NCBI RefSeq assembly: GCF_003224335.1 | Contig: NZ_QKLF01000006.1 | Location: forward strand, 1 to 64,000 | Direction of reading: 5' to 3' | Length of the DNA stretch: 64,000 nt | Source of the DNA: Curtobacterium sp. MCJR17_055 | GTDB lineage: Bacteria; Actinomycetota; Actinomycetes; Actinomycetales; Microbacteriaceae | Part shown: one piece after another, positions 1 through 64,000 of the stretch | How the letters are laid out: each line of letters starts with the position of its first letter | Numbering within the stretch: the stretch's first letter is position 1 | The notes under the pieces: generated by a model | Databases searched by the model: none | What the model was told of the DNA's origin: nothing | Seen by the model: only the letters and a program-made list of their open reading frames with translations | Made by a program: the position numbers and the translations under genes

Positions 1-72
1 CCGGAAGCTAAGCCTCTCAGCGCCGATGGTACTGCAAGGGGGACCTTGTGGGAGAGTAGGACGCCGCCGGAC
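1..72 (+). rRNA. rrf: 5S ribosomal RNA, 3' part
   Basis: The window opens inside a 5S rRNA. The stretch runs from the loop B/C region through the GATGGTACTGC segment and the GGGAGAGTAGGACGCCGCCGG 3' helix, typical of actinobacterial 5S rRNA. The 5' part lies outside the window. The exact 3' end (about 72) is estimated from the end of the terminal helix. Confidence 0.93.
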
Positions 73-87
73 TTCTTTTCACAGATG

Positions 88-150
88 TGGCCATCGGCCC
101 TCCATCGAGAGCGAGAGCTCTCGGGAGGGTCGGTGGCCATTTCTCTTTCT
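88..150 (+). terminator. rRNA operon terminator
   Basis: A 16-bp stem (88-103 with 124-139, two G-U pairs) carries an inner 7-bp hairpin and is followed by a pyrimidine tract TTCTCTTTCT at 141-150. It sits directly after the 5S rRNA, as expected for an intrinsic rRNA operon terminator. Nothing recognisable lies between it and the next gene at 285. Confidence 0.85.
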
Positions 151-284
151 CAGGGTGCTCCACAGGTCGACTCTGCGCTGGGTTCGTGATGGACTTGACG
201 CAGGGCGAGCTGCACAGCCCACACACAACGACACAGCGGACGACCGTCGGGACATCTGATCTCGGCACGCAACGAGGAGCTACG

Positions 285-2174
285 GTGGCGAACGACGACG
301 AACAGCGACGAGACGGGCGCGACGGCGACCGTCAGGACCGGCCTCGACGCGACGGCGGTCCGCAGCGGAGCGGTGACCGCGGTGGGTGGTCGTCCGGACC
401 TCGCGACTTCGAACGCCGCGAGGGGCAGCGTGGCGACGACCGTCGTGGCGCCGGTCGTCCCTCCAACGAGTCGTCGGATCGGCGGCCGGCTGGTCGTGAC
501 TTCCGTGAGGGTGGAGCGCGCTCGGACCGCCCCTCGTGGCGATCGGACCGCCCTTCGTCCGACCGTCCGCGTCGTGATGGTGACCGTCCCTTCCGTGGTC
601 GAGACGACCGACCCCGTCGTGACGGTGACCGCCCGGTTCGCTCCGGGGGCTCGGATCGTCCGTTCCGCGGTGGCGACGACCGGCCGCGTCGAGACGGAGA
701 CCGTCCGTTCCGCGGTGGTGACGATCGCCCCCGCCGTGACGGCGACCGTCCGTTCCGTGGTGGCGATGACCGTCCCCGTCGTGACGGTGACCGCCCGTTC
801 CGGAGTGGCGACGACCGGCCGCGTCGTGACGGTGACCGCCCCTACCGTTCCGGCGGGTCTGACCGCCCGTTCCGTGGTGGCGATGACCGGCCGCGTCGCG
901 ATGGTGACCGCCCCTACCGCTCCGGCGGGTCTGACCGCCCCTTCCGTGGTGGCGATGACCGCCCGCGTCGTGACGGTGACCGCCCCATCCGTGGCGGCGA
1001 TGACCGTCCGCGCCGTGACGGAGACCGGCCGGTTCGTTCCGGTGGTCCGGCGCGTCCCTTCCGCGGCGGTGACGACCGGCCCCGGCGTGACAGCGATCGT
1101 CCGTTCCGCGACGGAGGGCGTCCGCGCCGTGACGACGACCGTCCGGGCCGCGACGGCGCCGACCGGAAGCGGTTCGGAGACGGCTCGCGCTCGGCCGGCG
1201 CGCGGTTCGGCGAGGCGGCCCGCGACGACTGGGAAGACCGCGACCCGTACGGCACCCGGTCGATCCGGCCGCGGCACGATGACCCGGAGATCCCCGAGGA
1301 GATCCAGGCGCGTGACCTGCACCCCGCCGCGCGTGCCGAGCTGAAGACGCTGAGCAAGGACAACGCTGACTGGGTTGCCCGGCACCTCGTCACCGCCGCG
1401 ATGCTCGTGGACACCGACCCGGAGCTGGCGAACCAGCACGCCCTCAGCGCGGCTCGTCGTGCCGGCCGCGTCGCCGTCGTCCGCGAGACGGCTGCGATCA
1501 CGGCGTACCGGCTCGGTGACTTCGCGACGGCGCTCCGGGAACTCCGGACGTACCGACGCATCTCCGGCCGGAACGACCAGTTGCCGATGATGGTCGACTG
1601 TGAGCGCGGCCTCGGCCGACCCGAGCGTGCGCTCGAGCTGGGTCGGTCGGTCGACCGCGCCGCCCTGGAGACGCCGGTGCAGGTGGAACTCGCGATCGCG
1701 ATGTCCGGAGCCCGGCTCGACCTCGGGAACCCCACAGCCGCGCTGGGCGAACTCGAGATTCCACAGCTCGACCCGTCCACGGCCTACAGCTGGTCACCGG
1801 CGCTCTACAGTGCTTACGCGGCCACGCTCGAGGAGCTCGGCCGCCAGGACGAGGCCGACGAATGGTGGGCCCGTGTCGACCGTGCGGCCGAGGCTCTCGC
1901 CGAGGCCGCTGAAGACGATGCTTGGGAGACAGTGGATGTGGTCGAGGAAGCGCTCGAAGACGACGGGTTCGACAGCGAGCCCGGACGCGACGAGTCCGAC
2001 GACTCCGGACTCGACGACGGCGAGCTCGACGACGCAGAGCTCGGGGACGCCGAGCCCGGCAACGGGTACGTCAGCACCCTCGGGAACGACGAATCCGACG
2101 GCGTCGCCGGGGACGACCTCGGAGAGCGCGACGAGGACAACCCGCGGGACATCGACGGGTCCGCAGCAGGCTGA
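285..2174 (+). CDS. Disordered Arg/Asp-rich protein with C-terminal TPR-like domain
   Basis: About 629 residues. The GTG at 285 is chosen because GAGGAG lies just upstream and the longer frame begins inside the rRNA terminator. Residues about 1-300 are low complexity, rich in Arg, Asp, Gly and Pro, with ten copies of DRPRRD in a roughly 15-residue repeat. Residues about 340-545 form helical pairs resembling tetratricopeptide repeats (DFATALRELRTYRRISGRND, ALGELEIPQLD). The last 80 residues are strongly acidic. A conserved actinobacterial protein; its function is not known to me. The N-terminal composition resembles RG-rich RNA-binding tails, and the neighbour upstream is an rRNA operon, so an RNA or ribosome-related role is possible but only inferred. 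It is followed at 16 nt by the HAD gene and probably heads that operon. Confidence 0.85.
   Translation: MANDDEQRRDGRDGDRQDRPRRDGGPQRSGDRGGWSSGPRDFERREGQRGDDRRGAGRPSNESSDRRPAGRDFREGGARSDRPSWRSDRPSSDRPRRDGDRPFRGRDDRPRRDGDRPVRSGGSDRPFRGGDDRPRRDGDRPFRGGDDRPRRDGDRPFRGGDDRPRRDGDRPFRSGDDRPRRDGDRPYRSGGSDRPFRGGDDRPRRDGDRPYRSGGSDRPFRGGDDRPRRDGDRPIRGGDDRPRRDGDRPVRSGGPARPFRGGDDRPRRDSDRPFRDGGRPRRDDDRPGRDGADRKRFGDGSRSAGARFGEAARDDWEDRDPYGTRSIRPRHDDPEIPEEIQARDLHPAARAELKTLSKDNADWVARHLVTAAMLVDTDPELANQHALSAARRAGRVAVVRETAAITAYRLGDFATALRELRTYRRISGRNDQLPMMVDCERGLGRPERALELGRSVDRAALETPVQVELAIAMSGARLDLGNPTAALGELEIPQLDPSTAYSWSPALYSAYAATLEELGRQDEADEWWARVDRAAEALAEAAEDDAWETVDVVEEALEDDGFDSEPGRDESDDSGLDDGELDDAELGDAEPGNGYVSTLGNDESDGVAGDDLGERDEDNPRDIDGSAAG
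560..1165 (+). repeat. In-frame 45-nt degenerate tandem repeats
   Basis: Repeated units of about 45 nt encode DRPRRDGDRPFRGGD-like blocks, some extended by a YRSGGS insert. Copies differ mostly at third codon positions, so the protein repeat is conserved more strongly than the DNA. The repeats also create long spurious open frames on the other strand. Confidence 0.85.
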
Positions 2175-2190
2175 GACCCCTCGTCCGCCG

Positions 2191-3180
2191 GTGGACGGCG
2201 TCGACGTGGTCCTCACCGACCTCGACGGCGTCGTCTACCGCGGACGGAACGCTGTTCCGCACGCCGTGGAGGCCCTGACCCGGGCCGCCTCGACGGCGCG
2301 TGTCGGCTACATCACGAACAACGCGTCGCGGCGCCCGGTGGACGTCGCGGAACACCTCGAGCAGTACGGTCTGCAGGTCACCGCCGACGACGTGGTGACG
2401 TCCTCCCAGGCCGGTGCGCGGCTCCTCGCGACGCTGGTTCCGGCGGGTTCCACCGTGCTCGTGATCGGTGGGCTCGGCCTGACGACGATCGTCGAACAGG
2501 CCGGCTTCGTCGTCACCGACAGCGCGGAGGACCACCCGGCTGCCGTCATCCAGGGCTTCGCCCCGGAGCTCGGCTGGAAGCAGCTCGCCGAGGCGTCCTT
2601 CGCGCTGGCGGACGCCTCCGTACCGTGGGTGGCCACCAACATGGACTGGTCGATCCCCGTCGAGCGCGGCATCGCGCCCGGCAACGGCACGCTCGTGGCG
2701 GCCGTGCACCAGGCCGTCGGCAGGATGCCGGTGGTCGCGGGCAAGCCCGAGCGGCCGATCTTCGACGCCGCCCTCGCTCGGTTCGGTGGTGCGAGCCCGC
2801 TCTTCATCGGTGACCGACTGGACACCGACATCAAGGGCGCGAACGACGCCGGCATCCCGAGCGTGCTCGTGCTCACCGGCATCGATCAGCCCAAGCAGGT
2901 GCTCGCAGCGGACCAGCGGTCGCGACCGACGTACGTGCTCCGAGACCTCAGGGGTCTGCACGAGCCGTACCCGGTGACCATCCGGCACGAGGACCGGGAC
3001 GGCACGCGCCGGGTCACGGTCGGCGAGTCGACGGTGAGCATGCGAGGTCACGTCGTCCGCGCCGAACGAGTCGGACCGGACGACATGGACCTGTTGCGTG
3101 CCGGCGCGACAGCGATCTGGGACTCCGGACTGGCGATCTACGGGCTGGACGTGGACCCGAAGCTGTACGGCGGCGAGTAG
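2191..3180 (+). CDS. HAD-IIA family sugar/glycolate phosphatase
   Basis: 329 residues from the GTG at 2191. Begins almost directly with HAD motif I DLDGVVYRG (about residues 9-17), followed by the IIA-type cap and the late motif GDRLDTDIKGANDAG. This is the NagD/phosphoglycolate phosphatase-like branch of the HAD superfamily, which hydrolyses small phosphate esters in the cytosol; the substrate cannot be told from sequence. The C-terminal 80 residues after the HAD fold are unusual for NagD and typical of actinobacterial members. Starts 16 nt after the TPR gene and ends 1 nt before the next start, so it is co-transcribed. No clear Shine-Dalgarno precedes 2191; translational coupling is likely. 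Confidence 0.85.
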   Translation: MDGVDVVLTDLDGVVYRGRNAVPHAVEALTRAASTARVGYITNNASRRPVDVAEHLEQYGLQVTADDVVTSSQAGARLLATLVPAGSTVLVIGGLGLTTIVEQAGFVVTDSAEDHPAAVIQGFAPELGWKQLAEASFALADASVPWVATNMDWSIPVERGIAPGNGTLVAAVHQAVGRMPVVAGKPERPIFDAALARFGGASPLFIGDRLDTDIKGANDAGIPSVLVLTGIDQPKQVLAADQRSRPTYVLRDLRGLHEPYPVTIRHEDRDGTRRVTVGESTVSMRGHVVRAERVGPDDMDLLRAGATAIWDSGLAIYGLDVDPKLYGGE

Positions 3181-3181
3181 C

Positions 3182-3640
3182 GTGACGGGCGTGGACCAGG
3201 CCCGGACCGACGACGTTGCCGAGCCGGTCCTCCCGACTGCACGGGCCGTCCCAGGACCCCCGCGGGCCGTTCCGGTAGCTCCGCGTGCAGTGCCCGGTCC
3301 GCCGCGACCCGTCGCCCCGACGAACGACACGGAGGCGCTGGACACGGAGGCGCTGGACACGGACGCGCTGGGCGCGGAGGCGCTCAACGAGCCGCTGGGG
3401 ATGGGATCGCAGAACGGCGCGGCGAGCAGCACGTCGACCGGCGACGACGATCCTGCAGCGGACGGTGCCGTGCGTGCAGCTGGCGGATCTGGCGACCTCG
3501 GCGGCGACCTCGGCGGCTCCCTCCGACGGCGTGCCGAGGCCGTGGAAGCCATGCCACTCGCGGAGCGTGCGGACGCCTTCTCAGCCCTGCACGACGACCT
3601 CCGGACCCGGCTCGAGCAGGGTGGGGCCGCACGTGCCTGA
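3182..3640 (+). CDS. Small repeat-containing hypothetical protein
   Basis: 152 residues from a GTG one base after the HAD stop. The N-terminal half is low complexity: Pro/Ala/Val/Arg-rich (AVPGPPRAVPVAPRAVPGPP), then four TEALD-type 5-residue repeats. The C-terminal 35 residues (EAMPLAERADAFSALHDDLRTRLEQ) form an amphipathic helix, as in small proteins found between HAD and TlyA genes in other actinobacteria. Function unknown. Its end overlaps the predicted start of tlyA by 8 nt, so translation is probably coupled. Confidence 0.75.
   Translation: MTGVDQARTDDVAEPVLPTARAVPGPPRAVPVAPRAVPGPPRPVAPTNDTEALDTEALDTDALGAEALNEPLGMGSQNGAASSTSTGDDDPAADGAVRAAGGSGDLGGDLGGSLRRRAEAVEAMPLAERADAFSALHDDLRTRLEQGGAARA
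3326..3385 (+). repeat. 15-nt tandem repeat, four copies
   Basis: Four in-frame units: GACACGGAGGCGCTG twice, then two variants. They encode DTEAL DTEAL DTDAL GAEAL. Confidence 0.9.
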
Positions 3641-4658
3641 CCGCGGCACAGCCCGTGACCAGGGGGCGCCGCTCACGTCGTCGACGCCCCGCCCCGGAGA
3701 GCGTGCCACGGCAGTGACCAACAACACAGCACAGACCAGCGACGCAGCACAGACCGGCAACGCAGCACAGACCAGCGACGCAGCACAGACCGGCAACGCA
3801 GCACAGACCGGCAACACAGCAGCGACCGGTGACAGGCCAGCGACGGGCGACCGCGCCTCCACGCAGCGCCTCGACGCGGCCGTCGCTGCCAGGGGCCTCG
3901 CTCGCTCCCGCACGGCCGCCGCTGCCCTGATCCAGGCCGGACGTGTCACGGTCGACGGTGTGCCGGTGGTGAAGGCGTCGACGCCGGTGACCGCTGCGTC
4001 CGACGTCACGGTGGACGCCGAGGACGAATGGGTCTCCCGCGCTGCGCTCAAGCTCGTCGCCGCACTCGACGCGTTCGACGTCGACCCGAGCGGGCGGACC
4101 GTGCTCGACGTCGGCGCCTCCACGGGCGGGTTCACCCAGGTGTTGCTGTCGCGAGGCGCGGCCCGTGTGGTCGCCCTCGACGTCGGACACGGCCAGCTCG
4201 CTCCCGAGATCGCCCTGGACGACCGTGTGGCGGTGGTGGAGGGGGTCAACGCCCGGAACCTCACGAGCAGCGACTACCTCGCCCTCGACCCGGCCGCGGC
4301 GGACACCAGCCTGGTGGTCGGTGACCTGTCGTTCATCAGCCTCCGCATGGTCCTGCCGGCACTGGTCGAGGCCGTGCCCGCCGACGACTTCGTCCTCCTC
4401 GTGAAGCCGCAGTTCGAGGTGGGCCGCACCGGGATCCGCGAGGGCATCGTCCGCGACGCGTCGCTGCGGCAGGACGCCCTCATGAACGTCCTCTGGGCAG
4501 CGTGGGACCTGGGCTTCGGGACGGCCGGGTTGGCGCCGTCGCCGATCGTCGGCACGCACGGCAACCAGGAGTACCTCGCGCGTCTCCAGCGGGGTCGCGG
4601 GGAGAACCCGACAGAATGGATCGTCCGGGCGACGGAACTGGCGGAGGGAGCTCCATGA
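3633..4658 (+). CDS. tlyA: TlyA family rRNA (cytidine-2'-O)-methyltransferase
   Basis: 341 residues if started at the GTG at 3633; a GTG at 3714 would give 314. After a low-complexity head comes an S4 RNA-binding domain (QRLDAAVAARGLARSRTAAA), then an FtsJ-like methyltransferase fold with the SAM loop LDVGASTGGFTQVL and the VVGDLSFISLR and LVKPQFEVGR motifs. TlyA proteins 2'-O-methylate 16S and 23S rRNA cytidines; in mycobacteria this determines capreomycin sensitivity. The stop overlaps nadK (ATGA), as usual for the tlyA-nadK-recN order. The N-terminal repeat tract is unusual for the family. Confidence 0.93.
   Translation: MPDRGTARDQGAPLTSSTPRPGERATAVTNNTAQTSDAAQTGNAAQTSDAAQTGNAAQTGNTAATGDRPATGDRASTQRLDAAVAARGLARSRTAAAALIQAGRVTVDGVPVVKASTPVTAASDVTVDAEDEWVSRAALKLVAALDAFDVDPSGRTVLDVGASTGGFTQVLLSRGAARVVALDVGHGQLAPEIALDDRVAVVEGVNARNLTSSDYLALDPAAADTSLVVGDLSFISLRMVLPALVEAVPADDFVLLVKPQFEVGRTGIREGIVRDASLRQDALMNVLWAAWDLGFGTAGLAPSPIVGTHGNQEYLARLQRGRGENPTEWIVRATELAEGAP
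3723..3830 (+). repeat. 18-nt tandem repeat in tlyA N-terminus
   Basis: Six 18-nt units encode alternating DAAQTS/NAAQTG hexapeptides. The central copies are nearly identical at DNA level, so unit-number variation by slippage is plausible. Confidence 0.9.
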
Positions 4659-5581
4659 GCGATGAACGACACATCCTGCTCGTCTCGCACACCGGGCGGC
4701 GCGACTCGATCGACGCCGCTGTCGAGGTCTGTGACATCCTCCACGCCGCCGGCCTCACCCCGGTGATGCCCTTCGACGAGTACGCCGACGTCCGCCGAGC
4801 GGAAGCGTCGGTCGGACAGGTCGACATCCTCGGCGTCGACGTGCGCCCGGACGAGATCGAGATCGTGATCGTCCTCGGCGGGGACGGCACGATCCTCCGC
4901 GCTGCCGAACTGGCCCGAGGCACCTCCGCACCGATCGTCGGGGTCAACCTCGGCCACGTGGGCTTCCTCGCCGAGAGCGAGCGCGACGGACTCGCCGAGA
5001 CGGTCGAACGCGCGCTGACCGGCGAGTACAAGGTCGAGGAGCGCGTCGCCCTGCAGGTCGACGTGGTGGTCGGCAACGAGATCGTCTACTCGAGCTGGGC
5101 GCTCAACGAGGCGACGGTCGAGAAGGCCTCGCGCGAGCGCATGCTCGAGGTCGTGACCGAGGTCGACGGCCGACCGCTGTCCTCCTTCGGGTGCGACGGC
5201 GTGGTGTTCTCCACGCCGACCGGGTCCACCGCCTACTCCTTCTCCGGGGGCGGCCCCGTCGTGTGGCCCGACGTCGACGCCATCCTCATGGTCCCGCTGA
5301 GCGCGCACGCCCTGTTCTCCCGGCCGATCGTGGTCGGTCCGGACCGCGTCCTCGCGGTCGAGGTCCTGCGGCGCACGAGCGGCGTGGGCGTGCTGTGGTG
5401 TGACGGACGCCGGACGCACGACCTGCCTCCCGGAGCGCGGGTCGAGGTGCGCCGGTCGCCGGATCCGGTGCGGGTGGCGCGGCTCAAGGACGCTCCGTTC
5501 GCCGACCGGCTGGTGGCGAAGTTCCGCCTGCCGGTCGCGGGCTGGCGCGGCCCGCAGCGCGACGACGAGGACGTCCAGTGA
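4655..5581 (+). CDS. nadK: NAD kinase
   Basis: 308 residues from the ATG at 4655, preceded by GGAGGGAG. Makes NADP from NAD using ATP or polyphosphate in the cytosol. The GGDGTILRAAE motif (about residues 72-82), NLGHVGFLAE and STPTGSTAYSFSGGGPVV are diagnostic. Overlaps the tlyA stop by 4 nt. The length is normal for the family. Confidence 0.97.
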   Translation: MSDERHILLVSHTGRRDSIDAAVEVCDILHAAGLTPVMPFDEYADVRRAEASVGQVDILGVDVRPDEIEIVIVLGGDGTILRAAELARGTSAPIVGVNLGHVGFLAESERDGLAETVERALTGEYKVEERVALQVDVVVGNEIVYSSWALNEATVEKASRERMLEVVTEVDGRPLSSFGCDGVVFSTPTGSTAYSFSGGGPVVWPDVDAILMVPLSAHALFSRPIVVGPDRVLAVEVLRRTSGVGVLWCDGRRTHDLPPGARVEVRRSPDPVRVARLKDAPFADRLVAKFRLPVAGWRGPQRDDEDVQ

Positions 5582-5705
5582 CGCCCTCGTGCGACCACCG
5601 CGCCGGTCCGGCCTGACCTGTCAGCGACCCAGCCGGCCGCCCGGACGACGAACACGAGCACGACCACCGGCACCACGACGTGAACCAGCAGCAGGAGCAC
5701 ATCCA

Positions 5706-7397
5706 GTGATCGAGGAAATCCGCATCTCCGACCTCGGCGTGATCGGCGACGCCACGCTCGAGCTCGGCCCGGGCTTCACCGTCGTGACCGGTGAGACCGG
5801 AGCCGGCAAGACGATGATCGTCACCGCGCTCGGCCTGCTCCTCGGCGCCCGGGCGGACGCCGGGTCCGTCCGTCGCGGGGCGTCCAGCGCGGTCGTCGAG
5901 GGACGCTGGGACCTGCCGGACCACGCCGCCGTGGCCGAGCGGGTCGAGGACGCCGGCGGGACGGTCGAGGACGGCGAGCTCATCCTCACCAGGACGGTCT
6001 CCGCCGAGGGTCGCAGCCGCGCCACGGTCGGGGGCCGCAGCGCGCCCGTCGCCGTGCTCGGCGAACTGGCCGACCAGCTCGTCACCGTGCACGGCCAGTC
6101 CGACCAGATCCGGCTGACCTCGGCGTCGGCGCAGCGGGCCGCGCTCGACGGGTTCGGTGCCGGCGCGATCGAGAAGGCCCTCGCGAAGTACGTCGCCGTG
6201 TACGACGCCTGGCAGCAGCACGCCGGGGACCTCGAGACGCTCACGCGGGACCGGGACGAACGGCTCGCCGAGGCCGCGCGGCTCCGCGAGGCGTCCGAGG
6301 AGATCGAGGCAGCCGACCCGCAGCCGGGCGAGGACACCGAGCTCGCCGAACGCGCCGAGCGGCTGGGGAACCTCGAGGAGCTCCGACTGTCCGCAGGGCT
6401 CGCGCACGAGGCCGTCTCGAGCGAGTCGCTCGACGGGCCCGACGTCATCGGCCTCGTCGAGTCCGCACGGCGTGCGATCGAACGGGTGGCGAACGTCGAC
6501 CAGGCCCTGCAGCCGGTGCTGGAACAGCTCACCGAGCTCGGGATCCAGGCGAGTGAGGCCTCGGCGTCGCTGTCGAGCTACATCGGCTCGCTCGAGCCGG
6601 AAGCGGGCCACGACCTCGAACTCGTCAACGAGCGCCGCGCCCTGCTCGCCGGACTGACCCGGAAGTACGGGGACACCGTCGAGGACGTCATCGCCTACGG
6701 TCAGCGCGCCTCGGACCGGCTGCTCGAACTCGACGGCGACGACGACCGGATCGTCGGACTCCAGCAGGCCGTCGAGGCGGACCTGGTCGCCCTCGAGGCC
6801 GCCGCCGCCACCCTCACCAAGGTGCGGAGCAAGGCGGCGACGGACCTCGCGAAGCGGGTCACCGCCGAATTGAAGAGCCTCGCGATGGCCGGCGCGACCC
6901 TCGTGGTCGAGGTCACCGACGCGGGCGAGTTCCGTCGCCACGGGCGGGACCAGGTGGCGATCCTCCTGCAGCCGCACTCGGGCACCGACCCCCGACCGAT
7001 CGGCAAGGGTGCCTCCGGCGGTGAGCTCTCCCGCGTGATGCTCGCGATCGAGGTCGTCATGGCCGGGAGCACCACGGTCCCGACGTTCGTGTTCGACGAG
7101 GTCGACGCGGGTGTCGGCGGCGCTGCTGCGATCGAGATCGGCCGACGCCTGGCGGCGCTCGCCGAGCGCACGCAGGTCATCGTGGTCACGCACCTCGCAC
7201 AGGTCGCTGCGTTCGCGAACAACCACCTCAACGTCGTCAAGGACGCCAGCGGCGCGGTCACCTCGTCGAGCGTGCGGCGCCTCGAGGGCGACGACCGCCT
7301 GCAGGAGATGGCACGGCTGCTCTCCGGTCTCGGCGACAGCGCCAGCGGCATGGAGCACGCACGCGAACTCCTCGAGGTCGCCGGTCGGTCCGCCTGA
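5706..7397 (+). CDS. recN: DNA repair protein RecN
   Basis: 563 residues from a GTG with AGGAG upstream. SMC-like ATPase acting in double-strand-break repair. Walker A GETGAGKT lies near residue 31, two central coiled-coil arms follow, and the ABC signature [12 protein letters not shown] and Walker [14 protein letters not shown] sit in the C-terminal third. A 124-nt gap separates it from nadK and contains no other gene. Confidence 0.97.
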
Positions 7398-7486
7398 CGG
7401 CCCGGAGGCCCGCCCCGCGTCGGCGACCACGCTCCGGACGCAACGCGCCCGGCGAACGCGGGTCGCGCCTCCCGGCACTTCTGACG

Positions 7487-7500
7487 TACGATGGAATCCC
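7487..7500 (+). promoter_or_regulatory. Leaderless promoter of pyrG
   Basis: The -10 box TACGAT at 7487-7492 ends 8 nt before the GTG start of pyrG, so the transcript would begin at or next to the start codon. No Shine-Dalgarno is present, in agreement. Confidence 0.6.
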
Positions 7501-9228
7501 GTGGCGGACACTCTCAGCAGCGGTACCCAGGCAAGCACAGCGCGCATCGACAGCAAGACCCCGAAGGTGACGAAGCAGATCTTCGTGACCGGCGGGGTCG
7601 TCTCGTCTCTCGGCAAGGGCCTGACGGCGGCCAGCCTCGGCAACCTCCTCACGGCACGCGGCCTCAAGGTCGTCATGCAGAAGCTCGACCCGTACCTCAA
7701 CGTGGACCCGGGCACCATGAACCCGTTCCAGCACGGCGAGGTCTTCGTGACCGACGACGGCGCCGAGACCGATCTGGACATCGGCCACTACGAGCGCTTC
7801 CTCGACATCGACCTCGCCCAGTCGGCGAACGTCACGACCGGGCAGGTCTACTCGACGGTCATCGCCAAGGAGCGTCGCGGCGAGTACCTCGGTGACACCG
7901 TGCAGGTCATCCCGCACATCACCGACGAGATCAAGCGGCGGATGCGCGAGCAGGCGGAGAACGACCCGCAGCCCGACGTCATCATCACCGAGGTCGGCGG
8001 CACGGTCGGCGACATCGAGTCGCAGCCGTTCATCGAGGCGGCCCGCCAGGTGCGCCACGAGCTCGGCCGGAACAACGTCTTCTTCGTGCACGTCTCGCTC
8101 GTGCCGTTCATGAACGCCTCCGGCGAGCAGAAGACGAAGCCGACGCAGCACTCGGTCGCGCAGCTCCGCTCGATCGGCATCCAGCCCGACGCCCTCGTGC
8201 TCCGCTCGGACCGCCCCGTCTCGGACGCGAACAAGCGCAAGATCGCCCTGATGTGCGACGTCGACGAGGACGCCGTGGTGAACGCCGTGGACGTCCCCTC
8301 GATCTACGACATCCCGACGATGCTGCACGACCAGGGCCTCGACCAGGTCATCATCGAGGCCCTCCGCCTCGAGGCGCACGACGTCGACTGGTCGCGTTGG
8401 AACGGCGTGCTGACCGCGGTGCACGAGCCCAAGAAGGCCGTCACGATCGCCCTGGTCGGCAAGTACATCGACCTGCCGGACGCGTACCTGTCCGTCACCG
8501 AGGCCCTGCGCGCGGGCGGCTTCGCCCACACCGCCAAGGTCACGCTGAAGTGGGTCGCGTCCGACGAGTGCATCACCCCCGAGGGCGCCGCGAAGAACCT
8601 CGGCGACGTCGACGGCATCTGCATCCCCGGTGGGTTCGGCATCCGCGGCATCGAGGGCAAGCTCGGCGCGCTGAAGTTCGCGCGTGAGCAGAACATCCCC
8701 ACGCTCGGGCTGTGCCTCGGCCTGCAGTGCATGGTCATCGAGTACGCCCGCCACGAGGCCGGTCTGCTCGACGCGTCGAGCACCGAGTTCGACCCCGAGA
8801 CCTCGACGCCGGTCATCGCGACCATGGCGGAGCAGGTCGACATCATCGCGGGCGGTGACCTGGGCGGCACGATGCGGCTCGGCATGTACCCGGCGCACTT
8901 CACCGACGGCAGCCTGGCGGCTGAGCTGTACGGCGCGACCGAGGCGTCGGAGCGTCACCGTCACCGCTACGAGGTGAACAACCACTACCGCGAGCAGATC
9001 GCGGACGCCGGCCTGCGCTTCTCGGGTACCTCGCCGGACGGCACGCTCGTCGAGTACGTCGAGTTGGACCGTGCGGAGCACCCGTTCTACATCGGCACCC
9101 AGGCGCACCCGGAGCTCCGGTCGCGTCCGAACCGCGCGCACCCGCTCTTCGCGGGCCTCGTCGGTGCGGCGATCGAGCGCAACGAGTCGACGCGGCTCTT
9201 CGACCCGGAGACCGAAGCGGTCGCCTAG
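7501..9228 (+). CDS. pyrG: CTP synthase
   Basis: 575 residues. Aminates UTP to CTP with glutamine. The N-terminal synthetase domain starts with [20 protein letters not shown] and contains [20 protein letters not shown]; the C-terminal glutaminase domain has the nucleophile elbow [15 protein letters not shown] and the catalytic HP pair in [12 protein letters not shown]. The N-terminus carries about 20 extra residues before the conserved start. The start codon is set by a -10 box 8 nt upstream. Confidence 0.98.
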
Positions 9229-9260
9229 TGGGTCGGGTCGCGGTCGCGACCGGACGACGA

Positions 9261-9359
9261 ACGGGAGGCTCCCCACCGGGCACGGCCGGACCGCCGCTGG
9301 CGCGTCGGTCAGGAACCGGCCGGCGTGGGCCCACCACCAGCTGGTGGGGAGCCTCCCGT
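9261..9359. repeat. Long inverted repeat after pyrG
   Basis: Perfect 17-bp arms, 9261-9277 (ACGGGAGGCTCCCCACC) and 9343-9359, extend to about 22 bp with one mismatch and enclose 65 nt that are themselves GC-rich and foldable. It lies between pyrG and the nudix gene, both on the + strand. It may terminate pyrG transcription or be a palindromic repeat element; the right arm shares GCCTCCCGTCCGTC with the terminator at 57268-57310. Confidence 0.7.
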
Positions 9360-9413
9360 CCGTCTGTCCACAGCCCGTGGGCCCGCCCGGGCCGGGTGGG
9401 GCAGGATGGCGAG

Positions 9414-9992
9414 GTGACTGACGCACCGATCGCCGACGAGACCGCCTCCCACCACGTCACCGCCTCCGAGCGGGTGTTCGAGGGCGCGGTGTGGGACATC
9501 ACCCGTGACCACATCGACTACAACGGCTCCGACATGGTCCGTGAGTACGTGGACCACACCGGCGCCGTCGCCGTGTACGCGGAGGACGACGAAGGCCGCG
9601 TCCTCGTCATCCAGCAGTACCGGCACCCGGTCCAGCTGCGCGACTGGGAGCTGCCCGCCGGGCTGCTCGACCAGGAGGGCGAGGACCACCTCACCGCCGC
9701 GAAGCGCGAGCTCGCGGAGGAGGCCGACGTCGAGGCCGACGAGTGGCAGCACCTCGTGCGCTACAACACCTCGTCGGGTGGCAGCAACGAGTTCATCGAG
9801 GTGTACCGCGCGACCGGCGTGCGTGCGACCGAGTCCGCCTTCGAGCGCGAGGCCGAGGAAGCCGACATCGTCATCCGCTGGGTGCCGCGCGCCGAACTGC
9901 TGGAGGGGATCCTCGCGGGTCGGCTGCACAACTCGGCGCTCATCGTCGCGACGCTCGCGGTCGACGCCATCGAGCGCCGCTCGCAGGGCTGA
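9414..9992 (+). CDS. ADP-ribose pyrophosphatase (nudix)
   Basis: 192 residues from a GTG six nt after a CAGGAT sequence that could serve as a -10 box. The nudix box is GLLDQEGEDHLTAAKREL followed by AEEADV; the G-x6-E spacing, one residue longer than the canonical box, is usual for actinobacterial ADP-ribose pyrophosphatases. Hydrolyses ADP-ribose to AMP and ribose-5-phosphate. Position between pyrG and xerD is the standard actinobacterial arrangement. Confidence 0.92.
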   Translation: MTDAPIADETASHHVTASERVFEGAVWDITRDHIDYNGSDMVREYVDHTGAVAVYAEDDEGRVLVIQQYRHPVQLRDWELPAGLLDQEGEDHLTAAKRELAEEADVEADEWQHLVRYNTSSGGSNEFIEVYRATGVRATESAFEREAEEADIVIRWVPRAELLEGILAGRLHNSALIVATLAVDAIERRSQG

Positions 9993-10067
9993 CACGGCGT
10001 ACCGTCGGCGGCACCGTGCTCACCCGCGTCGACGGGTGGCCGGACACCGACGACCGGGAGGACCCCC

Positions 10068-10667
10068 ATGAGCTCGCGCACCACCACCGCAGCCGTCACC
10101 GCGACGACCCTGCTCCGCATCGCACTCGGAGCGGTGCTCGTCTCGCACGGCGCCCAGAAGCTCTTCGGTGCGTTCGGCGGCGGCGGCATCGACGGCACCG
10201 CCCAGGGCATGCACGCGATGGGCTTCCGGCCCGGCCGCCGCAACGCCGTCCTGGCCGGCATCGGCGAGGCCGGGTCCGGTGCCGCCCTCGCGCTCGGCCT
10301 CGCCACGCCGATCGCCGGCGCCGGTGCCGCCACGACCATGGGGGTGGCCTCCAGCGTGCACACGCCGAACGGCTTCTTCAACGCGGACGGCGGCCTGGAG
10401 CTGCCGGCGTTCCTCGGCTTCTCGGCGGCGATGTTCGCCCTCGGCGGCCCGGGCCCGGTGTCGCTCGACCACGCGACCCGGCACGCCCTCGACCGGCCGT
10501 GGCTCCGCGCCGTCGCCCTGGCCGCGGTGCCGGTCGCGATCGCGGTGCAGGTCGTGCAGCGTCGGAAGGCCCTCGCGGCGGACGCCGCGGACGCGGCGGA
10601 CGCGCCGGCCCCGACGGAGGCGGCGGCCCCGGCGGCGTCCGGCGACGGTGCGTCCTCGGCGGAGTAG
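10068..10667 (+). CDS. DoxX family membrane protein
   Basis: 199 residues from an ATG behind GGGAGGA. About four membrane segments; the N-terminal RIALGAVLVSHGAQKLFG is the DoxX family signature, followed by a Gly-rich loop and a Pro/Ala-rich cytosolic tail. In mycobacteria DoxX takes part in a membrane oxidoreductase complex, but family roles vary and none can be assigned here. It is inserted between the nudix gene and xerD, which are usually adjacent. Confidence 0.85.
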   Translation: MSSRTTTAAVTATTLLRIALGAVLVSHGAQKLFGAFGGGGIDGTAQGMHAMGFRPGRRNAVLAGIGEAGSGAALALGLATPIAGAGAATTMGVASSVHTPNGFFNADGGLELPAFLGFSAAMFALGGPGPVSLDHATRHALDRPWLRAVALAAVPVAIAVQVVQRRKALAADAADAADAPAPTEAAAPAASGDGASSAE

Positions 10668-10695
10668 CTCCTCCGGGCCGGAGCCCGCGTCCCGG

Positions 10696-10707
10696 TAGCC
10701 TCGTCGG
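10696..10707 (+). promoter_or_regulatory. Leaderless promoter of xerD
   Basis: TAGCCT at 10696-10701 is followed by 6 nt and the GTG of xerD, with no Shine-Dalgarno. This supports the GTG at 10708 over the ATG at 10711. Confidence 0.6.
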
Positions 10708-11703
10708 GTGATGCCGTTCGAGCGTGCCGTGCAGGACTACCTGCGGCACATCGCGATCGAGCGGGGCCTGTCGCAGCACACCCTGTCCGCCTACCGGCGC
10801 GACCTCTCGACCTTCGGGGACTGGGTCGGCACGCAGCCGGTCGTCGACTCCGCCGGTGCCGACCGGGCCGGTGGGGCGGCGGTCCTCGACGACGTCGGGC
10901 GGCTCGCGCGCGCGGACCTGGCCGGGTTCGTGCAGCACCTCGCGACGAGGCCGGACGGGCCGCTCGCACCGCGGTCGGTCGCCCGGATGCTCAGTTCGGT
11001 GCGGTCGTTCAGTGCGTTCGCGGCGGCGGAGGGCTGGCTACCGCTCGACCCCGGCGCCTCCGTGCGTCCGCCGAAGGCGCCCATGCGGCTCCCGAAGGCG
11101 ATCTCCGTGCACGACATGGAGCGGTTGCTCGGCGCGGTGGTCGGTGACGAACCGGCACAGCTCCGCGACCGAGCCCTCCTGGAACTGCTGTACGCGACCG
11201 GCGCGCGCGTCTCCGAGGCGGTCGGGCTCTCCGTCGACGACGTGACGACGCTCGCCGGTGTCGACGGGGTCCCGGACGAGGACACCGACGTCTCGGTCGT
11301 GCGGGTCACCGGCAAGGGGAACAAGCAGCGGATCGTGCCGCTCGGCAGCTACGCACGCGCGGCGGTCGACGCCTACCTGGTGCGGGCGCGGCCGGTGTTC
11401 GCCGCTCGCGGGAGCGGCACCCCGGCGCTGTTCCTCGGGGCACGCGGCGCCCGGCTGTCCCGGCAGAGCGCCTGGCTCGTCATCCAGGCCGCGGCCGAAC
11501 GTGCCGGGCTCGCCGACCACGTCTCCCCGCACACCTTCCGGCACTCCTTCGCGACGCACCTGCTCGAGGGTGGGGCGGACGTCCGTGTCGTGCAGGAGCT
11601 CCTCGGGCACGCGAGCGTCGCGACGACGCAGATCTACACGCTGGTGACGGCCGACATGCTGCGGGACGTCTACCAGACGGCGCACCCGCGGGCGCGGCGG
11701 TAG
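10708..11703 (+). CDS. xerD: Tyrosine recombinase XerD
   Basis: 331 residues. N-terminal SAM-like DNA-binding domain ([20 protein letters not shown]), then a catalytic domain with the R-H-R-H-Y set: R in ATGARVSEA, HxxR in [12 protein letters not shown] in LLGHASV and Y in TTQIYT. With XerC it resolves chromosome dimers at dif; context next to pyrG/nudix fits the chromosomal recombinase and not a phage integrase. A Gly/Ala-rich stretch lengthens the N-terminal domain. The usual downstream parA/scpAB genes are not in this window. Confidence 0.93.
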
Positions 11704-11746
11704 CGGGAGCGAGCCGGCCGCGCGGAGATCGTGCAACCCTTGGCGC

Positions 11747-12169
11747 ATGGACCTCGAGGTGGGGTCGGGGCTGACGATCCCCGAGGCCGAACTGCGCTGG
11801 CGGTTCTCGCGGTCGTCCGGCCCCGGGGGCCAGCACGTGAACACCTCCGACAGCCGCGTCCAGCTCACCTGGGACGTCGTGGCGTCGGCGGCGCTCACCG
11901 AGGAGCAGCGGACACGCGTCCTCGAGCGGCTCGGCCGGCGGACGGTCGCGGGCACGATCACCGTCACGGTGTCCGAGCGACGGTCCCAGCTGCGCAACCG
12001 CGAGGCCGCCCTCGACGCACTCCGCGAGCTCCTGCGGGAAGCACTCGCCCCGCCCGGCCCACCGCGGCGGGCGACCCGGCCGACGCGCGGCTCCCAGCGC
12101 CGGCGTCTCGCGACCAAGCAGCAGCGGTCCGTGACGAAGCAGCACCGTCGTCGTCCGTCCGACGACTGA
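11747..12169 (+). CDS. arfB: ArfB-like peptidyl-tRNA hydrolase
   Basis: 140 residues. Contains the class I release-factor GGQ loop SSGPGGQHVNTSDSRVQL and ends in a highly basic tail (RRRLATKQQRSVTKQHRRR), the architecture of ArfB/YaeJ, which rescues stalled ribosomes by hydrolysing peptidyl-tRNA, its tail entering the empty mRNA channel. Much shorter than a true release factor. No obvious Shine-Dalgarno before the ATG at 11747. Confidence 0.92.
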   Translation: MDLEVGSGLTIPEAELRWRFSRSSGPGGQHVNTSDSRVQLTWDVVASAALTEEQRTRVLERLGRRTVAGTITVTVSERRSQLRNREAALDALRELLREALAPPGPPRRATRPTRGSQRRRLATKQQRSVTKQHRRRPSDD

Positions 12170-12194
12170 TCGTCGAGGCGGCGCGGCGGTGGCG

Positions 12195-12647
12195 TCAGAA
12201 CAGGTGCAGGTGGGTGTTCAGCGCGACGACGCCCGTCGCGACGGCGAGCACGAGCGCCGAGGTACCGACGCTCTGCCCGACGACCCGCCATGCTCCGGTC
12301 GCGCCGGGGCGCACGAGTGCGACGACGCCGGTCACCACGGCGAGGAGGCTGCACACGCCCCACGGGTTCAGCACGAGGGACACGACGGCGGACAGCACGG
12401 CGAGGACCGCGAAGACGCAGAACCGCCGCTCGGTGCTGCCGTAGGCCCAGGACTGCACGTCGGCCGGGCGACCCGAGGCATCGACCGAGAATGCCGGACC
12501 GCTCGACACCGCGAGCGCCTGCAGCGCCGGCTCCGGGACGACGCGGGGGAGCACCCGGGTGGTCTCGCCCCAGGCGTGCCCGTCCCACCACCGCAGTCGA
12601 GCGGTGTCGCGCGGGTCCGGGAACCAGCCGGCGGCCGGCAGCGTCAC
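12195..12647 (-). CDS. DUF2510 membrane protein
   Basis: 150 residues, GTG start at 12647 behind AGGAG. The N-terminal AAGWFPDPRDTARLRWWDGHAW is the DUF2510 signature (a short Trp-rich module common in actinobacterial envelope proteins). Three hydrophobic segments follow in the C-terminal half. Function unknown. Converges on arfB with a 25-nt gap. Confidence 0.85.
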   Translation of the reverse strand: MTLPAAGWFPDPRDTARLRWWDGHAWGETTRVLPRVVPEPALQALAVSSGPAFSVDASGRPADVQSWAYGSTERRFCVFAVLAVLSAVVSLVLNPWGVCSLLAVVTGVVALVRPGATGAWRVVGQSVGTSALVLAVATGVVALNTHLHLF

Positions 12648-12755
12648 GGGAACTCCTGGGGTCTGAGGGGTGTCGTCAGTGCGGTTCGACGCTACCCGCC
12701 ACGATCCCGCACCGCAGCCCCAGACCGGGTGTCGGCAGAAGGGGGGACCGGCCCG

Positions 12756-13787
12756 TCAGACCGCTGCCGGCGCCGCGTCGACCTCGGTGAAGACGTCCTT
12801 CACGGCGGCGAGCAACCGCGCGTTGAAGTCCACCCCGAGCTGGTTCGGGACGGTGACGAGGACGGTGTCTGCCTCGCGGACGGCACGGTCCGCCGCGAGC
12901 TCCGCGACGAGTTGTTCCGGCTCGCCGATGTACGAGCGGCCGAACCGGGCGAGGCCCCCGTCGAGGTGCCCGACCTGGTCCTGCCCCTCGACCTGCGCAC
13001 GGACGCCGAAGTAGTGGCGCGACTCGTCGTCGATGATCGGGATGATGCTCCGGCTGACGCTCACCCGGGGCTGGCGCTTCCAGCCCATGTCGGCCCAGGT
13101 CGACCGGAAGCGCTCGATCTGCTCCGCCTGCAGTTCGTCGAACGGCACGCCGGTGTCCTCGGTGAGCAGGGTCGAGGACATGAGGTTCATGCCCTGCTCG
13201 GCGGTCCACTCGGCAGTGGCCCGGGTGCCGGCACCCCACCAGATGCGCTCGGACAGGCTGTCGGACTGCGGCGTGACCGCGAGGGACCCGACGGAGCCGG
13301 TCATCTGCGGGTTCGCGTTCGCCATCGGTTCGCCGGCGATCGCACGCCGGAACACCGCGGTGTGGTCGCGGGCCAGGTCGGCGCCGTTCTCGTCGCCCGA
13401 CTCGGGCACGTAGCCGAACGAGCGGTAGCCGGCGAGTGCGGTCTCGGGTGACCCCCGGCTCACGCCGAGCTGGAGTCGGCCGCCGGAGATGAGGTCCGTC
13501 GCCGCGGCCTCCTCCGCCATGTACAGCGGGTTCTCGTAGCGCATGTCGATCACGCCGGTGCCGATCTCGATCCGGCTGGTCTTGGCGGCGATCGCGGAGA
13601 GCAGCGGGAATGGTGCGGCCTGCTGCGGTGCGAAGTGGTGCACGCGGAAGTACGCGCCGTCGACGCCGGCCTCCTCGGCGGCCACGGCGAGGTCGATCGC
13701 CTGCACGAGGGCCTCACGGCCACTGCGGACCTTCGACCCGGGGACGTCGCGCCAGTGCCCGAAGGACAGGAACCCGATCTTCGTCAT
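12756..13787 (-). CDS. Luciferase-like (LLM) flavin-dependent oxidoreductase
   Basis: 343 residues from the ATG at 13787 (an ATG at 13793 would add two). Begins MTKIGFLSFGHW and has the bacterial-luciferase TIM barrel: AEEAGVDGAYFRVHHF, SRIEIGTGVIDMRYENPLYM, GRLQLGVSRGSPE. Binds reduced FMN; substrate unknown. A second member with the same layout is at 22708-23721; the two share the RYENP/RYEDP, LLTEDTG/LNTEDTG and PF(D/A)E(L/A)QA blocks, so they look like distant paralogues. Divergent from the DksA-like gene. Confidence 0.9.
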   Translation of the reverse strand: MTKIGFLSFGHWRDVPGSKVRSGREALVQAIDLAVAAEEAGVDGAYFRVHHFAPQQAAPFPLLSAIAAKTSRIEIGTGVIDMRYENPLYMAEEAAATDLISGGRLQLGVSRGSPETALAGYRSFGYVPESGDENGADLARDHTAVFRRAIAGEPMANANPQMTGSVGSLAVTPQSDSLSERIWWGAGTRATAEWTAEQGMNLMSSTLLTEDTGVPFDELQAEQIERFRSTWADMGWKRQPRVSVSRSIIPIIDDESRHYFGVRAQVEGQDQVGHLDGGLARFGRSYIGEPEQLVAELAADRAVREADTVLVTVPNQLGVDFNARLLAAVKDVFTEVDAAPAAV

Positions 13788-13829
13788 GCCCATGCGAACG
13801 CATCCGTGCCGCGGCCCATTCCGCCGGAC

Positions 13830-13842
13830 TACGGTCGTCCCC
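13830..13842 (+). promoter_or_regulatory. Leaderless promoter of DksA-like gene
   Basis: TACGGT at 13830-13835 followed by 7 nt and the ATG at 13843; no Shine-Dalgarno. Confidence 0.5.
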
Positions 13843-14178
13843 ATGGACCTCGACCCGCGCGCTGCCCTGGACGGGGAACGCGTCCGGGCGACGAAGCTCC
13901 TCGCCGACGTCGAACGCAGCATGCGGGACGTCAGCGACGCCCGGGACGGCGCGAACACCGACGACGAGCACGACCCGGAGGGGGCGACCCTGGCCTGGGA
14001 GCGCGGGTCCCTCGGCGCGGTGCGTGACGACGCCCGACGCCGCATCGAGCAGGTCGACGCGGCCCTCGGCCGTCTCGACGCGGGGACGTACGGGCGCTGC
14101 GCGGTCGGCGGGGAGCCCATCCCGGAGGCTCGCCTGGCCGCGGTCCCGTGGGCGGCGACCTGCGTCGCGCACGCGTGA
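13843..14178 (+). CDS. TraR/DksA-like protein with degenerate zinc finger
   Basis: 111 residues. N-terminal helical hairpin rich in Asp/Glu/Arg, then the DksA-type turn LGRLDAGTYGRCAVGGEPIPEARLAAVPWAATCVAHA. Canonical members carry CxxC...CxxC; here only one Cys remains in each pair (C-AV-G and C-VA-H), so a normal four-Cys zinc site is impossible. DksA proteins bind the RNA polymerase secondary channel with ppGpp; many actinobacterial small relatives have unknown targets. Start chosen from the promoter spacing. Confidence 0.85.
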   Translation: MDLDPRAALDGERVRATKLLADVERSMRDVSDARDGANTDDEHDPEGATLAWERGSLGAVRDDARRRIEQVDAALGRLDAGTYGRCAVGGEPIPEARLAAVPWAATCVAHA

Positions 14179-14179
14179 C

Positions 14180-14205
14180 GGGCCTCCCGGCCGGCCTGGA
14201 GGCCC
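14180..14205 (+). terminator. Hairpin after DksA-like gene
   Basis: GGGCCTCC at 14180-14187 pairs with GGAGGCCC at 14198-14205 around a 10-nt loop, directly after the stop codon. No T-run follows. Confidence 0.5.
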
Positions 14206-14283
14206 GGACGACGTCCGCCGCGTCGGCTCCCGACACCCACCTGGTGCGGACCCGATGCGCCGCGGTTTCCCAGCCGCGCGCCC

Positions 14284-14295
14284 TAGCGTGCGGAC
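14284..14295 (+). promoter_or_regulatory. Leaderless promoter of TIGR02611 gene
   Basis: TAGCGT at 14284-14289, then 6 nt and ATG at 14296. Confidence 0.55.
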
Positions 14296-14793
14296 ATGCA
14301 CGGCGACCCGACTGAGCCTCCCCGGAGTGCCGGCCCCGACGTGGGCGGACCCGACGCGGACCGCGCTGCGTCCGGCCGTACCGAGCAGGCCGACGGCGGT
14401 CGTCAGCGCTTCCAGTGGTTCCGAGACCTGCGGACCTGGATCCACGCCCGGCCGCACGTGCACCTCTTCTACAAGGTCCTGGTCGGGATCGTCGGCGGGC
14501 TCATCGTCGTGGTCGGGCTCGCCCTGGTGCCGTTGCCCGGTCCCGGGTGGCTGGTCGTCTTCATCGGCCTGACGGTCCTGGCGAGCGAGTTCCACTTCTT
14601 CCACCGGATCATCACCTGGCTGCGGGCGAAGCTGCACCGGTTCTGGGACTGGGCGAAGCACCACGCCCCGTCGAAGCGGATGCGGGACGCGGCGGACAAG
14701 GGCAAGGCGGACGTCGACGCGGCCCATGCCGAGGCGCACCGGAACGTCGGCGTCCCGCGCCCCCGCGGTCGGACCGCGCGACCCGGTCTCTAG
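14296..14793 (+). CDS. TIGR02611-type PGPGW membrane protein
   Basis: 165 residues. A hydrophilic N-terminus is followed by two close membrane segments (VGIVGGLIVVVGLALVPL and WLVVFIGLTVLASEF) separated by the PLPGPGW loop typical of this actinobacterial family, then an amphipathic basic helix (RAKLHRFWDWAKHHAP). Function unknown; inner-membrane location inferred. Confidence 0.85.
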   Translation: MHGDPTEPPRSAGPDVGGPDADRAASGRTEQADGGRQRFQWFRDLRTWIHARPHVHLFYKVLVGIVGGLIVVVGLALVPLPGPGWLVVFIGLTVLASEFHFFHRIITWLRAKLHRFWDWAKHHAPSKRMRDAADKGKADVDAAHAEAHRNVGVPRPRGRTARPGL

Positions 14794-14820
14794 CGAGCCC
14801 GTCGCGACGCGCCGCCCGCG

Positions 14821-16065
14821 TCAGACCGTGCGGACCGTGCCCGTCGCCGTCCGCTCGACGGCCTCGGCGGCCGACTCCTCCACCGCGACGGTGTCCTTCG
14901 ACGTGAGCTGCAGCACGAGGGCGATTCCCGCGGCGACGACGATGAACGCGCCGTAGCCGGCGAGCACCGGCACGAGGCCGACCGTCGGCTCGAGCAGCCC
15001 ACCGATGACGGCGGGCACGCCGAACGCCAGGTAGCTGACGACGTAGATGGTGGAGAGCAGTCCCGCACGGTGGGTCGGCGCGGCGGTCGCGAGCAGCATC
15101 CGCAGCGGCGCCTGGAAGCCGGCTCCGAAGCCGACGCCGGCGATCGCGCTGCCGACGACGAGGCCCGGCAGGGACTGGGCGAACACGAACCCGATCGTGA
15201 CGACGGGTCCGAGGACGAGCGCGACGAGACCGATGAGCACGCCGACGCGGGCGTCGAGCCACTGCGTGGTGATGCCGGTGGCCGCGCCGACCCCGGTGAC
15301 GACGGCGATGAGGGCTCCGGCGGCGAAGTGGTTGTCGATGCCGAAGACCGCGCCGAGCGCCGAGGGGACGAGGGACAGGAAGAGCCCGCCCAGGGCCCAG
15401 CTCGCGATGAGCGAACCGGCGACGCCCCGGAACAGCCGGCGCGAGGACCGCGGTACGGCGATCGTCGGGCGGAGGGACCGCAGGGCTCCCGGCCGGCGGG
15501 TGACCCGCTCGGGGACGACGGCCAGCGCGACGAGCATGAGCACGAGGAGCGCGCCGAAGAGCAGGTAGACGAACTGCTCGGGTGCCGGACCCCACTCGAC
15601 CAGGGCGCCGCTCGACAGGGCGCCGGTGGCGAGCGCGATCGGCGGGACGGCCCCGTTCAGCACACCGGCGAGGGCGGGGTGCCGCTCGAGGGAGTTGTCG
15701 ATGAGCGCGGCACCGAGGGCACCGATGAGCAGGCCGACGGACACGCCCTGCACGACGCGGTCGAGGACGAGGGCACCGAAGCCGTCGGCGACCACGAAGA
15801 GCCCGAGCGAGACGGTGAGGCCGATCCCGCCGGCGACGAGCACGGGCTTCCGGCCGACGTGGTCGGACAGCCGGCCGGCGACGAGCAGGCTCACCAGCAG
15901 CCCGGCGACGTAGACGGCGAACACGGCGGTGAGCATGAGCGGCGTCAGGTGCCACTCGGCCGCGTAGACGGGGTAGATCGGGGAGGGGACCGCCGACGAC
16001 GCCAACGCCACGAGCAGCATGGCGGCGATGATCCAGAACCCGGCGACCGAGCGTGTGGACTGCAT
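14821..16065 (-). CDS. MFS transporter
   Basis: 414 residues, ATG at 16065 behind GGGAGGGA. Twelve hydrophobic segments; the cytosolic loop 2-3 motif VAGRLSDHVGRKPVLVAGG is the major-facilitator signature. Resembles proton-driven drug efflux pumps. It is divergent from an ArsR-type regulator with a shared dyad-rich promoter region, which suggests the regulator controls it. Confidence 0.9.
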   Translation of the reverse strand: MQSTRSVAGFWIIAAMLLVALASSAVPSPIYPVYAAEWHLTPLMLTAVFAVYVAGLLVSLLVAGRLSDHVGRKPVLVAGGIGLTVSLGLFVVADGFGALVLDRVVQGVSVGLLIGALGAALIDNSLERHPALAGVLNGAVPPIALATGALSSGALVEWGPAPEQFVYLLFGALLVLMLVALAVVPERVTRRPGALRSLRPTIAVPRSSRRLFRGVAGSLIASWALGGLFLSLVPSALGAVFGIDNHFAAGALIAVVTGVGAATGITTQWLDARVGVLIGLVALVLGPVVTIGFVFAQSLPGLVVGSAIAGVGFGAGFQAPLRMLLATAAPTHRAGLLSTIYVVSYLAFGVPAVIGGLLEPTVGLVPVLAGYGAFIVVAAGIALVLQLTSKDTVAVEESAAEAVERTATGTVRTV

Positions 16066-16140
16066 GGTGTCCCTCCCGTCGTGATGGACCAGTACGGACG
16101 GAGTCGTACCGGGTGGTACCGCATTGGTACCGCATCGTGG

Positions 16141-16162
16141 CTGTACGACGCAAGTCGTACAG
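16141..16162. promoter_or_regulatory. Probable ArsR-type operator dyad
   Basis: CTGTACGAC and GTCGTACAG form a perfect 9-bp inverted repeat with a 4-nt spacer. A related, looser copy (GTACG...CGTAC) lies at 16092-16108, and two GGTACCGCAT direct repeats lie between. The dyad covers the -35 region of the regulator gene and lies between the two divergent starts. Confidence 0.7.
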
Positions 16163-16177
16163 GGAGGGGAACGGTGG

Positions 16178-16190
16178 TAGCGTCCCGTCC
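16178..16190 (+). promoter_or_regulatory. Leaderless promoter of ArsR-type gene
   Basis: TAGCGT at 16178-16183, 7 nt, then ATG at 16191. The operator dyad at 16141-16162 covers the position of the -35 element, which fits autorepression. Confidence 0.6.
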
Positions 16191-16556
16191 ATGCCCGAGC
16201 GCGACGATGCCCCCGAACGGCTGCCCCAGCCGTCGCCGGCCGAGATGGACCTGCCCGTGGTGATGGACGCCCTGTCCGACCCGATCCGGCTGTCGATCCT
16301 GCACCGGTACCTCGTCGACGCGGCCGGCGGGGAGCGCTCCTGCGGATGGGTCGGCATCGACCGCCCGAAGTCCACCCTGACGCACCACTTCCGGGTCCTC
16401 CGCGAAGCCGGGCTCCTCGAGCAGCACCTCGAGGGCCTGACCCGCGTCAGCCGCGTCCGTACCGAAGACGTCCAGCAGCGCTTCCCCGGCCTGCTCGACC
16501 TCGTGCTCGACTGGCAGGTCCCGGCCGGGCTCGTGCGCGCCGAGGCCGCCGCGTGA
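16191..16556 (+). CDS. ArsR family transcriptional regulator
   Basis: 121 residues. Winged helix-turn-helix: VVMDALSDPIRLSILHRYLV, then KSTLTHHFRVLREAGLLEQH as the recognition helix and ARTRVSRVR-like wing. The single Cys (residue about 51) makes a classic metal-thiolate site unlikely, so it probably senses something else. Divergent MFS gene and shared dyad suggest it represses the pump and itself. Overlaps the downstream methyltransferase start by 4 nt. Confidence 0.9.
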   Translation: MPERDDAPERLPQPSPAEMDLPVVMDALSDPIRLSILHRYLVDAAGGERSCGWVGIDRPKSTLTHHFRVLREAGLLEQHLEGLTRVSRVRTEDVQQRFPGLLDLVLDWQVPAGLVRAEAAA

Positions 16557-18118
16557 GCGAGGGGACCGCCCAGCACCGGCTGCCCGCCGTCGTCGCCGAC
16601 CCCCGCGTGACGTCGGCGCTCGCCGCGGACCTGACCGCGGCCGGCTACACGGTGGAGGGCGTCGACGCGCTCTGGGGGACCGAAGCCGCTGCAGCGCTGC
16701 ACCGCGGCACCCGGGTCGCGGCCCTCCGCGCACTCGCGGCGCGTCCGACCACCCCGCTGTCGACCGTCGCGACGCTGTTCGTGCTCGGACTGCCGGTGTC
16801 GCGCGCCGACGCCGACCGCGGGTTCCCGACCACCGGCGTGGACACGCTCGTGAGCGCCGGGGTGCTCCGGACCGATGCGGACCGTGTCGCGCCCGCCCTG
16901 GACCTCCGGCCGTACGCCTTCGTGGACGACCTCGGCGCCGGCAGCTGGTGGATCGCGTCCGACCTCGGCGAACTCGCTCTCGGGCACGCGATCAGCGAGG
17001 AGCACGTCCTCGGCATCGGCGGGGCCACCACGACGCTGAGCGGCCTGCAGCTGCCCGTGCCCGTCCGCCGCGTGCTCGACCTCGGCACCGGGTGCGGCGT
17101 CCAGGCCATGCACGCCCGCCGCTTCGCGGACGAGGTCGTCGCCACCGACATCTCGTCACGGGCGCTCGCCATCGCCCGGTTCAACGCCCTCCTCAACGGC
17201 GTCGACGGCATCGACTTCCGCCTCGGCTCCCTGTTCGAGCCGGTCGCGGGGGAGCGGTTCGACCGGATCGTCTCGAACCCGCCGTTCGTCATCACGCCCC
17301 GCCGCGAGGGCGTCCCCGCCTACGAGTACCGCGACGGCGGGATGGTCGGTGACGCCCTGGTCGAGACCGTGCTCCGGGGTCTCGCAGACCACCTCGAGCC
17401 CGGCGGGACGGCGCAGTTGCTCGGCAACTGGGAGCACCGCTGGGGCACGGACGGCCTCGACCGCGTCGCGTCCTGGTTCGCGGACACCGACCTGGACGTG
17501 TGGGTGGTCGAACGCGAGCGCGAGGACCCGCCCGCCTACGCCGAGACCTGGATCCGCGACGGCGGCACGAAGCCCGGCTCGCCGGAGTTCGACGACCTGG
17601 TGAACGCCTGGCTCGACGACTTCCGCGACCGGCACGTCACCGGGGTCGGTTTCGGCTACGTCGTGGTCCGCTCGCCGTCCGGTCCCCGGGGGAGCAGCCC
17701 GGCACCGCTCCGGCGCTTCGAACGACTCCCGCAGGTGCTCGGCTCGAACCCGGCGGGCCTCGGCGCGACCGTGGCACGGGCCCTCGACGCCGTCAGCTGG
17801 CTCGCCGCCCACGACGACCGGGCCTTCGCGGACGCACACCTCCGTGTCGCCGGGGACGTCACCGAGGAGCGTCACTACTGGCCGGGCAACGACGACCCCA
17901 CGGTGATGGCGCTCGTGCAGGGCGGCGGGTTCGGCCGCCGGGTCGACGCCGACACCGCCCTGGCCGCGTTCGTCGGTGCGGCCGACGGGGAGCTGGCCGT
18001 CGGCCAGATCGTCGGGGCGATCGCCCAGCTCACCGGCGTGGACGAGGCGGCGCTCAGCGCCGACCTCGTGCCGCGCCTCCGGGACCTGGTGCTCGACGGC
18101 CTGCTGCTCCCCGCCTGA
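16553..18118 (+). CDS. SAM-dependent methyltransferase with N-terminal DUF7059-like domain
   Basis: 521 residues from the GTG in the GTGA overlap with the ArsR-type gene. The first 160 residues form an alpha-helical N-terminal domain; the Rossmann methyltransferase follows with RVLDLGTGCGVQAMHA (SAM loop) and the N6-adenine/glutamine-type NPPF motif in RIVSNPPFVITPRR near residue 245; a 150-residue C-terminal domain follows. The NPPF motif indicates methylation of a planar amino group (base or glutamine side chain). The layout matches a conserved actinobacterial family of unknown substrate. Confidence 0.88.
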   Translation: MSEGTAQHRLPAVVADPRVTSALAADLTAAGYTVEGVDALWGTEAAAALHRGTRVAALRALAARPTTPLSTVATLFVLGLPVSRADADRGFPTTGVDTLVSAGVLRTDADRVAPALDLRPYAFVDDLGAGSWWIASDLGELALGHAISEEHVLGIGGATTTLSGLQLPVPVRRVLDLGTGCGVQAMHARRFADEVVATDISSRALAIARFNALLNGVDGIDFRLGSLFEPVAGERFDRIVSNPPFVITPRREGVPAYEYRDGGMVGDALVETVLRGLADHLEPGGTAQLLGNWEHRWGTDGLDRVASWFADTDLDVWVVEREREDPPAYAETWIRDGGTKPGSPEFDDLVNAWLDDFRDRHVTGVGFGYVVVRSPSGPRGSSPAPLRRFERLPQVLGSNPAGLGATVARALDAVSWLAAHDDRAFADAHLRVAGDVTEERHYWPGNDDPTVMALVQGGGFGRRVDADTALAAFVGAADGELAVGQIVGAIAQLTGVDEAALSADLVPRLRDLVLDGLLLPA

Positions 18119-18127
18119 CCCCGGCGG

Positions 18128-18982
18128 TCAGCGGCGCCAGGTGTGCTCCGGGGCGTAGCCGAGGAGCTCGCGGGCCTTGTCGGAGGACAACAGTGAGCTG
18201 ACGCCGTCGATGTCCGCCCGGCGCTCGATGTCCGGCAGGTACTGCTCGACGAGCTCGAGCGTCGGGGTGTCCATGACCGTGTCCGGGCTGGCGATGATGA
18301 ACGCCTCGAAGCCGGTCAGCTCACTCTCGACGGCCTTGCGCACCGCCTGGGCGCCGTCACGGGAGTCGATGTACGACCACAGGTTGAAGGTCTTCGCCTC
18401 CGGGGTCGCGTCCCACGGGAACGCCGGGTAGTCCGTCTCGTCCATCACGTTCGAGAAGCGCAGCCCGATCATCTTCAGCTGCGGGTCCCAGCGGGTGAAG
18501 TGACGCGCCATTTCCTCCTCGACGGCCTTGCCGAGCGAGTACGAGGACTGCGGCCGCACCGCGAACTCCTCGTCGACCGGCAGGTAGGGCGGGTGGTGCT
18601 CGCCCATCGGGATCCCCAGGAGCGTCTCACTGGAGGCCCACACGACGTTGCGGATGCGGGCTGCGCGGGCAGCGTGGAACACGTTGATGGACGCGGTCAC
18701 GTTGTTCGTGATGAGTGCGACGTCCGGCACCTGGCCCGGCGCCGGCACCGCACCGAGGTGCACGACGGCGTCGACCGAGTCGTAGCGGTCGTCGACGCCG
18801 ATCAGGGTGTTGAGGACCTGGCCGTAGTCGGTCAGGTCGGTGCGGACGAACTGCACGCGCTCGGGCTTGTCCGGCGAGGGCACCCGGTCGATCAGCACGA
18901 CGTCGTAGCCGTGTTCGTCGAGGTCGCGGACGACCGCCCGTCCGAGCTTGCCGCTGCCACCGGTCACCACTACACGCGTCAT
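18128..18982 (-). CDS. NAD-dependent epimerase/dehydratase
   Basis: 284 residues from the ATG at 18982, preceded by AGGTGGAG. Extended SDR: VVVTGGSGKLGRAVV (NAD binding), YSLGKAVEEEMAR (catalytic YxxxK) and an upstream Ser in WASSETLLG. Substrate, probably a sugar or uronate, cannot be read from sequence; the family includes uronate dehydrogenases. It neighbours a TetR regulator and a GH3 glycosidase, so a carbohydrate role is reasonable. Confidence 0.88.
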   Translation of the reverse strand: MTRVVVTGGSGKLGRAVVRDLDEHGYDVVLIDRVPSPDKPERVQFVRTDLTDYGQVLNTLIGVDDRYDSVDAVVHLGAVPAPGQVPDVALITNNVTASINVFHAARAARIRNVVWASSETLLGIPMGEHHPPYLPVDEEFAVRPQSSYSLGKAVEEEMARHFTRWDPQLKMIGLRFSNVMDETDYPAFPWDATPEAKTFNLWSYIDSRDGAQAVRKAVESELTGFEAFIIASPDTVMDTPTLELVEQYLPDIERRADIDGVSSLLSSDKARELLGYAPEHTWRR

Positions 18983-19109
18983 CGCGTCACTCCACCTCGT
19001 CGTCGAGACCCCGGGTCGGGTCGCGTCCATCCTGCACCGCGGGTGGTGGACGCGACCAGGGACGGGCGGTGCCTGTGCCGGGGCGCGGGGCGGGCCTCCT
19101 GGCCGGACG

Positions 19110-19700
19110 TCAGGAGCCGGTCGTGACCTGCGCCATCGCGAGGCGGGTGACGAGCTCGACGTGCTCGGCCATGTCCCGGGTCGGGTCGTACAACCACTGG
19201 ATCTGCATGCCGTCCGAGGTGGCGAGCAGGACGCTGGCCAGTTCCTCCGGGTCGAGGTCGGTGCGGAGCCGGCCGTCCTGCTGCATCCGGCGGAAGTCGT
19301 CCGTCATGCGGGCGCGCGTGGTCTCGTAGCGCTCGCGGAAGTAGGCGTGCGCGGGGTGGTCCGGGTCGGTCGCCGCCGCTGCCGACAGGTTGACGAACAT
19401 CTGCACGAGGCCCGGGACCTCGGCGTTGTGCCGGACGACCGCGGCGAGGAGTGCGGCGAAGTCCGGGGCGTCCCACTGTGCGGCGTTGTCCAGGTCGTCA
19501 CGGCGGCGGAGGATCGCGACCCAGAGCTCGTCCTTCGAGTCGAAGTAGTGCAGGAGCCCGGCCTGCGTGAGGCCCACGGCGTCGGCGATGTCCTTGATGC
19601 TCGTGCGTCGGAACCCCTGCGTGGCGACGAGCTCGAGCGCGACGGACAGGATCTCCTCGCGCTTGGCGATGCCCTTCGCGTACGAACCCCGTCGTGCCAT
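19110..19700 (-). CDS. TetR family regulator
   Basis: 196 residues, ATG at 19700; a TACTCT box lies 6 nt upstream on the minus strand, so the mRNA is probably leaderless. The helix-turn-helix is EEILSVALELVATQGFRRTS followed by IKDIADAVGLTQAGLLHYFDSKDELW. The ligand-binding half contains a TetR_C-type core. Divergent from the beta-glucosidase gene with a 123-nt shared region, so it probably controls that gene. Confidence 0.92.
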   Translation of the reverse strand: MARRGSYAKGIAKREEILSVALELVATQGFRRTSIKDIADAVGLTQAGLLHYFDSKDELWVAILRRRDDLDNAAQWDAPDFAALLAAVVRHNAEVPGLVQMFVNLSAAAATDPDHPAHAYFRERYETTRARMTDDFRRMQQDGRLRTDLDPEELASVLLATSDGMQIQWLYDPTRDMAEHVELVTRLAMAQVTTGS

Positions 19701-19823
19701 GGCGAGAGAGTACCGCCCGCTGGCCCGAGCAGAAACCGAATAGAGGTAGGGATTGGTGCTAGCGTGAGGACACTGCCGACGACGGCGCTCGGCGGTACGT
19801 CTCCGACGGAAGGAACGACCCCC
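19701..19823. promoter_or_regulatory. Divergent TetR/GH3 promoter region
   Basis: Holds TACTCT (minus, 19712-19707) for the regulator and TAGCGT (plus, 19760-19765) for the glucosidase, whose RBS GGAAGGA lies further down. An imperfect dyad, ACCGAAT (19735-19741) and ATTGGT (19752-19757), lies upstream of the plus -10 box and could be a TetR operator; this part is weak. Confidence 0.45.
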
Positions 19824-22346
19824 GTGACCGCGACCCCCGCAGCCCCGACCCCCGCGGACACCGATCCGCTCGGCGAGCACATGGACGCGCTCCTCGACCG
19901 GCTCTCCACCGAGCAGAAGGTGCAGCTGCTCACCGGCCGGGACTTCTGGACCACCTGGCCGATCGAGGAGATCGGGCTCCGTCGCGTGCTCATGTCCGAC
20001 GGGCCGTCCGGCGTGCGCGGTGAGGTCTGGGACGAGCGGGAGCCGTCGCTCAACCTGCCGTCCGCGACCGCGCTGAGCGCGTCGTGGGACCGTGCGATCG
20101 CGCAGCGCTACGGTGGCGCGGCCGCCGTGGAGGCCCGTCGCAAGGGCGTCGACGTCGTCCTCGGTCCGACGATCAACCTGCACCGCTCACCGCTCGGCGG
20201 TCGCCACTTCGAGGCGTTCAGCGAGGACCCGGTGCTCACCGGCGACCTGGCGGCCTCCTACGTCGCCGGCGTGCAGGAGCACGGCGTCGCGGCGACCCCG
20301 AAGCACTACATCGCGAACGACTACGAGACCGACCGCTTCACCGCGTCCACCGAGGTGTCCGAGCGTGCCCTGCGCGAGCTGTACCTGCTGGCGTTCGAGA
20401 AGGCCGTGACCGACGCACACGCGTGGGCCGTCATGTCGTCCTACAACGCCGTCAACGGCGTGACCGCATCGGAGAACGACCTCCTCGAGACGCCGCTCAA
20501 CGCCGAGTGGGGCTTCGACGGCGTCGTCGTGTCCGACTGGACCGGGGTCCGCTCCGTCCAGGCGGCGACGGCGTCGCAGGACCTCGCCATGCCCGGGCCG
20601 AACCCGTGGTGGAGCGAGGGGCCGCTGCTGGCCGCGGTCGAGTCCGGGGCGGTGCCGATGGCGGCGATCGACCGGAAGGTGCGCCGGATCCTGCTGCTCG
20701 CCGCCCGGGTGGGGGCGCTGTCCGGGGTGGACGCCGCGGGGGCGGCCGGTGCTGCTGCCGCTGGCGCCGCGCCGGCACGGGTTCCCTCGGTCGAGGACGG
20801 CGTCGCCTTCGCGCGCGAGGCCGAGGCCGAGGGCACGGTCCTCGCCCGCAACACCGGGGTCCTGCCCCTGGACCCCGCCGCGGTGTCCCGCATCGCGGTC
20901 ATCGGGCACAACGCCGACCAGGCCCGGACGCAGGGCGGCGGTTCCGCCACGGTCGTGCCGGAGTCGGTCGTCTCCCCGCTCGACGGCATCCGTGCCGCGT
21001 TCCCGGCCGCGTCGGTCGAGTACGCGATCGGTGCCGTCGTCCAGGAGGGCATCGCCGAGTTCCCCCTCGACACCATCACGAACCCGGTCACCGGGGAGCC
21101 CGGTGCGCGGGTCGCCTTCGTGCGTGACGGGGCGGAGCTGTACACGGAGGACCGTCGCGCCACCGCGCTGTTCTGGTTCGGCGGGGACGCTCCCACCCGC
21201 GAGGCCGACCGGCTGGACATCACGACCACCTACACGGCGCAGCAGGACGGCACCGTGCGGATCGGGATCGGTGCCGCGGGACCATCCCGGATGTGGGTCG
21301 ACGGCGCCCTCCTGCTCGACGAGGACGTGCCGTTCGCGGGCGACCAGCTCGGCGCCGCGTTCCTCGACCCGCCGGCGCGCTCGGTGCCCGTCCCGGTGAC
21401 GGCCGGGCAGCGGCTCGCGATCCGCATCGAACACGACGTCGTGCAGGACGAGACGCTCGGCGGGGTCCTCGCCTACCAGTTCGGCACCGAGCCCTCGGAC
21501 GACGACCCGGCCGACCTGGTCGCCGCGGCCGTGTCCGCCGCGTCGCGGGCCGACGTCGCCGTCGTGGTCGTCGGGACGAACAGCCGGGTCGAGTCGGAGG
21601 GCCACGACCGGACGTCCCTCGCACTGCCCGGGCACCAGGACGACCTGGTCCGTGCGGTCGCCGCGGCCAACCCGGCCACGGTCGTCGTCGTGAACGCCGG
21701 CTCGCCCGTCGAGATGCCGTGGCGGGACGAGGTCGCCGCGGTCCTGCTCAGCTGGTTCGGCGGCCAGGAGTACGGGAACGCGCTCGCCGACGTGCTCACC
21801 GGTGCGCGGGAGCCGGGCGGCCGGCTCCCGACCACGTGGCCGGCCGTGATGTCCGACGTCCCGGTGCTCGACGTCACCCCGGTCGACGGCGCGGTCTCCT
21901 ACGACGAGGGCGTGCACATCGGGTACCGCGCATGGCTCCGTGCCGGCACCGAGCCGGCCTACCCGTTCGGGCACGGGCTCGGCTACACCACGTGGTCGAT
22001 CGGCGGCGTCGCGGCGACCCCGACGGTCACCGAGGGCGACGCCGTCATCGTGACCGCGACCGTCGCGAACACCGGGGACCGCGCGGGCAAACACGTCGTG
22101 CAGGTCTACGCGTCGCGTGCGGGGTCCTCGGTGGACCGGCCGGTGCGGTGGCTCGTCGGCTTCGCCCCGGTGCGGCTCGACGCGGGTGCGTCGACCGAGG
22201 TCGCGATCGAGGTCCCGGCCCGCGCGTTCGCGCACTGGGACGGCGGGCGCGACGGGAACTGGGCGTACGAGCACGGGTGGTTCACCCTGCACGTCGGCGC
22301 GTCCGTGGTCGACGAGGCCGGACGGGTGTCGGTCGAACTGGCGTGA
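19824..22346 (+). CDS. GH3 beta-glucosidase with PA14 and Fn3-like domains
   Basis: 840 residues from the GTG at 19824. N-terminal GH3 barrel with GLRRVLMSDGPSGVRG, KHYIANDYETDR and the nucleophile Asp near residue 238 in VVVSDWTG. The GH3 C-domain is split by a PA14 module (about residues 430-560, around RDGAELYTEDRRATALFWFG), then resumes (VVVVGTNSRVESEGHDRTSL) and ends with a fibronectin-III-like domain. No signal peptide, so it is cytosolic and probably hydrolyses imported beta-glucosides. The PA14 insertion often widens or restricts substrate choice. Confidence 0.95.
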   Translation: MTATPAAPTPADTDPLGEHMDALLDRLSTEQKVQLLTGRDFWTTWPIEEIGLRRVLMSDGPSGVRGEVWDEREPSLNLPSATALSASWDRAIAQRYGGAAAVEARRKGVDVVLGPTINLHRSPLGGRHFEAFSEDPVLTGDLAASYVAGVQEHGVAATPKHYIANDYETDRFTASTEVSERALRELYLLAFEKAVTDAHAWAVMSSYNAVNGVTASENDLLETPLNAEWGFDGVVVSDWTGVRSVQAATASQDLAMPGPNPWWSEGPLLAAVESGAVPMAAIDRKVRRILLLAARVGALSGVDAAGAAGAAAAGAAPARVPSVEDGVAFAREAEAEGTVLARNTGVLPLDPAAVSRIAVIGHNADQARTQGGGSATVVPESVVSPLDGIRAAFPAASVEYAIGAVVQEGIAEFPLDTITNPVTGEPGARVAFVRDGAELYTEDRRATALFWFGGDAPTREADRLDITTTYTAQQDGTVRIGIGAAGPSRMWVDGALLLDEDVPFAGDQLGAAFLDPPARSVPVPVTAGQRLAIRIEHDVVQDETLGGVLAYQFGTEPSDDDPADLVAAAVSAASRADVAVVVVGTNSRVESEGHDRTSLALPGHQDDLVRAVAAANPATVVVVNAGSPVEMPWRDEVAAVLLSWFGGQEYGNALADVLTGAREPGGRLPTTWPAVMSDVPVLDVTPVDGAVSYDEGVHIGYRAWLRAGTEPAYPFGHGLGYTTWSIGGVAATPTVTEGDAVIVTATVANTGDRAGKHVVQVYASRAGSSVDRPVRWLVGFAPVRLDAGASTEVAIEVPARAFAHWDGGRDGNWAYEHGWFTLHVGASVVDEAGRVSVELA

Positions 22347-22399
22347 ACACGTTGCCCGCTCGACCCGTCCGGTTTCCGCACCGGGCAACGGCGGGCAAG

Positions 22400-22556
22400 T
22401 ACGATCGGTGATGCGTCAGCCGGCTGGTTACCGGCGACGCGCGCATCACCGACGGTCCGTCGAGCGTGCGCCACGGCCTCCTGATCCGGTCGTCGGCGCC
22501 CCGCCGGGCCGGATGCGTCCCGATGCGCCCCCGCACCCCGTGCGGGGGCGCATCCT
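22400..22556 (+). ncRNA. Candidate structured small RNA with intrinsic terminator
   Basis: A -10-like TACGAT (22400-22405) is followed by an imperfect long hairpin, CGGTGATGCG (22406-22415) pairing with CGCATCACCG (22442-22451) with further inner pairing, about 70 nt of GC-rich sequence, and a 15-bp perfect stem (22522-22536 with 22540-22554, loop CCC). No open frame with coding character fits. The element could also be the 3' end of the glucosidase transcript. No known RNA family is recognised. Confidence 0.35.
22522..22554 (+). terminator. Strong 15-bp hairpin
   Basis: GATGCGCCCCCGCAC, loop CCC, GTGCGGGGGCGCATC. No U-run, but the stem is perfect and lies downstream of the GH3 gene and the candidate small RNA. 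Confidence 0.65.
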
Positions 22557-22606
22557 CGTGTGGCGACCTGTGTGACAAACCACCCAGGTGGTGGAACGAT
22601 GGGTAC

Positions 22607-22637
22607 ACCATCCCGTGTGGATCAGGGACGGGATGGT
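22607..22637. terminator. Hairpin after luciferase-like gene (minus strand)
   Basis: ACCATCCCGT (22607-22616) and ACGGGATGGT (22628-22637) form a 10-bp stem. It lies 70 nt past the stop codon of the minus-strand gene at 22708. The stretch 22347-22707 otherwise shows no gene. Confidence 0.45.
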
Positions 22638-22707
22638 CGTGCGGCGGGAGGACCCTCGGTACTCACCACACCGTGGGCCCCGCCGGACGTCTGTCCGCTC
22701 CGCCGGT

Positions 22708-23721
22708 TCAGACCGTGCGCACCGCCGGTGCGATCTCCTCGGCGACGATCCGCAGGATCCGCTCGTGGGAGGCGCGGTCCCCGTTGGCCGGGAGGGTCAC
22801 GACGAGTTCGTCGGTCGCCGCCACCGCCGGGTCCGCGAGCAGCGCGTCGACGATGGCGGCCGGTTCGCCGGAGAGCACGCGGCTGAAGCGGAACGGCGGG
22901 CCGGAGAGCGGCCGGCCCTCGTCGTCCATGCCGGACGCGTACCCGGTGAGGAACTCCTCGTGCACAGCGCGGTCGGAGTCGTCGAGGAGCGGGACGATGA
23001 TCCGCCCGACGGCGACCTTCGGCGTGCGCTCGGGGTGCAGTTCCGCGAACCGGGAGCGGTACGCGGCGATCTGGTCGGCCTGGGCCTCGGCGAACGGGGC
23101 GCCGGTGTCCTCGGTGTTCAGCGTCGAGCAGTGCAGCAGCAGGCCCTTCTCGGCCGTCTTCACCGCGGTGCCCATGCTGCCGCCGCCCCACCAGACCCGG
23201 TCGAGCAGGTCGGGGCTCTGCGGCTGCAGGGTGAGTTCGGCGCCGGCGGGGATGGACTCGTAGCCCGTTCCGGCGGAACCGAGGGCGTCGCCGCGCAGGA
23301 CCTCGAGCAGGCGGGCGGCACGGGCCTCGGCCTCGTCGCGGAACGAGCGCTCGGAGGTGCCGAACACGGGGTCGAGGATCGGGCCGTAGCCGGCGATCCC
23401 GGTGCTGATGCCGAGTTGCACCCGACCGCCGCTGAGCAGGTCGACCGTGCTGGCGTCCTCGGCGAGCCGGACCGGGTCCTCGTACCGCATCCCGAGGACG
23501 GCGGTGCCGAAGCCGATCGTGCTCGTCCGCTGGGCGGCGGCGGCGAAGAAGGTCATCGGGCTCGTCAGGAAGGGCTCGAAGTGGCGGCCGCGCACCCATC
23601 CGGTGCCGTAGCCGAGCGCCTCGGCGGCCTCGAACAGCCGGAGGCCGTCCTCGAGCGCGCTCGCGGCGCCGGGGGTGCCACCGTGGTTCGGGACGAAGGA
23701 GAGGAAGCCGAGTTCGCGCAC
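22708..23721 (-). CDS. Luciferase-like (LLM) flavin-dependent oxidoreductase
   Basis: 337 residues from a GTG at 23721; TAGACT ends 6 nt before it on the minus strand, supporting a leaderless start. Luciferase-type barrel: LGFLSFVPNHGG, RTSTIGFGTAVLGMRYEDP, GRVQLGISTGIAG. Distant paralogue of the enzyme at 12756-13787, sharing several motif blocks. Flavin-dependent monooxygenase activity is inferred from the family; substrate unknown. Confidence 0.9.
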   Translation of the reverse strand: MRELGFLSFVPNHGGTPGAASALEDGLRLFEAAEALGYGTGWVRGRHFEPFLTSPMTFFAAAAQRTSTIGFGTAVLGMRYEDPVRLAEDASTVDLLSGGRVQLGISTGIAGYGPILDPVFGTSERSFRDEAEARAARLLEVLRGDALGSAGTGYESIPAGAELTLQPQSPDLLDRVWWGGGSMGTAVKTAEKGLLLHCSTLNTEDTGAPFAEAQADQIAAYRSRFAELHPERTPKVAVGRIIVPLLDDSDRAVHEEFLTGYASGMDDEGRPLSGPPFRFSRVLSGEPAAIVDALLADPAVAATDELVVTLPANGDRASHERILRIVAEEIAPAVRTV

Positions 23722-23825
23722 GGAGGCAGTCTATGCGGGCGTATGGATCTGTGGAAGGTGCGGGACCTGTCCACGGATCCGGGCCTCCCGGGACCGGTGA
23801 CGCGTGGTGCTGGGAGGATGGGGAC

Positions 23826-26381
23826 ATGACCGATGTCACCACCGTCCCTCCGCTCGTCGCCGCACTGCCGGCGGCAGAGGGCGGTGTCGTCGATCCCGAC
23901 GCCGTCTACCTGGCCTTCGCGGAGTGGGCCGCTTCCGGCGGTCGCCCGCTCTACCCGGCGCAGGACGAAGCGCTCATCGAACTCGTCTCCGGCGCCAACG
24001 TCGTCCTGAGCACCCCGACCGGCACCGGCAAGTCGCTCGTCGCGGCCGGCGCGCACTTCGCCGCGCTCGCCGAGGGCAAGCGGAGCTACTACACGGCACC
24101 GATCAAGGCGCTCGTCTCGGAGAAGTTCTTCCAGCTCGTCGACCTGTTCGGCGCGCAGAACGTCGGCATGGTCACGGGCGACTCGGCCGTCAACGCGGAC
24201 GCCCCGATCGTCTGCTGCACCGCAGAGATCCTCGCGAACCTCGCGCTCCGCCAGGGCCCCGACGCCGACGTCGACGTCGTCGTGATGGACGAGTTCCACT
24301 TCTACGGCGACGCCGACCGCGGGTGGGCGTGGCAGGTGCCGCTGCTCGTGCTCGAGCGGGCGCAGTTCCTGCTCATGTCGGCGACCCTCGGCGACGTCAC
24401 CACGATCGCGGACGACCTCTCCCGACGGACCGGCCGCGCCACCGCGCGGGTGACCGGCGTCTCGCGGCCAGTCCCGCTCGCGTACGAGTACGTCATGACG
24501 CCGGTGCAGGAGACGGTGGAGCGCCTGCTCGAAGAGCGCAAGGCGCCGGTCTACATCGTCCACTTCGCCCAGGCAGCGGCGCTCGAACGGGCGCAGTCGC
24601 TCATGTCCGCCAAGGTCGCCAGCCGGGAGCGCCGCGACGAGATCGCGGAGGCCATCGCCGGCTTCCGCTTCAGCGCCGGGTTCGGGCAGACGCTGTCCCG
24701 GCTCATCCGTGCCGGCATCGGGGTGCACCACGCTGGCATGCTGCCGAAGTACCGGCGGCTCGTCGAACAGCTCGCGCAACGCGGGCTCCTGCCCGTGATC
24801 TGCGGGACCGACACCCTGGGCGTCGGCATCAACGTCCCCATCCGAGCGGTGCTCTTCACCGGGCTGACGAAGTTCGACGGCACGAAGATGCGGCAGCTCT
24901 CCGCGCGCGAGTTCCACCAGATCGCCGGCCGTGCCGGTCGCGCCGGCTACGACACCGAGGGCGACGTCGTGGCGGAGGCCCCCGAGCACGACATCGAGAA
25001 CGCGCGGGCCGTCGCCAAGGCCGGGGACGACCCGAAGAAGAAGAACAAGATCAAGCGGAAGAAGGCGCCCGAGGGCTTCGTGTCCTGGGGCCAGGCGTCC
25101 TTCGAGCGCCTGATCGCCGCCGAGCCCGAGCCGATGGTGTCGCGTATGCGCATCACACACGCCATGGTGCTCTCCGTCGTCGCGCGCGGGGGAGACGCGT
25201 TCCAGGACGTCCGCTCCCTGGTGTTCGACAACCACGAACCCCGAGCGCGTCAGCTCGCGATGGCCAGGCGGGCGCTCACCATCGCCCGGACCCTGATCAA
25301 CGCGCGGGTGATCGAGAAGGTCGACGGGCGCTACCGCCTCACCGTCGACCTGCAGGCGAACTTCGCGCTGAACCAGCCGCTGTCGCCCTTCGCACTCGCC
25401 GCCTTCGAGCTGCTCGACCCCGACTCCCCGACCTTCGCGCTCGACATGGTCTCCATCGTCGAGGCGACCCTCGACGACCCGCGCGCGATCCTGTCGCAGC
25501 AGCAGTTCAAGGAGCGCGGGGAAGCGGTCGCCCGGATGAAGCAGGAGGGCATCGAGTACGAGGAGCGCATGGAGCTGCTCGAAGAAGTGACCTGGCCGAA
25601 GCCGCTCGACGAACTCCTCACTGCCGCGTACGAGAGCTACGCGGACGAGCAGCCCTGGGTGCTCGACTTCACCCTCTCGCCGAAGTCCGTGGTCCGTGAC
25701 ATGTACGAGCGGGCGATGACCTTCGGTGACTACGTGCGGTACTACCAGCTCACCCGGTCCGAAGGGCTCGTCCTCCGGTACCTGTCGGACGCGTACCGGA
25801 CCATGCGGCAGACCATCGCCGACGAGCACCGGACGCAGGAGCTCGACGACGTCATCGAGTGGCTCGGCGAACTCGTGCGCCAGGTCGACTCCTCGCTCGT
25901 CGACGAGTGGGAGGCCCTGCTGAACGGGGACATCGCGCTCGCCGAGGCCGAACACGAGGAGATCGCCCCGCCGCAGCCCGCCCGCCTCACCGGCAACGTC
26001 CGCGCCTTCCGCGTCCTCGTGCGCAACGCCCTGTTCCAGCGGGTGCTGCTCGCCGCTCGCGACGACATCGACGGGCTCGGTGAACTCGACGCGCAGCAGG
26101 GGTTCGACCGGTCCGCGTGGGACACCGTGCTCGAGGAGTACTACGACGAGCACGACACCGTCGGCATCGACGCCGAGGCCCGGTCCATGCAGTACCTCGT
26201 CCTCGCCGAGGAAGGCCGGACCTGGCGCGCACGGCAGATCTTCGCCGACCCGGAGGGCGACAAGGACTTCGGCTTCTCCGCCACGATCGACCTCGACGCG
26301 TCCGACGAGGCGGGGGAGGCCGTCGTCCGGGTCACCGAGATCGGCCGGTTCGACGGGTGGGCCGAGGTCGACGTCGACTGA
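23826..26381 (+). CDS. SKI2-like DEAD/DEAH RNA helicase with DUF3516
   Basis: 851 residues from the ATG at 23826; GAGGAT lies 6 nt upstream and may act as a -10 box. Superfamily 2 motifs in order: I TPTGTGKS (about 62-69), II DEFH, III SATLGD, V GTDTLGVGIN and VI QIAGRAGRAG. The 400-residue C-terminus is the actinobacterial DUF3516 domain, including a Lys-rich linker (KKKNKIKRKKAP). Probably an ATP-dependent RNA helicase in RNA turnover; the exact substrate is not known. Confidence 0.93.
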   Translation: MTDVTTVPPLVAALPAAEGGVVDPDAVYLAFAEWAASGGRPLYPAQDEALIELVSGANVVLSTPTGTGKSLVAAGAHFAALAEGKRSYYTAPIKALVSEKFFQLVDLFGAQNVGMVTGDSAVNADAPIVCCTAEILANLALRQGPDADVDVVVMDEFHFYGDADRGWAWQVPLLVLERAQFLLMSATLGDVTTIADDLSRRTGRATARVTGVSRPVPLAYEYVMTPVQETVERLLEERKAPVYIVHFAQAAALERAQSLMSAKVASRERRDEIAEAIAGFRFSAGFGQTLSRLIRAGIGVHHAGMLPKYRRLVEQLAQRGLLPVICGTDTLGVGINVPIRAVLFTGLTKFDGTKMRQLSAREFHQIAGRAGRAGYDTEGDVVAEAPEHDIENARAVAKAGDDPKKKNKIKRKKAPEGFVSWGQASFERLIAAEPEPMVSRMRITHAMVLSVVARGGDAFQDVRSLVFDNHEPRARQLAMARRALTIARTLINARVIEKVDGRYRLTVDLQANFALNQPLSPFALAAFELLDPDSPTFALDMVSIVEATLDDPRAILSQQQFKERGEAVARMKQEGIEYEERMELLEEVTWPKPLDELLTAAYESYADEQPWVLDFTLSPKSVVRDMYERAMTFGDYVRYYQLTRSEGLVLRYLSDAYRTMRQTIADEHRTQELDDVIEWLGELVRQVDSSLVDEWEALLNGDIALAEAEHEEIAPPQPARLTGNVRAFRVLVRNALFQRVLLAARDDIDGLGELDAQQGFDRSAWDTVLEEYYDEHDTVGIDAEARSMQYLVLAEEGRTWRARQIFADPEGDKDFGFSATIDLDASDEAGEAVVRVTEIGRFDGWAEVDVD

Positions 26382-26385
26382 GGGG

Positions 26386-26430
26386 GGATCGACCGAGGGC
26401 GGATCGACCGAGTGCGGATCGACCGAGGGC
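26386..26430 (+). repeat. 15-nt tandem repeat, three copies
   Basis: GGATCGACCGAGGGC occurs three times in succession (one T substitution in copy two), directly after the helicase stop codon. Confidence 0.9.
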
Positions 26431-26485
26431 GGAACACGAGCGGACACCGTCCGGTACGGTCGGGGTTCCCACGGAAGGAACGCCC

Positions 26486-26737
26486 ATGCGTATCGGCTCC
26501 AGCATCGCCCTGATCGTGATCGGCGCAATCGTCGCGTTCGCGGTCGACTTCCAGGTCGCGGGCATCGACCTGAAGCTCATCGGCTACATCCTCATCGCAG
26601 CGGGGATCATCCTGCTCATCATCAGCCTGGCGGTCGGCTTCGGCGGGCGTCGGACCACCACCACGACCCGTTCCGGGGTCGACCCGACCTCCGGTGAGCA
26701 GATCACGCGGCAGGACCGCCGCGACGGCACCTACTGA
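26486..26737 (+). CDS. DUF6458-type small membrane protein
   Basis: 83 residues from an ATG behind GGAAGGA. Two membrane segments (SIALIVIGAIVAFAVDFQV and LIGYILIAAGIILLIISLAV) and a short basic C-terminus containing a Thr run and RQDRRDGTY. Matches the small actinobacterial family with a 'GIDLKLIGYIL' core. Function unknown. TACGGT about 25 nt upstream could be its -10 box. Confidence 0.85.
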   Translation: MRIGSSIALIVIGAIVAFAVDFQVAGIDLKLIGYILIAAGIILLIISLAVGFGGRRTTTTTRSGVDPTSGEQITRQDRRDGTY

Positions 26738-26751
26738 CACCGCAAGCGCGA

Positions 26752-26789
26752 ACGACGAGGGCGGGACCGATCGGTCCCGCCCTCGTCGT
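26752..26789. terminator. Bidirectional terminator, 38-bp perfect palindrome
   Basis: The 38 bp are identical to their reverse complement (arms begin ACGACGAGGGCGGGACC). It sits between two convergent genes, ending 35 nt from the RNase HI stop, so it can serve both strands. Confidence 0.85.
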
Positions 26790-26823
26790 GTGCCCGGGTG
26801 GTGTGTGCGGCTGCGTGCTCGGC

Positions 26824-27345
26824 TCAGAAGAGCGTCGCGGGCGGGACGGCCTCGGGCAGCGCTTCCGGCTCCGGGACGTCGACGCCCGGCCAGCCCGGCC
26901 CCGTCGGCACCTCGGTGCGGTTCTGGTACGCGGTCGCGGCTCCCCGGGCCCGGACGTCGGCGGCCTCGTTCATCTCGTGGCCCATGTGTCCGCGGACCCA
27001 CTCGAAGGTGACCTTGCGGCCCTGGAGCTCGGCGTCGAGCTCCTTGATGATCTCGACGTTCAGCACGGGCTTGCCGTCGGCCTTCCGCCAGCCCTTCCGC
27101 TTCCACCCGGCGAGCCACTCGGTGCAGGCCTTGATGGCGTACTGGCTGTCGCAGAGGATGTGCAGGGGTTCGCCGGTGTCCTTGGTCGCACGGAGCAGCT
27201 GCAGGACCGCGGTCAGTTCGCCCTGGTTGTTCGTCCCGCGGGGCCATCCGCCGGCTGCCCACCGGTCGTCGTCCACGTACCAGGCCCAGCCGGCCGGGCC
27301 GGGGTTGCCGAGGGCTGAGCCGTCTGCGGCGGCGACGATCGTCAC
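26824..27345 (-). CDS. rnhA: Ribonuclease HI
   Basis: 173 residues from a GTG at 27345 behind AGAGAGG. Degrades RNA in RNA-DNA hybrids. The catalytic carboxylates are visible: D in AAADGSALGNPG, E in NNQGELTAV, D in LCDSQYA and the final D in NEAADVRA, with the His in VRGHMGHEMNE. A 35-residue Pro/Glu-rich tail follows the domain. Confidence 0.95.
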   Translation of the reverse strand: MTIVAAADGSALGNPGPAGWAWYVDDDRWAAGGWPRGTNNQGELTAVLQLLRATKDTGEPLHILCDSQYAIKACTEWLAGWKRKGWRKADGKPVLNVEIIKELDAELQGRKVTFEWVRGHMGHEMNEAADVRARGAATAYQNRTEVPTGPGWPGVDVPEPEALPEAVPPATLF

Positions 27346-27570
27346 GGTGGGACCTCTCTAGTGGTGGCGAGTGCCCGACGAGCGTAACGGACCTGTCGGG
27401 CGGGGTGTGCCTCCCGGCCGTCGGCGGGGGACGGTGCCGGGGTCGCGCCCAGCTGCGCTCATCGCGCCCTGTCGCGACGGGGCGGGTCGTCCGCGGCGGG
27501 GCGCGACCGGACCGCGGGTCAGCGGCCGCTCACCTGGCGGAGTGCGGCGACGAGGGCGTCGCTTCCGCCC

Positions 27571-28134
27571 TCAGCGCCCTGCTGCGTCATCGAGCGCCTG
27601 CACCATGGCCGTGCCGTCGGCGACGTCGAAGAACGCCATCGGACGGGGGCCGAACAAGCCGTCCATCCCGGTGTTCGCGTACACGTGCTGCACGCCGCCA
27701 CCGGAGAACAGGCCGCCGCCCGATCCGCCCCATTCGACGGAGCAGTGGGTACGACCGCGCGTCCAGGTGATGCTCCGGTCCATCCGTCGGACATCGGTCT
27801 CGCGACTGCTCCGGCCGTTCGTGATGAAGGCCCGCCTGTCCGTCACGGCGAAGGCCTCCGTGCGCTTCCGGTGGCGCTTCACGAAGAACCGGCCCACGAT
27901 CAGATGCAGCCCGATGAGGACGAAGACGCTGCCGAACAGGGCGAAGAACCACGGCGCTCCACTGATCAGGACGCCGACCTCCCAGGAGATCGCGAAGCCA
28001 CCCCACAGGAGGCTGAACGGCACGAGGAAGGCGTCGCGCCCGCCGAACAGGCGGGCAGGGTCGCTCTGCCCCACCCACAGCAGGCGCTCGCCGGGGTGGA
28101 GCTCGTCGGAAGCAAGGGCACGAGGATCGATCAC
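27571..28134 (-). CDS. Membrane protein with PH-like domain
   Basis: 187 residues from a GTG at 28134; TACCGT ends 6 nt upstream on the minus strand, so the mRNA is probably leaderless. N-terminal LHPGERLLWVGQSDPARLF, two membrane segments (FSLLWGGFAISWEVGVLI and FALFGSVFVLIGLHLIVG), then a bacterial PH-like beta domain (FAVTDRRAFITN). A Gly-rich loop (WGGSGGGLFSGGG) is notable. Function unknown. The 225 nt between it and rnhA hold no gene. Confidence 0.8.
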   Translation of the reverse strand: MIDPRALASDELHPGERLLWVGQSDPARLFGGRDAFLVPFSLLWGGFAISWEVGVLISGAPWFFALFGSVFVLIGLHLIVGRFFVKRHRKRTEAFAVTDRRAFITNGRSSRETDVRRMDRSITWTRGRTHCSVEWGGSGGGLFSGGGVQHVYANTGMDGLFGPRPMAFFDVADGTAMVQALDDAAGR

Positions 28135-28245
28135 CCTTCGACGGTACCGACGCGGGCACGGCGCCGTTGTGCCCCGATCGGGCCGACGCCCTGGGAGTCG
28201 GCCACCCTCCGCCGCCTACCGTTCGGGGAAACGGGAGGAACCACC

Positions 28246-28575
28246 ATGAGCAACGACATCGCAGGCCCCGAGCACTCCGACGACCGGGACCGCTCGGACG
28301 CCCTGACCTCGGCCGCGCACAGCGACGACGTCGACGGTGTCAGCGGCAGCGAGCAGCGGGCCGCCGACACCTCGTACAGCCCCTCGAGTGAGCGGGAGAT
28401 GGACGCGTCCCAGACCGAGCAGCGTGACGACGACGACCTGCGCGAGGACGGCATCGACCCCTCGCGGGTCGTCGCTGCTCCGGGGACCGGTGGCGCCGAC
28501 GACGCCGGTGACGTCGAGCCGGAGCCGGGCGACCTCAACCTGCCGTGGCAGTCCGAGGAGGACCGCCAGGGCTGA
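28246..28575 (+). CDS. Acidic hypothetical protein
   Basis: 109 residues from an ATG behind GGGAGGA. Strongly acidic and Ser/Asp-rich, without hydrophobic segments; probably largely disordered. Ends with the motif LNLPWQSEEDRQG. Resembles small stress or uncharacterised proteins of related actinobacteria; no function can be assigned. Confidence 0.7.
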   Translation: MSNDIAGPEHSDDRDRSDALTSAAHSDDVDGVSGSEQRAADTSYSPSSEREMDASQTEQRDDDDLREDGIDPSRVVAAPGTGGADDAGDVEPEPGDLNLPWQSEEDRQG

Positions 28576-28630
28576 CCATCGGCCGGTCCGTCAGGATGTG
28601 AGCCGGCCCGTCAGGACCCGGGTCCGTCCC

Positions 28631-29449
28631 TCAGGACACCGAGTCCGGGTGGGAGCCCGTCCGCTGCCCGGACTCGAGGCCGGCGATCGCGGCGAGTTCG
28701 TCGTCGCCCAGCACGAACCCGTCGACGTCGAGGTTCGACCGGATGCGCGCCGGCGTGACCGACTTCGGCAGGACGACGACGCCCTGCTGCACGTTCCACC
28801 GCACGAGCACCTGGGCGACGCTCACCCCGTGCGCGGCGGCGATCCCGGTGAGGACCGGGTCCTCGATGAGGCGTCCACGGCCGAGAGGCGACCACGCCCC
28901 GGTGACGATGCCGTGCTGCGCGTGGAAGGCGATGAGCTCGCGCTGTGGCAACCACGGGTGCCGCTCGACCTGGTTGAGTGCCGGCACCTCGCCGGTCTCG
29001 GCGATGACCCGCTCGAGGTGGGGGACCTGGAAGTTCGACACCCCCACGCTCCGCGCCCGGCCGGACTCGCGCAGTTCGACGAGTGTGCGCCAGGTCTCGA
29101 CGTAGCGGTCGTTCGCCGCGGCGGGCCAGTGGATGAGGTACAGGTCGACGGCGTCGAGTCCCAGTCGGTCGAGGCTGGCGTCGAAGGCGCGCAGGGTCGC
29201 GTCGCGCCCCTGGTGGTCGTTCCAGACCTTGGTGGTCACGAACACGTCGTCGCGGTCGAGCCGGGAGGCCCCGATCGCCTTCCCGACGCCGCGCTCGTTC
29301 CCGTACATCTCGGCGGTGTCGACGTGGCGGTACCCGGCGTCGAGCGCCAGGCCGACGGCCGTCTCGGCCTCCGCGTCGTCGACCTTGTAGACGCCGAAGC
29401 CGACGGCGGGGATGCTCCGGCCGTCGCGGAGGGGGATCGTGGTGACCAT
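28631..29449 (-). CDS. Aldo/keto reductase
   Basis: 272 residues from the ATG at 29449, with CAGGAT 6 nt upstream. NADPH-dependent carbonyl reductase fold: GFGVYKVDDAEAE, LDAGYRHVDTAEMYGNE (catalytic D and Y), TKVWNDHQG (K), LYLIHWP (H), and the cofactor motif VVLPKSVTPARIRSN. Closest to the 2,5-diketo-gluconate reductase branch; substrate uncertain. Confidence 0.93.
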   Translation of the reverse strand: MVTTIPLRDGRSIPAVGFGVYKVDDAEAETAVGLALDAGYRHVDTAEMYGNERGVGKAIGASRLDRDDVFVTTKVWNDHQGRDATLRAFDASLDRLGLDAVDLYLIHWPAAANDRYVETWRTLVELRESGRARSVGVSNFQVPHLERVIAETGEVPALNQVERHPWLPQRELIAFHAQHGIVTGAWSPLGRGRLIEDPVLTGIAAAHGVSVAQVLVRWNVQQGVVVLPKSVTPARIRSNLDVDGFVLGDDELAAIAGLESGQRTGSHPDSVS

Positions 29450-29523
29450 GCCCCCATCCTGCCGCCCCGGGCCTCCCGGGCCGGCATCTCGAGCGGCGCT
29501 GTGCAGAGGCACCGCCACCGAGG

Positions 29524-30729
29524 TCAGCTGGGGATCGTGACCGGCTCGGTGTCCGGGATGGGGCTGACGTCGCGACCGCGGAGGTCGGGCAGCCAGCTCC
29601 GCATCGCCAGCGGCAGCACGACGCCGGCCGCGGCCATCACCGCACCGACCATGAGCCCGCCGCTCGGGCCGTTGCTGTCGATGAGGAAGCCCGCGACCGC
29701 GGACCCACCGGCGGCACCGATGAGCTGACCGGTGCCCATCCAGCCGTACGCCTCGGCCGTGTCCGAGAACTTGACCGTCGCCGACACCGACCCGAACATG
29801 ACCGCGAGGGCCGGCGCGATGCCGGCGCCGGCGATGACGAGGGCGATGCAGAGCCACCAGAACGTCGGGTTGCCCACGGCGAGGACCAGGCCGACGAAGA
29901 CGATCGTCATCCGCAGCCAGAGCGTGTTCTTCGAGATCGGGCGGTGGCCGAGCGCGAGGCCGCCGATGAGCGACCCGATGGCGAAGACCGCGAGGACGAT
30001 GCCGGCGTTCGGGCTGCCCTCGCCGAAGACGCTCGTGACGCTGGCCTCGACCGCGGCGCACGCCCCGATCAGGAGCAGACCGGTCAGGGTCGCCACGACG
30101 ACCGACGGACGCTTCATGACGACACCGAAGGCGCGCTTCGAGCGGGGGATCCGGACGCGGCCGAGCTCGGGGGAGGCGATGAACCACGCGCCGCCGACGA
30201 GCAGGAACGCCATCGCGACGACGATCGCCTCGACCGTGCCGATCTGCGTCGCGACGAACGTCGTGATGACCGGGCCGGCGACCCAGATGAGCTCCTGCGC
30301 GCTGGCGTCGAGGGAGAAGAGCGGCGTGAGCTGCTTCGACGTCACCATCTTCGGGTAGATGGTGCGCACCGCGGGCTGCACGGGCGGGACGGCCAGGCCG
30401 CCGACGAACCCGATGACCACGTAGGCCCAGAGCGGCATCACGAAGAAGGCGATGACGCCCATGGTGACGAACGCCACGATGCTCGTGAGGACCAGGACGG
30501 GGCGCATGCCCCAGCTGCCCATCCACCGGCTCGTCAGCGGCCCGGCGAGGGCCTGTCCGACGCTGGTGGTCGCGAGCACGAGTCCGGCGGCTCCGTAGGA
30601 GTGGAAGATGTGCTCGACGTGCAGCAGGTAGGCCAGCGACAGCATGCCGAACGGGAAGCGAGCGGTCAGCTGCGCGGCGATGACCCGGCCGACACCGGGC
30701 GTCTTCAACAGGGACCCGTACGCGCTCAC
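29524..30729 (-). CDS. MFS transporter
   Basis: 401 residues from the GTG at 30729; TACACT ends 6 nt upstream on the minus strand. Twelve hydrophobic segments with PLTSRWMGSWGMRPVLVLTS between helices 2 and 3 and a YLLHVEHIF start region. Belongs to the uncharacterised actinobacterial branch often annotated as putative efflux. Substrate unknown. Confidence 0.88.
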   Translation of the reverse strand: MSAYGSLLKTPGVGRVIAAQLTARFPFGMLSLAYLLHVEHIFHSYGAAGLVLATTSVGQALAGPLTSRWMGSWGMRPVLVLTSIVAFVTMGVIAFFVMPLWAYVVIGFVGGLAVPPVQPAVRTIYPKMVTSKQLTPLFSLDASAQELIWVAGPVITTFVATQIGTVEAIVVAMAFLLVGGAWFIASPELGRVRIPRSKRAFGVVMKRPSVVVATLTGLLLIGACAAVEASVTSVFGEGSPNAGIVLAVFAIGSLIGGLALGHRPISKNTLWLRMTIVFVGLVLAVGNPTFWWLCIALVIAGAGIAPALAVMFGSVSATVKFSDTAEAYGWMGTGQLIGAAGGSAVAGFLIDSNGPSGGLMVGAVMAAAGVVLPLAMRSWLPDLRGRDVSPIPDTEPVTIPS

Positions 30730-30996
30730 GTGACGAGTGTACGGACCGGACGGACCGCCCCGCAGGGGCTGTGGAGGACCGTGTCCCCTGTCCGGGGGAA
30801 GGACGATCGGTGGCTGTCCGCGCAGCGTTCTCAGACACGCCGAGCGGCAGGTGCGTCCGACGGTTTCCACACCCGTGGAGAGGGCCCCTCAACGGGGTGT
30901 GGGAAGTGTCGGTGGCGGGTGCGAGAGTGGCGGAAAACCGGGCCTCGCGGGAATCCACAGTCTGTGGAGGGCGTTGTGGAGAACTACAGGGGTGTA

Positions 30997-31012
30997 ACAC
31001 TTCCTCTAGTGG
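30997..31012. promoter_or_regulatory. NrdR box 1
   Basis: ACACTTCCTCTAGTGG matches the NrdR consensus ACACWATATATWGTGT at 11 of 16 positions. It starts 32 bp upstream of box 2, three helical turns, the typical spacing for tandem NrdR boxes. Confidence 0.75.
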
Positions 31013-31028
31013 TCCAACCGGCCATCGG

Positions 31029-31044
31029 GCACTACATGTAGTAG
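31029..31044. promoter_or_regulatory. NrdR box 2
   Basis: GCACTACATGTAGTAG contains the perfect palindrome ACTACATGTAGT and matches the NrdR consensus at 11 of 16. A -10 box TAGCGT (31042-31047) overlaps its right end, so NrdR-ATP/dATP binding would block polymerase at nrdHIEF. Confidence 0.85.
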
Positions 31045-31106
31045 CGTCGTCCACAACACAGCACCAGAACGTCGGGCCCCCACCGGGCCCAGAACCAGGG
31101 GAGATC

Positions 31107-31340
31107 ATGGCCGTCACCGTGTACACCAAGCCGTCCTGCGTCCAGTGCACTGCGACGTACCGCGCCCTCGACAACAAGGGCATCCAGTACGAGGTGCACG
31201 ACGTCTCCACGGACGAAGCCGCACTCGAGCACGTCAAGAGCCTCGGCTACATGCAGGCCCCCGTCGTCGTGACCGACGACGACCACTGGTCGGGCTTCCG
31301 CCCCGACAAGATCGCCACCCTCAGCGCCGAACTGGCCTGA
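31107..31340 (+). CDS. nrdH: Glutaredoxin-like NrdH redoxin
   Basis: 77 residues. Redox centre CVQC at residues 11-14, and the C-terminal [12 protein letters not shown] motif marks NrdH and not glutaredoxin. Supplies electrons to the class Ib ribonucleotide reductase, itself reduced by thioredoxin reductase. First gene of nrdHIEF behind the NrdR boxes. Confidence 0.96.
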
Positions 31341-31345
31341 CGCCG

Positions 31346-31406
31346 CGCGGGCCGTCCGGCCCGCGTCGCCCGGTGGCGGGCAGACAGCCTGGAGGCTCGT
31401 CCCGCC
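31346..31406 (+). other. Two hairpins in the nrdH-nrdI gap
   Basis: CGCGGGCC/GGCCCGCG (31346-31353, 31358-31365) and a nested GGCGGG...AGCCT GG AGGCT...CCCGCC hairpin (31375-31406). Within an operon these may stabilise or partly terminate the nrdH message. Confidence 0.55.
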
Positions 31407-31456
31407 CCCGCCACACCCCTCCGGTCCGCAGTCCGCACCTCGCCAGGGAGCGCACC

Positions 31457-31873
31457 ATGAGCCGCCTCGTCTACTTCTCGAGTGTCTCGGGCAACACCGC
31501 TCGGTTCGTGGAGAAGCTCGGCCAGGACGCCGACCGGATCCCGCTCCTCCCGAGCGAGCCGTTCCTCCACGCGGACGGCCCGTACGTGCTCGTCCTGCCC
31601 ACCTACGGCGGCGGCAACGGCCACGGAGCGGTCCCCAAGCAGGTCATCAAGTTCCTCAACGACGAACACAACCGGGCACTGATCCGGGGCGTGATCGCCG
31701 CCGGCAACACGAACTTCGGCGAGGCCTACGGTCTCGCGGGCGACGTGATCGCACAGAAGTGCCACGTGCCCGTTCTCTACAGATTCGAACTCTTCGGGAC
31801 CCCTGACGACGTGTCGGCGGTCAACTCAGGATTGGAAGCATTTTGGACGCAGCAGTTGCAGACGTCGATCTGA
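31457..31873 (+). CDS. nrdI: Flavodoxin-like NrdI
   Basis: 138 residues. FMN-binding signatures [23 protein letters not shown] and [15 protein letters not shown]. Supplies the oxidant for assembly of the dimanganese-tyrosyl cofactor of NrdF. Overlaps the nrdE start by 31 nt. Confidence 0.96.
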
Positions 31874-33996
31874 CGTCGCCGCAGACGGGGATGGACTACC
31901 ACTCCCTCAACGCGATGCTCAACCTCTACGACGCGGACGGGAACATCCAGTTCGACAAGGATCGTGAGGCGGCCAAGCAGTTCTTCCTGCAGCACGTCAA
32001 CCAGAACACCGTCTTCTTCCACAACCTGAAGGAGCGGCTGGACTACCTGGTCGAGAACGAGTACTACGAGCAGGCGACGATCGACCAGTACTCGCTCGAG
32101 TTCATCCAGAAGCTCAACGACCTGGCGTACTCGAAGAAGTTCCGGTTCCAGACGTTCCTCGGCGCGTTCAAGTACTACACGAGCTACACGCTCAAGACGT
32201 TCGACGGCAAGCGCTACCTCGAGCGCTTTGAGGACCGTGTCGTGATGACCGCGCTCGGCCTGGCGCAGGGCAATGAGCAGCTCGCGATCGACCTCGTCGA
32301 GGAGATCATCGCCGGCCGCTTCCAGCCCGCCACCCCGACGTTCCTCAACACCGCGAAGGCCCAGCGCGGCGAGCTCGTCTCCTGCTTCCTCCTCCGCATC
32401 GAGGACAACATGGAGTCGATCTCGCGCGGCATCAACTCCTCGCTCCAGCTCTCGAAGCGCGGCGGCGGCGTGGCCCTGCTCCTGTCGAACATCCGCGAGG
32501 CCGGCGCCCCGATCAAGCAGATCGAGAACCAGTCCTCGGGCATCATCCCCGTGATGAAGCTGCTGGAAGACTCGTTCTCCTACGCGAACCAGCTCGGCGC
32601 GCGTCAGGGTGCCGGTGCCGTGTACCTGTCGGCGCACCACCCGGACATCATGAAGTTCCTCGACACCAAGCGCGAGAACGCGGACGAGAAGATCCGCATC
32701 AAGACGCTGTCGCTCGGTGTCGTCGTGCCGGACATCACGTTCGAGCTCGCGAAGAACAACGAGGACATGTACCTGTTCTCGCCGTACGACGTCGAGAAGG
32801 TCTACGGCGTTCCGTTCGGTGACGTCCCGATCTCCGAGAACTACCGCGCGATGGTCGACGACTCGCGCATCAAGAAGACGAAGATCAAGGCGCGTGACTT
32901 CTTCACGACCATCGCCGAGATCCAGTTCGAGTCGGGCTACCCGTACATCGTGTTCGAGGACACGGTGAACAAGGCCAACCCGATCAAGGGTCGGATCAAC
33001 ATGTCCAACCTGTGCTCGGAGATCCTGCAGGTCAACACCCCGACCACCTTCAACGAGGACCTGTCCTACAAGGAGATCGGTAAGGACATCTCCTGCAACC
33101 TCGGGTCGCTGAACATCGCGCTGACGATGGACTCGCCGGACTTCGGCAAGACCATCGAGACCGCGATCCGCGGCCTGACCTCGGTGTCGCAGATGTCGCA
33201 CATCTCGTCGGTCCGCTCGGTCGAGGACGGCAACGACAAGTCGCACGCCATCGGCCTCGGCCAGATGAACCTGCACGGCTACCTCGCTCGTGAGCGCGTG
33301 TACTACGGCTCCGAAGAGGGCATCGACTTCACGAACATCTACTTCTACACGGTGCTGTTCCACGCCCTGCGTGCCTCGAACAACATCGCGATCGAGACCG
33401 GGGAGACCTTCGACGGCTTCCGCGACTCGAAGTACGCGTCGGGTGAGTTCTTCGACAAGTACACCGACCAGGTCTGGACGCCGGCCACTCCGCGCGTCGC
33501 GTCGCTGTTCGACAACGCGAACATCACCATCCCGACGCAGGACGACTGGAAGGCGCTGAAGGCGTCCATCCAGCAGCACGGCATCTACAACCAGAACCTG
33601 CAGGCCGTCCCGCCGACCGGTTCGATCTCGTACATCAACCACTCGACGTCGTCGATTCACCCGATCGCGTCGAAGATCGAGATCCGCAAGGAAGGCAAGC
33701 TCGGCCGCGTCTACTACCCGGCGCCGTTCATGACGAACGACAACCTGGACTACTACCAGGACGCGTACGAGATCGGCCCGGAGAAGATCATCGACACGTA
33801 CGCCGCTGCCACCCAGCACGTCGACCAGGGCCTGTCGCTGACGCTGTTCTTCAAGGACACCGCCACCACGCGCGACATCAACAAGGCGCAGATCTACGCA
33901 TGGCGCAAGGGCATCAAGACGATCTACTACATCCGTCTCCGCCAGCTCGCGCTCGAGGGCACCGAGGTCGAGGGCTGCGTCAGCTGCATGCTGTAG
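31843..33996 (+). CDS. nrdE: Class Ib ribonucleotide reductase, alpha subunit
   Basis: 717 residues from a TTG with GGAAG a few nt upstream. Catalytic and substrate motifs: [20 protein letters not shown] (Cys), NLCSEILQ (Cys), the [18 protein letters not shown] region and C-terminal redox pair VEGCVSCML. Reduces ribonucleoside diphosphates with NrdF. No N-terminal ATP-cone activity site is present, as usual for NrdE. Rare start codon and overlap with nrdI suggest coupled translation. Codon use is unusually biased, fitting high expression. Confidence 0.97.
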
Positions 33997-35082
<1,086 letters not shown>

Positions 35083-35097
35083 TCCTGGTCTGTCTCA

Positions 35098-35140
35098 CGG
35101 GAATGCCCCGCTGGCTTCTGCCAGTGGGGCATTCCCGTTT
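35098..35140 (+). terminator. nrdHIEF terminator
   Basis: CGGGAATGCCCCGCTGGC, loop TTCT, GCCAGTGGGGCATTCCCG, then TTT. Stem 18 bp with one G-T pair, 15 nt after the nrdF stop. Confidence 0.9.
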
Positions 35141-35225
35141 CCGGTGCACACCGTCGGTGCGGACACTGTGGAGCATCGCTGCACGGCCGCGTGCTGCCGC
35201 ACCCGTGTTTCATCTCGGTCTCACG

Positions 35226-35339
35226 TCATCGCCGGCGCGTGCGTCGGCCCCGCCGTTTCTCGACGACGAACTCGGCACCGAGGCTGGCGCCGATCACGAC
35301 GACTGGGCTGCCGAGCATGAAGACGGCCGATGATGCCAT
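35226..35339 (-). CDS. Possible small membrane protein
   Basis: 37 residues: a hydrophobic segment (SAVFMLGSPVVVIGASLGAE) and a very basic end (EKRRGRRTRRR), typical topology for a small membrane protein. Open reading continues upstream without a good start (LAALAALLAI, a second hydrophobic stretch), so it may be the remnant of a larger membrane gene. No clear Shine-Dalgarno for the ATG. The rest of 35141-35444 shows no recognisable feature. Confidence 0.3.
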   Translation of the reverse strand: MASSAVFMLGSPVVVIGASLGAEFVVEKRRGRRTRRR

Positions 35340-35444
35340 TGGCCGGCTGGAGGTGATCGCGAGCAGCGCCGCAAGCGCAGCGAGGGGCGGACCGGCGCCG
35401 TGCCTCCAGAGAGACGATGTCGATCGACGACTGCTCGGCTCAGC

Positions 35445-35870
35445 TCACGCCGGTGGCGTCGTACCCGCGCCCTCGGTGTCGTCTGCGCCCGCAGGACCGG
35501 TACCGGCCTGGTCGAGATTCTCGTGCGGATCGCCCATGTCGCCGGTCGCTCTGCCGATGGGGGACAGTCCGTAGTGCTTTCGGACAGCGTTCGCTTCTCC
35601 GGCGGACAAGGTGTTTCCAGCTCCGGGGGAGGGCGCACCCTTCATCGCACTCTTCGCGTACCCAACGTGGAGGTCCGAGCCGTCGAACGTGGCGTCCTCG
35701 ACCGGGACAAGCACGGTGTGACCCCCGAGCAGTCCTGTCGAGACGCTGACGAACGCAGCGCTGCCGTCCTCGTCGGAGGGGAACACCTGCGCGACCTTGC
35801 CGGCCAATACGCCGTCGCGGTCTCTGACGGTCGCGTTCTCGACCTCGTGGATCTTGCTCTTGGTGATCAT
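35445..35870 (-). CDS. PRC-barrel domain protein
   Basis: 141 residues from the ATG at 35870 (an in-frame TTG at 35882 adds four). Residues about 5-80 read as a PRC-barrel: ENATVRDRDGVLAGKVAQVF, GLLGGHTVLVPVEDATF, DLHVGYAKSAMKGAPS. The C-terminus is Gly/Pro/Thr-rich. Such stand-alone PRC-barrel proteins are common in actinobacteria and often called stress-related; actual role unknown. Confidence 0.78.
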   Translation of the reverse strand: MITKSKIHEVENATVRDRDGVLAGKVAQVFPSDEDGSAAFVSVSTGLLGGHTVLVPVEDATFDGSDLHVGYAKSAMKGAPSPGAGNTLSAGEANAVRKHYGLSPIGRATGDMGDPHENLDQAGTGPAGADDTEGAGTTPPA

Positions 35871-35992
35871 TGGCGTAGTCAACGCCCCACGCCTGACCCG
35901 CTTGTGTCAGTGATCGTGAGAAGGGCCCGAGTGCTTCACGACATGACCGTGGAGTCGTTGCTGAAGCGCAGCGGTCTGGAAGGAGCTCTCGC

Positions 35993-36370
35993 ATGAAGCC
36001 CGATCGGCGGAAGGCCGTGATCGTCCTCCGGGCGACAGGAGCGGCGCTGTTCACCGTCGTCGTTCTCACCGGCTGCAGCGCAGGGCTCGGGAAGAGCCCG
36101 GAGCAGGCGGAACAGTCCATCGTCACGTTCGTCGAGGGGTCCGCCGACGTCGTTGGTTACGATTGGGAGGTCCGAGACGGTCCGGGGCTCGGGGTCACGA
36201 CCGAGCGGTACCAGACCGGCGGTGTAGACCCGACCCTCGGAGTCCGGGGTAGGGGTGGTCCGGTGAGTTCTTCCGGCTTCCGAGCAGATCCTCGGGGGTA
36301 CACGATCGACGGCAGCTCGCAGTGCATAGCGGGCGACTTCGACAAGATGAGCCGCGACAACCCGGGATGA
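35993..36370 (+). CDS. Putative lipoprotein, possibly truncated
   Basis: 125 residues from an ATG behind GGAAGGAG. Basic N-terminus, hydrophobic core and lipobox LTGC near residue 27 predict a lipid-anchored exported protein. The mature part starts SPEQAEQSIVTFVEGSADVV, then changes into Gly/Arg-rich sequence, which suggests a frameshifted or decayed 3' part. Not recognised. Lies in the AT-richer segment before the first SDP-type operon. Confidence 0.55.
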   Translation: MKPDRRKAVIVLRATGAALFTVVVLTGCSAGLGKSPEQAEQSIVTFVEGSADVVGYDWEVRDGPGLGVTTERYQTGGVDPTLGVRGRGGPVSSSGFRADPRGYTIDGSSQCIAGDFDKMSRDNPG

Positions 36371-36658
36371 CGAGCACCGCGTCGAGACCTGTAACGACGC
36401 TGCGTGAAGCGGGTGACGCGCACCTGCTGGTGATGCGAGGGCGCGATGACGTCGTGTCCGTTCGCAGCAGCCCTTCCGCACACCCGAGCGAACTCAAGTG
36501 GGTTGCTCCGGGTGGATTGCGCTGCCGACACATCCGTCGAACGGGAGGGTCAACCCGAGGTCTTCCTCGCGTGCCCGGCCCGCGCAAAAGCCATCGCTGC
36601 ACGTTCGCGGTGATGGTGTTGTTCTGCGTGCCTGGATGATGCTGATCGAATCGTCGTG
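36371..36658. other. Gene-poor stretch
   Basis: No open frame with convincing codon usage or start signal. GC is visibly lower than in the housekeeping block. May hold remnants of the preceding lipoprotein gene. Confidence 0.5.
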
Positions 36659-36690
36659 ACGCCCCGCGGGCTTCGGCCCGCTGGGCGTTC
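36659..36690 (-). terminator. Terminator hairpin of the small membrane gene
   Basis: ACGCCCCGCGGGC, loop TTCG, GCCCGCTGGGCGT: a 13-bp stem with one G-T pair and a stable tetraloop, located just past the stop of the minus-strand gene at 36696. Confidence 0.65.
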
Positions 36691-36695
36691 GCTGT

Positions 36696-36992
36696 TCAAT
36701 GATGCGTCTCATCGTGCCCGTTCGGTTGAGCCGCTGACGCTTTGGCGACGGCAGCGGCTGCTCGCTCGATCGAGACTCCGGGATGGTCTTCGCGGTACCT
36801 CCGGACGTCCGTGGGATCGACCTCTGTGCCGACGGGAAACTCGATCGGCTCGCCGGAGCTCCAGCGCGTCGTCGCCATCCAGAGTGTGGCTGCTCCGATC
36901 CAGCCGGTCAGGAGCGGGCTCAGGTACAGGCACCCGTAGGCCGTGGCTGCAGCGCCGATGACGACGGCAGGGATACGGATCCACCTCTTCAT
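36696..36992 (-). CDS. Small membrane protein, unknown
   Basis: 98 residues from the ATG at 36992. Two close hydrophobic segments (IRIPAVVIGAAATAYGCLYL and LLTGWIGAATLWMA), then a soluble tail with EFPVGTEVDPTDVRRYREDH, ending in HDETHH. Not recognised. It is divergent from the first SDP toxin gene and shares its 92-nt promoter region, so a link to that operon (regulation or immunity) is possible but unsupported. Confidence 0.65.
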   Translation of the reverse strand: MKRWIRIPAVVIGAAATAYGCLYLSPLLTGWIGAATLWMATTRWSSGEPIEFPVGTEVDPTDVRRYREDHPGVSIERAAAAVAKASAAQPNGHDETHH

Positions 36993-37017
36993 GGAGAGTA
37001 GCTTGCACCGGCCACCC

Positions 37018-37084
37018 TTGACATGCAATATCCGACCGGTGAAAGATCAGTTGGCGCAACAAGCGTCGCGATTGAGGAGGATCC
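37018..37084 (+). promoter_or_regulatory. Promoter/RBS region of SDP-type operon 1
   Basis: A perfect -35 TTGACA at 37018-37023 is present, but no good -10 is found 16-19 bp downstream (best AAAGAT, 37042-37047). The region ends with a strong Shine-Dalgarno GAGGAGG at 37074-37080. Confidence 0.45.
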
Positions 37085-37678
37085 ATGTTGACGATGAAGA
37101 CGGCCGCGCTCCTCACTGGCGGGGCGCTGATCATGACGAGCGGGGTGATCACGTCAGCGGGTGCGGCGTCAGCCGAGCAGATCACGGCCGCGGGTGCGAC
37201 CGTGGCGCTCCCGGCCAGGTACAAGTACTCCGATAATCAAGTGCTGACCGCCGTGTTGTTCGGGGCCGGTCCTGTTGCCTCGGCGCTCGGCGTTCACATT
37301 GGCGACGAGACGCCGCTGCCGGACAACTTCGACGAGCTTGCCACGGAGGTGGTTCGTGTATTCCGATCCGACCGCGCTGAGGTGACCGACACCGCGCTTG
37401 CTGCGTTCCGGTCCGGGGATCCGGTCCGCGTCCACGAGGCCGTCAAGACCCTCCAGCGCACGTTCCAGGAGACGTACGTCAAGGGAACGCCGCGCGTCGA
37501 GAACGGCGCGCTATGCGCGACGGTGAATCTCGTGCTGGCCGGTAACCTCGCCGTCGCGATCAACGTTGGTGTCGCGGTGACGGTCGCCTTCGTGACGTGG
37601 GTGGTCACTCGTCAGGTCGAAAACGATGCTGATGCGCAGTTGATCTCGGCGCGTCTTGCGGATCTCGGTCGCGAATGA
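37085..37678 (+). CDS. sdpC: SdpC-like antimicrobial toxin precursor
   Basis: 197 residues. Signal peptide about 1-30 (cleavage after AASA), then YKYSDNQVLTAVLFGAGPVA, the SdpC-type motif with a hydrophobic VLxxxLFxxG core; a helical charged middle; then Cys144 leads into a hydrophobic segment (141-175, LVLAGNLAVAINVGVAVTVA) and a charged tail. In Bacillus subtilis SdpC the secreted toxin SDP is cut from the corresponding hydrophobic part; this protein has one Cys, not the pair that forms the SDP disulfide. The ATGA overlap with the SdpA-like gene and its SdpB and SdpI neighbours support the call. Confidence 0.85.
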   Translation: MLTMKTAALLTGGALIMTSGVITSAGAASAEQITAAGATVALPARYKYSDNQVLTAVLFGAGPVASALGVHIGDETPLPDNFDELATEVVRVFRSDRAEVTDTALAAFRSGDPVRVHEAVKTLQRTFQETYVKGTPRVENGALCATVNLVLAGNLAVAINVGVAVTVAFVTWVVTRQVENDADAQLISARLADLGRE

Positions 37679-38196
37679 AGCACGGGAAGAGCGCGGCTGC
37701 GGTGTTCGGGCTGTTGGTGACCGCGGTCGCGCTCTCCTCGCTTCCGTCTGCACGGTACTTCCCGGCCGGGCTGACACGAGCTGTTAAGGCAGTCGCAGTG
37801 TCATCCCCGCAGGGCTGGGCGTTCTTCACGAAGGACCCTACGGAGGCAGCTGATCTGGCCTACCTCAAACGTGGCGGGAGGTGGGTGCCGGTTGTCGACG
37901 CGCTCCCCACCGCCGATGCAATGGGTTTGTCGAGGCGAGCCCGCGCGATTGATGCTGAAGTAGCTGCCCTTTCGCAAGCAGCCGGGGACGCCTCGTCGTC
38001 CTGCGCCGCGAATGCTGATGTGCAGCGGTGCGCGCTTGCGGCGCCACGAGTGCAACATCAGTTCGAGCTCGCTGCCCCGCCGGTTTGTGAACCAGTCCTC
38101 ATCCGGAAGAGGGAGCCGATCCCCTTCGCGTACGGGACGCGCGTGAGTGCGATGCCATCCAAGGTGGTGATCGTCGATGCGCAATGCCCTGCATGA
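37675..38196 (+). CDS. sdpA: SdpA-like SDP maturation protein
   Basis: 173 residues. N-terminal membrane anchor (VFGLLVTAVALSSLPSARYF), then the extracytoplasmic part with SPQGWAFFTKDP and RGGRWVPV, the core of the SdpA family, and four Cys in the C-terminal half (SSCAAN, RCALA, VCEPV, QCPA) that may form disulfides. In B. subtilis, SdpA and SdpB are both needed to turn pro-SdpC into active SDP. Start overlaps the toxin stop by 4 nt; end overlaps SdpB by 20 nt. Confidence 0.85.
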   Translation: MKHGKSAAAVFGLLVTAVALSSLPSARYFPAGLTRAVKAVAVSSPQGWAFFTKDPTEAADLAYLKRGGRWVPVVDALPTADAMGLSRRARAIDAEVAALSQAAGDASSSCAANADVQRCALAAPRVQHQFELAAPPVCEPVLIRKREPIPFAYGTRVSAMPSKVVIVDAQCPA

Positions 38197-39094
38197 CCTG
38201 ACCGCTGGTCTTCGACGCGCGAACCCGATCGGCGTTTCGCGGTCGGTGCTGGCTGTCGGGAGTCTTTCGACCCTGTTGCTGAGCGATGAGCGGTCGTTGT
38301 TCCTCACGTTCCTGCCGAACGCGGCTGCATCACGTTGCGTCGGTGCCGGACGGTTCGGGCTGTTCTGCGTCTCCGAGGTGACTACCAACGGCCTGAAGCT
38401 GGCGACGATCGCGGCAGTGTTAGTGCTTCTCGGGGTCATCAGCGGCTTCGCCCCCAGACTCCTTGCCGTCCCGCACTTCTACGTGGCGTGGAGCGTGTCG
38501 CAGAACATCGTGCTCGTCGAGGGTGGAGATCAGGTCAATGCGGCCATGACGATGCTTCTGATCCCGTGGCTACTGAGTGCGCCGAGGGGAAGTGCGTACT
38601 CCCCGCAGACGCCCTACTTCGACTTGCTTCGCGAGAACGCATTCGCGTACGGGGCCGCTGAGTTGATCAGGTTGCAGCTGTCGATCGTCTACGCGATCGC
38701 TGCCATTGCGAAGTTCGCTGTGCCGCAATGGTCCGACGGGACAGCGTTCTGGTACTGGCTCCAGATGCCCACGTTCGGGCTCCCACCAGACATGTTCGCT
38801 GCGTTCGCTCCGGTTCTCGAACATCCGCTCATCATGGTGACGGCCACGTACGCGGTCCTCGTGTTCGAGCTCAGCCTCGTCGGAGCGATCTGGACGCGCG
38901 GGCGGTGGTCACGGCTCGTGCTCGGCGCCGGCATCGCCTTCCACGCCGGCATCGCCATCGTTTTGGGGCTCTGGTCCTTCGGCATCACCATGGCCGGAGC
39001 GCTCCTCATCTGCCGCGCGTTGCAGAACGCTGCGGTGATGAGCATCAACGTTCAACGGCCAGGCGCGCGCTCCGTCGTTCTGGGAGAGGGGTAG
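38177..39094 (+). CDS. sdpB: SdpB-like membrane protein
   Basis: 305 residues, six or seven membrane segments, HTTM-like (vitamin-K-carboxylase-related membrane fold). Core motif IAKFAVPQWSDGTAFWYWLQ followed by MPTFG is nearly the same as in the second locus (46896-47801). Required with SdpA for SDP maturation in B. subtilis. No signs of decay. Confidence 0.87.
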   Translation: MRNALHDLTAGLRRANPIGVSRSVLAVGSLSTLLLSDERSLFLTFLPNAAASRCVGAGRFGLFCVSEVTTNGLKLATIAAVLVLLGVISGFAPRLLAVPHFYVAWSVSQNIVLVEGGDQVNAAMTMLLIPWLLSAPRGSAYSPQTPYFDLLRENAFAYGAAELIRLQLSIVYAIAAIAKFAVPQWSDGTAFWYWLQMPTFGLPPDMFAAFAPVLEHPLIMVTATYAVLVFELSLVGAIWTRGRWSRLVLGAGIAFHAGIAIVLGLWSFGITMAGALLICRALQNAAVMSINVQRPGARSVVLGEG

Positions 39095-39097
39095 AAG

Positions 39098-39433
39098 GTG
39101 ATCTTCGTCGAAATGGTTGCGGCGGTGGTGACCGTGGTCTTCGTCGTGTTGCCCGCAGTCGGCGTCATCGGCCGGAACTCATTCGTCGGTGTTCGTACGC
39201 GAGCGACGATGCGAGATGCGGCAGCCTGGCGCCGAGGACACCAGGCTGCCGTGCTCCCGACCAGCGTTGCTGCCGGTGGCGTGATCGTTCTCGGGATGAG
39301 CGCAGCGGTGACGGGGCGCCCGAACGACGTGTCCGCGGTGATCCTCTGCGCTGCTGTGCTGCTTGCCGGGGGGTTGTGGAGCGTCGCCGCTGCGCAACGA
39401 GCAGTCCGGAAGGCACCTGATGCTTCGCGTTGA
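39098..39433 (+). CDS. sdpI: SdpI-type immunity protein
   Basis: 111 residues from a GTG 4 nt after the SdpB stop. Three membrane segments; the loop after the first holds GVRTRATMRDAAAWRRGHQ, the SdpI/YfhL signature (G-[IV]-R-T...AW...H). In B. subtilis, SdpI protects the producer from SDP. Only the conserved C-terminal three-helix half of SdpI is present. Overlaps the protease gene by 14 nt. Confidence 0.85.
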   Translation: MIFVEMVAAVVTVVFVVLPAVGVIGRNSFVGVRTRATMRDAAAWRRGHQAAVLPTSVAAGGVIVLGMSAAVTGRPNDVSAVILCAAVLLAGGLWSVAAAQRAVRKAPDASR

Positions 39434-40358
39434 TGGCCCTGTCGTTCCCGAGCCAGTGGCAGCGGAGGTCCGCTGGAAGCCGATCCTGATCTTCACGGTC
39501 CTGGCCTGGGGCTTCGGATGGTTCGCCAGCCTGCCGCTGTGGATCGATCCGGTGGGCTTGGCGTCGGCGCACGCGCTGTGGGTCCTGCCGATCATGATGT
39601 TCACACCCTGCACTGCAGCAGCGATCGTTGTACTGCTGCAGCAACGCGTTCCAGTGCGGCAGGCTGTCCGGCAGCTCGGAATCGTCCCGCTCCGACCGCT
39701 CGGAAAGCTCCTTCGCTTCTCACTGGGCGGCATCGTCGTGCTTCCACTTGTCGTCATCGCAGGCATCGCAGTCGCCGCGCTCCTGCATCTCGTCCGCCTC
39801 GACCTCCTGACGTTCAGCGGATTTGCCGCGCTACTTCCCGAGGAAGCGAGGGATCTTCTGCCGATAGGCGCACTCGTCCTCGTGCAGGTCATCTCGATCC
39901 CGATCGCCGCCCCTCTGAACGGGGTACTCGCATTCGGAGAGGAAGTCGGGTGGCGTGGTTTTCTGCTCCCTGCCCTACGGCCTGTCGGCGACTGGCCCGC
40001 TGTGCTGATCACCGGCATCGTGTGGGGCGTCTGGCACAGCCCGATCATCTTGCTGGGCTACAACTTCGATCGTCCAGACCTGTCCGGGGTCGTCCTGATG
40101 ATCGTCGGAGCCACCGCCGTTGGGACGTTCCTTGGCTGGCTCCGGATCTGGAGCGATTCCGTCTGGCCTGCCGTTTTCGGGCACGGCGCGTTCAACGCAG
40201 CCGGCGGTCTGGTGCTGCTGTTCTCATCTGCGAAACATCCGCCGGACCTCGCCCTGGCGGGCCCGCTCGGCGTTGGGACCTGGATCGCCGCGGCAGTTTT
40301 CGGGACGATCGTCGTCGCTTGCTCGCGTCGATTCAGTAACCGCTCGGACGGCGATTAG
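39420..40358 (+). CDS. CPBP family intramembrane protease
   Basis: 312 residues from the ATG at 39420 behind GGAAGG. About eight membrane segments. CPBP/Abi motifs: EEVGWRGFLLPAL (near residue 173), GIVWGVWHSP (near 205) and FGHGAFNA (near 254), all catalytic Glu, His and Asn present. CPBP proteases occur in many bacteriocin loci as immunity or processing factors. Its overlap with the immunity gene puts it in this operon; whether it cleaves the toxin is inferred. Confidence 0.88.
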   Translation: MLRVDGPVVPEPVAAEVRWKPILIFTVLAWGFGWFASLPLWIDPVGLASAHALWVLPIMMFTPCTAAAIVVLLQQRVPVRQAVRQLGIVPLRPLGKLLRFSLGGIVVLPLVVIAGIAVAALLHLVRLDLLTFSGFAALLPEEARDLLPIGALVLVQVISIPIAAPLNGVLAFGEEVGWRGFLLPALRPVGDWPAVLITGIVWGVWHSPIILLGYNFDRPDLSGVVLMIVGATAVGTFLGWLRIWSDSVWPAVFGHGAFNAAGGLVLLFSSAKHPPDLALAGPLGVGTWIAAAVFGTIVVACSRRFSNRSDGD

Positions 40359-40514
40359 GTCTGCGGGTGCGGTGAGGGGTGACGCCAATACCAACGGGAC
40401 CTGTCGGTCGAACGGCAGCCGCGCCTCCAGGCCGGATGGAGAGCCAAGCACCTGGCCGACGCAACGAACAGGGCGGCTTTCTTCCGGAGGGCGCAATCCT
40501 GTAAGTGGTAGCGA

Positions 40515-41564
40515 CTAGCTTCCCGACCCGACGGCGGTGCCGACGAGCTCGTTGCGGACGATGTCCGCTCCCGCTGCCAGCGCCCCGAGCTTGTCGAGCG
40601 CGGCACCCCGCGCCAGCGGCGCCATCCCGCAGTTGGTGCTCGGGATGAGCTTGTCGGCGTCGACGAACTCGAGCGCGCGACGGAGCACCTCCGCGACCTC
40701 CTCGGGCGTCTCTACGGTCTCGGTCGCGACGTCGATGGCGCCAAGCATGACCTTCTTCCCGCGGATGAGTTCGACGAGTTCGAGCGGCACGTGGGAGTGG
40801 ATGCACTCGAGCGAGACGATGTCGATCGACGACTGCTGCAGGAGCGGGAACGACTGCTCGTACTGCCGCCATTCCGCCCCGAGCGTCTCCTTCCACTTGT
40901 TGTTCGCCTCGATGCCGTAGCCGTAACAGATGTGCACGGCGGTCTCGGCGTGCAGGCCCTCGGCAGCGCGCTCGAGTGCGGCGACGCCCCAGTCCTGCAC
41001 CTCGTCGTGGAAGACGGTGAAGGCGGGCTCGTCGAACTGGATGACGTCGACGCCGGCGTCCTGCAGCTCCCGAGCCTCCTGGTTGAGGATCGTGGCGAAC
41101 TCCCACGCCAGCTTCTCGCGGCTCTTGTAGTGCTGGTCGGAGAGCGTGTCGATCATCGTCATCGGACCGGGGAGCGCCCACTTGATCGGGCGGTCGGTCT
41201 GGGCCCGGAGGAACTTCGCGTCGTCGATGAACACCGGGGCGGCACGGCTCACGGCGCCGACGACCGTGGGGACCGCGGCGTCGTACCGGTCCCGGATGCG
41301 GACGGTCTCCTTGCGCTCCTGGTCGATGCCGTCGAGGTGCTCGATGAACGTCGTCACGAAGTGCTGCCGGGTCTGCTCACCGTCGCTGACGATGTCGATG
41401 CCGCGGCGCTCCTGCTCGTGGACGGCGGACCGGAGTGCGTCCTGCTTGCCCTCGGTCAGCGCTGCGCCCTCCAACTGCCAGGGGGACCACAGCCGCTCGG
41501 GCTCGGCGAGCCAGGACGGTTTCGGCAGGCTGCCGACGATCGCGGTGGGCAGGAGGGTGGTCAT
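40515..41564 (-). CDS. mesD: Folate-independent methionine synthase MesD
   Basis: 349 residues, about the size of the MetE C-terminal catalytic domain. Zinc ligands are visible: H211 and C213 in AVHICYGYG, E253 in SLECIHSH and C312 in STNCGMAP. The lack of a MetE N-terminal domain and the neighbouring DUF1852 gene identify the MesD type of core methionine synthase, which methylates homocysteine with an unresolved methyl donor and needs oxygen and MesX. 67 nt downstream of mesX, same strand. Confidence 0.88.
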   Translation of the reverse strand: MTTLLPTAIVGSLPKPSWLAEPERLWSPWQLEGAALTEGKQDALRSAVHEQERRGIDIVSDGEQTRQHFVTTFIEHLDGIDQERKETVRIRDRYDAAVPTVVGAVSRAAPVFIDDAKFLRAQTDRPIKWALPGPMTMIDTLSDQHYKSREKLAWEFATILNQEARELQDAGVDVIQFDEPAFTVFHDEVQDWGVAALERAAEGLHAETAVHICYGYGIEANNKWKETLGAEWRQYEQSFPLLQQSSIDIVSLECIHSHVPLELVELIRGKKVMLGAIDVATETVETPEEVAEVLRRALEFVDADKLIPSTNCGMAPLARGAALDKLGALAAGADIVRNELVGTAVGSGS

Positions 41565-41631
41565 GCGCGGGTGGTTCCTGTCGGTCGGTGGGGAAGGCGG
41601 GCGGCGGGGCAGGGTCCAGCGGGCCGGAAGG

Positions 41632-42618
41632 TCAGTGCGTCAGAGCGGTGTGGCTGAAGGCCCAGCGCTCGAGGAGTGCTCGGTGCGGCTGCACGAGGTG
41701 CTCCTCCGTGTACCGCCCCTGTGTGACTCCGAGGCGGCTGCGCTCCTCCCGGTCGTACGTGACGGGAGGCGTCGAGAAGTCCGTGTGTTCGAGGGTCGGG
41801 CGGTACGTGCTCGGGGCGACCGTGTTCGCGTTGTAGATCTCCGGTCGGTAGATCTTCTGGAACGTCTCCATGGTGCTGATCGTGCCGATGAGCTGGAGGT
41901 CCGAGTAGTCGCCGGTGAGGTCACCGCGCGTGTAGAACGCGAGCGGTGCCTTCGCACCCGGCGGCATGAAGTAGCGCACCTGCATGCCCATCCGGCCGAA
42001 GTAGTCGTCCGTGAGCGAGGAGTGCTCGTGCTCGTACTCGGCGCCGAGCACGGGGTGGCCGTACCCCGTCTGCCGGTACGTCTGGCTCGTGGAGACGCTG
42101 ATGCAGACGACGGGCTCGGCGGCGAAGTGGTCGCGGTACGCGTCCGACTCCAGGAATCGCTGGAACAGCGCCCCGTGGAGCTGGCCGAAGTCGTCGGGGA
42201 CGCCGGCGCTCTTGTCCAGGGACGGCAGCAGGACCGCGAAGTCGTAGTCCCGGAGGTACGAGGAGAAGTTGTTGCCCAGGATCCCCTGGTGCCGTTCCCC
42301 GGTGTGCTGATCGAGGATCGCGACGTCGAGCACCTCGATCAGCGGGAACTGCTCGGCGCGACCGCCGTCCTCGAAGTGCAGCGTGACCGAGACGATGTCG
42401 AGCTCGAGGCGGTACCGACCGCCGTCGGCGTTGCCCGCTTCGCCCGCGAGGTCGTTGCAGCGCGCGTTGATCATGGCGAGCGCGTTGCGGAGGTTCTGCT
42501 GGCGGCGCTCGCCGCGTGCCAGGTTGGCGAAGTTCGTGGTCAGCCGGGAGCTCTCCGCGGGGGAGTAGTCCTCGTCGAAGCGGGTCCTGGTGATGCTGAA
42601 GGTGAGGTCGTTCGCCAT
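41632..42618 (-). CDS. mesX: MesX (DUF1852), partner of MesD
   Basis: 328 residues from the ATG at 42618. Characteristic sequence FSITRTRFDEDYSPAESSRL near the start, GNNFSSYLRDYDFAVLLPSL in the middle and YRPEIYNANTVAPS near the end identify DUF1852. MesX proteins are required for methionine synthesis by MesD and are always found beside it. First gene of the mesX-mesD operon, divergent from a LysR-type regulator. Confidence 0.9.
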   Translation of the reverse strand: MANDLTFSITRTRFDEDYSPAESSRLTTNFANLARGERRQQNLRNALAMINARCNDLAGEAGNADGGRYRLELDIVSVTLHFEDGGRAEQFPLIEVLDVAILDQHTGERHQGILGNNFSSYLRDYDFAVLLPSLDKSAGVPDDFGQLHGALFQRFLESDAYRDHFAAEPVVCISVSTSQTYRQTGYGHPVLGAEYEHEHSSLTDDYFGRMGMQVRYFMPPGAKAPLAFYTRGDLTGDYSDLQLIGTISTMETFQKIYRPEIYNANTVAPSTYRPTLEHTDFSTPPVTYDREERSRLGVTQGRYTEEHLVQPHRALLERWAFSHTALTH

Positions 42619-42698
42619 GGTCGGCAGTCCGTACGTCGAGCGCCCGGAGGCACTGTGGGAGGTGTTGCTCGATCATGACGCGGCGCACGGGTCATCAG

Positions 42699-42713
42699 GT
42701 AATCCGGAATCAC
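42699..42713. promoter_or_regulatory. LysR-type binding site (T-N11-A)
   Basis: GTAATCCGGAATCAC is an interrupted dyad with the LysR T-N11-A pattern, midway between the divergent mesX and LysR starts and just upstream of the regulator -10 box. Confidence 0.6.
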
Positions 42714-42725
42714 TATGCGCCGGTA

Positions 42726-42737
42726 TAGCCTGCGGCT
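42726..42737 (+). promoter_or_regulatory. Leaderless promoter of LysR-type gene
   Basis: TAGCCT (42726-42731), 6 nt, ATG at 42738. Confidence 0.65.
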
Positions 42738-43679
42738 ATGGCGCGCGTCTCGAACGACATCACCCTGCAGCAACTCCGGTACTTCATCGAGGTCGCGTCC
42801 GAGGGATCGATCAGTGCGGCGGCCGACCTGCTCTACGTCTCGCAGCCGACGATGTCGGCCGCGATGAAGGACCTGGAGACACGGATCGGCCGACCGCTGT
42901 TCACCCGATCCGCGCGCGGTGTCGTGCTCACCGTCGACGGCGTCGAGTTCCTCGGGTACGCGCGACAGGTCGTCGAGCAGGTCTCCCTCCTCGAGCAGCG
43001 CTACGTCGGGCGGCAGGCGTCACGCCGACTGCTCGGGGTGTCGGCGCAGCACTACTCGTTCGCGGTCGAGGCCTTCGTCCGGATGGTCGAGGGAGCCGAC
43101 GCGGAGGAGTACGAGTTCTCGCTCCGGGAGACCCGCACGTGGGACATCATCGAGGACGTCCGCACGCTGCGGAGTGAAGTGGGCATCCTCTACCGCAACG
43201 ACTTCAACCGGCAGGTCCTCGGCAAGCTGATGCGGGACGCCGGGGTCGTGTTCACGCCGCTGTTCGTCGCGCAGCCGCACATCTTCGTCGCCCGGCGGAA
43301 CCCGTTGGCGTCCCAGGAGCGGGCGACCCTCGCCGACCTCGCGGAGCTCCCTCGGCTCACGTTCGACCAGGGCGCGAACAACTCCTTCTACCTGGCGGAG
43401 GAGATCCTGTCGACGATGTCGAGCAAGCGGGAGATCCGCGTCTCGGACCGTGCGACGATCTTCAACCTCATGATCGGCCTCGGCGGGTACACGATCTCGA
43501 CGGGACTCATCAGCGACGACCTCGACCCCGAGATCGTCGCCATCCCCCTCGACGTCGACGAACGCATCGAGATCGGGTGGATCGCGCACGCCTCGGTCCC
43601 GCTCACCGTGCAGGCGCAGACGTACCTGCAGGAGCTGCGGGCCGTGGTCACCAGCTACGGCGTCGAGCCGCTCGGGTAG
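42738..43679 (+). CDS. LysR family regulator of mesX-mesD
   Basis: 313 residues. N-terminal helix-turn-helix TLQQLRYFIEVASEGSISAA, DLLYVSQPTMSAAMKDLE; C-terminal LysR substrate-binding domain. Divergent position to a methionine synthase operon and a T-N11-A dyad between them suggest it activates mesX-mesD according to sulfur/homocysteine status; the effector is an inference by analogy with MetR. Confidence 0.9.
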   Translation: MARVSNDITLQQLRYFIEVASEGSISAAADLLYVSQPTMSAAMKDLETRIGRPLFTRSARGVVLTVDGVEFLGYARQVVEQVSLLEQRYVGRQASRRLLGVSAQHYSFAVEAFVRMVEGADAEEYEFSLRETRTWDIIEDVRTLRSEVGILYRNDFNRQVLGKLMRDAGVVFTPLFVAQPHIFVARRNPLASQERATLADLAELPRLTFDQGANNSFYLAEEILSTMSSKREIRVSDRATIFNLMIGLGGYTISTGLISDDLDPEIVAIPLDVDERIEIGWIAHASVPLTVQAQTYLQELRAVVTSYGVEPLG

Positions 43680-43728
43680 GCAGACCGCCGGACCACCCGC
43701 CTGACCACCCGCCGGATCGGCCCAGGCG

Positions 43729-44397
43729 TCAGGTCCGCGCTTCCGTGCGCCGCGGCTTCAACCGCTCGGGGGCATCGGTCGCCGGCACCCACTCGCACGT
43801 GAACGTACCGCGGTAGCCGAACAGGAAGCCGAACACGCGGTTGCGCACCGCGAGGTCGACGTGGAAGGCGCCGTCGTCGTCCGACCACCATTCGTTCAGG
43901 GTCGCGCGGCCGCTGAACAGCATCGGGAAGCGGAACGAGATCGGCCCCTCGTGGAAGCGTTGCTCGTCGGAGGTCAGCACGAGCCCGCCGCGCTCGTCCA
44001 CCCGCAGGTCGAGGTCGACCGCGAGGTGCTGGTGCGTCCCGAGGTAGTCGAGGACCCGACCCTCCGACAGGACCATCGTCGCGTCGAACCGTGCCGGTCG
44101 GCCGGGGCGGGTGGCGTAGGTGCGGACGAACGTCACCGTCTCCCGCCCGAGGGCGTCCCGGTAGGGGTAGTTCTCGATCGTGAACGGCACGTCGGTGCCG
44201 ACGTCGGGCACGAGGATGTTCCGCAGCCGCCCGATCTGCAGGAACGGCACGGTCCACCACGGCCCGCGGCGGATGGTCATCCTGCCCTGGCCCACGCAGG
44301 CCTCCGCGGCGTCGAGGCCGACGCCGAAGCGGCGCTGCATCATCGGGTGCAGGCGACGGAAGTCGGCACCCAGCGCTTCCTCGAAGACGGACGTCAT
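43729..44397 (-). CDS. DUF4166 domain protein
   Basis: 222 residues. Starts VFEEALGADFRRLHPMMQRR and contains RGPWWTVPFLQIGRLRNIL and NRVFGFLFGYRGTFTCEWV, the layout of DUF4166 proteins. The ATG overlaps the upstream SRPBCC stop by 4 nt, so the two are co-translated. Biochemical function unknown. Confidence 0.85.
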   Translation of the reverse strand: MTSVFEEALGADFRRLHPMMQRRFGVGLDAAEACVGQGRMTIRRGPWWTVPFLQIGRLRNILVPDVGTDVPFTIENYPYRDALGRETVTFVRTYATRPGRPARFDATMVLSEGRVLDYLGTHQHLAVDLDLRVDERGGLVLTSDEQRFHEGPISFRFPMLFSGRATLNEWWSDDDGAFHVDLAVRNRVFGFLFGYRGTFTCEWVPATDAPERLKPRRTEART

Positions 44398-45023
44398 GCC
44401 GGGCCTCCTGGCTCGGGCAGGGCCGCCACGGTGGCTGGCGCATCCTGCAGGTGGTCGTCGCGTCGGCTGCCGCCGACGGGCGCGCGGAGCGTCCTGGAGG
44501 CCCGTGGCCGGTCCGGCCGCCAGACCTGCAGGGCGCTCGTGAGCGGCCAGGCCTCCGGTTCGGGTCCGCCCTCGAGCCAGATGCGGAGGCGGTCGAAGCT
44601 CCAGGCGGTCGCCCAGCCGAGGAGCGGCCGAACGAGGACGTCGAGGACGCCCCAGCCGGAGTCGTAGTCGTACCCGGTGAGGAAGCGGGTCCGGCCGTCC
44701 GCGGTGGGGACGTACCGCCAGTATCCGCGGCCGGCGCGGATGGGGGAAAGGCGGTCGGCGGTCGCGAAGCGGAGGGCAGACGTACGCGAGCCGTCCGGAC
44801 GGCGGCGCTCGCCGAGGCTGACGCCGGTGCCGTGGACGTCGTGGACGAGGGACCGGCGGACGTAGGTGAACCGCGTCACGCCGTCGTCATCGGCGGGCTC
44901 GGGCATGATCTCCGAGAAGCGGACGTCCCACCGGACGTGCTGCTCCGGGTCCTGCGTGGCGTCCCAGATGCGTTCGAGTGGCGCGTCGATGACCGTCTCG
45001 ACGTAGATCCCCCGACTCCCCAC
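44394..45023 (-). CDS. SRPBCC (START-like) family protein
   Basis: 209 residues from a GTG; TACGCT ends 7 nt upstream on the minus strand (leaderless). Begins IYVETVIDAPLERIWDATQD, the hallmark of ligand-binding SRPBCC domains, followed by VRWDVRFSEI. C-terminal 50 residues are extended and basic. Probably binds a hydrophobic molecule; partner of the DUF4166 protein. Confidence 0.85.
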   Translation of the reverse strand: MGSRGIYVETVIDAPLERIWDATQDPEQHVRWDVRFSEIMPEPADDDGVTRFTYVRRSLVHDVHGTGVSLGERRRPDGSRTSALRFATADRLSPIRAGRGYWRYVPTADGRTRFLTGYDYDSGWGVLDVLVRPLLGWATAWSFDRLRIWLEGGPEPEAWPLTSALQVWRPDRPRASRTLRAPVGGSRRDDHLQDAPATVAALPEPGGPA

Positions 45024-45134
45024 GTGCCGGAGCGTACCGCGGCGGCGTCGGCCCAGGGGAGGCCCCGTTCGCGTGCGTTCAGGCAGGCTGCCCTGTGGCT
45101 CCTGAGGGGCAACGCGTCCGGTGGGCCACCGGCG

Positions 45135-45506
45135 TCAGGCCGGATCGACTCCGGCAGCGTGGAGGAACTCCGCCACGAGGTCGACGACCGCGGCGTACGC
45201 CGAGTCCGCGTCCGTGAAGTCGGGAGCGGTCGCCTCCAGCCGGCCGTCGACGAAGCGGTCCGCGTCGGCCCAGCCACCGGTCCACACGACGAGCTCGAGT
45301 TCGTCGGAGCCCCGCCACAGCCGGAGACCCAGCGACTCCGGCGACGACACACGGGAGCGGTGGCGCTCGATGGGCTGTGGCCACGCGGCGTCCTCGTCGC
45401 GCCACGTCAGAGGACCGACGGCGGCGGATCGCGCCCAGTCGTCCAGGTGCGGGCGTAGCAGCAGGGCGAGCGCATCGAGGTCGACGAGGTGGTCCACGGC
45501 GTTCAT
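45135..45506 (-). CDS. Hypothetical protein
   Basis: 123 residues from the ATG at 45506. Soluble, acidic, without signal peptide: VDHLVDLDALALLLRPHL, then SLGLRLWRGSDELELVVWTG and a C-terminal helix VVDLVAEFLHAAG. Not recognised. A longer frame reaches 45632 but overlaps the promoter of SDP-type locus 2, so the shorter start is preferred. Confidence 0.65.
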   Translation of the reverse strand: MNAVDHLVDLDALALLLRPHLDDWARSAAVGPLTWRDEDAAWPQPIERHRSRVSSPESLGLRLWRGSDELELVVWTGGWADADRFVDGRLEATAPDFTDADSAYAAVVDLVAEFLHAAGVDPA

Positions 45507-45596
45507 GCTCCCGGGTGGTGACGGCGCTGTCCAGGACGCGGCGGGTCGGGAAGAAGGCGCGGTGTCCTCGGACGGAACGGGCCGCATGGACGGTTC

Positions 45597-45630
45597 TTGA
45601 CAGGTATCTGAATACCAGTATGTTAGCGGC
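45597..45630 (+). promoter_or_regulatory. Leaderless promoter of SDP-type operon 2 with internal dyad
   Basis: -35 TTGACA (45597-45602), 16-bp spacer, -10 TATGTT (45619-45624), 6 nt and ATG at 45631. The spacer holds a perfect dyad GGTAT CTGA ATACC (45603-45616), well placed for a repressor. Confidence 0.8.
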
Positions 45631-46338
45631 ATGAAACTGCACTCCGGGCTTGCTCATGTCGGCGCTGCTGCTGTCGTCATCGGTGCGCTCAGCGCGGGCG
45701 TGACGGCGCCCGAGGCGCCCTCTGCTCACGCCACTTCCACTCTCGCTCCGTCTCGTGCAACAGCCTGGTCGATGACGGAGGTCCTCGAGGGGCTGCTCTT
45801 CATGCAGGGCAGCTTCGGCGAAGAGCTGCTTCGCACTGGGGCGCTCGGGCCGCTCTCGGCTGAGCAGTCCTCTGCCCTCGAGAAGGCACTGGCCGAGCCC
45901 AGAGCCGCCGCGATCGCTCGTTCTGTCGTGTCGGAGTTGGAGCAACGGGTGCCTGAACAGACGGCAGCCCTGATGAAGGCTTTACAAGCCAGCGATCCCA
46001 TCGCAGTTCAGACGGCCATGTCCGAGCTCGGAGCCGAACTCCCGAGCATGCCCACCTTGCAGGGTCTGACGGGTCATGCTCCGGCCGCCTCGTCGACGTA
46101 CGTACCCGGCGAGATCGGGACGGATTGCGGCGTGCTGGTCTGGGTGGTCGCTGGCGCCGTGCTCGTGGTCACCGTCGCGGCGGTGGGGGTCGGCGTCCTG
46201 GCGCTCGCGTCCACTGTGGCAGTGGGCTCGACCAAGGTCGCCGGCGAGAACGCGATCCGACGAGCCACAGGTGCGACCGGCCAGGCTCTCGAAGACCTGC
46301 TGACCGCCAAGGCGATCGACATCTTCCGTGCTCGATGA
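45631..46338 (+). CDS. sdpC: SdpC-like toxin precursor, second copy
   Basis: 235 residues. Signal peptide about 1-34 (cleavage near SAHA), then TEVLEGLLFMQGSFGEELL, equivalent to the VLxxxLFxxG motif in the first locus; the middle shares DP(V/I)xVxxA with it; Cys166 precedes a hydrophobic segment 167-196 and a charged tail follows. Single cysteine as in the first copy. Sequence identity between the two precursors is otherwise low. SdpA- and SdpB-like genes follow with 11- and 8-nt overlaps. Confidence 0.83.
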   Translation: MKLHSGLAHVGAAAVVIGALSAGVTAPEAPSAHATSTLAPSRATAWSMTEVLEGLLFMQGSFGEELLRTGALGPLSAEQSSALEKALAEPRAAAIARSVVSELEQRVPEQTAALMKALQASDPIAVQTAMSELGAELPSMPTLQGLTGHAPAASSTYVPGEIGTDCGVLVWVVAGAVLVVTVAAVGVGVLALASTVAVGSTKVAGENAIRRATGATGQALEDLLTAKAIDIFRAR

Positions 46339-46903
46339 TCGAGTCCGTCGCTGGAGAGCATCTCGGACCGTGACGGCCTGTGGGCTCCTCGTCGCGGTCC
46401 TGTTCGCGAGCTACCTGCTGGCAGGTCGGCTCGGCGGAACGGCCGCGGTGCAGATGCCCGCGCAGGGTGACGTCGGAGCTCTGTTCTCCCGGATCGCTCC
46501 GCAAGGTTGGGCCTTCTTCACCAAGCCCGCTCGCTCAGCGACCCCGACCGCGTACACCCATGACGGCGGACGATGGGTCCAGATAGCGGGTCTGTCGAAC
46601 GCGCAGCTCCGCTTCCTCGGCGGATTGAGCCGGGAGGGGCGTCGGCAGGGCGTGGAGATGGCGTCCGTCCTCACCGGGATCCCGAGGAAAGCATGGCGGG
46701 AGTGCGATGGCAGGGATCTGCCGCAGTGCGTCAGCGGTCAGCGACGGCAGTCCGTCCTGAATCCGCTTCCCCATCCCACGCTCTGCGGCAACGTCGTTCT
46801 GGCAGCGACGAAGCCGACGCCCTGGGAGTGGCGGTACATCTCCAACGAAGGCACATACGTCAGCGAGGCGATCGCGCTCGAGGTGCGTTGCCGACATGCC
46901 TGA
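46328..46903 (+). CDS. sdpA: SdpA-like SDP maturation protein, second copy
   Basis: 191 residues from a GTG overlapping the toxin stop. N-terminal membrane anchor (ACGLLVAVLFASYLLAGRLG), then APQGWAFFTKPA and DGGRWVQI, matching the SPQGWAFFTK and GGRWV blocks of the first SdpA; Cys in RECDG, QCVSG, LCGNV and VRCRHA. Extracytoplasmic, membrane-anchored. Confidence 0.84.
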   Translation: MLDDRVRRWRASRTVTACGLLVAVLFASYLLAGRLGGTAAVQMPAQGDVGALFSRIAPQGWAFFTKPARSATPTAYTHDGGRWVQIAGLSNAQLRFLGGLSREGRRQGVEMASVLTGIPRKAWRECDGRDLPQCVSGQRRQSVLNPLPHPTLCGNVVLAATKPTPWEWRYISNEGTYVSEAIALEVRCRHA

Positions 46904-47801
46904 TCGCAGAAGGTGGACGATCCCCTACCCGTGGGGAGCGGGGCTCGGAGTTGCCAGAAGTGTGCTCTACGCCGGGATGGCGCTGACTCTGCTCATGAAC
47001 CCCGCATGGATCCTGTTCACGGTCAGCACTGCTCAGCCGGAAGTGCCGGTCTGTGACTCGTACAACGGCTGGGCGTTGTTCTGCTTGTTCGATCAACACC
47101 TCGACGTCGCTCGCGTTCTTGCAGGTTCGTGCCTTCTGGTCTTCGCCAGTGGCGTTCTCCCGTGGCTCACGGCCGTACCGGCGGCCTACTTGATCGTGAG
47201 CGCGAGTGTGACGATGACGTTGGGCGACGGGGGCGACCAGCTCTACGGGATCCTCGGCCTTCTGCTGCTTCCGCTCAGCTGCACGGACTGGCGCCGGACC
47301 TCGTGGTCGAGTAGAACATCGGATCGATGTGCTGCAGGACGCGGCAGCCTGGCGTTCGTGGGATGGGCGCTCGTTCGATCGCAGATCTTCGTCGTCTACC
47401 TCGAGGCATCCGTCGGAAAGCTCGCGGTACCGGAGTGGGCGAACGGGACCGCGCTCTACTACTGGCTCCGCAGTCCGACCTTCGGTCCGGGGCCGCTGCT
47501 CGCTCCGGTGATCCAGGCGGCGACCATTGCGCCGCTCATCGCTGGTCCCGCGACCTTCCTGGTCATCGCACTCGAGTTCGTCCTCGCCATGGGACCGCTC
47601 TTCGCTCCCAGGGTCCGGCGCTGTCTCCTCGTGCTCGGGCTGATCCTCCACGGCGCCATCGTGCTCGTCATGGGCATCACCTCGTTCTCGCTGGTGATGG
47701 CGGCTGCGCTCCTCCTGCACCTGGTCCCTACGAACGCCTCCTACGGAGACATCTTCCCGAGAAAGCGAGACTGGTTTGTCGCTCGACAGCACGCAGATTG
47801 A
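46896..47801 (+). CDS. sdpB: SdpB-like membrane protein, second copy
   Basis: 301 residues with about six membrane segments. SVGKLAVPEWANGTALYYWL and SPTFG match the AKFAVPQWSDGTA...YWL...PTFG core of the first SdpB, in the same position. HTTM-like fold. Overlaps SdpA by 8 nt and the next gene by 26 nt. Confidence 0.86.
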   Translation: MPDRRRWTIPYPWGAGLGVARSVLYAGMALTLLMNPAWILFTVSTAQPEVPVCDSYNGWALFCLFDQHLDVARVLAGSCLLVFASGVLPWLTAVPAAYLIVSASVTMTLGDGGDQLYGILGLLLLPLSCTDWRRTSWSSRTSDRCAAGRGSLAFVGWALVRSQIFVVYLEASVGKLAVPEWANGTALYYWLRSPTFGPGPLLAPVIQAATIAPLIAGPATFLVIALEFVLAMGPLFAPRVRRCLLVLGLILHGAIVLVMGITSFSLVMAAALLLHLVPTNASYGDIFPRKRDWFVARQHAD

Positions 47802-48240
47802 GTTACGCGATCGCATCGCAGCACCATTCGCAGTCCGAGTGCTCGGGACCGCGGTCGGCGCTCTCGCTGGCGGGATCATCATCACCAACGCAGTCACCGG
47901 CTTCGACGCCGAGACTTTCGTCGCCACGCTGGTCGGTTTCCTGGCGGGCTTGTCGGGGGTGGTCGCGCGGATCACCATCCTCGTGACCGGCGGAACGGTC
48001 CGCATCTCGTTCTTCCCGTTCCTCAGGGTCGCGTTCGAACTCGCGGAGATACGGCGAGCGACCGTGGTGACGATCGATCCTGTACGCCTCGGTGGTGTGG
48101 GAATCCGACGTTCTCAAGGGGCCCGCGTGCTCGCGATGTCCGCGGGCACGGGAGTTCGGCTGGAAACGACCCGCGGCGCGATCATCGTGCAGAGCACGAT
48201 CGCGGAGCGCGTCGCTTCGGCACTGACGCCTGCTGGGTGA
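47776..48240 (+). CDS. Putative immunity protein of SDP-type locus 2
   Basis: 154 residues from a TTG inside the SdpB end; no better start is seen. Two membrane segments (VRVLGTAVGALAGGIIITNA and FVATLVGFLAGLSGVVARITI), then a beta-rich soluble part (GTVRISFFPFLRVAFELAEI; PH-like in appearance). It lacks the SdpI G-[IV]-R-T...AW...H motif. Its overlap with SdpB and its place where SdpI lies in locus 1 suggest immunity; no known family is recognised. Confidence 0.65.
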   Translation: MSLDSTQIELRDRIAAPFAVRVLGTAVGALAGGIIITNAVTGFDAETFVATLVGFLAGLSGVVARITILVTGGTVRISFFPFLRVAFELAEIRRATVVTIDPVRLGGVGIRRSQGARVLAMSAGTGVRLETTRGAIIVQSTIAERVASALTPAG

Positions 48241-48285
48241 ACGCCTCAGCGCAGGATCGCTCCGGACGATGATCGCGGGGTGCGC

Positions 48286-49389
48286 TCACTGGGTCGGCAC
48301 GGGCAGGATCCGGCGCCGCCCCAGGTCGTCGAGGAGCTCCACGAGCCGGTCCGCCGAGTCGTGGCACTCCCCGAACCCGGCCTGCCGGATCTTGATGAGG
48401 GAGGAGACGTTGTCCCACGTCGAGTTCAGGATCATGTCGGCGAACCGCCAGTCGACGAGGTCGGCGTAGGGCGTGGCGACGAGCCCGTGCCGCTCCACCA
48501 TCCGCTGCCACAGGTCCTCGCGGGAGGGCATGACCTGTGCGAGTTCCATCGACTGCGGCTCGGCGAGGTCGAGGCCGTGGTGGTCGGCCAGGCGCTCGAA
48601 CAGGTGGCTCCAGCGCACCACGTCGCCGTTCGTGACGTTGAACGCCTCTCCGGCCGCAGCGGGGGTCGTGCCCGCCCAGTCGGTGGCGCGGGCGAGGAGC
48701 TCGGCGTCCGTCATCTGGTAGAAGATGCCGTCGTAGGTGGTGCGGGCGCCGGGGAACCGCAGCGGCAGCCCGAGCTCCTTCGTCATGCTGACGTACGTCC
48801 CGATCGCCATGAGCAGGTTCATGGGCGTGCCCTGCGCGTACCCGATCACGGCCTCGGGGCGGAGCACGGTCATCGCGAACCCTTGGGACGCCGCGCGCTC
48901 GCGGAGCAGGTCCTCCTGGTCGTAGTAGAAGTTCGGGACCATGAGTCGCGGGTCGTCCTCCTTCGCCGGTGTCCTGAACCGGCCGAGGTGTGCGCCGTAG
49001 TACTTCATGCCCTGGTAGAGGGTGACGTGGCGGAGTGGTGCATCGAGCCGATCCAGGGCGTCGAGCGTGTTCTCGAGGAGCGCGACGTTCGGGGCGATTT
49101 GCTCGGCGAGATCGGCGTGCTCCACGTAGGCGGCGAACGCGAGGCGCGTGGTGTCGGCGGCCAGCCGGAGTCCGTCGACCGCTGCGTCCGCGTCGGACAG
49201 GTCGACGGGCAGGTGGTCCCAGCCGGACACGGGGCCCTGCGGAGCGCGGCGACTGGCACCTCGCGTGCGGACACCACTGCGGGCGAAGTGCTCCACGACG
49301 CTGCGCCCGACGACGCCGCCAGCCCCGACGACGAGGACCGCGTCGCTGTCGTCGGCTGGTGTCCCGGAGGCGGGGGATCCGTCGTCCAT
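48286..49389 (-). CDS. PRISE-type NAD(P)-dependent SDR
   Basis: 367 residues, ATG at 49389 behind CAGGAG. Extended SDR of the progesterone 5-beta-reductase/iridoid synthase-like type: VLVVGAGGVVGRSVVEHFA (cofactor), LYQGMKYYGAH and PNFYYDQEDLL (catalytic Tyr region). Reduces activated C=C bonds in the family; natural substrate in bacteria unknown. N-terminus has a short Ser/Asp-rich extension. Confidence 0.85.
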   Translation of the reverse strand: MDDGSPASGTPADDSDAVLVVGAGGVVGRSVVEHFARSGVRTRGASRRAPQGPVSGWDHLPVDLSDADAAVDGLRLAADTTRLAFAAYVEHADLAEQIAPNVALLENTLDALDRLDAPLRHVTLYQGMKYYGAHLGRFRTPAKEDDPRLMVPNFYYDQEDLLRERAASQGFAMTVLRPEAVIGYAQGTPMNLLMAIGTYVSMTKELGLPLRFPGARTTYDGIFYQMTDAELLARATDWAGTTPAAAGEAFNVTNGDVVRWSHLFERLADHHGLDLAEPQSMELAQVMPSREDLWQRMVERHGLVATPYADLVDWRFADMILNSTWDNVSSLIKIRQAGFGECHDSADRLVELLDDLGRRRILPVPTQ

Positions 49390-49471
49390 GGTGCTGCTCC
49401 TGTCGGGTGGCGAACGCGGCGCGGCTCCTGCCGCGCCGGTGCCGATCCTGCCCCGCCGACCCCGGCCGGAG

Positions 49472-49539
49472 CCCAGGAACGGCTGGCACCCAGGAACGGC
49501 CGGCGCCGAGGAACGGCCGGCACCGAGGAACGGCCGGAC
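49472..49539 (+). repeat. 17-nt tandem repeat, four copies
   Basis: Four perfect-phase units of CC(C/G)AGGAACGG(C/T)(C/T)GGC type at 49472, 49489, 49506 and 49523. They lie in the gap between PRISE and LCP genes, and 17 is not divisible by 3, so they are not coding. Confidence 0.9.
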
Positions 49540-49563
49540 GGGAGGCGGTGGTCCCTCCGCGTC
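49537..49563 (-). terminator. Probable terminator of LCP gene
   Basis: GACG/CGTC-type outer stem and GGAGG/CCTCC inner stem around ACCACCG, with one bulged C; 13 nt after the LCP stop on the minus strand. Confidence 0.5.
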
Positions 49564-49575
49564 GACCCGTGCCGG

Positions 49576-51063
49576 TCAGTTGATGCAGGTGCCCTTCGCC
49601 CCATACGCGTCGCCGACCGGCTTCGACGGTGCGGGTGCGGGTTCGGCTGCGTGGCTCGCAGCGGAGGGTGCTGCTGCCGGCGCGCTGCTCGCTCCGCCAG
49701 CCGGTGCCGGTGCAGGTGTCGAGACGGTGTGCCCGTCGGTGCCGAGGACGAGCGTCACCCCGCTCACCGTCGTCGACATGACCGGCGTGGCGCCGGGCAC
49801 GACCGCTGCGACCGCTTTCGCCTGCGCTTCCGCTCCCGCGGGGTACTCGATGACGGTCGTGCTGGTGCTCGGGGCGTCGCCGGGCGCTCCGACGACGAAT
49901 CCCTTCGCGGTCAGCGCGTTCGACGCCGTCGTGGCACCGCCCGGGGTCCCGGCGCCGTTCAGGACCGAGACGTGCACGGTCGAGGGATCAGCTGCCGACG
50001 CAGCGGTGTACGCGGCAGGCGGCCCGACGATGTCTTGGATGAAGGCGGGCATGGCGGCGAAGTCGACGGCCACCGTCGCGTACCCGTCGATCGTCGGGGT
50101 GCCGGCCGTGGGGATCGTGGTCGAGCGGATGGCGGACAGATCGATGTGGCTGAACGTCGAGACCAGGTCGGGGATGCTCAGTGTGTCGTCGACCTGCACC
50201 GCGTCGCCGACGCCGTGCAGCAGGTCCGCGACCTTCACCGGGTTCAGGAGCGTGCGCGCCGACAACGCCTCCCGGGCCTCCTGGGAGAGGAAGTACTGCT
50301 GTCGGACCTCGCGGTCCAGGTCACCGCGCGGCAGCCCGTCACGCTGCCGGACGAAGGACAGGGCCTGGGACGCGTTCAGGGTCGATCGTCCCGCGGGCAG
50401 GTCGACGCCGGAGTTCGTGTCGTGGGCCGCCTGGTTCAGACAGACGTCGATCGGCCCCAACGCCTTGACGAGCTGGTAGAAGCCCAGGAGCGACACCCGC
50501 ACGAAGTGGTCGATGGTGAGGCCGCTGGTGTTCTCGATGGTCTGGATGAGGAGCTTCATCCCACCGGCGTCACCGCCCCCGTCCGCGGCTCCGTCGAAGA
50601 ACGCGCTGTTCAACTTGAAGGTGCCGTGGCCGGGGATGGGGACCCAGGAGTCGCGGGGGAACGAGATCATCGTCGCGCTACCGCCGTCCGCGGGGATGTG
50701 CAGCACGATCATGGTGTCGGTGTTGGTCGCGCCGTCGTCGAGCTGGGTGCTGAGCTCGGCGAGTTCCTGGGGCGTGGCGTCGGCCGGGCGGTGGTCGTCC
50801 CCGATGAGCAGGATGTTCTGGGCCTTCCCGTCGGCGTCGTCGGCCGCGTCCTCGACCGTGGAGCCGTCCGCAGCGGACTGCGCGATGTGCACCTTGGTGA
50901 GACTCGAGTCGAGCTGTTCGTACGACCACGCCGCGTAGCCACCGGTCAGGAGCAGTGCCATCGTGAGGGCACCGCCGATGGTCGGCAGGACGAGACCACG
51001 GCGGCGCTGCCGCCCGTGCCGGACAGGGCCGCCGAGGGCGGTGGCGCGGGGTTCGGTGGGCAT
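49576..51063 (-). CDS. LytR-CpsA-Psr (LCP) family cell-wall polymer ligase
   Basis: 495 residues, ATG at 51063 behind GAGGGA. One N-terminal membrane anchor (VLPTIGGALTMALLLTGGYA), LCP domain with NILLIGDDHR, ISFPRDSWVPIPGHG and FVRQRDGLPRGDLDR (the conserved Arg/Asp residues), then a LytR C-terminal domain (VHVSVLNGAGTPGGA) and an Ala/Pro-rich tail. Transfers undecaprenyl-linked polymers to the wall outside the membrane. Confidence 0.93.
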   Translation of the reverse strand: MPTEPRATALGGPVRHGRQRRRGLVLPTIGGALTMALLLTGGYAAWSYEQLDSSLTKVHIAQSAADGSTVEDAADDADGKAQNILLIGDDHRPADATPQELAELSTQLDDGATNTDTMIVLHIPADGGSATMISFPRDSWVPIPGHGTFKLNSAFFDGAADGGGDAGGMKLLIQTIENTSGLTIDHFVRVSLLGFYQLVKALGPIDVCLNQAAHDTNSGVDLPAGRSTLNASQALSFVRQRDGLPRGDLDREVRQQYFLSQEAREALSARTLLNPVKVADLLHGVGDAVQVDDTLSIPDLVSTFSHIDLSAIRSTTIPTAGTPTIDGYATVAVDFAAMPAFIQDIVGPPAAYTAASAADPSTVHVSVLNGAGTPGGATTASNALTAKGFVVGAPGDAPSTSTTVIEYPAGAEAQAKAVAAVVPGATPVMSTTVSGVTLVLGTDGHTVSTPAPAPAGGASSAPAAAPSAASHAAEPAPAPSKPVGDAYGAKGTCIN

Positions 51064-51149
51064 CGGGTTCCCTCGATCGTGTTCGGTGGCAGGAGGAGCA
51101 GTCTCACATCGGGACGATCCGGGGACATCCGTGGGACCACGGGTTGCGT

Positions 51150-51386
51150 ATGTGGGTCCTCGCAGCCACGGGACCTCGCGGCTCGGTGCTGGCCATCGGT
51201 CTGACGGTCCTGGTCGCCCAGCTCGTCGCGACCGTCGTCAACGGGTTCACCGGGCTCGTCACCTCGCTGTTCCAGGCCGCTCTGCTCGTCACCCCGGCGA
51301 TCGTGATGTCGATGGCGCAGGGGATCCTGTTCATCTCGATCGTCCTGCTCGGCGACCTGTGGTTCGGACTCGCGGGGATCATCTGA
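51150..51386 (+). CDS. Small membrane protein
   Basis: 78 residues from the ATG at 51150. Two hydrophobic stretches (AIGLTVLVAQLVATVVNGF and SMAQGILFISIVLLGDLWFG). Not recognised. Its stop TGA (51384-51386) is followed in the same frame by another hydrophobic segment. No clear Shine-Dalgarno. Confidence 0.5.
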   Translation: MWVLAATGPRGSVLAIGLTVLVAQLVATVVNGFTGLVTSLFQAALLVTPAIVMSMAQGILFISIVLLGDLWFGLAGII

Positions 51387-51641
51387 GCGCTGACCCTCAC
51401 CGAGGTCCTGGTCGTCCTGGTCGTCCTGGCCGGCGTGGGCATCTGGCTGGCGTCGCGCGGCCGGATCAACCGCGGGCTTGCGGCGGGCAGTGAGGAGCGC
51501 GCGGAGGCCGCGCTGGAGCAGGCCACCGTGAGACGGGGTGCTCGGCCGGGAGGCGCGGGTGCGGCAGGCGGGGCCAGTGCCCCTCAGGGGCGGGTGCCGC
51601 TCCGTGCCACCCCGCTGCGCTCGCGGGCGAGCAGCGCGTAG
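51387..51641 (+). other. In-frame continuation after TGA: third hydrophobic segment and basic tail
   Basis: Codons 51387-51641 stay open in the frame of the small membrane gene: LTEVLVVLVVLAGVGIWLAS, then RGRINRGLAAGSEERAEAAL and an Arg-rich end. There is no ATG/GTG before the hydrophobic segment ends; the only candidate is a CTG at 51390. It is either a separate gene with an odd start, readthrough of TGA, or a decayed 3' end. The last 58 nt overlap the GNAT gene on the other strand. Confidence 0.4.
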
Positions 51642-52168
51642 CCGTCGAGCGTGGTCCACGCGCCCTTGAACCAGTCGGCGTCGACCTGCCTCGACTCCTG
51701 TCGGAATCCCGAGTGGGTCAACAGCCGTGCGACCGCGTCGTTGCGCAGATCACAGAACGCGACGACCCGGTGGGCGTGCTCGTCGTCGAAGAGGTGGTCG
51801 AGCAGAGCCGCCAGCGCTTCGGTTGCGATCCCGCGGCCCCGCGATGACCGCGCCAGGGTCACGCCGACCTCGAAGGTGTCCGGCTGGTCCTCGAGGCGGT
51901 GCAGCGCGAGGTCGCCGAGGAGCACGTCGGACCCGGTCTCGCGGACGGCGAGCTGCAGCCAGGACCCGGACGACGGGAGCCGCCCGTCGGGCTGATCGGT
52001 GACCAGGCGCTCGGCGTCCGCCCGGGAGTAGTCGGTGTCCCACGACTGGAACCGAGCCACATCGGGGTCACGTCGGTACTCCGTGAAGGCGTCGATGTCA
52101 CGTTCCGCGAGCGGCTCGATGCTCAGGCGGGCGGTCGTCAGCGTCAGTTCGGTGTTCCTCGGAGCCAT
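51584..52168 (-). CDS. GNAT family acetyltransferase (RimJ/RimL type)
   Basis: 194 residues; TAGCCT ends 6 nt before the ATG on the minus strand (leaderless). Layout of RimJ-like N-acetyltransferases: TARLSIEPLAERDIDAFTEY, VGVTLARSSRGRGIATEALA (acetyl-CoA loop RGRGIA), FDDEHAHRVVAFCDLRNDAV and LLTHSGFRQE. Substrate unknown. Confidence 0.9.
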   Translation of the reverse strand: MAPRNTELTLTTARLSIEPLAERDIDAFTEYRRDPDVARFQSWDTDYSRADAERLVTDQPDGRLPSSGSWLQLAVRETGSDVLLGDLALHRLEDQPDTFEVGVTLARSSRGRGIATEALAALLDHLFDDEHAHRVVAFCDLRNDAVARLLTHSGFRQESRQVDADWFKGAWTTLDGYALLARERSGVARSGTRP

Positions 52169-52215
52169 GCGCCGAGGCTAGCGGGGGACCGGGGCGGGCT
52201 CGGCGCCGGACAGCG

Positions 52216-52596
52216 TCACGAGGAGAAGACGAACGTCTCGAACCCGATCCACGCGAGACCGATGCCGACCAGGGTCGCGAGGCTCGAGACGGTGGTCGCG
52301 ACGACGGCCGTCACCGGCTGCCTCCACCTCCGCAGCGACCGCACCGAGATCCACAGTGCGACGACGGAGACGGGCAGCGAGCCGATCAACACGAAGGCCT
52401 GCAGGGTCGCGCTGGCGCCGGCCGCCGCTGTCGACAGCTGCCCGCCGGCCTGGTCGAACAGGGAGGGCGGGGTGTCGCGCTGCGGGCCGAGCGCGCCGGT
52501 GGTGACGAGGACGGCACACCAGGCGATGACCAGGAGGATCGCGATCAGCGCGCCGACGTCGGGTTGCCTCCGATGCGTGTCCGCACGTGTCGTCAT
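52216..52596 (-). CDS. Hypothetical membrane protein
   Basis: 126 residues from the ATG at 52596. Three hydrophobic segments (VGALIAILLVIAWCAVLVTT, TLQAFVLIGSLPVSVVALWI, TVSSLATLVGIGLAWIGFET). Overlaps the upstream membrane gene by 4 nt (ATGA). No family recognised. Confidence 0.7.
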   Translation of the reverse strand: MTTRADTHRRQPDVGALIAILLVIAWCAVLVTTGALGPQRDTPPSLFDQAGGQLSTAAAGASATLQAFVLIGSLPVSVVALWISVRSLRRWRQPVTAVVATTVSSLATLVGIGLAWIGFETFVFSS

Positions 52597-53096
52597 CGGC
52601 CGACCACCACCGCGTGCGCGTCGGCGAGGACATCGGTGTCGTCGTCGACGGACCGGTCCCGACGCGGTCCGATCCGACGCCACGTCGCGATCGCTGCAGC
52701 GGCTCCGGCAGCGATCGCGATGCCGAGGGAGAGCGACGGGTCGGCGCCCGACATCCACCACGCCATGGCGAGCGACGACGTCACCGCGCCGAGCACGCCG
52801 GCCAGTGCCGCGTGTGCTGCCGTGTGGACCGCGCGGGAGCGCACCCGCTGCAGTGCCCAGCCGAGCAGATGCGTGAACGGCGCGGACAGGACGGCGCCGA
52901 GGAGAGCCAGCGCGTCGGTGACGACGACGAACAGGAGGCTCCACCACACCCATGAGAGAGCGTCGGGAGCGGTGCCACTGGTGACGGCGACGATCGCGGG
53001 GACGGCCGCCGTGCCGACAGGGACGGTCACCGCGGCCATCCAGAGGAAGCTCCGGCCGATGAGTCCGACGGTGTCGCCGATGTCCCAGGTGTCCAT
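52593..53096 (-). CDS. Hypothetical membrane protein
   Basis: 167 residues from the ATG at 53096 (preferred over an in-frame start at 53195 because the extra N-terminus is Cys/Arg-rich and unlike a protein start). Four hydrophobic segments (VGLIGRSFLWMAAVTVPV, WWSLLFVVVTDALALLGA, AALAGVLGAVTSSLAMAWWM, LSLGIAIAAGAAAAIA). Co-translated with the next membrane gene; the pair probably forms a complex. Not recognised. Confidence 0.7.
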   Translation of the reverse strand: MDTWDIGDTVGLIGRSFLWMAAVTVPVGTAAVPAIVAVTSGTAPDALSWVWWSLLFVVVTDALALLGAVLSAPFTHLLGWALQRVRSRAVHTAAHAALAGVLGAVTSSLAMAWWMSGADPSLSLGIAIAAGAAAAIATWRRIGPRRDRSVDDDTDVLADAHAVVVGR

Positions 53097-53262
53097 GCAC
53101 TTCACTCTGCGGTGCAGCGCCCGCGGATCGGCCGCGGTCCGCCGGAACGAGACCGAACAGCAACCTCGGCAGCACCACCGTGACGGCACCGACACGCCGG
53201 AGCTCGGAACTGCTCGTCAGGATCGCGCCGTCCCGGACACTTCCAGGTGAGAGGGGGCATCA

Positions 53263-53802
53263 GTGGATGACGACACCGAAGCCGACGCAGCACTGGCTCG
53301 TCGGCTCGCGGACGGGGACCGGACGGCGCTGGCCGACGCGTTCGACCGGTTCGCGCCGACCCTGACGCGCTACGCGTGGGCGCTGGCCGACAGCCGACAG
53401 GACGTCGAGGAACTCGTGCAGGACACCTTCCTCACGCTCTGGCAGAAGGCTGCCGGGCTCGACCTGGCCACGAGTGCGCTGCTGCCGTGGCTGCTCGTGG
53501 TGTGCCGCAACCACGCCCGCAACCAGGCCCGACGCTCGGCGAAGAACCGCGGGGACGAGCTCCCCGAGGAGCTCGCGGCACATCCGGATGCCGACGAGGC
53601 CCGCGAACGCCTGCGCTGGGTCCGCGACGAGATCGCAGCACTGGCACCCACCGACCGACGCATCTGCGAGCTGTGCCTGCTCGAGGGCCACTCCTACGCT
53701 GAGGCCGCGCAGATCCTCGGCCTCAGCGTCGGGGCGGTCACCCAGCGGGTCTCCCGCTCGCGCGCACGACTGAAGAAGGCGGTGATGCACGATGAACACT
53801 GA
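53263..53802 (+). CDS. ECF-type sigma factor
   Basis: 179 residues from a GTG behind GAGAGGGGG. Sigma2: FDRFAPTLTRYAWALADSRQ, DVEELVQDTFLTLWQKA; sigma4: RRICELCLLEGHSYAEAA, QILGLSVGAVTQRVSRSRAR. Directs RNA polymerase to an unknown regulon. Overlaps the downstream gene by 11 nt, typical of sigma/anti-sigma pairs. Confidence 0.92.
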   Translation: MDDDTEADAALARRLADGDRTALADAFDRFAPTLTRYAWALADSRQDVEELVQDTFLTLWQKAAGLDLATSALLPWLLVVCRNHARNQARRSAKNRGDELPEELAAHPDADEARERLRWVRDEIAALAPTDRRICELCLLEGHSYAEAAQILGLSVGAVTQRVSRSRARLKKAVMHDEH

Positions 53803-54631
53803 GCCCCCCACCGGAGACGACCTGCAGCGGATGCTCGTCTCGATGAAGCAGACCGTCCTCGACCGCGCCGAGGACCGTCGCCCCGCACCGCGCCGTCGCG
53901 GCCGACGTGCCGGCATCGCGATCGGCGTGATCGCGCTGCTCGGCCTCGGCGCCACGAGCGGGGCTGTCGCCCTCGGGATGATCCCGCAGCCCTTCGCCGA
54001 GCCCGCACCCACCTCCACGCCGAGCCCCACAGCGCCGGCCGTACCGAGCACCCCAGCAGCGGCACCGGTCCAGGAGGTCCCGGTTCCCGTCCCGACACCG
54101 ACACCGACGCCGACGCCGACGAGGGGCGCATTCGTGCTGGACGACCCGTCGACGTGGACCATCTCGGCGAACGAGGTCGGACCGGTCGCCCTCGGCGGGC
54201 AGTTCGACGATGAGGTCGACGACCTCGGCTCCGGTTCCGTCCGGCCGCCGGTGGACGACGCGTGCCCTGCTCCGGGTCAGGGTGTCTGGACCTGGGATGA
54301 CGGAACGAAGATCGAGGTCCTCTCGGATCTCGGGAACGTCGTCCGCATGGTCCGGGTCATCGGCGCCGACCCGACGGCCGATCTCCCCGACCCGTCACGG
54401 CCCGGCCCGAGGACCGCGGGGGGTTTCGGCCGCGGTGCGACGCTCACACAACTCCGATCCGAGTACCACGACCTCCGCCCGGCGAACCCGGCAGCCTCCG
54501 GTCAGTGGTCCGTCTGGCAGGCGTCCAGCGCCAGCGGGACGATCACCTTCGAGACGGGCATCGATGGGGAGACCGTGGTCGGCATCCGGATAGGGGACGA
54601 GTCGCAGCTGCCGCAGACCGTCTGCGACTGA
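53792..54631 (+). CDS. Probable membrane-anchored anti-sigma partner
   Basis: 279 residues. Cytosolic N-terminus of about 45 residues, one membrane segment (IAIGVIALLGLGATSGAVAL), a Pro/Thr-rich spacer with a PTPTPTPTPT run, then an extracellular beta-rich domain. No ZAS/anti-sigma HxxxCxxC motif, so anti-sigma function rests on gene order and topology. The extracytoplasmic part could sense an envelope signal. Confidence 0.7.
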   Translation: MNTEPPTGDDLQRMLVSMKQTVLDRAEDRRPAPRRRGRRAGIAIGVIALLGLGATSGAVALGMIPQPFAEPAPTSTPSPTAPAVPSTPAAAPVQEVPVPVPTPTPTPTPTRGAFVLDDPSTWTISANEVGPVALGGQFDDEVDDLGSGSVRPPVDDACPAPGQGVWTWDDGTKIEVLSDLGNVVRMVRVIGADPTADLPDPSRPGPRTAGGFGRGATLTQLRSEYHDLRPANPAASGQWSVWQASSASGTITFETGIDGETVVGIRIGDESQLPQTVCD

Positions 54632-54633
54632 CC

Positions 54634-54681
54634 GACGACGGGCGGGAAGCGGCCATTGGGGGGCGCGTCCCGCCCGTCGTC
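54634..54681 (+). terminator. Terminator after sigma/anti-sigma operon
   Basis: GACGACGGGCGGGA pairs with TCCCGCCCGTCGTC around a 20-nt loop, 3 nt after the stop codon. Confidence 0.75.
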
Positions 54682-54794
54682 ACACCGGTGGGGCTGAGCG
54701 CTCGTTCACGGACGGCTGTGACAGCGCCGGGGTGTGGACAGGAAACGTCCTCCCTGCGGACCCCGCACCGTGACGCGCCTACCGTGAGGGCGTC

Positions 54795-56345
54795 ATGACA
54801 GCCGAACACCGCAGACCCGCCGAGCCCGATGCGGCTCCGTCCGTCGCCCACCACACGGCGCACCACGCTGCGCCCGCCGATGCGTCGAAGCCCGCGCAGA
54901 CCGACGACCGCAGCTCCGGCGACCAGCCGGACCCGAACCGCTGGAAGGCGCTCGTCATCTGCCTGCTCGGCGGGGGCATCGTCCTGCTCGACGTCTCGAT
55001 CGTCAACGTCGCGCTGCAGTCCATCTCAACGGGGCTGCCCGGCACCACGCCCGAGGCGGTCCAGTGGATCCTGTCCGGGTACGCGCTGTCCTTCGGGCTG
55101 CTGCTCGTGCCCGGTGGACGACTCGGTGACGCCACCGGCCGACGTCGGATGTTCGTGATCGGGGTCGGCCTGTTCACCCTGGCGAGCGCCCTCTGCGGCT
55201 TCGCACCGAACGGCATCGTCCTGGTCGTCGCCCGTCTGCTGCAGGGCCTGGCCGGCGGCCTGCTCACGCCGCAGGTCACCGCGCTCATCCAGCAGCTGTT
55301 CCGCGGCAAGGAGCGCGGCACCGCGTTCGGCCTCTTCGGCGCCACCGTCGGCATCGCGACCGCGATCGGTCCGCTCATCGGCGGTCTGCTCATCACGGCC
55401 TTCGGCACCGAGAACGGCTGGCGGTTCGTCTTCTTCGTGAACCTGCCCGTCGGACTCGTCACGATCCTCCTGGCCTTCCGGTACCTGCCCGCACCGAACG
55501 GGGACGAGCGGGGGAAGAAGCACGACTTCGACCCCGTCGGCATCGTGCTCCTCGGTGCCGCCGTGGTCGCCCTGCTGCTGCCGTTCGTGCAGTCGCAGGA
55601 GTGGAAGGGGAACGCGAAGTGGTGGCTCATCGTCGTCGCCGTCGTGTTCGGCGTGCTGTTCGTCCTGTGGGAGCGGCACTACGGGCGGACGAAGGAGCCC
55701 GTGGTCGACCTGCGGCTGTTCGGCCGCCGGTCGTTCTCGCTCGGCGTCGGTCTGGCGACGGTGTACTTCGCCGGCTTCACCCCGCTGTTCTTCGTCCTGA
55801 CGCTCGCACTGCAGTCCGGCCTGCACTACTCCGCGCTGATGGCCGGACTGGCGTCGATCCCGTTCGCCATCGGCTCGGGCATCGCGTCGACCGTCGGCGG
55901 CCGCGTCGTGCACCGCTTCGGTCGGCAGCTCATCGTCATCGGGACGATCCTCGTCCTCATCGGGCTCGGTGCGGTCGTCTGGGTGGTCGCGAACCACTTC
56001 GAGTCGGACCTGGGATGGTGGCTCGTCCTGCCGCTGCTCGTCGCCGGCATCGGGTCCGGGCTCACCATCTCGCCGAACCAGACCCTCACGCTCTCCGAGG
56101 TGCCGGTCGAGCAGGGCGGATCGGCGGGCGGGCTGATCCAGGTCGGTGCCCGCGTCGGCTCCGCGATCGGCATCGCAGCGGTCGGCAGCGTGTTCTACTC
56201 CACGCTCGCGAGTTCGCGCGGCGACTACGCGCAGGGCCTGCCGCTCGGCCTCGCGGTGTCGCTCGGGTTCGTCGCGGTGGCGCTGGTCGCGGGGATCGTC
56301 GACGTGGTCGTCGGGAAGCGACACGGCACCGAGGCGTCGATCTGA
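54795..56345 (+). CDS. DHA2-type MFS multidrug transporter
   Basis: 516 residues, about 14 membrane segments after a 50-residue His/Ala-rich cytosolic head. Motifs of drug:H+ antiporters: LDVSIVNVALQSI (segment 1), GRLGDATGRRRMFVIG (loop 2-3) and the GIATAIGPLIGG motif C. Likely efflux pump; substrate unknown. TACCGT lies 9 nt before the ATG. Confidence 0.92.
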   Translation: MTAEHRRPAEPDAAPSVAHHTAHHAAPADASKPAQTDDRSSGDQPDPNRWKALVICLLGGGIVLLDVSIVNVALQSISTGLPGTTPEAVQWILSGYALSFGLLLVPGGRLGDATGRRRMFVIGVGLFTLASALCGFAPNGIVLVVARLLQGLAGGLLTPQVTALIQQLFRGKERGTAFGLFGATVGIATAIGPLIGGLLITAFGTENGWRFVFFVNLPVGLVTILLAFRYLPAPNGDERGKKHDFDPVGIVLLGAAVVALLLPFVQSQEWKGNAKWWLIVVAVVFGVLFVLWERHYGRTKEPVVDLRLFGRRSFSLGVGLATVYFAGFTPLFFVLTLALQSGLHYSALMAGLASIPFAIGSGIASTVGGRVVHRFGRQLIVIGTILVLIGLGAVVWVVANHFESDLGWWLVLPLLVAGIGSGLTISPNQTLTLSEVPVEQGGSAGGLIQVGARVGSAIGIAAVGSVFYSTLASSRGDYAQGLPLGLAVSLGFVAVALVAGIVDVVVGKRHGTEASI

Positions 56346-56433
56346 CGCCGCGCACACTGCACCCGGATCCGGACATCGACGCGCACCGATCGGCCACGGC
56401 GTTGACTGGCCCGGTCACACGACTGGAGGACAC

Positions 56434-57252
56434 ATGAGCAAGACCTGGTTCATCACCGGAGCATCCAAGGGCTTCGGCCGCGAGTGGGCGGAAGCAGCAC
56501 TCGAACGCGGCGACTCCGTCACCGGCACGGCGCGCAACCTCGACGACGTGCAGGACCTCGTCGACCAGTACCCGGACACGTTCCTCGCGCTCCGGCTCGA
56601 CGTGACCGACCGGGACGCCGACCGCGATGCCATCGCCCGTGCCGCGGAGCACTTCGGGTCGCTCGACGTCGTCGTCAACAACGCCGGCTTCGGCCACTTC
56701 GGCATGGTCGAGGAACTCAGCGAGGACGAGCTCCGCGCCCAGCTCGAGACCAACCTGTTCGGCGCCGTGTGGGTCACCCAGGCGGCACTGCCGATCATGC
56801 GCGAGCAGGGCTCCGGGCACGTCATCCAGGTGTCGAGCATCGGCGGCATCAGCGCGTTCCCGACGGTCGGCGCCTACCACGCGTCGAAGTGGGCACTCGA
56901 GGGCCTGTCGCAGTCGCTCGCCCAGGAGGTCGCGGGCTTCGGCATCTCCGTCACCCTCATCGAGCCCGGCGGGTTCTCCACCGACTGGTCCGGCCCGTCG
57001 TCGAAGCACAGCGAGGAGAACCCGGCCTACGCTGAGGTCCGCGAAGCCGCGGCGAAGCGCCCCTCGGCGGCCGACCCGGGCAAGCCGGAGGCCACGCGGG
57101 CCGCGATCCTGAAGGTCGTCGACGCCGAGCAGCCCCCGCTCCGGGTGTTCTTCGGCAAGGCTCCGCTCGGTATCGCGGAGCGTGACTACGAGTCGCGCCT
57201 CGCGACGTGGCGCGAGTGGCAGCCCGTCGCCGAAGCGGCACACGGCGCCTGA
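56434..57252 (+). CDS. Short-chain dehydrogenase/reductase
   Basis: 272 residues from an ATG behind TGGAGGA. Classical SDR: TWFITGASKGFGREWAEAA (cofactor), NNAGFG, SSIGG (Ser) and YHASKWALEG (YxxxK). NAD(P)-dependent oxidoreductase; substrate unknown. Separated from the MFS gene by 88 nt. Confidence 0.93.
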   Translation: MSKTWFITGASKGFGREWAEAALERGDSVTGTARNLDDVQDLVDQYPDTFLALRLDVTDRDADRDAIARAAEHFGSLDVVVNNAGFGHFGMVEELSEDELRAQLETNLFGAVWVTQAALPIMREQGSGHVIQVSSIGGISAFPTVGAYHASKWALEGLSQSLAQEVAGFGISVTLIEPGGFSTDWSGPSSKHSEENPAYAEVREAAAKRPSAADPGKPEATRAAILKVVDAEQPPLRVFFGKAPLGIAERDYESRLATWREWQPVAEAAHGA

Positions 57253-57267
57253 CCGGCTGCAGCATCA

Positions 57268-57310
57268 GGACGGGAGGCACGGTGGCGGGCGGGCACCGTG
57301 CCTCCCGTCC
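57268..57310 (+). terminator. Terminator after SDR
   Basis: Perfect 17-bp stem GGACGGGAGGCACGGTG / CACCGTGCCTCCCGTCC with a 9-nt loop (GCGGGCGGG), 15 nt after the stop. Right arm continues GTC, matching the inverted repeat after pyrG. Confidence 0.85.
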
Positions 57311-57508
57311 GTCGTGACCCGGCCACGCACGCCGCGGACCTGAGCCGACACCGGACCGCCGACGCGTACCGTCGGGGACACACGACGGAGCGACCCGGAA
57401 CGCGATCTGCAGCCGGACCCCGCCGCGGGCACGGCCTCGCGCTGCTGCCCGCCCCCGCGCGGCCGACCGCCTCGCCGCGCCAGCGCCACCGACCAGGAAG
57501 CGACTCCC

Positions 57509-58051
57509 ATGTCTGAGAACAACACCCTCATCCGCAGCATGCACGACCTCGGCCTCGCCGCCTGGTTCGGCGGCAACCTCATGGGTGCCACCGGGCTGAA
57601 CGGTGCCGCCGCCGGCGCGAAGGACCCCGTCGAGCGCCTCACCCTGTCGAGCGTCGGCTGGGGCAAGTGGGCACCGGTGCAGCTCGCCGCGCTCGCGGTG
57701 CACGGCATCGGCGGCATCGGCCTCATCGTCGCCAACCGCGACCGCCTCGGCGTGCAGCAGGGTGCCCGCACGAACACGGGCATCAAGCTGGTGCTGACCG
57801 GTGCGGCCCTCGTCACGACCTTCTGGTCGGCCTCGGTCGGCAAGAAGATGGCCGAGCACGCCCGCGAGGGCGCCGAGGGCGCCACCGAGCCGAGCGCCGA
57901 CGCGTCGGGCACGCTCAAGGCGGCGCAGCGGCAGCAGAAGATCCTGCAGTGGGCGACCCCGGCCCTCACCGCCGTGCTCCTCGTCATGGGTGCGCAGCAG
58001 GGGGAGCAGCAGCGGTCGAAGGCCGGCATCCTCGACAAGTGGCGTCGCTGA
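57509..58051 (+). CDS. Conserved membrane protein
   Basis: 180 residues from the ATG at 57509. Four hydrophobic segments; starts NTLIRSMHDLGLAAWFGGNL and ends QQRSKAGILDKWRR. TACCGT at 57366-57371 is a possible -10 box, leaving a long leader. Belongs to an uncharacterised family frequent in actinobacteria. Confidence 0.8.
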   Translation: MSENNTLIRSMHDLGLAAWFGGNLMGATGLNGAAAGAKDPVERLTLSSVGWGKWAPVQLAALAVHGIGGIGLIVANRDRLGVQQGARTNTGIKLVLTGAALVTTFWSASVGKKMAEHAREGAEGATEPSADASGTLKAAQRQQKILQWATPALTAVLLVMGAQQGEQQRSKAGILDKWRR

Positions 58052-58089
58052 CCGACTCGGTCCGTCGTGCGGTCGACGGCCCGACGCAC

Positions 58090-58767
58090 TCATCGCCCCG
58101 GCAGGGCCACCACCCGGTCGTGGTCCCACGGCTCGGTCCACCCGACCCGGTCGAACAGACCGTCGAGCAGTGTCGCGGTGAAGCCCCAGACGACGTGCGA
58201 GCCGGATGCGGTGTGGACCGTGAAGGCCGGGCTGCGCCACTCCCGGCCGTCGCGGTGGAAGGCCGTGACCCCGCGGTTCGCGGGGTCGAGGAGGTCGGCG
58301 ACCGGTGCGCGGAACACCGCGGCCGACTCCGCCTCGTCCACCACCCGCACCGGTGACGGCGCTCGCCACCACCCGAGCACCGGCGTCACCAGGTGCCGTG
58401 AGAACGCCAGCGGCACCGGAGCCGCGGTCCCGAGCACGTCGACGCCCGTGACGTCCAGGCCGGTCTCCTCACGGGCCTCCCGGAGCGCTGCCGCCACCGC
58501 GTCGGCGTCACCGGGGTCGACACGGCCGCCCGGGAAGGCGACCTCGCCCGCGTGGGACCGCAGGGTCGCGGCGCGCGCGAGCAGGAGCACGTCCAGGTCC
58601 CGTGCGACGTCACCGGCCCGGGCCGGGCGCTCACTCGGCACCTCGTCGAGCACGCCGAACAGCATGAGCACGGCGGCACGTCGCGGTGACGGTGCCGTGG
58701 GCATCCCGGTGACGAGCGGCGCCGCGCTCGGGGCGACGGCCGCCGCGAGTCGGTCGCGCGCGCTCAC
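58090..58767 (-). CDS. CoA-type nudix hydrolase
   Basis: 225 residues from a GTG in the GTGA overlap with an upstream ORF, with GAGGA 9 nt before it. LRSHAGEVAFPGGRVDPGDA, then ALREAREETGLDV: the nudix box preceded by the L-R-x(H)-x-G-E-V-x-F-P-G-G extension of CoA diphosphatases (NudL/YeaB). Hydrolyses CoA and derivatives in the family. Confidence 0.9.
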   Translation of the reverse strand: MSARDRLAAAVAPSAAPLVTGMPTAPSPRRAAVLMLFGVLDEVPSERPARAGDVARDLDVLLLARAATLRSHAGEVAFPGGRVDPGDADAVAAALREAREETGLDVTGVDVLGTAAPVPLAFSRHLVTPVLGWWRAPSPVRVVDEAESAAVFRAPVADLLDPANRGVTAFHRDGREWRSPAFTVHTASGSHVVWGFTATLLDGLFDRVGWTEPWDHDRVVALPGR

Positions 58768-58814
58768 GGGGTCCTCGCAGCGGTGCGGACGGGCAACGTG
58801 CGGGGCGGGGTCAC
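58764..58814 (-). CDS. Leaderless 16-codon upstream ORF (leader peptide)
   Basis: On the minus strand TAGGCT is followed by 6 nt and a GTG at 58814 opening MTPPRTLPVRTAARTP. Its TGA overlaps the nudix GTG (GTGA). The RBS of the nudix gene lies inside it. This arrangement would couple nudix translation to the leader peptide. Whether it is translated is inferred from spacing only. Confidence 0.4.
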   Translation of the reverse strand: MTPPRTLPVRTAARTP

Positions 58815-58854
58815 GATGCCAGCCTAGGCACCGGTCGGAGGCGCGGCTGGCTGC

Positions 58855-58882
58855 GTGACCCCCTGGCTGGCCAGGGGGTCAC
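58855..58882. other. Perfect hairpin in a divergent promoter region
   Basis: GTGACCCCCTGG, loop CTGG, CCAGGGGGTCAC; 12-bp stem. Lies between the divergent nudix and ABC transporter genes, where a terminator makes little sense, so it may be an operator (perhaps for the two-component system at 61637-63654) or an RNA leader element. Confidence 0.5.
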
Positions 58883-58933
58883 GGCCGGGTCCGCACGCTG
58901 TTCCGGAGGCGTCGGGACGGCTGTGATCGAGGC

Positions 58934-59698
58934 ATGACAACGACCACCCCCACCCAGCCCCTCGTCCACCACGACACCGCGTTGGCGCTCCTCGGCGTCA
59001 CCCGGACCCACGGCACCGGTGACGCGAGCGTGACCGCGCTCCGCGACGTCACCCTCGAACTCCACACCGGCTCCTGGACCGCGATCATGGGTCCTTCTGG
59101 CTCCGGGAAGTCGACCCTCCTGCAGATCGCCGCCGGCCTCGACCAGGTCGACTCCGGCCGCGTCGTCCTCGGCGGGACGGACATCACCGACGCCACGGAC
59201 CACGAGCGCACGCTGCTGCGCCGCAACCGCATCGGGTTCGTCTTCCAGGCGTTCAACCTCATCGCGTCGCTGACCGCGGAGCAGAACGTCGCGCTGCCGC
59301 TCGAGCTCGCGGGCGGTCACCCGTCCCGGCAGATGATCCGCGACGCCCTCGCCCGCGTCGGGCTGGGCGACCGGGTGGGACACCGGCCACGGGAGCTCTC
59401 CGGCGGGCAGCAACAGCGCGTCGCGATCGCCCGCGCGATGATCACCGCACCCGAGGTCCTGTTCGCCGACGAGCCGACCGGGGCGCTCGACTCCACCGCC
59501 GCCCGCGTGGTCCTGGCGATGATGCGCGAGATGACCGACGCCGGGCAGACCATCCTCATGGTCACCCACGACCCGGCTGCCGCGGCCGCCGCCGACTCCA
59601 CCGTGTTCCTCCGCGACGGCCAGCTCGTCGACGCCCTCACCGGCGCCGACGCCGCCACGATCGCGAACCGCCTCGTCAGCCTGGAGACGGGACGATGA
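58934..59698 (+). CDS. MacB-type ABC transporter ATP-binding protein
   Basis: 254 residues. Walker [11 protein letters not shown]-loop [12 protein letters not shown], signature [15 protein letters not shown], Walker [13 protein letters not shown] and H-loop VTHD. Size and sequence are of the LolD/MacB branch pairing with FtsX-like permeases. TGTGAT 6 nt upstream could be a -10 box. Overlaps the permease gene by 4 nt. Confidence 0.95.
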
Positions 59699-61632
59699 AC
59701 CGCATCGCACTGAGCGGCTTCCGGGAACGCTGGCAGACGTACGTCGGCGCGATCGTCACCGTCGCCCTCGGCGTCGGGCTCGTGCAGGCGTCGCTGCTGC
59801 TCCTGCTGTCCGTGCTCGGCATGCAGCCGGCGGCCGGCGCCGATGCGCTCACCCAGGCCCGGGCGGACGGCAGCAGGATCGTCGCGGTCACCGTCGTGTC
59901 CGTCACCCTCGGGTTCGCGGCCTTCCTCGCGGTGTTCATCATCGCGTCGACCTTCGCCTTCTCGGTCACCGAGCGGCGACGGGACCTCGCCCTGCTGCGC
60001 ATCGTCGGAGCCGAGGTCGGGCAGGTACGACGGATGCTCCGTGGCGAGGCCGTCGTCCTCGGCCTCGCCGGGGCCGTGCTCGGCATCCCGGCCGGCATCG
60101 CACTGATGGCGGTGGAGACGCGCATGCTCGTGGCCGCCGGCTTCGTGCCGTCCGGCTTCTCCCCGTCCTGGCAGGTCTGGGTCGTGCCCGCGTCCCTCGC
60201 CGTCGGGATCGGCCTGGCGTCGGCGGGCGTCGCCGTCGCCGCGCGCCGAGCAGCGCGCATCGACCCGCTCGACGCGGTGCGGGAGACCTGCGCTGCCGCA
60301 CGACCGATGACGCGGTCGCGATGGGTCGGCGGGCTGGTGCTCGCCGTGGTGACGGTCGCCCTGGTCGTCCTCGCACCCGTGGGCGGGCTCGCCGGCGCGC
60401 AGGCGATGGCGATGTCAGCGGGCATCACCGGCGCACTCGCGATCACGATGACCGCCCCGGTGCTCGTGCCGCTCGTGGCAGCCGTCCTCCCGCGTCCGCG
60501 TTCGGCGGTCGGGTCGCTGGCCGTCGCGGAACTCCGCGACGCCCGGACCCGCTCGGCCTCCACCGCCGCCCCGCTCGTCGTCCTGCTGGCCCTGGTGCTG
60601 AGCCAGCCGATCGCGATGCTGTCCTTCACCGACGCCGCGACCGCCCAGATCGCGCGGGGCACGGACGCGGACCTCGTGCTGCAGACGACCGGCGCGTTCA
60701 CCGCGGACCCGGCTTCGGTGCCCGGGGTCGCGGCCGCGTCCACCGAGTGGGCCGTCCCCGTGCGGGTCCAGCCGTCCGGGTCGGCCGTCCCGGGGATGTC
60801 CGAGGAACTCGCGGGGACGCCGCTCGCCGTCACGACGGAGGCCCTCGTGGTCGATCCCGAGGGGTTCGCGGCGGCACACCCCGGTGCGCGTACCGCGATG
60901 CAGGACCTCGGCGGTCGGTCCGCGGCCCCCGGCCCCGGTGCGACCGGACTCGGTCTCGGACGAGCCGGGACCGTGGCCATCGGTGACCGTGCCCTCGGGG
61001 CGGTCCGGTTCGGTGTCCCCGTACCGGCCGGGAGCGCCGGGCAGGTCGGGATCGTCGTCCCCCGGGGCCTGGTGCCGGCGGACGTCCTGGCCGACAGTCC
61101 CGCGACCACGTTCGTCGTCCTCCGCCAGGGTGCGGACCGCGACGCCGTCACCGCCGCCCTCGCCCGCATCGGGACGGTGGCGGAGACCGACGCCTGGGCC
61201 GAGGACGCCGGGGCCGCCGGGCTCGACCAGAACACCCGCGTCCTGCTCGTCGTGATGGCGGTCGGTGCGCTCTACGCGGTGATCGGTGTCCTCAACGCCG
61301 TCGCGATCGCGACCTCCGGCCGACGCCGGGCCTTCGCGGTGGCCCGCGCGAGCGGGATGACGCGCGGACAGGTCCTGGCCGCGGCGACACTCGAGACCGT
61401 CCTCGTCGCCGGTTCAGCGGTCGGGCTGGCGCTCGTCGCGACCGCGATGACCGCGGCGGCCGTGCTCGCCGGGACGGCCCAGGCCACGGGAGCAGCGGTG
61501 CTGCACGTGCCGTGGCTCCTCGTCGTCGCGGCGAGCGGCGGCGGGCTCGTCCTGACGGGGGCGGCCGGGCTCGTGGCGGCGGCGGTCGCGACGCGTCAGG
61601 GCCCCGCGACGCTCCTGGCAGCGCGAGGATAG
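59695..61632 (+). CDS. FtsX-like ABC transporter permease
   Basis: 645 residues. N-terminal membrane segment, FtsX-domain helices in [20 protein letters not shown] and around [20 protein letters not shown], a large extracytoplasmic part (about 330-510) and a second FtsX-like set ending LLAARG. Works with the adjacent ATPase in peptide or drug extrusion/mechanotransmission. The adjoining histidine kinase suggests stress- or antibiotic-induced control. Confidence 0.9.
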
Positions 61633-61636
61633 GCCC

Positions 61637-62977
61637 GTGACGGAGAGACGACGACGGTACGTCGACGAGTGGCGCGGCTGGACCGGGCGGACCTGGTACC
61701 TCCTGACGGCACTCCCGGTGGACCTCGTCGGCTTCGTCGTCGTCCTGACCCTGCTGTGCCTGGGGATCGGGCTGGGGATCGTGTGGGTGGGGCTCCCGGT
61801 GCTGGCCGTGACCGTGCGGACCGGACGCCTGCTCGGGGTGTTCGCCCGCCGCCGGGCGGGCAGGGTCGGCGAGGTCCCGGATGCTCCGGACTGGACGGTC
61901 CGTCCGACCCTCCCGACCGGCGTCCCCGGGGTGCGGTTGGTGGCGCCGCTCGCGGACACCAGGAACTGGGCCGCGACCGTCCACACCCTCGCGACCTTCC
62001 CGGTGTCGGTCGCCACGTGGGTGGCCACGGTGACGTGGGGCGCGCTCGCACTGGGCGCCGTCACGTACCCGGCGTGGAGCTGGGCCGTCACCCCGGCCGA
62101 CGACATCTGGCTGGAGCGGGTGGCCGCGGGCATCGGGGAGACCGGGCAGTGGACCGGGACGGTGCTCCGGCCGGTGGTCGTCGTCCTCGCCGGACTCGTC
62201 CTCGCCGCGACGTTCCCGTTCGTCACACGCGTCCTGGTCGTGCCGCACCTGGTGCTCGCCGGACTCCTCCTCGGGGAGCGGCAGGACGTGCAGCTGCTCC
62301 GTGGGGCGCAGCGCGCCGAGGCCGGACGTCGGGCCGCCCTCCTCGCCGAGGACGCCTCGCTGCGCCGGCTCGAGCGGGACATCCACGACGGCCCCCAGCA
62401 GCAGCTGCTCCGCCTGCAGTACGACCTGGCCATCGCCCTCCGCCGGTTCCCGGACGACACCGCAGCCGCCGAGCGGCTCGTCGAGGAGTCGTTGGACCGG
62501 TCGAAGGTCGTGCTCGAGACGATCCGGAACCTCTCCCGCGGACTCGCACCGCCGATCCTCCAGGACCGCGGTCTCGCGGCGGCCGTCCAGGCCCTGGCCG
62601 AGGACAGCGTCCTGCCGACGACGGCGGACGTCCGGCTGGACGCCGCCGGGGCCGGGCTCGCCGCCGTCGAGCGGAGTGCCTACGCGATCCTGTCGGAACT
62701 GCTCACGAACGTGACGAAGCACGCCCATGCGAGCAGCGCGACGATCCGGGCGGTGGCCGCCCCGGGCGGCGACCTCGAACTGGAGGTCCGCGACGACGGG
62801 GTCGGCGGCGCCCGACTCGACCCCGGACACGGGCTGGACGGACTCCGGGACCGCGTGGAGGGTCTCCAGGGCGTGTTCACGGTCATCAGCCCGCCCGGGG
62901 GACCGACCGTGGTGCGGGTCCGCATCCCGGTCCCCGTCGAGGCACCGGCGACCGGAGGTCGTACCCTGACCGGGTGA
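61637..62977 (+). CDS. Sensor histidine kinase (NarL/LiaS type)
   Basis: 446 residues from a GTG 4 nt after the permease stop. N-terminal sensor domain with about four membrane segments; HisKA_3 box RRLERDIHDGPQQQLLRLQY with the phospho-acceptor His near residue 250; ATPase domain with ELLTNVTKHAHASS (N box) and RDDGVGGARL (G box). No large extracellular sensor, so it may read the transporter state or the membrane. Confidence 0.93.
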   Translation: MTERRRRYVDEWRGWTGRTWYLLTALPVDLVGFVVVLTLLCLGIGLGIVWVGLPVLAVTVRTGRLLGVFARRRAGRVGEVPDAPDWTVRPTLPTGVPGVRLVAPLADTRNWAATVHTLATFPVSVATWVATVTWGALALGAVTYPAWSWAVTPADDIWLERVAAGIGETGQWTGTVLRPVVVVLAGLVLAATFPFVTRVLVVPHLVLAGLLLGERQDVQLLRGAQRAEAGRRAALLAEDASLRRLERDIHDGPQQQLLRLQYDLAIALRRFPDDTAAAERLVEESLDRSKVVLETIRNLSRGLAPPILQDRGLAAAVQALAEDSVLPTTADVRLDAAGAGLAAVERSAYAILSELLTNVTKHAHASSATIRAVAAPGGDLELEVRDDGVGGARLDPGHGLDGLRDRVEGLQGVFTVISPPGGPTVVRVRIPVPVEAPATGGRTLTG

Positions 62978-63654
62978 CCCTCGGAGCAGGTGCAGTCCCC
63001 GCCGCGTTGCGCATCGTCCTCGCCGAGGACTCGGTCCTGCTCCGGGAGGGCACGATCCGCCTGCTCGAGGAGGCCGGGTTCACGATCGGCGGGTCGTACG
63101 GGGACGCCGGCGGCCTGCTCGCTGAGCTCGCGACCGTGCGACCGGACGTCGCCGTGCTCGACGTGCGGATGCCGCCCACGTTCCGGGACGAGGGTCTCCG
63201 CGCGGCGATCCGGATCCGGACCGAGCACCCCGAGGTGGCTGTGCTGCTGCTCAGTCAGTACGCGGAACTCGACTACGCACGAGAGCTCCTCGCGACCGGC
63301 GAACACCACGTCGGGTACCTGTTGAAGGACCGGATCTCGTCGATCGACGACCTCCGGGACGACGTCGCCCGGGTCGCCCGCGGCGGTCTGGTCCTCGACC
63401 CGCAGATCGTCCAGCGCCTCATCACCCGCCGGACCGACCCGGTCGAGCGCCTCACCCCGAGGGAACGCGACGTCCTCCGGCTCATCGCCGAGGGACAGAC
63501 CAACCAGGCGGTCGCGCACCGGCTGCGCATCGCGGTCGCGTCCGTCGAGAAGCACATCAGCTCGATCTTCACCAAGCTCGACCTCGAACCGACACCCGAC
63601 GCGCACCGGCGGGTGCTCGCCGTCCTCGCCTGGCTGCGGGGCGGCGGCGCCTGA
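62974..63654 (+). CDS. NarL-type response regulator
   Basis: 226 residues from the GTG in the GTGA overlap with the kinase gene; TACCCT ends 6 nt upstream, so a second leaderless start is also possible. Receiver: RIVLAEDSVLLREGTIRLLE and phospho-acceptor Asp in VAVLDVRMPP; LuxR helix-turn-helix LTPRERDVLRLIAEGQTNQA and VEKHISSIFTKL. Probably controls the ABC operon. Confidence 0.94.
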   Translation: MTLGAGAVPAALRIVLAEDSVLLREGTIRLLEEAGFTIGGSYGDAGGLLAELATVRPDVAVLDVRMPPTFRDEGLRAAIRIRTEHPEVAVLLLSQYAELDYARELLATGEHHVGYLLKDRISSIDDLRDDVARVARGGLVLDPQIVQRLITRRTDPVERLTPRERDVLRLIAEGQTNQAVAHRLRIAVASVEKHISSIFTKLDLEPTPDAHRRVLAVLAWLRGGGA

Positions 63655-63697
63655 CGGCAGCGGGACCCTGACGACACCGGACCGGGAGGACCACCGG

Positions 63698-64000
63698 ATG
63701 CCACTGCCCGACCACATCGTGATCCGCCGCACCGGCCCCGAGGACTGGCCCGTGTTCCGCGACCTGCGCCTGCGGATGCTCGCGGACACCCCGCTCGCGT
63801 TCCTCGAGACCCTGGAGCACGCACGGCAGCTCGGCGAGGACGAGTGGCGTCGGCGCGCCGGCAGCGGTGCCGAGGCCGACACGCCCTGGTTCGTCGCGGA
63901 GGACGTGACGACCGGCGGGTGGGCGGGCATCATGGGCGGTCGACTCGACGGCGGCGACCCGCTCCTGGTCGGCGTCTTCGTCGACCCCGAGCACCGGGGG
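63698..64000 (+). CDS. GNAT family acetyltransferase, 5' part
   Basis: First 101 residues, cut by the window end. ATG at 63698 behind GGGAGGA. Starts IVIRRTGPEDWPVFRDLRLR and runs into VGVFVDPEHRG, the beginning of the acetyl-CoA loop (R-G-x-G). Fold clear; substrate unknown. Confidence 0.85.
   Translation, partial: MPLPDHIVIRRTGPEDWPVFRDLRLRMLADTPLAFLETLEHARQLGEDEWRRRAGSGAEADTPWFVAEDVTTGGWAGIMGGRLDGGDPLLVGVFVDPEHRG

Follow-up and report, generated by a model that had tools for sequence, protein, structure and literature searches.

A CPBP intramembrane protease gene linked to SDP-type toxin operons of Curtobacterium: a probable accessory immunity factor

In Bacillus subtilis, SdpC, SdpA and SdpB make and export SDP, a hydrophobic peptide that inserts into membranes and whose mature form contains two cysteines joined in a disulfide. 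The immunity protein SdpI is encoded in a separate sdpRI operon and also signals through SdpR, and full-length SdpI proteins carry DUF1648 as their N-terminal domain. We know of no CPBP protease among the B. subtilis SDP genes.

A paralogue of SDP, the YIT toxin of B. subtilis (yitPOM/yitQ), resembles the system described here in having a dedicated immunity membrane protein, YitQ, that is unrelated to SdpI; in PMC6818787, YitQ is characterised no further than as a membrane protein, the term 'CPBP' does not occur in the text, and loci or strains with only sdpRI homologues exist. Abi/CPBP proteins of lactic acid bacteria have been reported as bacteriocin self-immunity proteins (Kjos et al. 2010, as cited in the available parts of PMC4467070 and PMC9298176). 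The CAAX protease SilX of Streptococcus anginosus likewise adjoins a bacteriocin locus, but differs in its role: as far as the accessible sections of PMC9298176 describe it, SilX acts in signalling and is required for bacteriocin activity, apparently via a signal peptide, its deletion does not sensitise the producer and no immunity role was found, while SagE is proposed there to cleave the leader of its toxin. Among the matches listed by a search of the open-licence literature, no title or beginning of an abstract mentioned a CPBP/CAAX protease in an SDP operon, and neither 'CAAX' nor 'SdpI' occurs in the available portion of a report on actinobacterial SDP in Brevibacterium (PMC5719810).

The stretch of DNA analysed here, referred to as the window, comprises 64,000 nucleotides of Curtobacterium sp. 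MCJR17_055 (contig NZ_QKLF01000006.1, positions 1 to 64,000) and contains two SDP-type loci (Table 1; G and L numbers denote genomes and loci, G000 being the genome of the window). Locus 1 shares sdpA, sdpB, an sdpC-like gene and an SdpI-family gene with B. subtilis sdpABC-sdpIR and differs from it in the gene order, which is sdpC-A-B-I-CPBP with CPBP last. The NCBIfam matches of its sdpC and sdpB genes lie below the curated cut-offs, that of sdpA to PF17418 above. The last 105 amino acids of SdpC contain a single Cys at both window loci, so that a disulfide of the B. subtilis type cannot form within them; as the two cysteines are a feature of one member, this is not taken as grounds to exclude the loci from the SDP system, and the SdpC tails vary widely between loci. 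No regulator gene was seen in the SDP operon of the window.

Table 1. Coordinates of the SDP-type loci of the window and of the genes bordering locus 1.
Feature	Position	Strand	Remarks
PRC-barrel gene	35445..35882	-	left border of the SDP site; PF05239 22.9 bits, cut-off 21.2
sdpC-like toxin precursor gene, locus 1	37085..37678	+	197 aa; C-terminal hydrophobic segment, one Cys ahead of it; TIGR04032 33.2 bits, E 4.5e-08, below curated cut-off 99.2
sdpA, locus 1	37675..38196	+	PF17418 58 bits, E 1.2e-15, over cut-off; TIGR04034 42.4, below 53.1
sdpB, locus 1	38177..39094	+	305 aa; TIGR04033 175.8 bits, just below cut-off 178.4
sdpI-family immunity gene, locus 1	39098..39433	+	GTG start, 111 aa; PF13630 40.7 bits, cut-off 28.2
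CPBP glutamic intramembrane protease gene (predicted)	39420..40358	+	312 aa, ATG start; PF02517 65.9 bits, cut-off 22.4
methionine-synthase-like gene (presumed metE)	40515..41564	-	convergent; delimits the SDP site on the right in relatives
sdpC-like gene, locus 2	45631..46338	+	TIGR04032 E 1.6e-10, below cut-off
sdpA, locus 2	46328..46903	+	PF17418 E 1.1e-30, over cut-off
sdpB, locus 2	46896..47801	+	TIGR04033 190.9 bits, over cut-off
X, candidate immunity gene of locus 2	47776..48240	+	154 aa, 2TM + PH-like, TTG start; 26-nt overlap with sdpB

The methionine-synthase-like gene, which we take to be metE, adjoins CPBP in G040, G044, G017, G057, G019 and PS02332 as well, and the PRC-barrel gene was found near the SDP site at the majority of the metE-site loci that were searched. 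A stretch of 32 nt of metE (40806-40837) is copied across the SDP site at 35404-35435 with 94% identity, and longer partial metE copies are present near the SDP site in G041, G055, G064, G017 and G019; these copies hint at recombination of the site through metE duplication. Divergent from sdpC there is a small membrane-like ORF (36696-36992, minus strand), and a similar ORF seems to remain in the toxin-less G044 (L069, about 10067-10459).

Judged from its sequence, the last gene of locus 1 encodes a CPBP intramembrane protease with intact catalytic residues. The three motifs of the family (EExxxR, F/WxxxH and HxxxN) are present in a multi-pass membrane protein, for which a hydropathy script counted eight segments, and read E174-E175-x3-R179, W202-x3-H206 and H255-x3-N259. 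These seven residues are invariant in all 11 aligned sequences, i.e. the window CPBP and ten relatives, which together with the Pfam match bears out the presence of all three catalytic motifs as claimed in a first-pass annotation of this DNA. Motif 2 has W in place of the textbook F and aligns to the W of MmRce1. When a profile of four CPBP sequences was compared with the PDB (E up to 10), one distinct sequence was found, namely MmRce1 (4cad, E 2.9e-08), whose EE..WR, WH and H...N residues line up with the profile. An AlphaFold model built with four sequences reached a modest pLDDT of 70.6, and its only matches of probability 1.00 were 4cad (best, E 1.9e-05) and SpdC (6u0o, E 1.2e-03). Likeness to these two proteins thus extends to the fold, and for MmRce1 also to the catalytic layout; both have other substrates, and the sequence match to MmRce1 amounts to only 36.5 bits. 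The dN/dS ratio of CPBP was 0.17-0.42 in 11 pairs (two of 13 planned pairs were left out, the G054 frame being missing) and 0.24 for G007-G055, both toxin-less at the metE site. PADLOC gave no match for CPBP or SdpI and one match at chance level for X.

The CPBP start codon lies inside sdpI, with GGAAGG a few bases 5' of it, and the resulting overlap, already noted in the first-pass annotation, measures 14 nt and is common to G000, G040, G057 and G019. This overlap speaks for one sdpI-CPBP transcript; scans for promoters and terminators revealed nothing above shuffled sequences. The earlier wording that the protease is fused into an SDP operon is appropriate for the operon and not for the protein: a literal SdpI-CPBP fusion was rejected, the two being separate ORFs.

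A search of 66 Curtobacterium genomes located sdpA in 21 of them, at 26 places. A CPBP gene lies within about 0.9 kb of 12 of the 26 SDP operons (its distance to C/A/B, taken between longest ORFs, does not exceed 835 bp, and the true gaps may be somewhat larger), namely in G000, G040, G052, G005, G027, G028, G012, G041, G029, G008, G031 and on the G047 plasmid, the G027 and G028 loci being near copies. The arrangements are C-A-B-I-CPBP (G000, G040), C-A-B-X-CPBP (G005, G052), C-C-A-B-DUF1648-CPBP (G041, G029, G008), divergent I..CPBP (G027, G028), CPBP divergent from C-A-B-I (G012) or from C-A-B-C-X (G031), and a convergent CPBP (G047 plasmid). Whole Curtobacterium genomes carry 2-12 CPBP genes, roughly one per 600 kb, from which simple arithmetic leads one to expect well under one chance neighbour in 26 loci. 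With 12 of 26 operons in about seven arrangements, the link between CPBP and SDP genes is, on gene content, not a matter of chance.

Gene families in the 26 loci were assigned by profiles built in this analysis. A first generic CPBP profile was discarded, as it took in non-CPBP ORFs, some of them antisense to metE, and the counts given here use a core-domain profile without iteration. Since this core profile missed a divergent CPBP of Tsukamurella (see below), PF02517 was rerun on the 13 genomes, other than that of the window, with CPBP-less SDP loci; no match was found near these loci, the nearest on the same contig being about 90 kb away. Five operons (L087, L088, L089, L078, L093) contain two sdpC genes with different hydrophobic tails, which suggests two toxins per locus.

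Both the operons with CPBP and those lacking it contain other immunity-type genes. The 14 CPBP-less operons have SdpI (6) or the X protein described below (8); in the 12 others CPBP is accompanied by SdpI (5), by X (3) or by a DUF1648 protein (4). One of these companions is clear in 25 of the 26 loci and weak in the 26th, so CPBP would be an add-on to immunity-type genes. On the G047 plasmid DUF1648 is assigned only weakly (tblastn E 6e-6, HMM E 1e-8), and the assignment in G041, the sole one of the four put to Pfam, reached 29.5 bits (cut-off 28.7). The idea that CPBP replaces SdpI was rejected, as CPBP is never clearly the sole immunity candidate in the 26 loci.

The main rival to an immunity function, which we regard as unlikely, is that CPBP matures the toxin, a C-terminal or intramembrane cut freeing SDP from pro-SdpC in addition to the action of signal peptidase and SdpA/B. 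CPBP adjoins sdpCAB in the same direction in the window, G040, G005, G052, G041, G029 and G008, and the CAAX proteases SagE and SilX are reported, in the part of PMC9298176 available to us, to process bacteriocins or signals. However, CPBP is divergent from sdpCAB in G012, G031 and G027/G028 and convergent on the G047 plasmid, and among the operons that lack it is that of G058, whose SdpC and SdpB are 75% and 80% identical to those of the CPBP-bearing G012. For window locus 2, without CPBP, and G005, with CPBP, the respective identities are 40% and 47%. On a tree of SdpB, the presence of CPBP needs four changes (4-5 in bootstrap trees; the starred branches alone force 3) as compared to 9.0 on average for shuffled labels, so that CPBP presence is also clustered; toxin type and immunity type were compared only by this label count. 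As CPBP is optional and lost between similar toxins, a protease essential for maturation is unlikely unless another cellular CPBP substitutes, and with at least two CPBP genes in all 66 Curtobacterium genomes one of them could act in trans.

Furthermore, the sequences of toxin-less relatives suggest that CPBP can outlive the toxin genes in some loci, which again speaks against a role in maturation. In G017, what is left of sdpB is codons 270-305, closely followed by sdpI and CPBP, both open (CPBP 84% identical, with all motifs), and there is no sdpA match anywhere in this genome. In G064 contig 12 (L095:7566-7970), whose CPBP belongs to a sister clade, a deletion has joined sdpC codons 1-61 in frame with the latter half of a DUF1648 gene, and an open CPBP follows. 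The other two of the four toxin-stump loci have a broken CPBP: G044 contains a similar sdpB stump, an sdpI with an internal deletion and a CPBP with a stop, and the decayed locus on G064 contig 43 retains an open X next to broken CPBP and sdpB genes. In G057 and G019, sdpI is open and CPBP frameshifted, and no toxin genes or stumps were found at these sites. The sister CPBP clade occupies the same metE site in G007, G054, G055 and G034 with no toxin genes or stumps beside CPBP, and SDP genes may never have been present there; in G054, G055 and G034 CPBP is open and the genome contains no sdpA match. Both G007 and G064 possess SDP genes as an operon at another place in the genome, and their toxin-less CPBP copies are therefore not in toxin-free cells. 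The first-pass annotation had regarded a protease without SDP genes in close relatives as evidence against its proposal. Such cases do occur, in G017 and in G054, G055 and G034 of the sister clade, and they count against toxin processing, not against immunity.

Locus 2 of the window had been described as having no such protease. This is correct for CPBP, as none lies in the gene cluster (45631-47801) and the CPBP of locus 1 ends 5.3 kb upstream, and no SdpI-family gene was found for locus 2 either; it does not extend to immunity genes in general, since X is another candidate. Members of the X family follow sdpB in several phyla (Curtobacterium, Calidithermus, a Cryomorphaceae MAG and Riemerella), and it is this position that makes X a candidate immunity family. 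The X proteins scanned gave no Pfam or NCBIfam match over cut-off. In the AlphaFold 2 model (pLDDT 76.1, ten sequences) two long helices are combined with a set of beta strands; comparison of this fold with the PDB yielded no match at E <= 0.001 (best EROS, E 1.6e-03), and PH or PTB domains account for many of the weak matches. As the X profile was built by iteration and also picks up DUF1648-PH proteins, its E-values are optimistic. Outside the window, at 261881-262324 of contig C9 of the same genome (L110) and close to the contig end, there is a third sdpB, which is partial and overlaps an X-like ORF.

Beyond the genus, the core profile detected a CPBP gene at one of 12 SDP-type loci in a sample of the family (sdpB E below 1e-40). 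An sdpB search gave 17 named loci, three of which (L144, L147, L159; L144 is Curtobacterium) have a CPBP gene within 1.7 kb of C/A/B, and CPBP is also present in two of seven plasmid regions examined, out of 11 matches. A phylum-wide sample contained SDP genes in four of 396 genomes at E <= 1e-25, that of the window included, which is too rare to count. In PS02332 (Microbacteriaceae, L159), an SdpI-CPBP pair lies 1.6 kb from a C-A-B-X operon; its CPBP is 76% identical, and its sdpI is internally deleted and interrupted by a stop close to the end. G323 has C-A-B-X-CPBP and Microbispora bryophytorum C-A-B..CPBP, and on plasmid pTpau01 of Tsukamurella a divergent CPBP (Pfam 41.2 bits) lies at a distance of 1.3 kb from sdpC. 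In the genomes compared, the pairing of CPBP with SdpI-like proteins is recurrent, and the link to SDP is strong in Curtobacterium and scattered elsewhere.

The subfamily to which the window CPBP belongs, as defined by a profile, occurs in 109 of 398 Microbacteriaceae genomes. Its 29 best-scoring loci outside the window, which include one from Curtobacterium (G034), contain a single case within an SDP operon, that of G323. Directly upstream of CPBP and on the same strand there is a DUF1648 protein gene in nine of these loci (L185, L186, L190, L192, L193, L194, L197, L201, L203) and X in one (L183); a recognised SdpI-like or X neighbour is absent in 18. DUF1648 is over the Pfam cut-off in seven of the nine, below it in L203 (23.3 vs 28.7) and recognised in L192 only by a profile built in this analysis. 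Neighbour calling left the CPBP frame uncalled in L182, L187 (G323), L192 and L194, of which L182 was counted as partnerless and the others by other searches. In six of the nine partners an N-terminal DUF1648 is combined with a C-terminal PH region resembling that of X (FGGWG.R or similar). The ten DUF1648/X-CPBP loci have no SDP genes in their 1.5-kb flanks; for G282 (L183) and G121 (L186) this holds over 13 kb around CPBP, and both are outside the 77 of 398 genomes with a match to the SdpB model. No SdpI, X or DUF1648 match was found within 1.5 kb of any of the remaining six CPBP genes in the genome of the window, nor over 13 to 17 kb at the eight loci of a toxin-less third clade of the genus (G030, G025, G026, G048, G051, G058, G062, G011). 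An SdpI-type membrane protein is, by gene neighbourhood, the commonest recognisable partner of the CPBP subfamily, with or without a toxin, and the job of CPBP may be wider than SDP. The nine DUF1648 loci and L213 were seen as DUF1648(-PH or -DUF5808)-CPBP pairs with no SDP genes in view, and such pairs of Microbacteriaceae possibly constitute peptide-resistance operons.

In both CPBP operons checked (L192, L213) a GntR gene lies ahead of the DUF1648 gene, and SdpI of B. subtilis signals through SdpR, as mentioned above. Both observations would fit a different role, to which we assign still less weight than to toxin maturation, in which CPBP cleaves SdpI, the DUF1648 or PH protein or another signalling protein or regulator once the toxin has been sensed, within a response to envelope stress; the operon of the window, however, contains no visible regulator gene, and no substrate or cut site is visible. 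It is quite improbable that CPBP is a passenger, i.e. a chromosomal protease of other function beside which SDP genes happened to insert at a hot spot of recombination, for although Microbacteriaceae commonly carry the subfamily in the absence of SDP and the sister-clade CPBP occurs at the metE-PRC site both with and without SDP genes, the variety of arrangements, the four changes on the SdpB tree, the linked cases in PS02332, G323, Microbispora and Tsukamurella and the shared 14-nt overlap all speak against it.

Overall, we consider CPBP to be an accessory SDP immunity factor that acts with an SdpI-type partner, probably by cleaving the membrane-inserted SDP peptide, and we assign this reading a probability of roughly 0.6. 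It was chosen mainly because an SdpI-type protein is the commonest recognisable partner of the subfamily. Of the two roles suggested in the first-pass annotation, toxin processing or a second layer of immunity, the latter has gained support from the SdpI-type companions and from the retention of CPBP in two of the four stump loci, while the former has lost ground. We infer that the protein protects, that catalysis is needed for this and that SDP is the substrate. SdpC, SdpA and SdpB would make and export a hydrophobic peptide inserting into membranes, as in B. subtilis; SdpI, or X or a DUF1648 protein in other loci, would be the primary immunity protein, and CPBP would cut or clear the peptide in the membrane of the producer itself, perhaps once the SdpI-type partner has captured it. 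The protein would in this respect resemble the known Abi/CPBP immunity systems, in which, as described in the available parts of the sources cited above, a CPBP gene inside a peptide-bacteriocin locus protects the producer; a CPBP gene in a bacteriocin locus is also found here, and the difference lies in the SDP-type toxin with SdpA/B and in the SdpI, X or DUF1648 protein that accompanies the protease. The immunity reading is weakened by the broken CPBP genes of G057, G019, G044 and G064 contig 43, by the frequency of the subfamily without SDP (one of 29 best loci in an SDP operon, 18 partnerless), by the thin link outside the genus (one of 12 loci) and by the lack of sensitisation in the SilX deletion, as given in the available part of PMC9298176.

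More tentatively, and with odds that we place against it, SDP immunity could be a two-part membrane module in which an SdpI-type capture protein (SdpI, DUF1648 or the 2TM-PH protein X) presents the inserted peptide to a dedicated CPBP that cuts it. Such a module might descend from a peptide-resistance operon, GntR-DUF1648/PH-CPBP, on the chromosome of Microbacteriaceae, with DUF1648 and the X-like PH region as halves of one protein, and SDP operons might have repeatedly recruited it whole or in split pieces.

A protease that travels with SdpI-type proteins and outlives the toxin in places suggests protection by intramembrane cleavage of the peptide. X and the DUF1648-CPBP operons are unnamed candidate resistance genes, which may shield many soil and plant bacteria from membrane-inserting peptides.
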